From IMG/VR virus record IMGVR_UViG_3300036859_000082, positions 1 to 31,962 of that record: a DNA stretch of 31,962 bases; one strand, written 5' to 3'. The notes under the pieces are model-generated. The model saw nothing but the letters and a program-made list of their open reading frames with translations, ran no database searches and was not told where the DNA came from. Below are positions 1 to 31,962 of the stretch, piece by piece; positions within the stretch are counted from its first letter, which is position 1; every line of letters starts with the position of its first letter. This stretch comes from a virus. The position numbers and the translations under genes are program-made.

Positions 1-1
1 C

Positions 2-88
2 GTACCTCGCAGCGGCATCGATCGGTTACGAGAAAAGATCCATGAAACCGATCCTATTGTTGAGAGGTTCAGAGCAAAGACCGCATGA
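2..88 (+). CDS. 3' end of an unidentified upstream gene
   Basis: An open frame enters from the left edge and ends at TGA 86-88. The 28 visible residues are charged and look protein-like (they include DRLREKIHETDP), but no family can be named. A second frame is also open from base 3 and ends at TAA 93-95, sharing one base with the next ATG, so it is uncertain which frame is the real tail. Its position just ahead of the terminase genes suggests a small regulatory or packaging-linked protein, which is only inference. Confidence 0.3.
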   Translation, partial: VPRSGIDRLREKIHETDPIVERFRAKTA

Positions 89-94
89 GAAATA

Positions 95-469
95 ATGCAA
101 GAAACCCCCACAGCCTCCTCTCGTGCACTGATTGACGTTCTGTATCTTTTAGCAATAGGTGTTGCTGGTGGAATAGGTTCTTTGATTACATGGTTTCTGA
201 ATCGACAGAAAGTTAAGCCTGAGATATTGATCCTTGAGGCTAGCGCAGAGAAGACGCGGGCAGAGGCAAGAAGGTTAGACGGTGAGACAGTCAACCTCGC
301 ATGGGATCGCATTGACGAATTAACAGAGATCAACTTCGAGCTAAGAAAGCAACTTGATTTGTGTGAAATACGAGGTCGTCACCACGAAGCGCAGGAACGG
401 AGGATGCTGGCGATTATGGAATTACATGGCATCAAGTACAGCGAACTCGACAAACCAAGGGAGGACTGA
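95..469 (+). CDS. Membrane-anchored coiled-coil protein
   Basis: The 124-residue protein has one hydrophobic segment at about residues 14-34 (LYLLAIGVAGGIGSLITWF), followed by a basic NRQK stretch and then a long, charged, helix-forming region (about 45-110) rich in Glu, Arg and Leu that looks like a coiled coil. This architecture fits an inner-membrane protein with a cytoplasmic coiled coil. Genes of this shape are common next to terminase genes in siphoviruses, sometimes as holin or spanin-like partners, but nothing here proves a lysis role. It lies 2 nt upstream of another small membrane protein, so the two are probably cotranslated. No clear Shine-Dalgarno sequence precedes the ATG. Confidence 0.6.
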   Translation: MQETPTASSRALIDVLYLLAIGVAGGIGSLITWFLNRQKVKPEILILEASAEKTRAEARRLDGETVNLAWDRIDELTEINFELRKQLDLCEIRGRHHEAQERRMLAIMELHGIKYSELDKPRED

Positions 470-471
470 AA

Positions 472-600
472 ATGCTATCAGCTAAATACATTTGTTTACT
501 TTTAGCTCTAGTTTGTTTTGCGCTGGCTACCTTTGGGGTTCCTAAGGCTAGCTGGAGAGACGCTGGATTTGGGTTTGTCGTGTTGAGTTTGTTGGTATGA
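472..600 (+). CDS. Small two-segment membrane protein (42 aa)
   Basis: A 42-residue frame starts at ATG 472 two bases after the upstream stop, with GGGAGGACTGA as a plausible ribosome site. It holds two hydrophobic stretches (KYICLLLALVCFALATFGV and GFGFVVLSLLV) split by a short polar loop with Lys, Trp and Arg, which suggests a hairpin in the membrane. Very small proteins with this pattern are widespread in phages and have no assigned function. Tight spacing to the coiled-coil membrane protein suggests a shared membrane role; a holin-like role is possible but unproven. Confidence 0.55.
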   Translation: MLSAKYICLLLALVCFALATFGVPKASWRDAGFGFVVLSLLV

Positions 601-641
601 GGAATGGTGAAAAAGGCCAGCCAAAATGACAGGTCGCCTAG

Positions 642-1118
642 ATGAAGCTAAGTCTGAAACAAACGTTGTTCGTAGAGCAGTATTTAATTACGCGAAACGG
701 GCGCGAAGCGGCTAAATTGGCGGGCTATAAGGGCAATGATGCAACTCTTCGTCAGGTTGCGGCTGAAAACCTTGCAAAACCTTATATAAGGGCTGCGATT
801 GATCAGCGGCTTCGCTCAACAATACTTTCAGCCAATCAAGTGCTCGCAGAACTCTCAGATGTAGCGTTTGCCGATTGGCGAGAGTTTATAGAAATCATTA
901 CCGACAAAGACGGAAACACCGTAGACGTTAAACTCAGACTAGGCGATAAATTGAAAGCCCTGGAATTGGTTGGCAAATATCACAAGCTGTTTGTTGACAA
1001 ACTTGAGATTGCACAGCCGGAGGATTTAGATGCAGCCCTTGAGCGAGAACTGGCGCGAGTGGCCGGAGCCGATCAAGAGGCAGGCACTAGCCAAACTCCG
1101 AGCGAAACAGTTCACTAA
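642..1118 (+). CDS. terS: Terminase small subunit (Terminase_2-like)
   Basis: The 158-residue protein matches the pattern of small terminase subunits: an N-terminal helix-turn-helix with KQTLFVEQYL, then REAAKLAGYKG, then ENLAKPYIRAAI. In this family the domain binds the packaging site on concatemeric DNA and hands it to the large subunit. The middle carries DVAFADWREF, also common in the family, and the acidic C-terminus probably contacts the large subunit. The last 89 bases overlap the start of the large-subunit gene in another frame. The ribosome site is weak. Confidence 0.9.
   Translation: MKLSLKQTLFVEQYLITRNGREAAKLAGYKGNDATLRQVAAENLAKPYIRAAIDQRLRSTILSANQVLAELSDVAFADWREFIEIITDKDGNTVDVKLRLGDKLKALELVGKYHKLFVDKLEIAQPEDLDAALERELARVAGADQEAGTSQTPSETVH
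1019..1023 (+). promoter_or_regulatory. Shine-Dalgarno GGAGG that fixes the large-terminase start
   Basis: GGAGG lies inside the small-terminase gene, 6 nt before ATG 1030. It supports that upstream ATG as the true start of the large subunit and makes the 89-base overlap with the small-subunit gene real rather than an artefact. Confidence 0.7.
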
Positions 1119-2586
1119 TCCACTTAATAAATACCAGCATAATCCCCAAGGATACGCTCACGACATCCTCGGCGTTTCTCTCACTCCTGATCAGGACAGG
1201 ATGCTGCAAAGCATCTGTGATAATCGCTACACGTTAGTTAAAGCCTCTCATGCTGTAGGGAAAACCTTCACAGCCGCGGTTGCTGAATCATGGTGGTATG
1301 ACTGCTGGAGTCAGCACATTGGATACATCACAGCTCCAACCTGGGACCAGTCCTTCGGGCTGACATTCAAACAATTAAAGACGCTGCGTAGGGCGAAGAA
1401 CCTTTCAGGTATTGTGTTGGAGAGGATTATTAAGGACGCCGAAAAGGCCAGAGAAGGCGATCACTTTGTAAAAGCGCTGAACGCAGAAAAGGGCGAGGGA
1501 TTTCAGGGTGAGCACTCAGCGCCGATCCTGATTGTTATCGAGGAGGGTGTGGGCGTTCCGAAGTACATATGGGACGCGGCGGGCGGTTTGATGACACACC
1601 CCGATTGTCGAGTATTCGCTATCGGAAACCCAACGGACGAGGCTACAGAGTTTGGCTTAGCCTCAGAGTCAAATCTTTACAACACAATGTCTATCTCAGC
1701 GTTAGAACACCCAAACATTCTGGCAGAACTTAAAGGGGAAGATCCCCCGTTTCCTGACGCCGTTCGCTTGTTGTGGTTATACGAAATGCTGGAAAAGGAA
1801 TGCGAGGTCGTTGATAAATTAGTTGAGGATGCCTTCGAGTTTTATGCTTTACCGCAAATAAAGAACGCTTTGGAAGGAAGAGCGGTAGAAGACGAAAGGT
1901 GGATTTATATGCCGACTGCTTACTTTCAAGGTCGTGTTCTTGGTGAATTTCCAACACAAGCCGATCAGCAAGTGATCCCGAAAGCGTGGTTAAGATCGCA
2001 ACCGAGACTGGAACCTTTAGAGATTGATAAGTTTGAAATCGGGTGTGACATAGCAAGGTTCGGTGATGATCGAACAACGATCTTTACAAGGCGCGGTTCC
2101 TGCGCGTTAGATGCTAAAGAACTCCGCAAAATGGATAACATAGAGGTTGAAACAGCTCTGAAAGACGCTGCTCGATTGTGCGCGGGAGAGAACGCTAAGG
2201 ACATACAAATAAAGATTGATGTGACCGGAGGGTTAGGGTCAGGGCCGTATGATCATTTGAAGGCTGAGGGTTATACGGTGACGCCAGTTAACTCATCCTC
2301 AAAAGCCCATAACGAAGAACAGTATAAAAACAAACGATCTGAATTGTGGTTTGATACGCGAGACAGGGCTAAGGAGAAGAGGCTGGATCTATCGAGGTTA
2401 CGGAAAGACATAAGAGAACGATTAGAGCGTGAGTTATCGGCTCCGAAGTACAAATCTCCCGGTCAAAAAATTGTTGAGGATAAGGCGCAAATGAAAGCAC
2501 GGCTAGGGTATTCACCCGATCTCGCTGACGGACTGAACCTAGCGTTTTATCCCGGTGAGGAGCCATTAAGGTTTTATAGTCTATGA
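1030..2586 (+). CDS. terL: Terminase large subunit (ATPase and nuclease)
   Basis: This is the motor that pumps DNA into the prohead and cuts it. The 518 residues show a Walker A-like motif KASHAVGKT (71-79, Lys78), a Walker B motif PILIVIEE (165-172) and the coupling-type motif AIGNPTD (197-203). The C-terminal RNase H-like nuclease has its expected acidic residues at Asp340 (GCDIARFGDD), Asp397 (KIDVTGG) and Asp500 (PDLADGLNLAF). Length is normal for the family. The start at ATG 1030 is set by GGAGG at 1019. Its stop overlaps the portal start (ATGA at 2583), implying translational coupling. Confidence 0.96.
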   Translation: MQPLSENWREWPEPIKRQALAKLRAKQFTNPLNKYQHNPQGYAHDILGVSLTPDQDRMLQSICDNRYTLVKASHAVGKTFTAAVAESWWYDCWSQHIGYITAPTWDQSFGLTFKQLKTLRRAKNLSGIVLERIIKDAEKAREGDHFVKALNAEKGEGFQGEHSAPILIVIEEGVGVPKYIWDAAGGLMTHPDCRVFAIGNPTDEATEFGLASESNLYNTMSISALEHPNILAELKGEDPPFPDAVRLLWLYEMLEKECEVVDKLVEDAFEFYALPQIKNALEGRAVEDERWIYMPTAYFQGRVLGEFPTQADQQVIPKAWLRSQPRLEPLEIDKFEIGCDIARFGDDRTTIFTRRGSCALDAKELRKMDNIEVETALKDAARLCAGENAKDIQIKIDVTGGLGSGPYDHLKAEGYTVTPVNSSSKAHNEEQYKNKRSELWFDTRDRAKEKRLDLSRLRKDIRERLERELSAPKYKSPGQKIVEDKAQMKARLGYSPDLADGLNLAFYPGEEPLRFYSL

Positions 2587-4007
2587 CATTCTTTTCTTCA
2601 ATCAGAGCAGCGATCTCCAGGTTAATGAGGTTTCCTCAGACCTATGGGTATGGAGGTTTTGGATCATGGATCGACTTCTTTCGTGGTACGCGCTCGGAAA
2701 TTAACTATGCCGCCGAAGTCGGAGACATTCAGAAACTAAGACAATCCTCTTTGGTGATGACTGCGGTTAACTGGGTTGGCCGCAGATTTCCTGAGGCTCC
2801 TGTAGGTGTGTTTGATATTGATAAAGACGGGAAGGCGACGGAGGTATTAGGACATCCGATTACTAAAGCATTAAAGAGACCTAACCCATTTTATTCAGGG
2901 AAAACGATGGCTAAAGCTATTGGATTGAACTGGATTATCTCAGGGAATGTTTACTGGAGAGTGTTTGCTAATTCTGCTGGTGAGCCTTTAGCAATCTGGC
3001 CAATACCTTTCTGGATGATGGAACCCAGATGGGATAGCCCAACTCAATTCATAGGCTGGTACGACTACATTGTTGATGGTACTCCAATACCTTTGGACGT
3101 TGAGGAGGTTATTCACTTTCGAGATGGGATAGACCCGTGGAATTCTCGCAAGGGCATGTCACCTTTAGGTGCATTACTAAGAGAAATTTATACAGACAAT
3201 GAGATAGGAAACTTCTCTGCTGCGTTGATGACTAATTCGGGTATCCCTGAATTTATGTTGATTCCTAAAGAGGGCGCGACCGGGATGACCTCAGAGGAAC
3301 GGAAGTTTCTGAAAGAAGAGTTTGACGCGATGCGCTCAGGCGCGAATCGAGGGAAAGCGATACTTGCCACGAAAGGTCTGGAGGTTCAACCTCTCACATT
3401 CGAACCAAAGAAGTTGGATCTGACCGTACTTCGAGACATTCCTGAATCACGCTTAGCTTCTGTGATTGGTATTCCTGCTTCTGCTTTAGGTCTCAATATT
3501 GGGATTAAGAACAACACATACACCAACGCCAAGGAGTTAGGGGAAGACGCTACTGAGGGCTATCTGGTTCCATTATGGGACTACTTCTCTGAAGAGCTAA
3601 CATTCTATTTTCAAGAGCGTGGAGTCTTAAAAGAGAATCAGGAGATTCGCTATAAAAAGAACGAGGTTCGAGCGTTGCAGGAAGACAAAACCGATCAATT
3701 TAAGCGCAATTCAATAGCCTTTCAAGCGGGGTGGATGAAACGCTCCGAGGCCCGCGTGGACGCTAATTTACCTGTTGATGAGACGATTGATGACGTTTAC
3801 ATCACCGATATCAAGGCCGAACAACAAAAGGTACAGGCTGAAATGTTGGCTGATCGGGTCAATAAAGACGGCGATCCGCTAATGAAGTATTTAATGGATG
3901 GCACCCCTACAGATGAAGAGAAGGTAGCCATGAGGGAGAGCTGGATTGCTCGAGTGCCAAGGGAAGCGCGAGGGTTGTATCGAAGTAATGGTCACGCCCA
4001 AACGTAA
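2583..4007 (+). CDS. Portal protein (HK97 family)
   Basis: The 474-residue protein resembles HK97-type portals, the dodecameric ring at the capsid vertex through which DNA enters. Typical stretches are VMTAVNWVGRRFPEAPVGV near residue 60, the HFRDGIDPWN region near 178, and RLASVIGIPASALGL with NNTYTNAKE near 290-320. The C-terminal tail is polar, as usual. It starts inside the large-terminase stop (ATGA), which fits the normal packaging-portal order. Confidence 0.95.
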   Translation: MTFFSSIRAAISRLMRFPQTYGYGGFGSWIDFFRGTRSEINYAAEVGDIQKLRQSSLVMTAVNWVGRRFPEAPVGVFDIDKDGKATEVLGHPITKALKRPNPFYSGKTMAKAIGLNWIISGNVYWRVFANSAGEPLAIWPIPFWMMEPRWDSPTQFIGWYDYIVDGTPIPLDVEEVIHFRDGIDPWNSRKGMSPLGALLREIYTDNEIGNFSAALMTNSGIPEFMLIPKEGATGMTSEERKFLKEEFDAMRSGANRGKAILATKGLEVQPLTFEPKKLDLTVLRDIPESRLASVIGIPASALGLNIGIKNNTYTNAKELGEDATEGYLVPLWDYFSEELTFYFQERGVLKENQEIRYKKNEVRALQEDKTDQFKRNSIAFQAGWMKRSEARVDANLPVDETIDDVYITDIKAEQQKVQAEMLADRVNKDGDPLMKYLMDGTPTDEEKVAMRESWIARVPREARGLYRSNGHAQT

Positions 4008-4019
4008 TCTCTACAGATA

Positions 4020-5096
4020 GTGGGGAACCGCCGAAAAGTGATTAAAGCTCTCATCACTGGAATCTCTGGCCAAGACGGCTCTTACCTTGCCGAACTACTT
4101 CTCTCCAAAGACTACACCGTCCACGGTCTTATCCGCCGTTCAAGTACAAACAATCTCTGGCGCATTGAACACCTGATCGCCAACCCAAAACTAACCCTTC
4201 ACTACGGAGACATGTCAGATGGTCTCAGTCTCTCAAACATCATTCGTAAAACCCAACCTGATGAGATTTACAACCTTGCTGCTTTAAGCCAAGTAAGGAT
4301 TAGTTATGACGTACCCGCCAGCACGGCTGATATCACCGCTGTCGGGTTTGCGCGGTTACTTGAGGCAGTAAGATTACATGTACCTGATGCGCGAGTGTAT
4401 CAAGCCTCATCGAGTGAAATGTTTGGAAAAGTCCAGACTGTACCTCAGAATGAGCAAACACCCTTCTACCCTCGTAGTCCTTATGGATGCTCAAAGACAT
4501 TCGCTTTCTATTTGGGTCGTGCGTATCGAGAGGGTTATGGATTGAACGTATCGAATGGAATTCTGTTCAATCACGAAAGCCCACGACGTGGTGATACATT
4601 TCTGAGCATGAAAGTGGTTCAAGGTGCGGTCGCGATTAAGCAGGGTCGACAGTCAAAACTCCATTTAGGGAATTTAGAAGCTCAGCGAGACTGGGGCTCG
4701 GCCAAGGAATATGTCGAGTGGATCTGGAAGATCCTCCAACATCCCGAATCTGATGATTTCGTAATCGCGACAGGGGAGACACATTCAGTGCAGGAGTTTG
4801 TCGAAGAAACATTTAATTATCTGGGGATGGATTGGCGGGACCATGTTGAAGTTGATCAATCATTTATGCGACCAGCTGAGGTCGATCTCCTGTTAGGTGA
4901 TTATGCAAAAGCTAAAAGGGTTTTAGGCTTCGAACCTAAAGTAAGGTTTAAGAATTTGATTGCATGGATGGTTGATAGCGAGTTAATGGAAGAGCGGAAT
5001 TATGAACAGATCCGATGTGTGCTCTGTAGATCGATAATCAAGAAGGGCCGTTATTGTGCCGACTGTACTCACTCTGAATATACATTTCCTGTTTGA
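4020..5096 (+). CDS. gmd: GDP-mannose 4,6-dehydratase with C-terminal zinc-knuckle tail
   Basis: This is a short-chain dehydrogenase-type enzyme that turns GDP-D-mannose into GDP-4-keto-6-deoxymannose, the branch point for GDP-fucose, rhamnose and perosamine. The nucleotide-binding loop GISGQDGSYLAE (14-25), the SSSEMFG segment with Glu133, the catalytic YGCSK (Tyr155, Lys159) and the family hallmark ILFNHESPRRG (181-191) are all present. After the normal fold ends near residue 325 there is an extra tail with CVLC and CADC (Cys333, 336, 346, 349) that could bind zinc. GTG 4020 is used here; GTG 4038 is an alternative with GGGGAA before it. It sits among head genes and overlaps the following cupin region, pointing to a sugar-modification insert. 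Confidence 0.93.
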   Translation: MGNRRKVIKALITGISGQDGSYLAELLLSKDYTVHGLIRRSSTNNLWRIEHLIANPKLTLHYGDMSDGLSLSNIIRKTQPDEIYNLAALSQVRISYDVPASTADITAVGFARLLEAVRLHVPDARVYQASSSEMFGKVQTVPQNEQTPFYPRSPYGCSKTFAFYLGRAYREGYGLNVSNGILFNHESPRRGDTFLSMKVVQGAVAIKQGRQSKLHLGNLEAQRDWGSAKEYVEWIWKILQHPESDDFVIATGETHSVQEFVEETFNYLGMDWRDHVEVDQSFMRPAEVDLLLGDYAKAKRVLGFEPKVRFKNLIAWMVDSELMEERNYEQIRCVLCRSIIKKGRYCADCTHSEYTFPV

Positions 5097-5107
5097 GGGA
5101 AATTCGA

Positions 5108-5428
5108 ATGCTCATCAACGAAGATGATCGCCGTACTTTAATCGAGTGGATCTCGGATGAGCCATTTTGCATGACCAAGGCGGTCATTATAAAAACCCAT
5201 TCAGTGATTGGAAACCATTATCATAGAGAGAAGAACGAGAAGTTCCTGTTATTAACAGGTCGAGCGCAGAGAGTGATTATTGGAGATATAGAACAATGGA
5301 ATGTTGCCGCCCCTGCGTTGTTTGATGTGCCAAAGGGAGCGTTTCATAGCTTTGAGTGTGAAGCGGGAAGCATTTTGTTAGGGGTCGCGGATAAGCCGCA
5401 CGATCCGGAAGATGAAATAAAAAAGTGA
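5108..5428 (+). CDS. Cupin, probable sugar-nucleotide epimerase/isomerase-like
   Basis: A 106-residue single cupin barrel. The metal-binding motif reads GNHYHREKNEKFLLLTG, close to the cupin half of CapF-type and related nucleotide-sugar enzymes, with two His, a Glu and a later His (GAFHSF). Together with the upstream GDP-mannose dehydratase it may epimerise or isomerise the 4-keto sugar; that is inference from family and neighbour. ATG 5108 is preferred to an in-frame TTG at 5093 because GAGGGA lies 7 nt before it. Its stop overlaps the next start (GTGA at 5425). Confidence 0.8.
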   Translation: MLINEDDRRTLIEWISDEPFCMTKAVIIKTHSVIGNHYHREKNEKFLLLTGRAQRVIIGDIEQWNVAAPALFDVPKGAFHSFECEAGSILLGVADKPHDPEDEIKK

Positions 5429-5634
5429 GTGAACTCAAACCTCTTTCCGATCCCCTTGAGGCTTTGAGCATCATCGAGTCTTTGGCAGTAAAGAGTTTTA
5501 ATAGCGATTATGAGACATGGTGCTGGTGCGGACGTACTGATGAACAACTTCCGCATATCTGGAATTGCATAAGAGCCAAGAAACTTCTACAGAAGACACG
5601 GGGCACATGGAAGCCGTGGATAGGTAAATTGTGA
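5425..5634 (+). CDS. Small Cys/His protein (69 aa), function unknown
   Basis: Starts with GTG overlapping the cupin stop, so it is probably translated by coupling. The sequence has an acidic helical N-terminal half and then CWCGRTDEQLPHIWNC, a Cys-x-Cys, His, Cys cluster that could hold a metal ion. The C-terminus is basic and Trp-rich. I do not recognise a family. Its operon position suggests a role with the sugar genes or simply a small phage accessory protein. Confidence 0.55.
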   Translation: MSELKPLSDPLEALSIIESLAVKSFNSDYETWCWCGRTDEQLPHIWNCIRAKKLLQKTRGTWKPWIGKL

Positions 5635-5647
5635 GGAACCGAATAAA

Positions 5648-5719
5648 ATGATTAATAAATTGCCTGAGCCTTTGATTGTAGATACGATTAGGACCACCAC
5701 AAACTCACTGAGACGATGA
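5648..5719 (+). CDS. Possible 23-residue mini-gene
   Basis: ATG 5648 lies 10 nt after GAGGA (5633-5637) and opens a 23-codon frame ending at TGA 5717. No family is recognisable, and so short a frame can occur by chance. The ribosome site and its position in the 113-base gap between two genes are the only support. Confidence 0.25.
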   Translation: MINKLPEPLIVDTIRTTTNSLRR

Positions 5720-5747
5720 GAGTCTTAGAGCAAAATGCCTCTCGGAA

Positions 5748-6536
5748 ATGAAATGGAATTCCCAAAAAAGAAGATATGAAGACGGCAGTGGTAAGCCAAT
5801 CCCTCCCGCTAAAGTAAGACTATGGTTAGAAGACTACATTTCAGCAAACAAAGATGACATTCAAGTTGAATCTGATTCCCTGATTGAGCGCGGAGCGAAG
5901 GTAGTAATGATCGGTTCGTTCTTTGAGTTCATGCGTCAGAAGGTTCAGGAGATGCACGGAACCTCTGGGGTCATAGCTTATGGCGGCGAAGATCAGATGT
6001 CTCCTGAGCGCTGGGAACGTGTAGGAGAGAAGATCGTCAAACAGTTAGGATACCTGGATGGCTTCGAGCGGGCCGTAAGAGAATCAAGACACGCCACTGA
6101 CGATCTAATAGGTTCAATAGCAAGTGCAGCTCCGAGTATTCCTCATTCAGCGATCGAAAAAGCGATACTAACTAACTCTCCAAGTGAAGTATCCGCAGTC
6201 GTACAGAGTTTAAGTCCCGTCAACGCTGATTCCGTGGCTGGAGTAATAGCAGGTCAAGGGAGCAGGCTGGATACATTGATTTGGGGGCAGGTAGGGTCGA
6301 GGGGCAGGCTCTATGCAGATGCTACGTGGGCCACTCATGAATTGAGCATCAAAGCCCGTGAAATGGACGCTGGGGTCTTACGCGGACGAAGAGTTACGGA
6401 GGGCGATGATCGCGTCTGTGCAGGCTGTGAGGCCGCGGCAAGCGACGAATACATGCCCTTTGATGAGATACCGGATATAGGAGATCAAGAATGTCAAGCG
6501 TCGGATCGTTGCACTATCGAGTTTGATTATCAATAA
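5748..6536 (+). CDS. Minor head / head morphogenesis protein (Mu F-like)
   Basis: The 262-residue protein has a helical N-terminal part with many charged residues and a C-terminal domain that resembles the phage Mu gpF family: GRRVTEGDDRVCAGC (213-227) followed by acidic text and two more cysteines (249 and 255) in a DRCTIEF ending. That pattern (two close Cys, then a late Cys near the end) is the hallmark of this minor capsid family, which sits between portal and protease genes and helps assemble the prohead. It is shorter than many members, so the N-terminal portal-contacting region may be reduced. Confidence 0.75.
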   Translation: MKWNSQKRRYEDGSGKPIPPAKVRLWLEDYISANKDDIQVESDSLIERGAKVVMIGSFFEFMRQKVQEMHGTSGVIAYGGEDQMSPERWERVGEKIVKQLGYLDGFERAVRESRHATDDLIGSIASAAPSIPHSAIEKAILTNSPSEVSAVVQSLSPVNADSVAGVIAGQGSRLDTLIWGQVGSRGRLYADATWATHELSIKAREMDAGVLRGRRVTEGDDRVCAGCEAAASDEYMPFDEIPDIGDQECQASDRCTIEFDYQ

Positions 6537-6905
6537 ATGTTCTTCCGTAAAGCAAAACTAATCCAACTCCTGAGAGCAGAGATACAGTATCTCCGTGAAC
6601 TCTTAGCCCGCACAGAAGGGGAAAGAGACAATCTAAAGCAGGGTTATGAGGGAATGAGAGAGATTGCGGCGAAGGCGTTGGAAGTGGCGAAGGAGCGCTG
6701 CTCAACTGTCGGCGGGCCACTCAATGCTAAGTGTGAGAGAGAGGCGGGACATGATGGTTTACATATGTCTAGTAGAACCTATCTTGCTGACTACGTCGCT
6801 CCCGAAGTAAAGAATTGCCCTGAATGCTCTGTGAGTGTAAGGTCTGAGACTTGGCCGATGGAGTGTCCAGCATGTCATTGCACATTTGGGTTTGAGAAAG
6901 ATTGA
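6537..6905 (+). CDS. Coiled-coil protein with C-terminal zinc ribbon
   Basis: ATG directly follows the stop of the head-morphogenesis gene. Residues 1-50 form a charged, Leu-rich probable coiled coil. The middle has a CEREAGHDGLH motif (Cys66, His72, His76) preceded by Cys55, a pattern seen in small metal-binding phage proteins. The C-terminus has a second cluster, CPEC (94-97) and CPAC (110-113), typical of a zinc ribbon. Function unknown. The gene ends just before a strong terminator. Confidence 0.65.
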   Translation: MFFRKAKLIQLLRAEIQYLRELLARTEGERDNLKQGYEGMREIAAKALEVAKERCSTVGGPLNAKCEREAGHDGLHMSSRTYLADYVAPEVKNCPECSVSVRSETWPMECPACHCTFGFEKD

Positions 6906-6965
6906 GCCTAAAGCCCCGTTGTCCCCACCTAAAACGTAAATAAACAAATTGTGTTAGTGCTATGT

Positions 6966-6999
6966 CCCGTCTGGAGGAATCTAGACGGGCTTTTCTTTT
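6966..6999 (+). terminator. Intrinsic terminator
   Basis: A 7-bp perfect stem CCCGTCT / AGACGGG (6966-6972 with 6983-6989) closes a 10-nt loop and is followed by CTTTTCTTTTT. It lies 60 nt after the zinc-ribbon gene and before the capsid protease, so it would separate the packaging-portal transcript from the capsid transcript, or lower read-through. Confidence 0.8.
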
Positions 7000-7035
7000 T
7001 CCAAGGAGCCACTTGGATTCAGAGCACAACATAAG

Positions 7036-8442
7036 ATGAATAACGACACCCTGATTTACTTTGGCGACCCAGTCAAAGCCCTCGATGAGAAAGGCCGCGT
7101 AGGTGGTTATCTGGTCAGATTCTCTGATGATGGCTCCCAAAAGGATCTGACTGGCGAATGGTTTACCTCAAAAACCTATCTTGGACCTAAAGACGGCGAC
7201 GGTGCTGAGGCTTTATTCGAGCATGGTTTCCCAGTTCTACCCAAATCAGCCAAAGACGTTGACGAAAAGACCCTGAAAGCTATTGAAGCGTTCGCAGATC
7301 GAACTTTTCGGCCTCTCAAGACTAAGCGAGATGCGGTAGGGATATTTGCCGAGACCGTACTTGACATCGAGGATGAGTACGAAAAGTTCCTTTTTGGCAG
7401 GGTCAAAGCTGGAAAAATCGGCTGGTCAAGCGGCGCGGCGGGTCACAGAGTAGTCAAAAACAAAGATGGTGAGATAGTTCGCTGGCCGATAGCCGAAGGA
7501 TCGTTGACTCCCCGTCCGGCAGAGCCTTTGAATAAAGCCATTTCCCTGAAATCTTACCTGAAATCATTTGAGGATGACGAAGATATTCCAATTGTCAAAC
7601 AGGGATCGCTTTGTAAGACATTAAACCAGCGCATTGCTGACATGGAAGACAACGGGCGGTCGAAGGAAGACATTGTTAAGAAGTTAGCCCGCGAAGCGAT
7701 GTTAGATCCTGGTATGGTCGTTAAGTCATTAGTCGGGGAATACCGTCCCACCTCAACAGAATTGAAAGCCTATGCGCGTGTGTTAGGAGTTGAGTACGAC
7801 ACGCTTAAGAATTTGAGCGTAGGTGGAAAGACGATTAAGGATCTGTTTGAAGAGGCTTTATCCGAACAGGAGTATTCTCGCTGGAATCTGGATAGCGTGT
7901 ATTGCGGTATCGTTTGCAAGTTAGTGATGGCCGCGTCCGCATCGAAACTAACGGGAACAGAGTTTGATTTAGAAGGAAAGATAAAGGAAGCGACGGACGG
8001 TTACGCCGAACGTCTCAAGGAACTCGCAATCTCACGGGCTCAGGACTATTTAGATTCCGGGTCTGATGAGCATTTCTATCTTCGCGCTATGGTTGATCCG
8101 AGCGCGGAGGACTTCGTCAACGCTAAAAACGTTGAAACCGAAGATCATATCGCATTGGTGGTGTCCGCCCTGCGAAGTCTCACAACGCGTTTTGTCAAGA
8201 ATGATGAAGCGCGGCAGAAGCAGGCGGGCAGACGACTCTCCGAAACAAATCGTCAAAGACTAAGTGACTTTCGTAAGCAGGCACTCGATCAGCTCGAAGT
8301 ATGCCTAAAGCTGTACGAAGCTACTATGCCTAAAGCGAGTCAGGAAGAGATGCGTCTTGCTCAAACCGTTCATGCGCGCCAGCAGTGGCGCTTGCAACGA
8401 GGAGCAGACATAGATGCGAACGCAACAGCAAGTACAGGCTGA
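7036..8442 (+). CDS. Capsid maturation protease with scaffold-like C-terminus
   Basis: The N-terminal ~165 residues match HK97-type prohead proteases of the longer kind: GRVGGYLVRFSD near residue 20, a candidate catalytic His63 (LFEHGFPV), and the serine motif GWSSGAAGH (129-137) followed by RWPIAEGSLTPRPAEP. In this family the enzyme trims the capsid N-terminus during maturation. Residues about 192-258 look like a small helix-turn-helix unit, which is unexpected. The remaining helical ~200 residues could act as scaffold. The 3' end overlaps the capsid gene by 29 bases. A ribosome site right before ATG 7036 is missing; AAGGAG lies 27 nt upstream. Confidence 0.8.
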   Translation: MNNDTLIYFGDPVKALDEKGRVGGYLVRFSDDGSQKDLTGEWFTSKTYLGPKDGDGAEALFEHGFPVLPKSAKDVDEKTLKAIEAFADRTFRPLKTKRDAVGIFAETVLDIEDEYEKFLFGRVKAGKIGWSSGAAGHRVVKNKDGEIVRWPIAEGSLTPRPAEPLNKAISLKSYLKSFEDDEDIPIVKQGSLCKTLNQRIADMEDNGRSKEDIVKKLAREAMLDPGMVVKSLVGEYRPTSTELKAYARVLGVEYDTLKNLSVGGKTIKDLFEEALSEQEYSRWNLDSVYCGIVCKLVMAASASKLTGTEFDLEGKIKEATDGYAERLKELAISRAQDYLDSGSDEHFYLRAMVDPSAEDFVNAKNVETEDHIALVVSALRSLTTRFVKNDEARQKQAGRRLSETNRQRLSDFRKQALDQLEVCLKLYEATMPKASQEEMRLAQTVHARQQWRLQRGADIDANATASTG

Positions 8443-9838
8443 CATAGCCACCAAATCACGTCGCATCGACGAGCTTTTCGCACTTGCGGATTCCCGAGAC
8501 GACAAAGCCAACACCACTGAAGAATTGACAGAGATTAAAACTCTGAGTGGCGAGGTTACAGCGCTCGAAACGGAATCTGCGGAAGTCAAGTCCGTCGACG
8601 ACATCAAAGAATCAAACAAGAAAAGAGTTGAGGGATTCAAAGAGCCTACTAACAGGATGGTTCACCCTAACAGCGATCCGACTAAGGCGGTCGTCGAGTT
8701 CCCTTATGTTACCAACCTTAAGCACTTCACCGGAGCCACGAAGCAGGAAGCGATGACTAAAGCGTATCGCTTTGGTCAGTGGTTTATGGGGGCGGTAATG
8801 CACGAGGCAATGCCGACAAAATCCATGTTCGTCAAAGCCCAGCAATGGTGCAAAGCAAACGGGATACCTATTGAAACCACCACGGAAATCAAGGCTGCTT
8901 CCGAAGGGGTTGACGCCGATGGCGGCGCATTGGTTCCGCCCGAGTTCGACAACACTATCATTGACCTGAAAGAGAAGTTTGGAACGTTTCGCCCGAACTC
9001 GAAGGTTGTCCCAATGGCTCGTGAGACAAAGACAGTTCCACGTCGTACCGGAGGATTGACAGCTTACTTCGTTGGTGAGGGCGCAACAATAACCGACTCA
9101 ACGAAGCAGTGGGATAACGTCAATCTCGTAGCCAAGAAGATGGCCGCACTTGCGATCTTTTCTTCTGAGCTACAAGAAGACGCGATCATCAATATCGCTG
9201 ACGATCTGGCGTTCGAGATTGCTTACGCATTCGCGAACAAGGAAGACGAATGCGGGTTCAATGGTGATGGTACGTCAACCTATGGCGGGATCACCGGAGT
9301 TATTCAAAAACTTCTTGGGTTGTCGTCAACCATCGGAGACATTGCCGGATTGGTAGTAGGTACCGGCAATACCTACGTAGAACTCACGCTTGCCGACTTC
9401 AACGCGGTTGTGGGCCGGTTGCCTCAATACGCGGACACGGCGAACGCGAAGTGGTTTATGCATAAAACCTTCTACCATCAGGTAGCCGAGAAACTGGCGC
9501 TGGCGGCGGGTGGTGTGACCTCTTCAGAGGTTAGTGCAGGGATGAGAACGTTTCGGTTCTTAGGCTATCCAGTGCAGTTTGCTCAGGTATTGCCGAAGGC
9601 AGAAGCCAACTCTCAGGTTTGCGCGCTATTGGGCGATCTGGCGCTGGCGTCGAAGTTTGGCGATCGTCGACAGACGACAGTCTTTCTCGATCCATACTCG
9701 AAGACGGCTACCGATCAACTTCAGATCAGAGGCACGCAGCGGATCGATATAAACGTCCACGACGTAGGCAACGCAAGCGCGACTGCCAGCGCGCGGCAAG
9801 CTGGTCCGGTGGTTGGCCTGATTACTGCCGCTTCGTAA
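8414..9838 (+). CDS. Major capsid protein (HK97 fold)
   Basis: 474 residues. Residues 1-78 form a charged, coiled-coil delta-like domain that is normally cleaved off. The body starts near 160 with ASEGVDADGGALVPPEF and continues with KFGTFR, the typical opening of HK97-fold capsid proteins. Other fitting segments are VGEGATITDS, the KMAALAIFSSELQED strand and helix, and the late KFGDRR and RGTQRIDINVHDVG region. GAGGAG (8399-8404) precedes ATG by 9 nt. It directly follows, and overlaps, its protease. Confidence 0.95.
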   Translation: MRTQQQVQADIATKSRRIDELFALADSRDDKANTTEELTEIKTLSGEVTALETESAEVKSVDDIKESNKKRVEGFKEPTNRMVHPNSDPTKAVVEFPYVTNLKHFTGATKQEAMTKAYRFGQWFMGAVMHEAMPTKSMFVKAQQWCKANGIPIETTTEIKAASEGVDADGGALVPPEFDNTIIDLKEKFGTFRPNSKVVPMARETKTVPRRTGGLTAYFVGEGATITDSTKQWDNVNLVAKKMAALAIFSSELQEDAIINIADDLAFEIAYAFANKEDECGFNGDGTSTYGGITGVIQKLLGLSSTIGDIAGLVVGTGNTYVELTLADFNAVVGRLPQYADTANAKWFMHKTFYHQVAEKLALAAGGVTSSEVSAGMRTFRFLGYPVQFAQVLPKAEANSQVCALLGDLALASKFGDRRQTTVFLDPYSKTATDQLQIRGTQRIDINVHDVGNASATASARQAGPVVGLITAAS

Positions 9839-9848
9839 GGAGAGAACT

Positions 9849-10313
9849 ATGAACAATGCACAAAATGAAGCAATTCTGACTCTGGGCGGAGCGAGCTATT
9901 CGTCAGCCGGAACTTCTGTGACTACGTTTGACACACGTGGATTCAGGTATGCAGTGGTAGATGTTACGTTTGGCACTTTGGCGACGAATGGCGGCGTTCC
10001 CTCTGTCTTTCGTATCACGGAAAGCGATGCAACCGTGATTTCCAATTTCACCACCATCACCGGGGGATCGGCTACGTTGGCTGCGGCTAACCTGGCTCAT
10101 TCAACGGTGAGGTTTCAGATCGATCTCAGAAACCGGAAGCGGTATCTGAATCTCGACATCACCAACGGCACATCGTCTCTGGTTATCAGTGCTGTAGCCA
10201 GACTGTCACGCCCTGAGACTTCAAAACTCACAGCGGCACAACAGTCGGTAACAAACATGGCCTCAGGTGCCAGCACGAACGCGAGCGTGAACCAGATCGT
10301 TCGTATTACCTAA
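9849..10313 (+). CDS. Putative capsid decoration or small virion protein
   Basis: A 154-residue Ser/Thr/Ala-rich, beta-predicted protein without signal peptide or membrane segment. AAGGAG (9837-9842) overlaps the capsid stop and sits 6 nt from the ATG, so strong cotranslation with the capsid is expected. Position right after the major capsid gene and the beta-rich composition suggest a decoration or head-surface protein; no family motif is recognised. Confidence 0.55.
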   Translation: MNNAQNEAILTLGGASYSSAGTSVTTFDTRGFRYAVVDVTFGTLATNGGVPSVFRITESDATVISNFTTITGGSATLAAANLAHSTVRFQIDLRNRKRYLNLDITNGTSSLVISAVARLSRPETSKLTAAQQSVTNMASGASTNASVNQIVRIT

Positions 10314-10342
10314 AACCTTCACCGGATAAGGAGCCACAATCG

Positions 10343-11563
10343 GTGAAATTGAATCTCGGGAGTGGGGGAGAAGTCGAGGGGTATGTCTCGATTGACCGCA
10401 AGCAAGGCAAGGAAGCATACCCACTCGATTATCCCGACAACTCGGTTAATGAAGTTCGGGCCAGTCACATACTGGAACACTTCAACCGGGGCGAAGTAGA
10501 AAAGGTTTTGAAGGACTGGGTACGGGTACTAAAGCCCGGTGGATGTTTGAAAATTGCTGTACCGGATTTTGACTGGATCATTGATAACCGCAAAGATCCA
10601 AAGATCCAAGGCTACCTGTTTGGTGGACAGATTGATGAGAACGACTTTCACCGGGTAGCGTTCGACGCAGACTTACTTGAACGTCTTCTCAGGTCAGCAG
10701 GGTTAATAGATATAGGGCCGTGGACAGATGAAATTGATGATTGTTCACGATTACCCGTAAGCCTTAATCGGCTGGGGTATAAACCTTCTAATTCGTTTGG
10801 CCTCGACGAGAAGTTGGAACGAGTAAAGGACGACGAGCAGATCAAGATCGTTGGGGTTATGAGTTGTCCGAGGCTGGGGTGGACAGACACGTTTGGATCA
10901 ATCACGTCAGCCTTCATGCCGCTGGGGATTGAAGTCTTTCGTCACTCAGGAGTGTTTTGGGGGCAGGGATTAACCAGACTGATGGAAACGGCCCTGAAGA
11001 AGGGAGCGGACTACATCATCACCATTGACTACGATTCAGTATTTGAACGAAAGCATATTCACAGAATGTGCCAACTGGCGATCGAGAATGATGATGTTGA
11101 CGTGATAGTTCCGGTTCAGGTCAGGCGTGAGAATGACTATTCGATGTTCACCATGCGCGACGGAAACGGCGATCTAAGAACGAGGGTTGCACAAACTGAA
11201 TTCAGGAAACCGTTAACGAAGATCACTACCGGACACTTTGGCTTGACGCTAATTAAGTCGAGTTCATTGAAAAGGCTTTCTAAGCCCTGGTTTTTAGCCA
11301 TACCCGACAAGAGCGGGGAGTGGAACGAGGGCCACGTGGATGAGGACATTTACTTCTGGCACAACTGCGAACGATCAGGTCTGAACGTGCAGATGGCGAA
11401 TGAGGTAAGGATCGGGCACTTACAAAACATGATCGCATGGCCCGATCAGAGTTTTGCCCCCACTCATCAGTACGTTGGCGAGTACAACGAGAAGGGCCAG
11501 CCCAAAGATGCGGGTGGAGATTTAGAGGTTGAAGTAAAAGAAGATGAAATTAAAACTAATTAA
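10343..11563 (+). CDS. Methyltransferase-glycosyltransferase fusion
   Basis: Residues 1-125 form a class I SAM-dependent methyltransferase: KLNLGSGGEVEGYVSID (glycine loop), HILEHF and LKPGGCLKIAVPDFD are the standard motifs. Residues ~167-365 are a GT-A type glycosyltransferase: VGVMSCPRLGWTDTFG, the metal/donor motif DYDS (229-232), TGHFGLTL, KPWFLAIPD and an acidic HVDEDIYFW segment that fits the catalytic-base region. A close copy of the GT half is at 26528, and the same two domains occur in reverse order at 17543. GTG 10343 has AAGGAG 9 nt upstream. Probable role: add a sugar and methylate it; target unknown. Confidence 0.8.
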   Translation: MKLNLGSGGEVEGYVSIDRKQGKEAYPLDYPDNSVNEVRASHILEHFNRGEVEKVLKDWVRVLKPGGCLKIAVPDFDWIIDNRKDPKIQGYLFGGQIDENDFHRVAFDADLLERLLRSAGLIDIGPWTDEIDDCSRLPVSLNRLGYKPSNSFGLDEKLERVKDDEQIKIVGVMSCPRLGWTDTFGSITSAFMPLGIEVFRHSGVFWGQGLTRLMETALKKGADYIITIDYDSVFERKHIHRMCQLAIENDDVDVIVPVQVRRENDYSMFTMRDGNGDLRTRVAQTEFRKPLTKITTGHFGLTLIKSSSLKRLSKPWFLAIPDKSGEWNEGHVDEDIYFWHNCERSGLNVQMANEVRIGHLQNMIAWPDQSFAPTHQYVGEYNEKGQPKDAGGDLEVEVKEDEIKTN

Positions 11564-11717
11564 GCCGTATTCGATGTTCCCCGCAGGTCAGATCGTGGAT
11601 TTCGGAAGGGGTGTGGCCGAGTTATTGATACAGCGAAAGGTTGCCGAGCCCTTGAATGAAGAGAAGAAAAAGACGCCCCTGAGAGTTACTTTAGCAAAGG
11701 AGAAAGATGCCGTTTAG
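11544..11717 (+). CDS. Small conserved phage head protein (57 aa)
   Basis: Starts inside the 3' end of the glycosyltransferase gene. The sequence KPYSMFPAGQIVDFGRGVAE followed by LLIQRKVAEPL resembles a widespread family of short phage proteins with the pattern 'Pxxx-aGdivdl-xxxxAexLixxgxAep', found near head-tail genes. Function is not known; a small beta-barrel virion or assembly role is plausible. It overlaps the next small frame. Confidence 0.55.
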   Translation: MKLKLIKPYSMFPAGQIVDFGRGVAELLIQRKVAEPLNEEKKKTPLRVTLAKEKDAV

Positions 11718-11823
11718 TCGCGAATGGGATGATTTTCCCGGCAAGGTAAACATTACCGACGACAGCATTACGTTTCCCGATGGTACGTCAATGTTTTCGG
11801 CCCCTTCGGGTAATACCGGCTAG
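11707..11823 (+). CDS. Short frame with ITFPDGT motif; possible N-terminus of next protein
   Basis: ATG 11707 has AAAGGAG at 11696-11702, the best ribosome site in the area. It encodes 38 residues, MPFSREWDDFPGKVNITDD followed by SITFPDGTS, then stops at TAG 11821. The FPDGT motif is common at the start of phage fibre or head-surface proteins. The next frame (+1) continues with a plausible body but has no good start, so the two may be one protein joined by a +1 frameshift or split by a mutation or sequence error. Confidence 0.45.
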   Translation: MPFSREWDDFPGKVNITDDSITFPDGTSMFSAPSGNTG

Positions 11824-12130
11824 TTACATACGCACCACGGACGGAGCGCAAACACTATTAGCGGCCAAAGGATATCCACGGCATGTAATCATTCTCGTCA
11901 AAGTCGTGACCACGTTTGCCGCGGGCGATGGCGCGGCTCCGATATTTGATTTCGGAGAGACTAACTCCCCTGAAAGATTCAAGGCGGATCTGACTACGGG
12001 AACCGCAGGAGACTTTCTAATCTATGGTGGCATGTTATCGGCGTTCAAAGCCCTCATAGTTACGGCAACAGCCGCCACAGGCACAACGAGTACAGGGGCA
12101 ATAGACGTAACGGCCTTAGTGTTACCTTAA
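11780..12130 (+). CDS. Small virion-like beta protein; start uncertain
   Basis: The body, from SYIRTTDGAQTLLAAKGY onward, looks like a beta-sandwich virion protein, with RHVIILVKVVTTFAAGDG and a closing TGAIDVTALVLP. The first ~14 residues from ATG 11780 (MVRQCFRPLRVIPA) look unlike the rest and overlap the previous frame, and no ribosome site precedes this ATG. The true N-terminus may therefore come from the 11707 frame by a +1 shift somewhere in 11750-11823. Function unknown. Confidence 0.55.
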   Translation: MVRQCFRPLRVIPASYIRTTDGAQTLLAAKGYPRHVIILVKVVTTFAAGDGAAPIFDFGETNSPERFKADLTTGTAGDFLIYGGMLSAFKALIVTATAATGTTSTGAIDVTALVLP

Positions 12131-12142
12131 AGGAAAAGGTCA

Positions 12143-12367
12143 ATGGTGAAAGCTAAAGAAGAAAAAGCCAAGGAAGAGGCCAACTGGGAAGTGAAAGTAT
12201 TTTTAACTCTGGGTGGGGCGGTAATCTTTGGCCCATTCAAGAAATCAGCCGCACAGAATCAGGCAAAATTCATCATTGCTAACGGCTGCGATAAAGACGA
12301 CACCTACTATCCCGCATCAGCAATTGCGAAAGTAAAAGTTTATCAAGTTGCACCAATAGGAGCCTAA
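12143..12367 (+). CDS. Small hypothetical protein (74 aa)
   Basis: AAAGGAAAAGG lies just before ATG 12143. The N-terminus is a Lys/Glu run (KAKEEKAKEEANWE), followed by a compact beta-rich segment with VFLTLGGAVIFGPF and a C-terminal KVKVYQVAPIGA. No family recognised. It lies in a run of small genes between the glycosyltransferase and the reverse-strand endonuclease. Confidence 0.55.
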   Translation: MVKAKEEKAKEEANWEVKVFLTLGGAVIFGPFKKSAAQNQAKFIIANGCDKDDTYYPASAIAKVKVYQVAPIGA

Positions 12368-12371
12368 AACA

Positions 12372-12560
12372 ATGTTCGGTGATTCAATGCCAGCTCAGGA
12401 AGACACATTTAAGATGAATCTTGAATGCGGATTTTGTGGGCAACCGAATCCATCGAAGTACCACACTTGCGAGGAAAAAAGAAAATGGGAAAGGCAAAAC
12501 GCCAGTCAACCACTACAGAACTCGACGACTTCATCCACCTTAGAGGATGTATCGAGTTAG
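12372..12560 (+). CDS. Small CxxC protein (62 aa)
   Basis: AGGAGCC lies 8 nt before ATG 12372. The protein contains CGFCGQPNPSKYHTC, a Cys-x2-Cys then His-x-Cys set that could bind zinc, followed by a charged helix and a Ser/Thr-rich end. Its last 76 bases overlap the next gene in another frame, as happens several times in this genome. Function unknown. The overlapping gene has a better body, so the C-terminal part of this frame is less certain. Confidence 0.45.
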   Translation: MFGDSMPAQEDTFKMNLECGFCGQPNPSKYHTCEEKRKWERQNASQPLQNSTTSSTLEDVSS

Positions 12561-12997
12561 GAGTCTACAACGCTCAGAATGGAGAGATGGTTGACTATCG
12601 CAGGATAGACAACACCATCGTCACCGCTGGTCGTCGCTGGGTCTTGGAAAAGATTGGCTCCTTCAGCAATCAAACCAACTCCATCAACGCCATCGCAGTA
12701 GGTACGTCTACCACTGCCCCGGCTACCGGAGACACTGCCCTCGGTTCTGAGATCACTGCCACAGTAGGACGCTTGACGATCGGAACGTTTACCACAACGA
12801 ACCTTACCTCGAGTACTCCAAGCTGGCGTGCAGAAGTTCAGTTCGCCACTGATCAGGCAACCGGAACTTTGGGGGAGGCAGGATTGTTTAACACATCGGC
12901 AGCGACAGCGGGGACTTGTCTTAGCCACGTAACTTTCTCGACAATCTCGAAAGCCACAAGTAACACGCTTTCAATAAGTTACACAATTTCAAATTGA
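12485..12997 (+). CDS. Virion-associated beta protein, tail-fibre-like
   Basis: ATG 12485 is preferred over the in-frame ATG 12425 because GAGGAA lies 8 nt upstream and the natural basic N-terminus MGKAKRQS begins there; this gives 170 residues. The motif MVDYRRIDNTIVTAGRRWVLEKI, split here as MVDYRRIDN / TIVTAGRRW, followed by INAIAVGTSTTAPATGDTAL, is seen in phage tail-fibre or baseplate-like proteins of unknown exact role. The rest is Ser/Thr-rich and beta-predicted. Its 3' end overlaps the convergent endonuclease gene by 19 bases. Confidence 0.6.
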   Translation: MGKAKRQSTTTELDDFIHLRGCIELGVYNAQNGEMVDYRRIDNTIVTAGRRWVLEKIGSFSNQTNSINAIAVGTSTTAPATGDTALGSEITATVGRLTIGTFTTTNLTSSTPSWRAEVQFATDQATGTLGEAGLFNTSAATAGTCLSHVTFSTISKATSNTLSISYTISN

Positions 12998-14211
12998 TCT
13001 GCTCCTTTGCTCGGAGTGATCGTAGCGTGTTTAACACCCGGATGTCTCAAGCCATTCTTGATCCTTGAAATAGTGGATTTGCCAACTCCGTATTGCCTAG
13101 CGAGTGTAGCGCCTCGAACGCCATTCGCTAGGCTTTCTTTTATCTCGCTAATCTGCAAGTCGGTTAGTTTTACGTTGGGGTTGTCTTCCCCGCAAAACTC
13201 TGCGCCGTGCTTCTTCATCCAGTGATTATCACCTCTCGCTAATTTTTCCGGATGCGTCCGTGCGCCGTTCTTATCACCTCTGGCCAGCGTCTTTGGGTTA
13301 CGTCTTGCAGAACTGAGGTCGCCCCTGAGCATTAGCCCCTTTGCTGCCGCCCGTTTCTTATTTACATCTTGCGGGCAATATCCAAGATTATCGGCAGCGT
13401 TATTCCACTTGCGTCCGTCGAGATGATCTACCTCTTGACTTTTAGGACATGGGCCAATGAATGCCTCGCTTACCAATTTGTGAACGTGCTTGCCATATCG
13501 CTTTTCCCCGCCCTTGACAAGGATGACCAGCGGATAACGGTTCGGCTTATTTGACGGTATTAGTATCTTCCCGACGTATGTGCGAGGTCGTTCGGCAACG
13601 TTGCGGACCCTTCCCAAATCTGAGATTTCATATAAACCCTCAAAGCCCTGTATCGGTCGCCACTCTTCGGTCCAGAGTCTTGTTTTTATATTCATGGCAA
13701 GGGGATGCCACCAACATCGCCGCCAGTCGGCAGCGTGCTTGAATCCGCCCTTGTGTGGGTATGCCTTGCATCGAATCTCTGCATTACCTAGCGAGCACCA
13801 TAAAAACTCCGAGCCATTCAGGAATTCTGGCGATACTTTTCGTACTAGCGGCTCAATACGAATCCATGAGCCCGCCTTTTGAGATTGATCAATTGTGGCA
13901 TCGATTAAGTATGTCCCGTTGACTACGAGTGCTAAGTGGCCCTTCCACATACCGGGCGCGGCGGCAGGTTGTCGAGAGCCGTCTCCGAAAGATCCGAGAA
14001 CCACGGCTTGATTGGGATACCTATCTGACCTGATTACGGTTTCTAGTCTGAGGGGAAATACATCACATCGCCATGACTCAAAACAATGAATTAAGGCGGC
14101 TGTAGTGAGAATGCATGTACTGCGCCCACCGTCGTATTTTAATGCCTCGTGGCTTGCTACAAATGCGATGTGACGAAGGTCTTGCTCGGTGGTAGTATTC
14201 GGAAAGGTCAT
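12979..14211 (-). CDS. Papain/transglutaminase-like domain fused to NUMOD4-HNH homing endonuclease
   Basis: Residues 1-170 look like a papain/transglutaminase-fold protein: Cys33 in STCILTTAAL, His92 in GHLALVV and Asp104 in LIDATIDQ are spaced like a Cys-His-Asp triad. From residue ~173 the text changes to a homing endonuclease: NUMOD4-like EEWRPIQGFEGLYEISDLG (182-200), the HNH core VDHLDGRKWNNAADNL (261-276, His263), two LARGD repeats (309-313, 324-328) and a C-terminal helix-turn-helix LARQYGVGKSTISRI. Start ATG 14211 has AAAGGAG 8 nt upstream. The gene is antisense to all neighbours and seems to be an HNH element that landed in, or just after, a protease-like gene. A Met at residue 173 has no ribosome site, so the fusion is probably made. 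Confidence 0.82.
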   Translation of the reverse strand: MTFPNTTTEQDLRHIAFVASHEALKYDGGRSTCILTTAALIHCFESWRCDVFPLRLETVIRSDRYPNQAVVLGSFGDGSRQPAAAPGMWKGHLALVVNGTYLIDATIDQSQKAGSWIRIEPLVRKVSPEFLNGSEFLWCSLGNAEIRCKAYPHKGGFKHAADWRRCWWHPLAMNIKTRLWTEEWRPIQGFEGLYEISDLGRVRNVAERPRTYVGKILIPSNKPNRYPLVILVKGGEKRYGKHVHKLVSEAFIGPCPKSQEVDHLDGRKWNNAADNLGYCPQDVNKKRAAAKGLMLRGDLSSARRNPKTLARGDKNGARTHPEKLARGDNHWMKKHGAEFCGEDNPNVKLTDLQISEIKESLANGVRGATLARQYGVGKSTISRIKNGLRHPGVKHATITPSKGADQFEIV

Positions 14212-14249
14212 GGCGTCAACTCCTTTGGCTAGTTGCGTTGTGGCTTAGA

Positions 14250-14280
14250 GCCGTTGGAGTGTTTCACGCACTCTGGCGGC
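14250..14280 (+). terminator. Strong hairpin in the gap, possible plus-strand terminator
   Basis: GCCGTTGGAGTG (14250-14261) and CACTCTGGCGGC (14269-14280) pair along 12 positions in plus-strand RNA, three of them G-U, around a 7-nt loop, followed by TTGCTTATT. The G-U pairs break on the other strand, so this hairpin acts on plus-strand RNA. The T tract is weak, so a full terminator is not certain. Confidence 0.4.
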
Positions 14281-14286
14281 TTGCTT

Positions 14287-14292
14287 ATTATA
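14287..14292 (-). promoter_or_regulatory. Candidate -10 box (TATAAT) for the reverse-strand endonuclease
   Basis: On the minus strand the text reads GGGTATAATAAG, a perfect TATAAT about 75 nt before the endonuclease ATG. No convincing -35 hexamer is found at 16-18 nt. An own promoter is expected for a mobile gene lying antisense in a virion operon. Confidence 0.35.
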
Positions 14293-14346
14293 CCCTCTTG
14301 CCCGCCTCAAAACCTAACCTTCTAAGAACAGTTAAACTCTAAATTC

Positions 14347-14673
14347 ATGGAATGGATTCTTTTCGCAATCTCCATAGTTTTGGGGTGGATATGGATTGGG
14401 CTGATATTTCGTCCCTGGTGCGCGAATACCGTGATCGTCGAGAAGATCCAAGCCTCAGACACGGTTTCAACACACTGGGCCGCAGATCAGGAAAACATCA
14501 CGATCAATTGCAGTGACGCGCTCAACATGGCAGATCCATTTGAGTTGGGTGGGGCGCGTTTTATTTGTCCTGATTGCAAGCGGGAATGGGACACAACTGC
14601 TCCTAATTCGGGCGCTGAATTCAAGCAACACTTAGAGACTCCTCATACAACCCAGATTGAAGGCGTGATGTAA
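14347..14673 (+). CDS. Membrane-anchored protein with CxxC motif (108 aa)
   Basis: Residues 3-22 (WILFAISIVLGWIWIGLIF) form a transmembrane segment or signal anchor. The following domain is polar and contains FICPDCKREWDTTAPN, a CxxC zinc-ribbon-like half site, then ends with His residues. It could be a small membrane-bound zinc protein. It is the first plus-strand gene after the reverse-strand endonuclease; no clear ribosome site is visible. Function unknown. Confidence 0.5.
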   Translation: MEWILFAISIVLGWIWIGLIFRPWCANTVIVEKIQASDTVSTHWAADQENITINCSDALNMADPFELGGARFICPDCKREWDTTAPNSGAEFKQHLETPHTTQIEGVM

Positions 14674-14850
14674 ATGTCTGCTCCTGAGCCTAAGAAAGAA
14701 GAAAAGTCAGAGTACGAGCGGTACTTCATGAGTCCTTCGGTGGTCTCTGTCCGTAGGGTTGAGGACAGGTGGGAAGTCAAAGGGCCGTGGGAAGATCCAT
14801 TTTATGTTGATGATGAAAGTTTCAAGAAGAAGTTTTCTGTTCTTTACTAA
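14674..14850 (+). CDS. Small acidic protein (58 aa), function unknown
   Basis: The ATG follows the upstream stop directly (TAAATG). The 58 residues begin with a Lys/Glu-rich stretch and end with a compact segment (RWEVKGPWEDPFYVDDE, then a basic KKKFSVLY). No family is recognised. Its immediate coupling to the membrane protein upstream and the carbohydrate-binding gene 3 nt downstream supports a real gene. Confidence 0.5.
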   Translation: MSAPEPKKEEKSEYERYFMSPSVVSVRRVEDRWEVKGPWEDPFYVDDESFKKKFSVLY

Positions 14851-14853
14851 CTT

Positions 14854-15471
14854 ATGAGTTGGCAAATCACAGCGGCGGATGACATTGATGCTGATGGAAC
14901 GGGATCGGCTACTACAGGGTTTGTGCCGGGCGGGGGTGCATCTCTTAATAAAGGCTTCAACTTCCGCGACACATTAGCCTTCGTCACGGATGGCGCTAAT
15001 CAAATCTTTGTGAATGGTACTGATGTTTACCCCGTTACCAGTGGTGGCGTTACATTTGGGTGGAGTTCAACGGCGGCGGAAGTAGACAGGAGCAGTTCTG
15101 TCGATCCCCGATTCGCTGGTGTTCATTATCAATCCAATACGGGCACCAGGAATAGCTTCAGGGTTGATCTATCAGCCGGGACTTACACTATACATTTAGC
15201 TATTGGAGATCAAGGGGCTAGTCATACCGATCAGTATGTAGAGGTCTTAGATAACACCACCAGTCGCGCCATTATTGACATAGTTGGCGGCGTGACAGCG
15301 GACAACTTTCTTGATGCTACTGGTGTGTCGAGAACAAGGGCTAACTGGCCGACACAAAACGTTTCAATTAGCGTCAACGTTTCGTCTGGAATCCTGATCG
15401 TAAAAATTGGGACTCTTACCGATCCGGGCAACTCATCGGTTACGGTGTTGGCCCATATGTTTATTGACTAG
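14854..15471 (+). CDS. Malectin-like carbohydrate-binding protein
   Basis: The 205 residues follow the pattern of beta-sandwich carbohydrate-binding modules related to malectin and to lyase-linked modules: NFRDTLAF, VTFGWSSTAAEVDRSS, the FRVDLSAGTYTIHLAIGD strand pair, then DQYVEVLDN and a final VSSGILIVKIG strand. Such domains bind di- or polysaccharides. In a phage virion cluster this points to host-surface recognition. No signal peptide is seen, consistent with a virion protein assembled in the cytoplasm. The start follows the previous stop by 3 nt. Confidence 0.65.
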   Translation: MSWQITAADDIDADGTGSATTGFVPGGGASLNKGFNFRDTLAFVTDGANQIFVNGTDVYPVTSGGVTFGWSSTAAEVDRSSSVDPRFAGVHYQSNTGTRNSFRVDLSAGTYTIHLAIGDQGASHTDQYVEVLDNTTSRAIIDIVGGVTADNFLDATGVSRTRANWPTQNVSISVNVSSGILIVKIGTLTDPGNSSVTVLAHMFID

Positions 15472-15617
15472 CTTTTGAGCCACGCACGCAGGCGGGCAAA
15501 GATGCTTTGAGACACACGCCGTCGGTAATAGACGGAGCAGAAATGGTTTTGACAAGCACAAGTCGAGGGTTCAGTGCAGTGGCTATGGCGTTTTCGCTGG
15601 CAAGCTGAGCAGATCAT
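15468..15617 (-). CDS. Reverse-strand Cys-rich small protein (49 aa)
   Basis: On the minus strand ATG 15617 follows AAAGGAA by 8 nt. The 49 residues start MICSACQRKRHSHC and continue to STCACQN, then a basic, amphipathic C-terminal half (RRRVSQSIFARLRAWLKS). The CxxC, His, Cys, CxC arrangement recurs in small phage and actinobacterial proteins thought to bind zinc. Its stop overlaps the plus-strand carbohydrate-binding gene by 4 bases. Short length leaves doubt. Confidence 0.5.
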   Translation of the reverse strand: MICSACQRKRHSHCTEPSTCACQNHFCSVYYRRRVSQSIFARLRAWLKS

Positions 15618-15637
15618 GTTGAGCGTTCCTTTAAAAG

Positions 15638-15757
15638 TTAATCTTGCTTGGGTTTACGAAACGCAAACAGGGCAAGAATTGCTATAAGAAAGAAGATGGG
15701 GAATACGATTTTAAGCAAGTCAGGGCGATCAATAAACCATTGAAGGTACCACTTCAT
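15638..15757 (-). CDS. Reverse-strand single-pass membrane protein (39 aa)
   Basis: A 39-residue frame, MKWYLQWFIDRPDLLKIV then FPIFFLIAILALFAF and RKPKQD. It has a short amphipathic start, one clear membrane helix and a positively charged tail, a layout unlikely to arise by chance from antisense sequence. It is 20 nt upstream of the Cys-rich gene on the same strand, so the pair could be one transcript. A TTGCAA / TAAGAT pair on the minus strand (TAAGAT at 15764-15769) would place the start of RNA at the ATG, implying a leaderless message; this is speculative. Confidence 0.5.
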   Translation of the reverse strand: MKWYLQWFIDRPDLLKIVFPIFFLIAILALFAFRKPKQD

Positions 15758-15773
15758 ACGGGAATCTTAGAAG

Positions 15774-17291
15774 ATGTCTGACTTCGTTTGCAACACATCT
15801 GGGGACTTCTCGACCGCCTTAACAGGTTCGGTTGGCGGTGACACGATTACTCTTACCGCAGGAACTACCTTTACCGGTCCATTCACGCTTCCCGTCCACT
15901 CAGGCAGTGGATATGTAACCATCCGCAGCTCTGATCTGGCAAGCCTCGCAGAAGGCGTTCGCGTTGCCCCAGCAGATGTCTCGCACATGCCGAAGATTGT
16001 CACCGCGACGGACAACACAAGCGCGATCCTTACTGCCGTTAGCGCCGCCCACTGGAAGCTTTTGGGATTAGAAATTACTACTTCCACGGGTTCAGTGTCG
16101 ATCAATGATCTGGTCTCTCTTGGTGATGGCTCAAGTGCTCAGGATCAACTCTCTGAAGTGCCGGATGACATCGTTATCGACCGATGCTATATCCACGCTG
16201 CAACTACTTCTCAATCACTCAAGCGCGGTATCTCTCTGCAAAGTTCCAATACAACGATCACGAATAGCTATATTTCAGACTTCAAAGTCGTTGGCCAAGA
16301 CTCGCAGGCGATAGCGGGATGGAATGGGCCGGGTCCATTCACGATCACCAATAACCGACTAATTGCTGCTGGGGAAAACATTATCTTCGGCGGTGCCGCT
16401 CCCTCAATCACTAACCTGATCCCTTCCGACATTACGTTTAATCTCAACCATTGTTCTAAGCCTTTAACATGGAAGACTAACGATCCTTCATATGCAGGAA
16501 TTCACTGGTCGGTTAAGAACATCTTTGAAATCAAGAACGCTCGTCGTGTGCAAATCTGGGGCAACTTGTTCGAGTACAACTGGCAAGACTCTCAAGCTGG
16601 CTATGCAGTGTTGTTTACTTGCATCGACGACTCAAGTAGTTGGGCCAGAATTGATGATGTGGTGTTTGCGAATAATATCATTCGCCATTCAGGATCAGGA
16701 ATAAACATTAGAGGTCGAGATGATATTGGGGCGTCGATGACCAACCTCACGATCAAGAACAACCTGTTAGAGGATATCAGTACAACATGGAACTCTGGCG
16801 GGTCTGCCGCTGGGACGTGGCTACAGATTCTTCGTGGCCCAACTAATCCAACCATTAACCATAACACCGCATTTGCCGACGGCACAACCGCGGTAGGATT
16901 TGACGGAGAAACAGGAACAGGATTGGTAATCACCAACAACATTTTCTTCCACAATACCTACGGTGTGAAAGGTACTGGAGGAGGCGTGGGAACCTCGACC
17001 CTAAATCTCTTCTATCCCTCGTCTTATACGTTTTCAAAGAACGTGCTTCAAGGCGGATCATCTGGCGACTATCCGGCTAATAATTTCTTCCCCGCGAATG
17101 TGAGTGATATTCAATTCGTCAACTATGCCGGGGGCGATTATCACTTAGGATCAGGAAGTCCATACAAGAATGCTGCGCTAGACGGAACAGATATCGGCGC
17201 AAACATCGACAACTTGTTAACGCTGAACGATCCGAATGTGACTGGCAATGTCACGACTTCCAACGTTCGTCTTTTCATTCAAGTAATATGA
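15774..17291 (+). CDS. Right-handed parallel beta-helix protein (tailspike or depolymerase candidate)
   Basis: 505 residues with many Asn/Ser-rich short strand repeats of the pectate-lyase type, for example SSNTTITNSYISDF, FTITNNRLI, VVFANNIIRHSGSGINIRG, LTIKNNLLEDI, INHNTAF and VITNNIFFHNTYGV. These form parallel beta-helices that in phages serve as tailspikes binding or cutting polysaccharide. No catalytic set can be read with confidence. There is no signal peptide. It directly precedes an Ig-like protein (ATGA overlap at 17288) and a glycosyltransferase, and follows a carbohydrate-binding protein, fitting a glycan-recognition block. Confidence 0.75.
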   Translation: MSDFVCNTSGDFSTALTGSVGGDTITLTAGTTFTGPFTLPVHSGSGYVTIRSSDLASLAEGVRVAPADVSHMPKIVTATDNTSAILTAVSAAHWKLLGLEITTSTGSVSINDLVSLGDGSSAQDQLSEVPDDIVIDRCYIHAATTSQSLKRGISLQSSNTTITNSYISDFKVVGQDSQAIAGWNGPGPFTITNNRLIAAGENIIFGGAAPSITNLIPSDITFNLNHCSKPLTWKTNDPSYAGIHWSVKNIFEIKNARRVQIWGNLFEYNWQDSQAGYAVLFTCIDDSSSWARIDDVVFANNIIRHSGSGINIRGRDDIGASMTNLTIKNNLLEDISTTWNSGGSAAGTWLQILRGPTNPTINHNTAFADGTTAVGFDGETGTGLVITNNIFFHNTYGVKGTGGGVGTSTLNLFYPSSYTFSKNVLQGGSSGDYPANNFFPANVSDIQFVNYAGGDYHLGSGSPYKNAALDGTDIGANIDNLLTLNDPNVTGNVTTSNVRLFIQVI

Positions 17292-17533
17292 AACCTCGCG
17301 CAGTAAATCTTTCAGCTAATTTAACCCCAGCGGCGTTGGGTTATCCGGCAAAGTTTACCCTGAAGAAACCTGACGCTTCATTAGTTACAAAATCTATTCT
17401 CACAGATACACAAGGTAAGGCAGTTGCTCAGTTTTCATTAGGACAGAGATACCCTCACGGAACTTATGTAGGAAAAGTTGAGATAGTAGTAGACGGAAAA
17501 ACAATTTCAGATAGTCAATCAGTCGTACTTTGA
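17288..17533 (+). CDS. Ig-like small beta-sandwich protein (81 aa), paralogue 1
   Basis: Begins in the stop of the beta-helix gene (ATGA). The text KFTLKKPDASLVTKSILTD, GKAVAQFSLG, then PHGTYVGKVEIVVDG reads like a single immunoglobulin or transthyretin-like domain. It aligns without gaps over about 44 residues with the protein at 20054. Both flank the intein-bearing glycosyltransferase. A virion adaptor or stalk domain is likely; function unproven. Confidence 0.55.
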   Translation: MKPRAVNLSANLTPAALGYPAKFTLKKPDASLVTKSILTDTQGKAVAQFSLGQRYPHGTYVGKVEIVVDGKTISDSQSVVL

Positions 17534-17542
17534 AGGAGCCAG

Positions 17543-20026
17543 ATGTCAGAAAACATTCCAGCCTTAAAGCCCGGTTATCACCCTATGCGAACGGGACTGC
17601 TAACCGGAATCCCCCTGAGCGGTAGACCGCTGCATCCCCAATTCACATTTAGTTACGCAGCTCTCCATCCACCCATGTGCTACAACATGAACGTCATGAC
17701 GGTGTGGATGAAGCCTGTCGACGTAGCGCGAAATGAAATAGCGGAAAAAGCAGTAGAAATGGGCGCGCGTTTTATTTTCTTTATTGACGAAGATGTAACT
17801 CCACCCGGTCACGCATTAAGACAATTGATTTACCAAGCCGAGCATCATCCTGAGGGAGCAATATTCGGCGGGATCTACTGTCATAAATCTCCTCCAGCTA
17901 TGCCAATGATATTCAAGAATGGGTTGGGCGCGGGGCCGTATTGGGATTGGAAGGTTGGAGAGTTTTTTGAAGTTGATGGCATTAGCATGGGATGCACGCT
18001 CGTGAGAGTCGATGCACTTGCGAGTATTCCTAAACCTTGGTTCAAGTGCTACTCAGCCGACACAGAGGTTTTAACAAAACGTGGCTGGCTGGCATGGCCG
18101 GACGTGAAAGACAGTGATGAGTTTGCCACCAGAAATGTGGACGGCTGGCTTGAGTGGCAATTTGCTTCTAGTCTGACGAATCTGCCTCACAACGGCGAGA
18201 TGGTATCTTTCAAAGGTGAGGCTTCGGATCTCTTAGTCACTGAGAATCACCGTATGTATGGGTTTGAATGGAAATACGATTGCACAAAAAGGGAGGGCCA
18301 TAAGGGGCCACTACAATTCATTGCGGCCAAAGATGTAGCGTCCCGTTTCTCAAAACGTGGACCAGGACAACGAGGATTCAGAGTGCCAAGCACCGTCAGT
18401 TGGCTCGGCACTTTACCGCCTGAGGGGGATATCTTTCAACTGACATCTGTCTTTGACGGACCGGGACCAAAGCCAATTAAAAGATCCATTGACCTCTCCG
18501 ACTGGGTAGCGTTTTTAGGTTTGTACCTCGCCGAAGGTTCTTGTGAGGGCACATTCAAGCAATATGGAATTACGAAGAACGCCGTTGATGATCCTCGCTC
18601 GCATTATGAGCAGGCGATGGCATTTGTTGCTTCCGGTATGCCTGCCAACTATCCGTCACATCCGTCTACAAATAGAAGCAACGCGACGAGGGTGGCCATT
18701 ACCCAAGCTGCCAAGAGTCGGTATTACGCAGAAATAAATAGTCTTCTCGAAAAGCTTCCTTGGCGATTTAGGCCGACCGTCCATGGCTTTGTAGTCAACG
18801 ACAAAGGACTGCACCATGAACTATTTCGGCTAGGCAATAAATACATCAAGCACGTGCCCCAATGGGTCAAGGATCTCCCGGCTTCTTATCTGGAGATCTT
18901 TCTGACTTGGTTTAACAAAGGGGATGGCTCGATTCGCAAAAATGGCGACAGGGTTTACTTCACAACTAGCAAGCAGCTCGCAGATGATTTACAGGAAATC
19001 ATCTTGAAGATCGGACGGTCAGCCACCATCAGGAAGTACGCAGGCCGAGCAGCAACTGTAGGGGATCGTGTTATAGATAAATCTCGGACGGCAGCGGGTT
19101 ATTTTCTTTATGAGCGTAAAGCTAATTATGTAACGCTCGGTTCTGCCTCGACCGAAAACTATGAAGGTCGAGTCTATTGCGCTACCGTGCCGAATGAAGT
19201 GCTATACGTGCGACGTAACGGGAAACCAATGTGGTGCGGGAACACCGTAGATGATGCCTCTGCCTATTGGGATGGTGTTCCTAAAGCAGAAATGTGGACA
19301 GAAGATCTATGGCTATGCGATCGTGCAATTAAAGCAGGGTGGAAAGTCTATGCCGATGCCTCAGTGTTATGTGAGCATTGGTCCATCGAAACAATGAGTC
19401 CTACGGTCTTACCTCCTGACTGTTTGCCTCGACGCAGGGCAGGATGGACCAAAGGAACGAAGAAGATTGTTGATCTTGGCTGTGGCGAGAACCCTTACAC
19501 GACTGATGAGGGCGATGTCCTAACGGTTGATATTCGAGAGAATGTGAACCCTGACTATCGTTGTGACCTGAGAAAACTTCCTTTTGCGACCGGAGAATTT
19601 AATATTGTCTACTCCAGTCATGTGCTCGAACATTTCCCGCGTAATGCTGTCCCCGAGATCCTTGATGAGTGGATTCGAATACTGAAGGACGACGGCGAGT
19701 TTCGGTTGATAGTGCCTAATATTGAATGGGCCGCAAAGGAGATCGTAAAAGGCACGATCAATAACGATGTGATGAACGTTCTATATGGTGCGCAGAGCTA
19801 TGGCGAGAATTTTCATCAAATGGGTTTCACTCCTAAGGTGCTCACGGAGATGCTGACGGAGCGCGGATTCAAACGCATTGACGTGGAATTGATGCACTAC
19901 AATCTATGTATGAGGGCATGGCGCAAGGTCCCTAAGAACGCTCCCAAACCACTAGGCGAGATAGTGCAGGCAAAAAAGAATGGACACAAGAAAACTAAGC
20001 AACCAGTAATGAAACGAGGTAAGTAA
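17543..20026 (+). CDS. Glycosyltransferase-methyltransferase fusion interrupted by an intein
   Basis: The precursor has 827 residues. Residues 1-168 plus ~568-615 form a GT-A glycosyltransferase with FFIDEDVTPPG (donor/metal motif Asp82-Asp84), ISMGCTLVRVDAL, KPWF and then MWTEDLWLCDRA. Residues 169-567 are an intein. Residues ~638-785 are a class I methyltransferase: KIVDLGCGENP, HVLEHFPR, ILKDDGEFRLIVPN. Splicing would give a mature protein of about 428 residues. The end is very basic (KKNGHKKTKQ). AAGGAG lies 4 nt upstream of ATG. Domain order is the reverse of the protein at 10343. It probably transfers and methylates a sugar on a virion or cell-surface acceptor. Confidence 0.85.
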   Translation: MSENIPALKPGYHPMRTGLLTGIPLSGRPLHPQFTFSYAALHPPMCYNMNVMTVWMKPVDVARNEIAEKAVEMGARFIFFIDEDVTPPGHALRQLIYQAEHHPEGAIFGGIYCHKSPPAMPMIFKNGLGAGPYWDWKVGEFFEVDGISMGCTLVRVDALASIPKPWFKCYSADTEVLTKRGWLAWPDVKDSDEFATRNVDGWLEWQFASSLTNLPHNGEMVSFKGEASDLLVTENHRMYGFEWKYDCTKREGHKGPLQFIAAKDVASRFSKRGPGQRGFRVPSTVSWLGTLPPEGDIFQLTSVFDGPGPKPIKRSIDLSDWVAFLGLYLAEGSCEGTFKQYGITKNAVDDPRSHYEQAMAFVASGMPANYPSHPSTNRSNATRVAITQAAKSRYYAEINSLLEKLPWRFRPTVHGFVVNDKGLHHELFRLGNKYIKHVPQWVKDLPASYLEIFLTWFNKGDGSIRKNGDRVYFTTSKQLADDLQEIILKIGRSATIRKYAGRAATVGDRVIDKSRTAAGYFLYERKANYVTLGSASTENYEGRVYCATVPNEVLYVRRNGKPMWCGNTVDDASAYWDGVPKAEMWTEDLWLCDRAIKAGWKVYADASVLCEHWSIETMSPTVLPPDCLPRRRAGWTKGTKKIVDLGCGENPYTTDEGDVLTVDIRENVNPDYRCDLRKLPFATGEFNIVYSSHVLEHFPRNAVPEILDEWIRILKDDGEFRLIVPNIEWAAKEIVKGTINNDVMNVLYGAQSYGENFHQMGFTPKVLTEMLTERGFKRIDVELMHYNLCMRAWRKVPKNAPKPLGEIVQAKKNGHKKTKQPVMKRGK
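18047..19243 (+). mobile_element. Intein with LAGLIDADG homing endonuclease
   Basis: 399 codons inserted in frame. The first residue is Cys169 in block A (CYSADTEVLTKRGW), block B is LLVTENHRM (Thr233, His236), LAGLIDADG-type helices are AFLGLYLAEGS (323-333, Glu331) and IFLTWFNKGDGS (452-463, Asp461), and the C-terminal blocks read RVYCATVPNEVLYVRRNGK then PMWCGN, ending at Asn567 with Thr568 as first residue of the next extein. The usual penultimate His is Gly here, seen in some other inteins. All splicing residues (Cys1, TxxH, Asn, +1 Thr) are present, so it is probably active. Confidence 0.88.
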
Positions 20027-20053
20027 ACGAATAGGCGAGTAATTCTCAAAGGG

Positions 20054-20314
20054 TTGATATCTCTCCCGCTTGCCTATTTGTTCGCTCGCACGATTGTTCA
20101 AATGTCCGCTTTCATCACTCCACAACGAGCAGGAGTAGCGGCGGCATTTATTTTGATTGATCCTAACGGTCTGATAGCCAGCGCATTAAGCGTTACTGAT
20201 GATATCGGGAAAGCTGAAGCGCAGTTTATAATCAAGAGACGCGCACCACGAGGGGAGTACAAAGGTAGAGTTACGGTGCAGACAGTATTTGATGAGGCGA
20301 CGGTGTTGGTATGA
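20054..20314 (+). CDS. Ig-like small beta-sandwich protein, paralogue 2
   Basis: The core AAFILIDPNGLIASALSVTD, GKAEAQFIIK, then PRGEYKGRVTVQT matches the Ig-like protein at 17288 in strand order and spacing. The start is unclear: TTG 20054 gives a hydrophobic leader, whereas ATG 20102 (MSAFITPQ) gives a 70-residue protein that aligns better with its paralogue. No good ribosome site is seen for either. It follows the glycosyltransferase-intein gene. Confidence 0.5.
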   Translation: MISLPLAYLFARTIVQMSAFITPQRAGVAAAFILIDPNGLIASALSVTDDIGKAEAQFIIKRRAPRGEYKGRVTVQTVFDEATVLV

Positions 20315-20332
20315 ATGAAGGAGCCAAGGAAA

Positions 20333-20485
20333 ATGATGAGTGAAACGAGTCAGGAAGATGTGGTTGACGTTTGCGCCTGTACCCATACTCTAAAAAGCCA
20401 CAAATCATCTCCACTTGAGACTGATCTACCTTGCGAACTTTGTGACTGTAAGAACTATTGGTGGAAAGTTCCGTCGCATGACTGA
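20333..20485 (+). CDS. Small Cys/His protein (50 aa), probable metal-binding
   Basis: A frame with AAGGAG (20318-20323) 9 nt upstream. It reads CACTHTLKSH, then PCELCDCKNYWW: two cysteine clusters with His, a pattern of small phage zinc proteins (CxC-x-H ... CxxCxC). ATG 20336 is an alternative start. The stop overlaps the next gene start at 20478 (ATGACTGA), implying coupling. Confidence 0.55.
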   Translation: MMSETSQEDVVDVCACTHTLKSHKSSPLETDLPCELCDCKNYWWKVPSHD

Positions 20486-20690
20486 AATCACGCTCAATCT
20501 TTCTGATCGGATTGTGACGCTTACGGATGGGGCGCCACGGGTTATTAGTTTGCCTAAAACTACAACATGGTCACACGCGATTGTGGCCCCGACACGTTCT
20601 GAATTTCTCAAGAGTCATCGACTATTACTTGCTCAGTCTTTGGCTTTAACTGGAAACTGGATCAATCAGGAATTTATAAGGGCTGGCTAA
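20478..20690 (+). CDS. Small hypothetical protein (70 aa)
   Basis: ATG 20478 overlaps the end of the Cys-rich gene and is preferred to TTG 20415, because the sequence from MTEITLNLSDRIVTLTDG reads naturally and coupling is clear. The protein is compact with alternating beta pattern and a helical SHRLLLAQSLALTGNW. No family recognised. It ends inside an intrinsic terminator. Confidence 0.5.
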   Translation: MTEITLNLSDRIVTLTDGAPRVISLPKTTTWSHAIVAPTRSEFLKSHRLLLAQSLALTGNWINQEFIRAG

Positions 20691-20717
20691 CTCTGTTTTA
20701 GTCGGCCTTTTGTTTTT
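20681..20717 (+). terminator. Intrinsic terminator
   Basis: GGCTGGCT (20681-20688) pairs with AGTCGGCC (20700-20707) as an 8-bp stem with two G-U pairs and an 11-nt loop, followed by TTTTGTTTTT. It overlaps the stop of the upstream gene and ends right at ATG 20718 of the next gene, leaving no space for a ribosome site. Confidence 0.7.
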
Positions 20718-22073
20718 ATGGGCACACAACGAAATTACCTGATCAATACCACGACGATCTCGACGACGGCGAGCGGGACAACTATTGCTTCAGGTAATAC
20801 TCAAAACGCCACGTTTGAACTGGCCCGCACTTTAGTACGAACGGGAATAGGCGCAGCGGAGTTTGCCAGTGGGTCACAGACGTGGGCCGTTCACTACGTA
20901 GTCTCGGCAATGACCACGCCGTATGAAATGCGTCTGAAAGTTCAGCGGCGCAACTCAAGCGGCACTATGCAGGCCGAGACGGGCTACGGGACAACCAGAT
21001 CAGCAACGGGAACTTATGACGATAACCTCAGTGCTGACCTGGGAACATGGGCCGCAAACGATCAATTAGCGCTGGTTTGGGAGCATCGCAGACCGTCGGG
21101 CTCAGGAAATAAGACCGGAACCATTGATGCTAACGGCTCGTCCTACATCGACGCGCCCACGTCCGTCTCCGATCTACCGGAAACACTTTCAGACAATCAC
21201 AATACTCTCGCTGATGCGGCACCGACGATTGTTATTGGCATTCCCAAGAGCTTTAGCGAGTCGATCAATAATCTTGCCGATGCCCATACGGAAGTTTTAG
21301 GGCTGCGCTTAACGTTCACGGATGATGCGAACCTCTTAGCTGATTACTTTGTTTATGGTAAACGGCCTCGATGGCAGGATAGTTTTACTAAGACCGTTGA
21401 TTCAGGCCCGGCGCTTGGCCTCGCTCTCAGCGATAACATAAATAATCTTGCCGATGCTTACGCTCAAGTTGGGCCAGTATCAATTACCTGTACCGATTCC
21501 CTGCCCGCGCTATCTGACACAGTTTGGTATTCGAACAAACCACGTTGGCGAGACTCATACGCTCAGATTGAAGATCAAAGGCTCTCATTTGCCGAATCGA
21601 TCAACAACCTTGCTGACGCCTACTCACAAGTTGAAGGGCAACTAAAGACCTTCAGTGAAGACATAAACATCCTTGCAGATAGTCTCACTAAGACTGAGGG
21701 GCAGTTAGTTCCCTGCTCTGATTCTGTCAATGCCTGGTTGGATGCTTGCTCATTAGGAGAGGGTCAGATAGTTCCATGTAGCGACTCGATTTTCCTGACA
21801 GATAGCTACGGAGCAATCGAGTCGGGATTCTTACCGTTAAGTGACTCATTTAATCTTGATGACAACATTGAGGTAGCTCTGGGGGCCAGTGGTGGAGAAA
21901 TACTAGCCGACTCGTTCACGCTCACGGATGCGTTTCAGTTTAGTCTTGGTCTGCCCGTAGTGTTAAGCGATGATCTTAATAATTGGCAGGATGTTTTAAG
22001 TCTTAACGTTCCTCATCCTTCAATAATCATTCGAGTAAGACGAGACGATCGGAGTGTGACAGTAGAACCATGA
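20718..22073 (+). CDS. Fibre-like repeat protein 1
   Basis: 451 residues. Residues 1-150 form a beta-rich head domain (RNYLINTTTIST, FASGSQTWAVHYVV, TGTIDANGSSYIDAP) of jelly-roll appearance. Residues ~156-431 are about eleven degenerate repeats centred on S-x-S-x-N-N-L-A-D-A/S, such as FSESINNLADA, interspersed with KPRWRDS-type boxes. The last ~20 residues are basic (IIIRVRRDDRSV). Long repeat shafts with a globular end suggest a side fibre or whisker. It has no ribosome site because a terminator abuts the ATG. It overlaps the next repeat gene (ATGA at 22070). Confidence 0.6.
   Translation: MGTQRNYLINTTTISTTASGTTIASGNTQNATFELARTLVRTGIGAAEFASGSQTWAVHYVVSAMTTPYEMRLKVQRRNSSGTMQAETGYGTTRSATGTYDDNLSADLGTWAANDQLALVWEHRRPSGSGNKTGTIDANGSSYIDAPTSVSDLPETLSDNHNTLADAAPTIVIGIPKSFSESINNLADAHTEVLGLRLTFTDDANLLADYFVYGKRPRWQDSFTKTVDSGPALGLALSDNINNLADAYAQVGPVSITCTDSLPALSDTVWYSNKPRWRDSYAQIEDQRLSFAESINNLADAYSQVEGQLKTFSEDINILADSLTKTEGQLVPCSDSVNAWLDACSLGEGQIVPCSDSIFLTDSYGAIESGFLPLSDSFNLDDNIEVALGASGGEILADSFTLTDAFQFSLGLPVVLSDDLNNWQDVLSLNVPHPSIIIRVRRDDRSVTVEP
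21183..22010 (+). repeat. Degenerate protein-coding repeats (SDS/NNLAD type)
   Basis: About eleven units of 22-26 codons with the pattern (L/F)S(E/D)(S/D)INNLADA; two contain PRWQDS or PRWRDS. At DNA level, stretches like ATAAATAATCTTGCCGATGC recur with scattered changes, indicating ancient expansion. Confidence 0.65.
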
Positions 22074-24061
22074 AGCAGGGACGTAAAATCAAAGTACCAC
22101 CCGAGGATCGGAGAATTACTTCGATTGCGCCATCTGCTGTGGTGTCACAGTTGAAGTTTGCTACCGTCTCAGACAATCTAAATAATTTCGACGATGACTT
22201 TCAGTATAGCTTCGGGATCGCGGTTGATCTTACCCTGGACCTTTCGGACTCTTTCTCGCTTTCTGATTCTCTATCCCTCTCCATAGGTATATCGGCGGAT
22301 GTTGCTGACGCCTTTCTGTTTCTCGATTCCTTCACTATTGATCGGGGAATAGGAGTAGGTCTCAGCGATACTTTTACTCTTACGGATAGCGTCTCACTCG
22401 GGCAGGGAATGTCCGTCGCGGACGCTTTAACCCAAACAGACGCGATTGAATTAAGTCTCCAATACTTATCCGAATTATCAGACCTCATGAGCCTGACTGA
22501 CGGCCTGGAGGTTGGGTTCGGACTGGCCACTGAAGATCAGTTTACCCTCACGGATTATCTGGAAATCGGGCCGAGCCAGTCTGTCAGCGATTCTTTCAGC
22601 CTTTCGGACGCTCTAACCCTGACCATTGGCTATCCCCTTGAGGCTGCTGACGCGCTTGGGCTGTCAGACGGGCTTGGAATAGGCTTTGGGTTGTCTACGT
22701 CCGATCAGATCGCTCTGGCGGACTCTATCGCTACGTTTGGGCAGATCTTCCTGACTATTGAGGACTCAATTTATAACTGGGATGAATTCTTTATTGCCAT
22801 CCCCCAAGGCGTTGACTTTGCCATACAAAGATCAGACTCCTTCAGCCTCGACGATTCAATTACGTTGTTCTCGGCAGGCTTTAAGTCTTTCGCAGAGGCT
22901 TTAACCCTCTCTGACGCTTACGCGCAACGCGGAGACGGATTAATCGCATTCTCCGATCAGTTCACCCTTACCGACTCGGTAACAAAGACGATTGATTGCC
23001 GACTGTCATTTGCGGAGAGCATAAATAACCTTAGTGACAATGTTGCTTTGTTGGGTGACGGGTTGATTGTTAAGGCCGAATCAATCAATAACCTGGCTGA
23101 TGGCTATGTTCAGAGAACCAATGGGCTCAAGACTTTTACTGAACAGTTAACCCAAACAGACGCATTCTCAATGATTGAAGGAGAGCGTGAGATCCTTTCG
23201 GATAGTTCGATTCAGCCTTCAGATAGTACAGCTCGATCAGGATCGATTTGGGATATTGGGGTCACAGGGGAACAGTTAACCCAGTCCGATGCTATAGCTT
23301 TGAATCTCGATTCTGTTCTGCGTCAAGTCGTTGTCAGTGATTCGTTCACACTCACAGATAATTGCACCACCCAACGAGGCCCATCGCGATGGCGTGACGC
23401 AATTGTGGTGCAAACTTCAGTCTCCTCTGCTCTTACTCAGAACCTGAGCGATTCACTGCCAGCAATGGCAGATGCTTTTGTACAGAAGAAACCCCGCTGG
23501 CGAGATGCGATCTCGGTAGTAAAAGCCAACGCCTCCGGACTGGCACTAAGTTTAAGCGATACCAATTCGTCCATGACTGATGCGGTCTCGACTGAGAGAG
23601 TTCAGATTGGGACTCCGATTTCAGATATTTCTGTAGGCCTGTGGTCATCTACTCCCTTATTCCAGAAGATTGATGAGTTCACGGCCTCAGATGCGGATCT
23701 GATTGTCTCTGCTACTAACCCCGCAAGCGATACGTGTGAGGTTGGGTTGACTACAACCACTACTGATCCAGTGAGTTCGTCAAATCATATTGTCAGCTAT
23801 CGCTACAAGAAGACTGCAAGTGGAGGAAGGCAGATTGATTTGACAGTCAGACTGATGCAGGGAACAACAATCATTGCGACCTTTACGCATACGAATATCT
23901 CGAACGTGATTGCTCAGGCTGATCAAACATTAAGCGGCGCACAGGCAGACGCGATTACCAACTATGGGGATTTAAGGATTCGCTTTATCGGGACTGCGGT
24001 AGGGACAGGAACAGGGCGGGCGGCACAGATTACCTGGGGACAATTCAGGTGTCCAAAATAA
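22070..24061 (+). CDS. Fibre-like repeat protein 2 with C-terminal jelly-roll domain
   Basis: 663 residues. After a basic leader (MKQGRKIKVPPEDRR) comes a repeat region (about residues 32-508) with some twenty units of the type SDSFSLSDSLSL or SDTFTLTDSVSL, each followed by a short glycine-rich turn (GIGFGLST), and PRWRDA or SRWRDA boxes near the end. Residues ~510-663 look like a beta-sandwich: ADLIVSATNPASDTCEVGL, YRYKKTASGGRQIDLTVRL, FTHTNISNV, DLRIRFIG. Similar end domains occur in virion surface proteins. Probably an elongated fibre that carries a receptor-binding tip; inferred from shape only. Confidence 0.6.
   Translation: MKQGRKIKVPPEDRRITSIAPSAVVSQLKFATVSDNLNNFDDDFQYSFGIAVDLTLDLSDSFSLSDSLSLSIGISADVADAFLFLDSFTIDRGIGVGLSDTFTLTDSVSLGQGMSVADALTQTDAIELSLQYLSELSDLMSLTDGLEVGFGLATEDQFTLTDYLEIGPSQSVSDSFSLSDALTLTIGYPLEAADALGLSDGLGIGFGLSTSDQIALADSIATFGQIFLTIEDSIYNWDEFFIAIPQGVDFAIQRSDSFSLDDSITLFSAGFKSFAEALTLSDAYAQRGDGLIAFSDQFTLTDSVTKTIDCRLSFAESINNLSDNVALLGDGLIVKAESINNLADGYVQRTNGLKTFTEQLTQTDAFSMIEGEREILSDSSIQPSDSTARSGSIWDIGVTGEQLTQSDAIALNLDSVLRQVVVSDSFTLTDNCTTQRGPSRWRDAIVVQTSVSSALTQNLSDSLPAMADAFVQKKPRWRDAISVVKANASGLALSLSDTNSSMTDAVSTERVQIGTPISDISVGLWSSTPLFQKIDEFTASDADLIVSATNPASDTCEVGLTTTTTDPVSSSNHIVSYRYKKTASGGRQIDLTVRLMQGTTIIATFTHTNISNVIAQADQTLSGAQADAITNYGDLRIRFIGTAVGTGTGRAAQITWGQFRCPK
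22163..23593 (+). repeat. Degenerate SDSFSLSD-type coding repeats
   Basis: Roughly twenty units of ~20-25 codons. The unit is S-D-x-F-x-L-x-D-S plus a short beta or glycine segment. Some copies remain near identical at DNA level: TTAACCCAAACAGACGC occurs at about 22429 and 23149. The same unit family is in the upstream gene, so the two genes are products of duplication. Confidence 0.65.
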
Positions 24062-24088
24062 ACCCCGAACTTTGGGTAGCATTAGCTT

Positions 24089-24850
24089 ATGGCAATTGCG
24101 GTTAGGACGAAAGATCCAGCAGCCAAGCTGGACTATCAATTCGACTGGAATGACTGGCTTGTTGGTGACACCATTGCCAGTTCGTCTTGGGTGGTGCCTG
24201 CCGGACTCACCAACGTCAACGATTCTTTTACCGCACAAACTACAACCATCAGGCTTTCAGGTGGTACGCACGGGGTTAACTATGAGTGCGTAAATCACAT
24301 TATTACGGCATCGGGTCAGGAAGATGATCGCTCGATTACGATCCATGTTCGCCAGAAAGAGGCCGGGGCAAGTGCGGACGCGACTGCCCGCGCGACTGCA
24401 ATGACTACTCTGTACGAGTGGGCGCAGATCAATGTTGCCCCGGTATTGGAAGAAGCGGAACTTGAGACAATTCTGGATCGCAATCAAAGAGCCTCCACTT
24501 GGACGACTGTAACCGCTTATTTTCCCGGCGATGTAGTGATTCCAACCCTCCCGAATGGTCGAAGGTATATCTGTCGAATTGGGGGAACCAGCGGAACCTC
24601 CGATCCCTTCTCTGGACAAACGTGGCAATCCTCCCGCTCGACTGTGATTACAGATGACGGCGTAACGTGGCAGGAAGACGGTCCTGCCTATCCAAACATT
24701 TACGATCTCAGACAGTCGGCTTATGAATGCTGGGATTTAAGGGTGAGACGCGCAGCGCAGTTTGTGAAGACCGGAGAGATTGAAATGCAGCAGGTTCATG
24801 ATCACTCTGTGGCAATGCGTGACAATTTCACGCCAATGGGGTTTGCATGA
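24089..24850 (+). CDS. Head-tail connector / fibre-adaptor-like protein
   Basis: 253 residues in two parts. Residues 1-95 (KDPAAKLDYQFDWNDWLVGDT, split as KDPAAKLDYQF / DWNDWLVGDT, then SSSWVVPAGL, IRLSGG, DDRSITIHV) match the small beta domain found in phage fibre-tail adaptor proteins. Residues 110-253 are helical at the ends with DLRQSAYECWDLRVRRAAQF and a closing DNFTPMGFA, the style of neck/connector proteins. It opens the connector block and overlaps the next gene by ATGA. Confidence 0.65.
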   Translation: MAIAVRTKDPAAKLDYQFDWNDWLVGDTIASSSWVVPAGLTNVNDSFTAQTTTIRLSGGTHGVNYECVNHIITASGQEDDRSITIHVRQKEAGASADATARATAMTTLYEWAQINVAPVLEEAELETILDRNQRASTWTTVTAYFPGDVVIPTLPNGRRYICRIGGTSGTSDPFSGQTWQSSRSTVITDDGVTWQEDGPAYPNIYDLRQSAYECWDLRVRRAAQFVKTGEIEMQQVHDHSVAMRDNFTPMGFA

Positions 24851-25251
24851 ATACCGCGATGTTTGAGGCTATGGGTTCCGCACTCGGTGTAATGGCCGAA
24901 GCCTCATTCCCTGATGTCGTAACATTCCGGCGACCAATTACAACTAAGGACGCGGCGGGGGGAAACATTCTCGATGCGACGGGAAATCCAACCAGCCCTC
25001 AGAACGTGCCATGTTTAGTACGCCCTGCAAATGGGAAAGAGATTCAGTTAGCAGGCAAAACAGTTTCAGGATCAGTGTGTGCACTATTGATTCCTAATGC
25101 TTTTGATGAGCAGTTAGTTGATGTCGATGGCACATGTTTAGCGCAGGTTGCCGCCCGAGCGGGGGGCGAAGAAGGCCGCGCATATCAGATTCACTATATC
25201 GATCGCTCTTATGGTGTGTACATAAAAGTGATTGGGTCGATTGAGGAATAG
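24847..25251 (+). CDS. Head-tail joining (closure) protein
   Basis: 134 residues, starting in the stop of the previous gene. The pattern FPDVVTFRRPITTKDAAGGN, VPCLVRPANGKEIQLAG, then YQIHYIDRSYGVYIKVIG resembles head-tail adaptor barrels that close the portal channel and carry the tail. Location between connector and neck protein agrees. Moderate sequence cues only. Confidence 0.55.
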   Translation: MNTAMFEAMGSALGVMAEASFPDVVTFRRPITTKDAAGGNILDATGNPTSPQNVPCLVRPANGKEIQLAGKTVSGSVCALLIPNAFDEQLVDVDGTCLAQVAARAGGEEGRAYQIHYIDRSYGVYIKVIGSIEE

Positions 25252-25326
25252 CCGGAAAGGGTTCGGAAGGCATCCGGCTAGGAGGGGCCACCGCAGGTGT
25301 TGAGTGGCTCCTTCCCTGCGGGAGCC
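25251..25326 (+). repeat. Cluster of nested and competing inverted repeats
   Basis: GCCGGA (25251-25256) pairs with TCCGGC (25273-25278). CCGCAGG (25291-25297) pairs perfectly with CCTGCGG (25315-25321). GGCTCC (25306-25311) pairs with GGAGCC (25321-25326). The last two stems share base 25321 and interleave, so only one can form at a time. It lies just before the phosphatase gene. No T tract follows, so it is not a classical terminator; an RNA switch or recombination scar are options. Confidence 0.55.
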
Positions 25327-25342
25327 CTGTTTGGAGAATGAA

Positions 25343-25699
25343 ATGAAAGTTGTCTGTATGTGTCAGGGCGGTAATAGTCGCAGCGTGGCTTGCGGTTATC
25401 TGCTGAAATACAAATACGGTATTGACACCTTAGCTTGTGGGTGGGAAGGCAACAGACCTGAAACCTGTCAAATGCTTTTTGCTTGGGCTGATTTAATAGT
25501 CGTTATGCAGGAGGCGTTTTTAGAGCATGTACCAAAGAAATTCCGTAAGAAAGTGCTGGTCATAGATGTTGGTCCAGATGTTTGGTGCAACAGTCTGCAT
25601 CCAGAACTGCTGGCCAAGATAGATGAACTACTCACGCCACACATGACAATAGTTAGCAGTGATACATATCAAGGAGAACTACAATCGGCGTCCGTTTAA
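25343..25699 (+). CDS. Low-molecular-weight tyrosine-phosphatase-like protein
   Basis: The start is ATG 25343, with GGAG 6 nt upstream, rather than GTG 25304. The 118 residues open with MKVVCMCQGGNSRSVA: strand, then the phosphatase loop C-x5-R (Cys7 to Arg13), as in LMW protein tyrosine phosphatases and related small phosphatases. LFAWADLIVVMQEAF and the acidic IDVGPDVW (Asp75, Asp79; a candidate general acid) support this fold. Presence amid neck genes is unusual; a cargo gene that alters host phosphorylation or sugar-phosphate metabolism is possible. The 3' end overlaps the neck gene. Confidence 0.72.
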   Translation: MKVVCMCQGGNSRSVACGYLLKYKYGIDTLACGWEGNRPETCQMLFAWADLIVVMQEAFLEHVPKKFRKKVLVIDVGPDVWCNSLHPELLAKIDELLTPHMTIVSSDTYQGELQSASV

Positions 25700-26103
25700 T
25701 CGACAACACACAGAAGATTAAGCAAGCCATCCACGTCCAGTCGGCCCAAGGGATAAATAACGCCTGCCAGTATTGGGTAAGTGAAGCGCAGGACTTAGCA
25801 CCCGTCGACACCGGATTCCTCAAGTCAGCAATTGGGCAGACCGTTACTGCTACGCCGAACAGTCTTCATGGGGAGATTCGATCTCTGGCTCCTTACAGCG
25901 GCCCGGTTAATTACGGAACCAGTAAGCAGCAACCACAACCGTTTTGGACTGTGGCTGGATTATTAACGCGGCAGAAATTTAATGATCTCTTAAAGTCAGG
26001 GTTCATTTCTATTGGCCGCGTCGGGTCAGCGGGGCGGGGAATTATCAAAGCAGCCTTAACCGAGTTTCATGGTGTAACCGGAAGAAAGGGGCAGGGCTTT
26101 TGA
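25684..26103 (+). CDS. Neck / head-tail completion protein with apparent AUC start
   Basis: This frame is easily missed because it has no ATG, GTG or TTG near the start. It is open from 25663 to TGA 26101. AAGGAG (25671-25676) sits 7 nt before ATC 25684, the likely start; ATA 25666 lies upstream of the ribosome site. The 139 residues include NACQYWVSEAQDLAPVDTGFL followed by KSAIGQTV, and APYSGPVNYGTSKQQPQPFW, the classic pattern of HK97 gp10-type neck proteins. Downstream, the stop overlaps the next start (TTGA). Confidence 0.78.
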   Translation: MGVRLIDNTQKIKQAIHVQSAQGINNACQYWVSEAQDLAPVDTGFLKSAIGQTVTATPNSLHGEIRSLAPYSGPVNYGTSKQQPQPFWTVAGLLTRQKFNDLLKSGFISIGRVGSAGRGIIKAALTEFHGVTGRKGQGF

Positions 26104-26540
26104 GCGTAGCGATTGAGACAGCCTTAATGACTATCCTCACCGCCGATACCGTTTCAGGCGGAGTTAATCATAGCGTGACGGGAGCAACGGGAGGCTTTCA
26201 TCAGTTAATCGCACCGCAGACCGCCACCCTGCCGCGTATTGAATTCCACGAACTCTTGACTACTGCTCTTTATTCCTTTCGATCTCTACAAGCGGATCAT
26301 GTCTTCTATCAGATCAAAGCATTGGCTACAGATACGCCGATAGGCGCGGGTACTACTATCGCGGGAAACTTAAGTGAGCGAGCTAGGGCATTATTAACGG
26401 ACAACAGTTCGATGGGTTTGTATTGTCGCTTTGAGCGTTCAATACCTCCGTATGCGGAGTTCAGCACAGTCGGATCAGGCGGGCGTGATGGGAGGTATAT
26501 CTATCACAAGGGATTCATCTGTGAACTATGGGTGGCGTGA
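26100..26540 (+). CDS. Tail terminator / tail completion-like protein
   Basis: TTG start overlapping the neck-protein stop. The 146 residues have an N-terminal helix (AIETALMTILTAD) and a beta body (LPRIEFHELLTT, HVFYQIKALATD, RARALLTDNSS) typical of DUF3168-like tail completion proteins that cap the tail tube. Order (neck, then tail completion, then tail tube) matches siphoviruses. The glycosyltransferase that follows overlaps its 3' end. Confidence 0.65.
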   Translation: MSVAIETALMTILTADTVSGGVNHSVTGATGGFHQLIAPQTATLPRIEFHELLTTALYSFRSLQADHVFYQIKALATDTPIGAGTTIAGNLSERARALLTDNSSMGLYCRFERSIPPYAEFSTVGSGGRDGRYIYHKGFICELWVA

Positions 26541-27295
26541 CGTTACCTAAAGAGATAGTTGACGAATGGCGGCGCGCAGCCTTTCGTCCTGAAGAATCCA
26601 TAAGACCTGTTCCACCAAGGCGGGAAGGCTCTTTGAAAATCGTGGCTCTGATGAGTTGTCCAAGACTTGTTTGGTCAGACACCTTTGGGTGTGTGAATGA
26701 GACCTTTCTTCCTTTAGGGATTCCGGTGGTCAGACATTCAAGTGTTTTCTGGGGGCAGGGGCTCACCCGATTACTGGAAGAGGCTGTCAGCCTGGAAATG
26801 GATTATGCAATCACCGTCGACTATGACTCGGTATTCTCAAAAGAAGATGTTGTCAGACTCATAAAGTTGATGCACGACTCGAATGCTGACGCAATTGTTC
26901 CGGTTCAAGTCAGACGTGAAAGTAACTCGTCAATGTTCACCATGAGAGATGATCAAGGGAAACTTTTACACGTGGTTGACCGGAGTGAGTTTGAAAAGGA
27001 TCTAACCCCAATTGCAACAGGTCATTTTGGGTTGACGATTTTACGAGTGACATCTTTCAAGCGATTAGCTAAACCCTGGTTTCTTGCTATCCCTGATGAA
27101 GACGGACAATGGCGGGCAGGGCATATTGATGAAGACATTTATTTTTGGCTGAACGCGGAACTAGCAAAGTGGAAAGTTTATCTGGCAAACGAAGTGAGAA
27201 TCGGACATTTGCAGAATGTAGTGAGCTGGCCGCGCGCAGACTTTACGCCACAGTTTCAGTATGTAAACGACTTTACGCAGAAGGGTAAACCATGA
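26528..27295 (+). CDS. Stand-alone GT-A glycosyltransferase, paralogue of 10343 C-terminal half
   Basis: 255 residues, from residue ~36 closely similar to the GT domain at 10343: ALMSCPRLVWSDTFGC, SSVFWGQGLTRLLEE, VDYDSVF (Asp98-Asp100), VPVQVRRESNSSMFTMRDD, TGHFGLTI, KPWFLAIPDEDGQW, HIDEDIYFW and NEVRIGHLQNVVSWP. The methyltransferase half is absent. ATG 26528 or GTG 26537 (GTGA overlap with the previous stop) could start it. It ends in ATGA with the tail-tube gene, so it is expressed together with tail genes. The acceptor may be a tail protein; unproven. Confidence 0.82.
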   Translation: MGGVTLPKEIVDEWRRAAFRPEESIRPVPPRREGSLKIVALMSCPRLVWSDTFGCVNETFLPLGIPVVRHSSVFWGQGLTRLLEEAVSLEMDYAITVDYDSVFSKEDVVRLIKLMHDSNADAIVPVQVRRESNSSMFTMRDDQGKLLHVVDRSEFEKDLTPIATGHFGLTILRVTSFKRLAKPWFLAIPDEDGQWRAGHIDEDIYFWLNAELAKWKVYLANEVRIGHLQNVVSWPRADFTPQFQYVNDFTQKGKP

Positions 27296-28020
27296 GTTTC
27301 GTAACCGGAGTTACACTTAAAGTTTTGGTTAACCAGTACGAGATGTCGGGATACTTCAACTCGCTGGGGATTAACTGCGAGCGAAGCATGTATGACACTA
27401 CAGTGTTCGGAAACACTTCGAAGAATGTTATTCCGGGTTTCAAGGGTGGCTCGATTGATATTGGCGGGTTCTATGAGGAAGTAGCTACTGCGTCTGCCCC
27501 TGAGAATGTATTCACTGCCATCGAGGCGAGCGCTACCGTTCCCATAGTTTCCATCTTCCCTGAAGGCTGGGCCTTAGGCTCCAGAGCCTATCTACTCCAA
27601 GCCCACAAGAACAATCATAAACTCTCTGCTGTCGTTGATGACCTGGTAAAGATGGACGCCACGTTTACCGACAATGATGGTTACGACTTTGGGGTTTCCT
27701 TACATGGTCTAACCGCAGAGACTTCCTTACCATTCACAGGAACAGCGGTAGACAACTTAGCTTTAACCAGTAACGGGGGAGTAGCGTTTCTGCACGTCTC
27801 AGCAATTGCAGGGGCTTCGCCGAATGTAGTGATTAAAGTTCAACACGCCGCCGTCTCAACGTATGCGGATCTGGTGACATTCACCGCAACTACGGCAGCA
27901 AGTTCTCAGCGGGTAGTAGTGGCTGCGGCAACAACCGTGAATAGAAATTTGAGAGTAACCATGACCGAGGGTGGAACGACTTCCTCGATCACCGCCAGCG
28001 TTTCATTTGCAAGAAGATAA
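27292..28020 (+). CDS. Major tail tube protein with extra C-terminal beta domain
   Basis: 242 residues. The N-terminal ~150 read like a siphovirus tail-tube protein: EMSGYFNSLGINCERSMYD, TTVFGNTSKNVIPGF, KGGSIDIGGFYEE. From about residue 150 a second Ala/Thr/Val-rich beta domain follows (GGVAFLHVSAIAG, VVIKVQHAA, RNLRVTMTEGG), as found decorating tail tubes. It overlaps the glycosyltransferase by ATGA and precedes a second tube-like gene. Confidence 0.78.
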   Translation: MSFVTGVTLKVLVNQYEMSGYFNSLGINCERSMYDTTVFGNTSKNVIPGFKGGSIDIGGFYEEVATASAPENVFTAIEASATVPIVSIFPEGWALGSRAYLLQAHKNNHKLSAVVDDLVKMDATFTDNDGYDFGVSLHGLTAETSLPFTGTAVDNLALTSNGGVAFLHVSAIAGASPNVVIKVQHAAVSTYADLVTFTATTAASSQRVVVAAATTVNRNLRVTMTEGGTTSSITASVSFARR

Positions 28021-28032
28021 GGAGATAACAAA

Positions 28033-28449
28033 GTGGCAGTCGTAACTGGCAGGACAATGCACCTTGCGGTAGATAACTCATCAGGTTCCCTGATCAATTT
28101 ATCTACTTACTCAAACTCGGTTGATTTTGGATTTCCGGTAGACATGCTGGATACGACAACCTTTGGATCAACCTCAAAAGCCTTCATGCCGGGGTTCGAC
28201 GGCGGGGATGATATAACGATCAACTTTCGGTATGACCCTGTGCCAGAATTACAACTTGCTTCGATCAGTCCCTTAACAACAAGTTCTACCGTTCAGATCT
28301 CGCCAGAGGGAACTACTACTGGAAACCGCAAGTTCGTGATGGAGACTTTCTTAATGAATTACAGAGTCTCTGCCAGCCCCGAAAACATCGACGAGATTGT
28401 AGCGACCTTTCGGAAGACTGGGGCCGTTACGCGAACAACGTGGGCATAG
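28033..28449 (+). CDS. Second tail tube-like protein
   Basis: GTG 28033 with AAGGAG 8 nt upstream. The 138 residues repeat the key elements of the tube protein upstream: STYSNSVDFGFPVDMLD, TTTFGSTSKAFMPGFDG, DITINFRYDP. It is shorter, lacking the extra C-terminal domain. Two tube paralogues in a row could build mixed tubes or divide tube and initiator or terminator roles. The end overlaps the reverse-strand HNH gene by 23 bases. Confidence 0.7.
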   Translation: MAVVTGRTMHLAVDNSSGSLINLSTYSNSVDFGFPVDMLDTTTFGSTSKAFMPGFDGGDDITINFRYDPVPELQLASISPLTTSSTVQISPEGTTTGNRKFVMETFLMNYRVSASPENIDEIVATFRKTGAVTRTTWA

Positions 28450-29143
28450 TGAGATTGGGTAATTCACTTAGGAGCCAATCACTCTTGCGGGTATTGCAAG
28501 GGCGGCAGGCAACGCGGAGGTTGCGGTGAGAGTGCTCACCCCCTCGTGATAAAGGCACAACGTGATCGAGCACTATTTCTTTATCAGACAGAATACGTCC
28601 ACACCACAAATAGCAGCGCGATCCGTCCCGCGCGATAATAAAACCACGACTAATCCGTTCTACGATTGGCGCATTCGCTATTCTGGCGCGGCGACGGTGG
28701 ATCTTTTCGATTCCCTTCCCGCTACTGTGGTGCCATTTGCGCTGGCGTTCTCGTTCCTTCTCTGGATTTGCCGCTCTGAGTTTTCGTTTACGCTCAATAA
28801 TGCGGGCATGAATTTCAGGCTTTTGATCATGATACTTGTGGCGCGCATGATAAGCGTCTCGCCTCCATTGCAACATCTTCGCTTTCTTAATTGGATCGGT
28901 TTGCAGTCTACCTCGCAACTCCCGAGCTCGTTCCCTGTTTCGTTCCTTCGTAAAATACCGCGAGTTTTTTGCGCGAACTTTCTCGGGATTCGCTCGATTC
29001 CATGCGCGGGCCAATTGTTTTGCGCATTCTTTGCACTCTCTTCGATAACCATCTTTTCTCTCTTTAGCGGGGTAGTATTCCGAGAATGGTTTAGCAAGAT
29101 TGCAGTCGCGGCAAATTCTTTGTGCTACGATTTCGTCAGCCAA
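28427..29143 (-). CDS. HNH endonuclease with N-terminal zinc module
   Basis: A TTG start (29143) follows AGGAGG by 8 nt on the minus strand. Residues 11-43 carry CRDCNLAKPFSEYYPAK then CKECAKQLARAW, a zinc module often joined to phage HNH nucleases. A long Arg/Lys-rich linker follows, and the C-terminal HNH core reads RDGSRCYLWCGR, VLDHVVPLSRGGEHSHRNL and ACRPCNTRKSD. It lies antisense within the tail operon between the tube and chaperone genes, as expected for a free-standing homing-type endonuclease. Confidence 0.88.
   Translation of the reverse strand: MADEIVAQRICRDCNLAKPFSEYYPAKERKDGYRRECKECAKQLARAWNRANPEKVRAKNSRYFTKERNRERARELRGRLQTDPIKKAKMLQWRRDAYHARHKYHDQKPEIHARIIERKRKLRAANPEKERERQRKWHHSSGKGIEKIHRRRARIANAPIVERISRGFIIARDGSRCYLWCGRILSDKEIVLDHVVPLSRGGEHSHRNLRVACRPCNTRKSDWLLSELPNLTMPTLFA
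28469..28477 (+). repeat. TAGGAGCCA, left copy flanking the HNH gene
   Basis: The nonamer occurs here and again at 29232-29240, where it is the ribosome site of the chaperone gene. The left copy has no start codon behind it, so it may be a remnant of the leader displaced by the HNH insertion. The same box recurs elsewhere in the window, so chance is possible. Confidence 0.35.
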
Positions 29144-29231
29144 GGTGTGAACCTCCTGAGACTAGGTTTAGCTTTGGTTAGGCTCGTTCGTCTGCGTCAA
29201 CAGGCGTGCGGGCCGTTTGTATTTTAACATA

Positions 29232-29240
29232 TAGGAGCCA
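29232..29240 (+). promoter_or_regulatory. TAGGAGCCA ribosome site of the chaperone gene, right copy
   Basis: The AGGAG core sits 8 nt before ATG 29246. It matches the left copy at 28469 and the AGGAGCC boxes ahead of several other genes (see findings). Confidence 0.55.
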
Positions 29241-29245
29241 CGCAA

Positions 29246-29671
29246 ATGGATTTATCCGCACTGCTCGACGTGACTGAGCCCGTTGAGTGTGAATTCTTGG
29301 ATCATAAAATCACCGCGCACGTTTTCACCGCTGGCATTAACCGACTGCGCAAAGAAGATCGCGATAAGTATTCGGAACTATCAGAAGGCGGAGATCCTGA
29401 TCCGATTCTGCTAGCTCGTGCTTTGCTGCCCGTAATGATTGGCGGTTGGGATCTGGATGGAACTCCAATGGAGTATGCGGGCCGTCCTTTTCCTCCGTCC
29501 GTTGAAAACGTGGCGCAATGTCCCGATGCGTTGTTACAAGTGGTAGCAAATCCGGTTATTGATAAATGGAGTAAGGCAAACCCTACAACTGGCGATCTTT
29601 CGCAGAATGGCTCGGAACCCCTGCCGGAGTCCCAGTCGGAAGAGAGCCTGACCCAGACCACTACTGCTTAG
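29246..29671 (+). CDS. Tail assembly chaperone, short form (gpG-like)
   Basis: 141 residues, acidic, with a folded N-terminal part (EPVECEFLDHKITAHVF, LARALLPVMIGGWDLDG, DALLQVVANPVIDKWSK) and a disordered Ser/Gln/Thr tail. In siphoviruses such a chaperone is encoded just before the tape measure and a minority of ribosomes shift -1 to make a longer product. Here the slippery site is at 29578. The chaperone coats the tape measure during tail assembly. Confidence 0.75.
   Translation: MDLSALLDVTEPVECEFLDHKITAHVFTAGINRLRKEDRDKYSELSEGGDPDPILLARALLPVMIGGWDLDGTPMEYAGRPFPPSVENVAQCPDALLQVVANPVIDKWSKANPTTGDLSQNGSEPLPESQSEESLTQTTTA
29578..29584 (+). promoter_or_regulatory. -1 programmed frameshift slippery site A_AAC_CCT
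   Basis: The heptamer fits X_XXY_YYZ in the chaperone frame (codons GCA AAC CCT at residues 111-113). The -1 frame is closed by TAA at 29572-29574 just upstream and is then open through to 29904, exactly as needed. A slip gives a product of about 219 residues. Confidence 0.75.
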
Positions 29672-29904
29672 AACAAGTCCATCTAGCGGCCCACGCGATG
29701 AATGCTGACGGTTTTGAATTGATCGCCGCAGTTGAGCAAGGGGACACAGATATGATTCGCAAGATTGATCGGGCAGCGTTTTTTGCGCGGACAAGAAAGC
29801 GAGCTGAGCTAGTTGCTTTCAGAAGTGAGTTAGCGACCAAAGATATAACCGCAGAAGCATTAAGTGTTCATTTACTCTCAAGACTTGTAGATAACTTATC
29901 GTAA
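29584..29904 (+). CDS. Tail assembly chaperone, -1 frame extension (gpT-like)
   Basis: The extension reads YNWRSFAEWLGTPAGVP, REPDPDHYCLEQVHLAAH, then AMNADGFELIAAVEQGD and a helical end. ATG 29698 within it is only an internal Met; continuity upstream and the slippery site argue that it is made as a fusion with the first 113 residues of the chaperone. It ends at TAA 29902, overlapping the tape measure ATG. Confidence 0.7.
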   Translation, partial: YNWRSFAEWLGTPAGVPVGREPDPDHYCLEQVHLAAHAMNADGFELIAAVEQGDTDMIRKIDRAAFFARTRKRAELVAFRSELATKDITAEALSVHLLSRLVDNLS

Positions 29905-31962
29905 TGGCTGATGGTGCAAATCTTTTTGACCTTGCTGCTAAGATTTCCATAGACGCCTCGCAGTCTGATCGTACTCTCACCGCTACGCAACAGAAAGTAT
30001 TAAAGCTCGCTCAAGACTTTACTAAAGTCGATAACGCGACCAAGAAGACTCAAACGCATCTCAATCAAACTTCGGCATCTGGAAGTAAGTTGTCGGATGT
30101 CTTTCGTGGTCTGAGTACATCAGTTACCACGATGAACGGGCCATTGAATGGAGTATCAGGTCGCATCTCTTCGCTTAGTAGTCTCTTCACAGGATTAACC
30201 ACGTCGGCGGGTGTGGTAGGTATTGCAATCGGCGCACTAGCGGCGGTGAGCGTTGGAGCCGCAGCGGGTATTTATCATCTGGCCACTTCAGTTGCGGACG
30301 CAACTGGGAAGTTTAAGGATCTCTCACAGCAAACAGGATTCTCAGTTGAGACGCTTTCTGCTCTGAACAATGCAGCAGAGACTTCGGGCGGCTCAATTGA
30401 GAGTGTCACGAATGCTCTATTCATCTTTGAAACCAAGATGGGGGAGGCGAAAGACAAGACCTCCGAAATGAGCAAGATATTTAAGGAACTAAACATTGAC
30501 ACCTCAAACAATGAGAAGGCGTTAAGGCAGGCACTCGCGGCGGTACAAGGTCTTACTAATGCCGAAGATAAAGCCACGCTTGGTAAGAAGCTGTTTGGTC
30601 GAAGTGTCAAGGATCTGTTAGGCGCGTTAGCTGAAGCAGGATCGCTTGATGCTTTTCTCAATAAGCAGATTGCAGACGGCACGCTGATTACCACACAAAT
30701 GGCCGAAGAGGCCGACAAACTGAGTGACGCCGTTAGGGAAATGGGACGCCAGTTTGAGGCGGTGAAGAGATTGATCGCGGCTGCGTTTGGGCCAGAGATA
30801 TTGAATGCCGTTAAAGCGCTCACCCAACGGCTGAGAGATAACCAGCCCGTACTTCAGGAATTCGCTACCGCTATTGGTGACGCAGCGCGAGGCATTGGCT
30901 ATCTAGTGGGAGGTATTCGAGATTTTTCAAATGCTCTTCGTGGACTAATCGGGATCGGCGTGCCGGAAATCTTTAATACCATCATGTCGATTCAGCCCGC
31001 AATGTTAGCGTTTCGTGGATTAGCAGCGATTGGACGCAAACCAACAGTAAGCGCAGATACTCAATCCGATATGCTCAGAATGAATAATCTTCTTAGCAAT
31101 CGGCCTCAGAGTTTGCGAGGGGTGAATCCTTTCGGGATTACCACAATGCCGTCACTCGGAGGTGGGGGTGGGGGTCGTGGAGGCGGAGGAGTAAAAGCAG
31201 ATCCGGGGGTACGCCTTCTACAACAGTTGGAGGATCAATTTAAGAATCTTACGCCTAGAACTGAAGCGCAAAAAGTCCAAGAGCAATTACTTGGTAAAGA
31301 GTTTGACAAAACCGCTGACGCAATCAAGAAGAAGATCATTGTAACCGCAATGGATATTGATCAGCAGAAAATGATTACTGGAATTACACGAGAACGAACC
31401 ACGGTGCTGCAAAAGTTAAGAGAAGAGTTTGAGAAGTTTGTTGAGTTAGTACAGCAATCATCTGGACGCCGCCGATCTGTTCGCGATCTCACGGGTCTTG
31501 ATTTCTTCGACCTGGGGGGTGGAAGTGTCTACGGTGCAGGGGAAGGCTCCAGCCGCCCGCGAACAATGACTACAGGAGCCACCAGACCTCGTATAGCTAC
31601 CGCTCAAGAACAAGTCTTACGTGATCAGCTAGCAATGTTTCACGAGCGCATGAGGTATCTGGCAGGCGATCTAACCAATGTACTTGATAATGCAATCTAT
31701 ACAGGCATCCATGAGGGCATGAAGAAGGGATTGCTGAGTTTCACCCAGGGTATTTTGCAGATGATCCAAAGCGCCGCATTACGGGCATTGGAAGATCGTT
31801 TATATAAGATTCTCAGTAAGACTGGACAATCAAGTGGCGATGAAGAAGAGGACGGCGGTGGGGGCGGCGGCTTCTTTGGCATCCTTAAAGGGTTGTTAGG
31901 AGGTCTTTTGGGCAGCGGCGGTGGCGGCGGTGGTGGAGGCGGAAACTCCGGGCCAGTAGGAA
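29904..31962 (+). CDS. Tape measure protein, truncated by the window edge
   Basis: Starts in the chaperone stop (TAATG). At least 686 residues are visible with no stop. The N-terminal helical part has repeated Ser/Thr/Gln heptad-like stretches, then a hydrophobic segment GIAIGALAAVSVGAAAG near residue 110, long helical regions, and glycine linkers (GGGGGGRGGGG near 417 and a GGGGGGFFGILKGLLGG region near 653). This fits tape measure proteins that set tail length and help DNA entry. Confidence 0.88.
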   Translation, partial: MADGANLFDLAAKISIDASQSDRTLTATQQKVLKLAQDFTKVDNATKKTQTHLNQTSASGSKLSDVFRGLSTSVTTMNGPLNGVSGRISSLSSLFTGLTTSAGVVGIAIGALAAVSVGAAAGIYHLATSVADATGKFKDLSQQTGFSVETLSALNNAAETSGGSIESVTNALFIFETKMGEAKDKTSEMSKIFKELNIDTSNNEKALRQALAAVQGLTNAEDKATLGKKLFGRSVKDLLGALAEAGSLDAFLNKQIADGTLITTQMAEEADKLSDAVREMGRQFEAVKRLIAAAFGPEILNAVKALTQRLRDNQPVLQEFATAIGDAARGIGYLVGGIRDFSNALRGLIGIGVPEIFNTIMSIQPAMLAFRGLAAIGRKPTVSADTQSDMLRMNNLLSNRPQSLRGVNPFGITTMPSLGGGGGGRGGGGVKADPGVRLLQQLEDQFKNLTPRTEAQKVQEQLLGKEFDKTADAIKKKIIVTAMDIDQQKMITGITRERTTVLQKLREEFEKFVELVQQSSGRRRSVRDLTGLDFFDLGGGSVYGAGEGSSRPRTMTTGATRPRIATAQEQVLRDQLAMFHERMRYLAGDLTNVLDNAIYTGIHEGMKKGLLSFTQGILQMIQSAALRALEDRLYKILSKTGQSSGDEEEDGGGGGGFFGILKGLLGGLLGSGGGGGGGGGNSGPVG

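Follow-up and report, generated by a model that had tools for sequence, protein, structure and literature searches.

A tail completion protein gene with an apparent AUC start codon in a siphovirus-like phage

Described non-standard starts and tail completion proteins

Among bacterial genes with non-standard start codons, infC begins with ATT in E. coli and with ATC in Streptomyces, and sigR begins with GTC; the accessible text of PMC5472188 describes both as limited by IF3. In S. aureus such starts occur at infC (AUA), cvfC1 (AUU) and ccpN (AUA), all with a strong Shine-Dalgarno sequence, and AUU and AUA starts in S. aureus reporters gave ~10% of AUG output, with ccpN reaching up to 30% in rich medium (PMC13009471, available sections). 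For 61,358 ancestral AUG starts, the available part of PMC5622118 gives a single switch to AUU, with AUC absent from its list; AUG-to-AUN switches are very rare there. An earlier, sequence-only reading of the locus described below had called AUC or AUA starts very rare. In a reconstituted system, weak third-base pairs led to very low yields (PMC10158994, accessible portion). Among the papers listed by searches of an open-licence library, none evidently describes an AUC start in a structural gene of a phage; subscription journals lie mostly outside that scope and may hold one.

The 80alpha tail completion protein (TCP) was fitted inside the neck as a monomer that caps the DNA end and touches three tape-measure chains (PMC11661146, accessible portion). 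We analysed a gene for a protein of this family in the window, by which we mean the whole 31,962-base stretch of viral DNA (Table 1). Its product matches phrog_5, 'tail completion or Neck1 protein', with an E-value of 9.4e-13, and PF04883 with 26.9 bits, above the cut-off of 21.4. The score against the NCBI equivalog TIGR01725 is 25.2 bits, under the cut-off of 30.8, so we do not give the product the name of the HK97 equivalog. The AlphaFold2 model, for which the alignment held 41 sequences (the window's and those of 40 of the distinct homologues), has a mean pLDDT of 79.5 and a pTM of 0.67, and the helix, loop with β hairpin, helix fold is present in it. The best PDB match of the model is the SaPI1/80alpha neck chain 9mu2_P (probability 1.00, E 0.018, TM 0.56/0.70), and the next match has a probability of only 0.33. 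Family, profile and fold together narrow the 'neck protein' of the sequence-only reading to a TCP of the HK97 gp10 / SPP1 gp16.1 / 80alpha gp51 type, which it resembles in sequence family, predicted fold and place 5' of the major tail protein. Unlike those genes, the window gene apparently starts at ATC rather than at ATG, GTG or TTG and has a phosphatase-like gene directly 5' of it; its protein also has a longer C-terminal tail than many homologues.

Table 1. Coordinates of the tail completion gene, its start region and neighbouring genes in the window
Feature	Positions	Strand	Remarks
Gene in stopper / head-completion position	24847..25251	+	position; weak PF05521 match (E 0.19), below cut-off
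Upstream gene, phosphatase-like	25343..25699	+	CX5R motif; overlaps tail completion gene by 16 bases
Predicted mRNA hairpin with Shine-Dalgarno in interior loops	25650..25681	+	81-nt fold
In-frame TGA	25660..25662	+	caps 5' extension at 7 codons
Shine-Dalgarno AAGGAG	25671..25676	+	computed duplex with 16S rRNA tail −8.5 kcal/mol
Tail completion protein (Neck1 / HK97 gp10-like)	25684..26103	+	139 codons, apparent ATC start
Apparent AUC initiation codon	25684..25686	+	7 nt behind AAGGAG; aligned between nearest relatives' starts; same in L002
Predicted mRNA hairpin just 3' of start	25694..25723	+	fold prediction
Second, less likely ATC candidate	25699..25701	+	one-base overlap with upstream TAA 25697–25699
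Gene in tail-terminator position	26100..26540	+	position only; no family match; TTG start overlaps TGA 26101–26103
Major tail protein	27292..28020	+	phrog_9522, E 2.5e-43

Compared with the order stopper, TCP, terminator and major tail protein, the region has two extra genes inserted; here the major tail protein is assigned by a match, the stopper by a weak one and the terminator by position. The phosphatase-like gene lies after the stopper position and before the tail completion gene. Its product, which we take to be phosphatase-like from the CX5R motif, has no match in Pfam, NCBIfam, PHROGs, PDB, phages or plasmids. Two glycosyltransferase-like genes (10343–11563 and 26528–27295) are found inside the structural region. 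A long ORF at 17543–20026 has a glycosyltransferase-like start and a methyltransferase end, and a LAGLIDADG_3 match within it (PF14528, E 1.5e-5, residues 459–500) suggests an intein within the first domain. No tRNA genes are present in the 31,962-base window.

The start region of the tail completion gene

The neck frame is open on the + strand from 25663, just 3' of a TGA, to the TGA at 26101–26103. Its product has 139 residues when counted from ATC 25684, and the sequence-only reading was correct in its coordinates and length and in placing AAGGAG exactly 7 nt 5' of the ATC. The codons that begin at 25663 to 25690 are TAC ATA TCA AGG AGA ACT ACA ATC GGC GTC. From codon −7 on, the first in-frame ATG, GTG or TTG is GTG 25951, at codon 90, which bears out the earlier observation that there is no usual start near the beginning of the frame. 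In any frame, the first such codon after the Shine-Dalgarno sequence is TTG 25773, leaving 96 nt without one. The sole AUG-like codon, one base off, that is rightly spaced behind the Shine-Dalgarno sequence is ATC 25684. Three other codons were rejected as starts: ATA 25666 lies 5' of the Shine-Dalgarno sequence, AGG 25672 falls inside it, and with GTG 25951 the HK97-gp10 domain would be lost. The coordinates also yield the gap of ~400 bases that had been foreseen for gene callers limited to ATG, GTG and TTG, between the upstream stop at 25699 and the next start, TTG 26100.

By its computed duplex, the Shine-Dalgarno sequence ranks with the window's stronger sites. The + strand has only 13 copies of AAGGAG, and of the 12 others at least four sit 4–9 nt 5' of a start. 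At the gene at 10343, AAGGAG is followed by ACAATCGG; the 8-mer is found three times against 1.1 expected. We regard this likeness to the tail completion start as chance, since three occurrences are reached in 13 of 100 shuffles and the ATC is out of frame there.

The 81-nt fold at the start has a z of −2.78, with equal stability in 2 of 200 shuffles, and this z is the second lowest of the 34 starts folded, one of the 33 others (20054) being lower. The predicted hairpins around ATC 25684 are suggestive only. The one that holds the Shine-Dalgarno sequence could mask it, a point against the AUC start; ribosomes ending the overlapping upstream gene (stop 25697–25699) would probably help by opening this local hairpin. 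The lower-scoring start at 20054 is that of a TTG ORF, and the region 20015–20095 is the most stable relative to shuffles among the 34 starts (z −4.4).

The overlap of the two genes also bears on whether the neck protein is instead joined to the upstream phosphatase-like protein by a −1 frameshift, an outcome that the sequence-only reading had named as speaking against its own. The overlapping frames do stand in a −1 relation, and the Shine-Dalgarno-like AAGGAG lies inside the overlap. Against this, there is no X XXY YYZ slippery heptamer between 25655 and 25705, and the annotated phage records examined give the homologue a gene and a start of its own; we consider such a fusion exceedingly improbable, and the overlap, having no slippery site, gives it no support. 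Elsewhere in the window, the ORFs at 29246–29671 and 29575–29904 overlap in a −1 relation 5' of the likely tape measure gene. AAACCCT at 29578 is in slippery register, and 29246–29904 resembles a tail assembly chaperone frameshift.

N-termini of homologues and a second contig

We found 104 loci with a tblastn match to the tail completion protein, of which 72 distinct homologues were kept after leaving out three on the contig of L002, one with its 5' end cut and 28 duplicate proteins. The 72 include L018, where the match lies on the strand opposite to its record's annotated genes and may be spurious. All 72 have a usual start between −25 and +12 of the matching position, and the starts chosen with a simple Shine-Dalgarno rule are ATG in 58, GTG in 11 and TTG in three. 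Because a range from −25 to +12 is weak evidence alone, controls with 16-codon windows were run on 77 distinct homologous open frames. Counted in codons from the one aligned with ATC 25684, a usual start lies between −12 and +3 in 76 of the 77, the lone exception (L065) having an ATG at −13, while four equally wide control stretches downstream contain one in 44, 57, 38 and 35 of the 77 frames. The sequence-only reading had proposed an alignment with gp10-type proteins; the homologues place the N-terminus in the region of ATC 25684.

The nearest relatives, which have an (F/L)x-D-N-(S/T) motif in common, start at −2 (L039), −1 (L014, L049, L085 and L086) or +3 (L013, L041 and L046) and so bracket ATC 25684. 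Their N-termini read MAKGWKFEDNS at −1, VAKGGFQFEDNS at −2 and MKFIDNS at +3, and across their start range the window has the codons AGA ACT ACA ATC GGC GTC. The range of N-termini in relatives, the one-base difference from ATG and the spacing behind the Shine-Dalgarno sequence together make ATC 25684 the likely start. Apart from L002, no homologue among those examined is without a usual start nearby; homologues appear to use ATG, GTG or TTG, and the non-standard start is therefore no rule for the family.

The same N-termini weigh on a second ATC, at 25699, where ribosomes might reinitiate after terminating at the upstream TAA. Stop/start overlaps of the TAATG type are a common arrangement, and ATC 25699 shares one base with the TAA at 25697–25699. 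It is, however, 22 nt from the Shine-Dalgarno sequence, is a non-standard codon too, and would drop GVRL from the product. No chosen start falls between +4 and +11 in the 72 distinct relatives, and the lone later choice (+12, in L106) could also begin earlier, at −9 or −5. Termination-reinitiation at ATC 25699 is thus very unlikely.

The ATC at 25684 is identical in a second contig, IMGVR_UViG_3300036861_000281 (L002; 4,267 bases), which matches the window without a difference across 24827–26406. Over 24412–24826 the two differ at 40 positions (~10% divergence), and further differences are found from 26407 on. As the identical block is flanked by divergent sequence, the ATC base has been assembled in two different genomes; as the block is wholly identical, this support is not fully independent and carries no dN/dS signal. 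The identity of the block is probably due to recombination. Across 24412–28445 as a whole, the two sequences form a mosaic, with long stretches of identity interrupted by ~10% divergent blocks, as recombination of related phages would leave, and the L002 copy of the gene at 26528–27295 has a short DNA likeness (50 of 62 bases) to the window's 10343–11563. A pattern scan of the viral collection with the start codon left free found the contig of L002 alone, and viral-contig scans with single proteins gave L002 as the one useful relative; L003 was set aside, its major tail protein match covering just 31 residues. A blastn search of window 24500–28400 against phages gave no match.

The second contig bears on the two readings in which the ATC is not a working start. 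In the chief remaining rival, a sequence or assembly error, the true codon at 25684 is ATG, and either its third base was read wrongly or the assembly took up a minority variant. The window comes from a metagenome-style collection of virus records, and natural AUC starts may be no more frequent than errors of assembly. L002, however, has the same base within a block flanked by ~10% divergent sequence, and the rest of the frame is undamaged and free of indels, so that we judge an error unlikely. A gene left unexpressed by loss of its start, as in a decaying or defective variant, is highly improbable. A non-standard start in a gene whose product is essential in the phages studied (PMC11099176, available excerpt) would fit such a loss, but the 139-codon frame and the Shine-Dalgarno sequence are intact and the block is common to two different genomes.

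Initiation, dosage and meaning

The AUC start is well supported by the position of the N-terminus in homologues, the Shine-Dalgarno spacing, the absence of a usual start and of a slippery site, and the second contig. Frame 25684–26103 is most likely a genuine AUC-initiated gene of the infC / sigR kind, and we think it likely that ribosomes begin this tail completion gene of a siphovirus-like phage at AUC 25684, guided there by the AAGGAG 7 nt 5' of it. The initiator fMet-tRNA would pair with AUC at the first two bases, and if it initiates there the product would begin with (f)Met, as M-GVRLIDNTQKIK. We infer actual initiation at this codon, coupling to the upstream gene and a yield that would lie below the AUG level.

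In having an AUN start behind a Shine-Dalgarno sequence, the window gene resembles infC (AUU, AUC or AUA), which in the known cases is repressed by IF3 according to the accessible text of PMC5472188 and PMC13009471, as well as cvfC1 (AUU) and ccpN (AUA) of S. aureus, where the Shine-Dalgarno sequence is strong. It resembles sigR (GTC) of Streptomyces in that a non-standard start is proposed where the usual start rules fail. There are also differences: infC is an autoregulated host gene, whereas the window gene is a phage virion gene that is not known to belong to a regulatory loop and whose start is not common to its homologues. The sigR start, which has a role in stoichiometry, was proven by N-terminal sequencing and mutation, and the cvfC1 and ccpN starts are conserved and were mapped by initiation profiling, whereas the window start is a candidate read from the sequence and is common to L002 only.

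Lowered expression from the AUC start is plausible, by analogy, because the 80alpha homologue was modelled at one copy per virion (PMC11661146, accessible portion), and a small output could be acceptable, or even be favoured, if the window protein likewise sits in the neck as a single copy. The available excerpt of PMC11099176 calls TCPs essential, and a very weak start would therefore be risky. A more specific and rather doubtful proposal is that the AUC is a selected dosage brake, which would set the output of a one-copy protein below that of its operon neighbours through a start under the control of host IF3 and a hairpin opened only by upstream translation.

If the AUC start is true, a virion structural gene would be added to the few AUN-started genes listed for bacteria and phages, and gene callers limited to ATG, GTG and TTG could lose a morphogenesis gene of an essential family. 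It would also offer a simple test of whether start-codon strength follows virion copy number.
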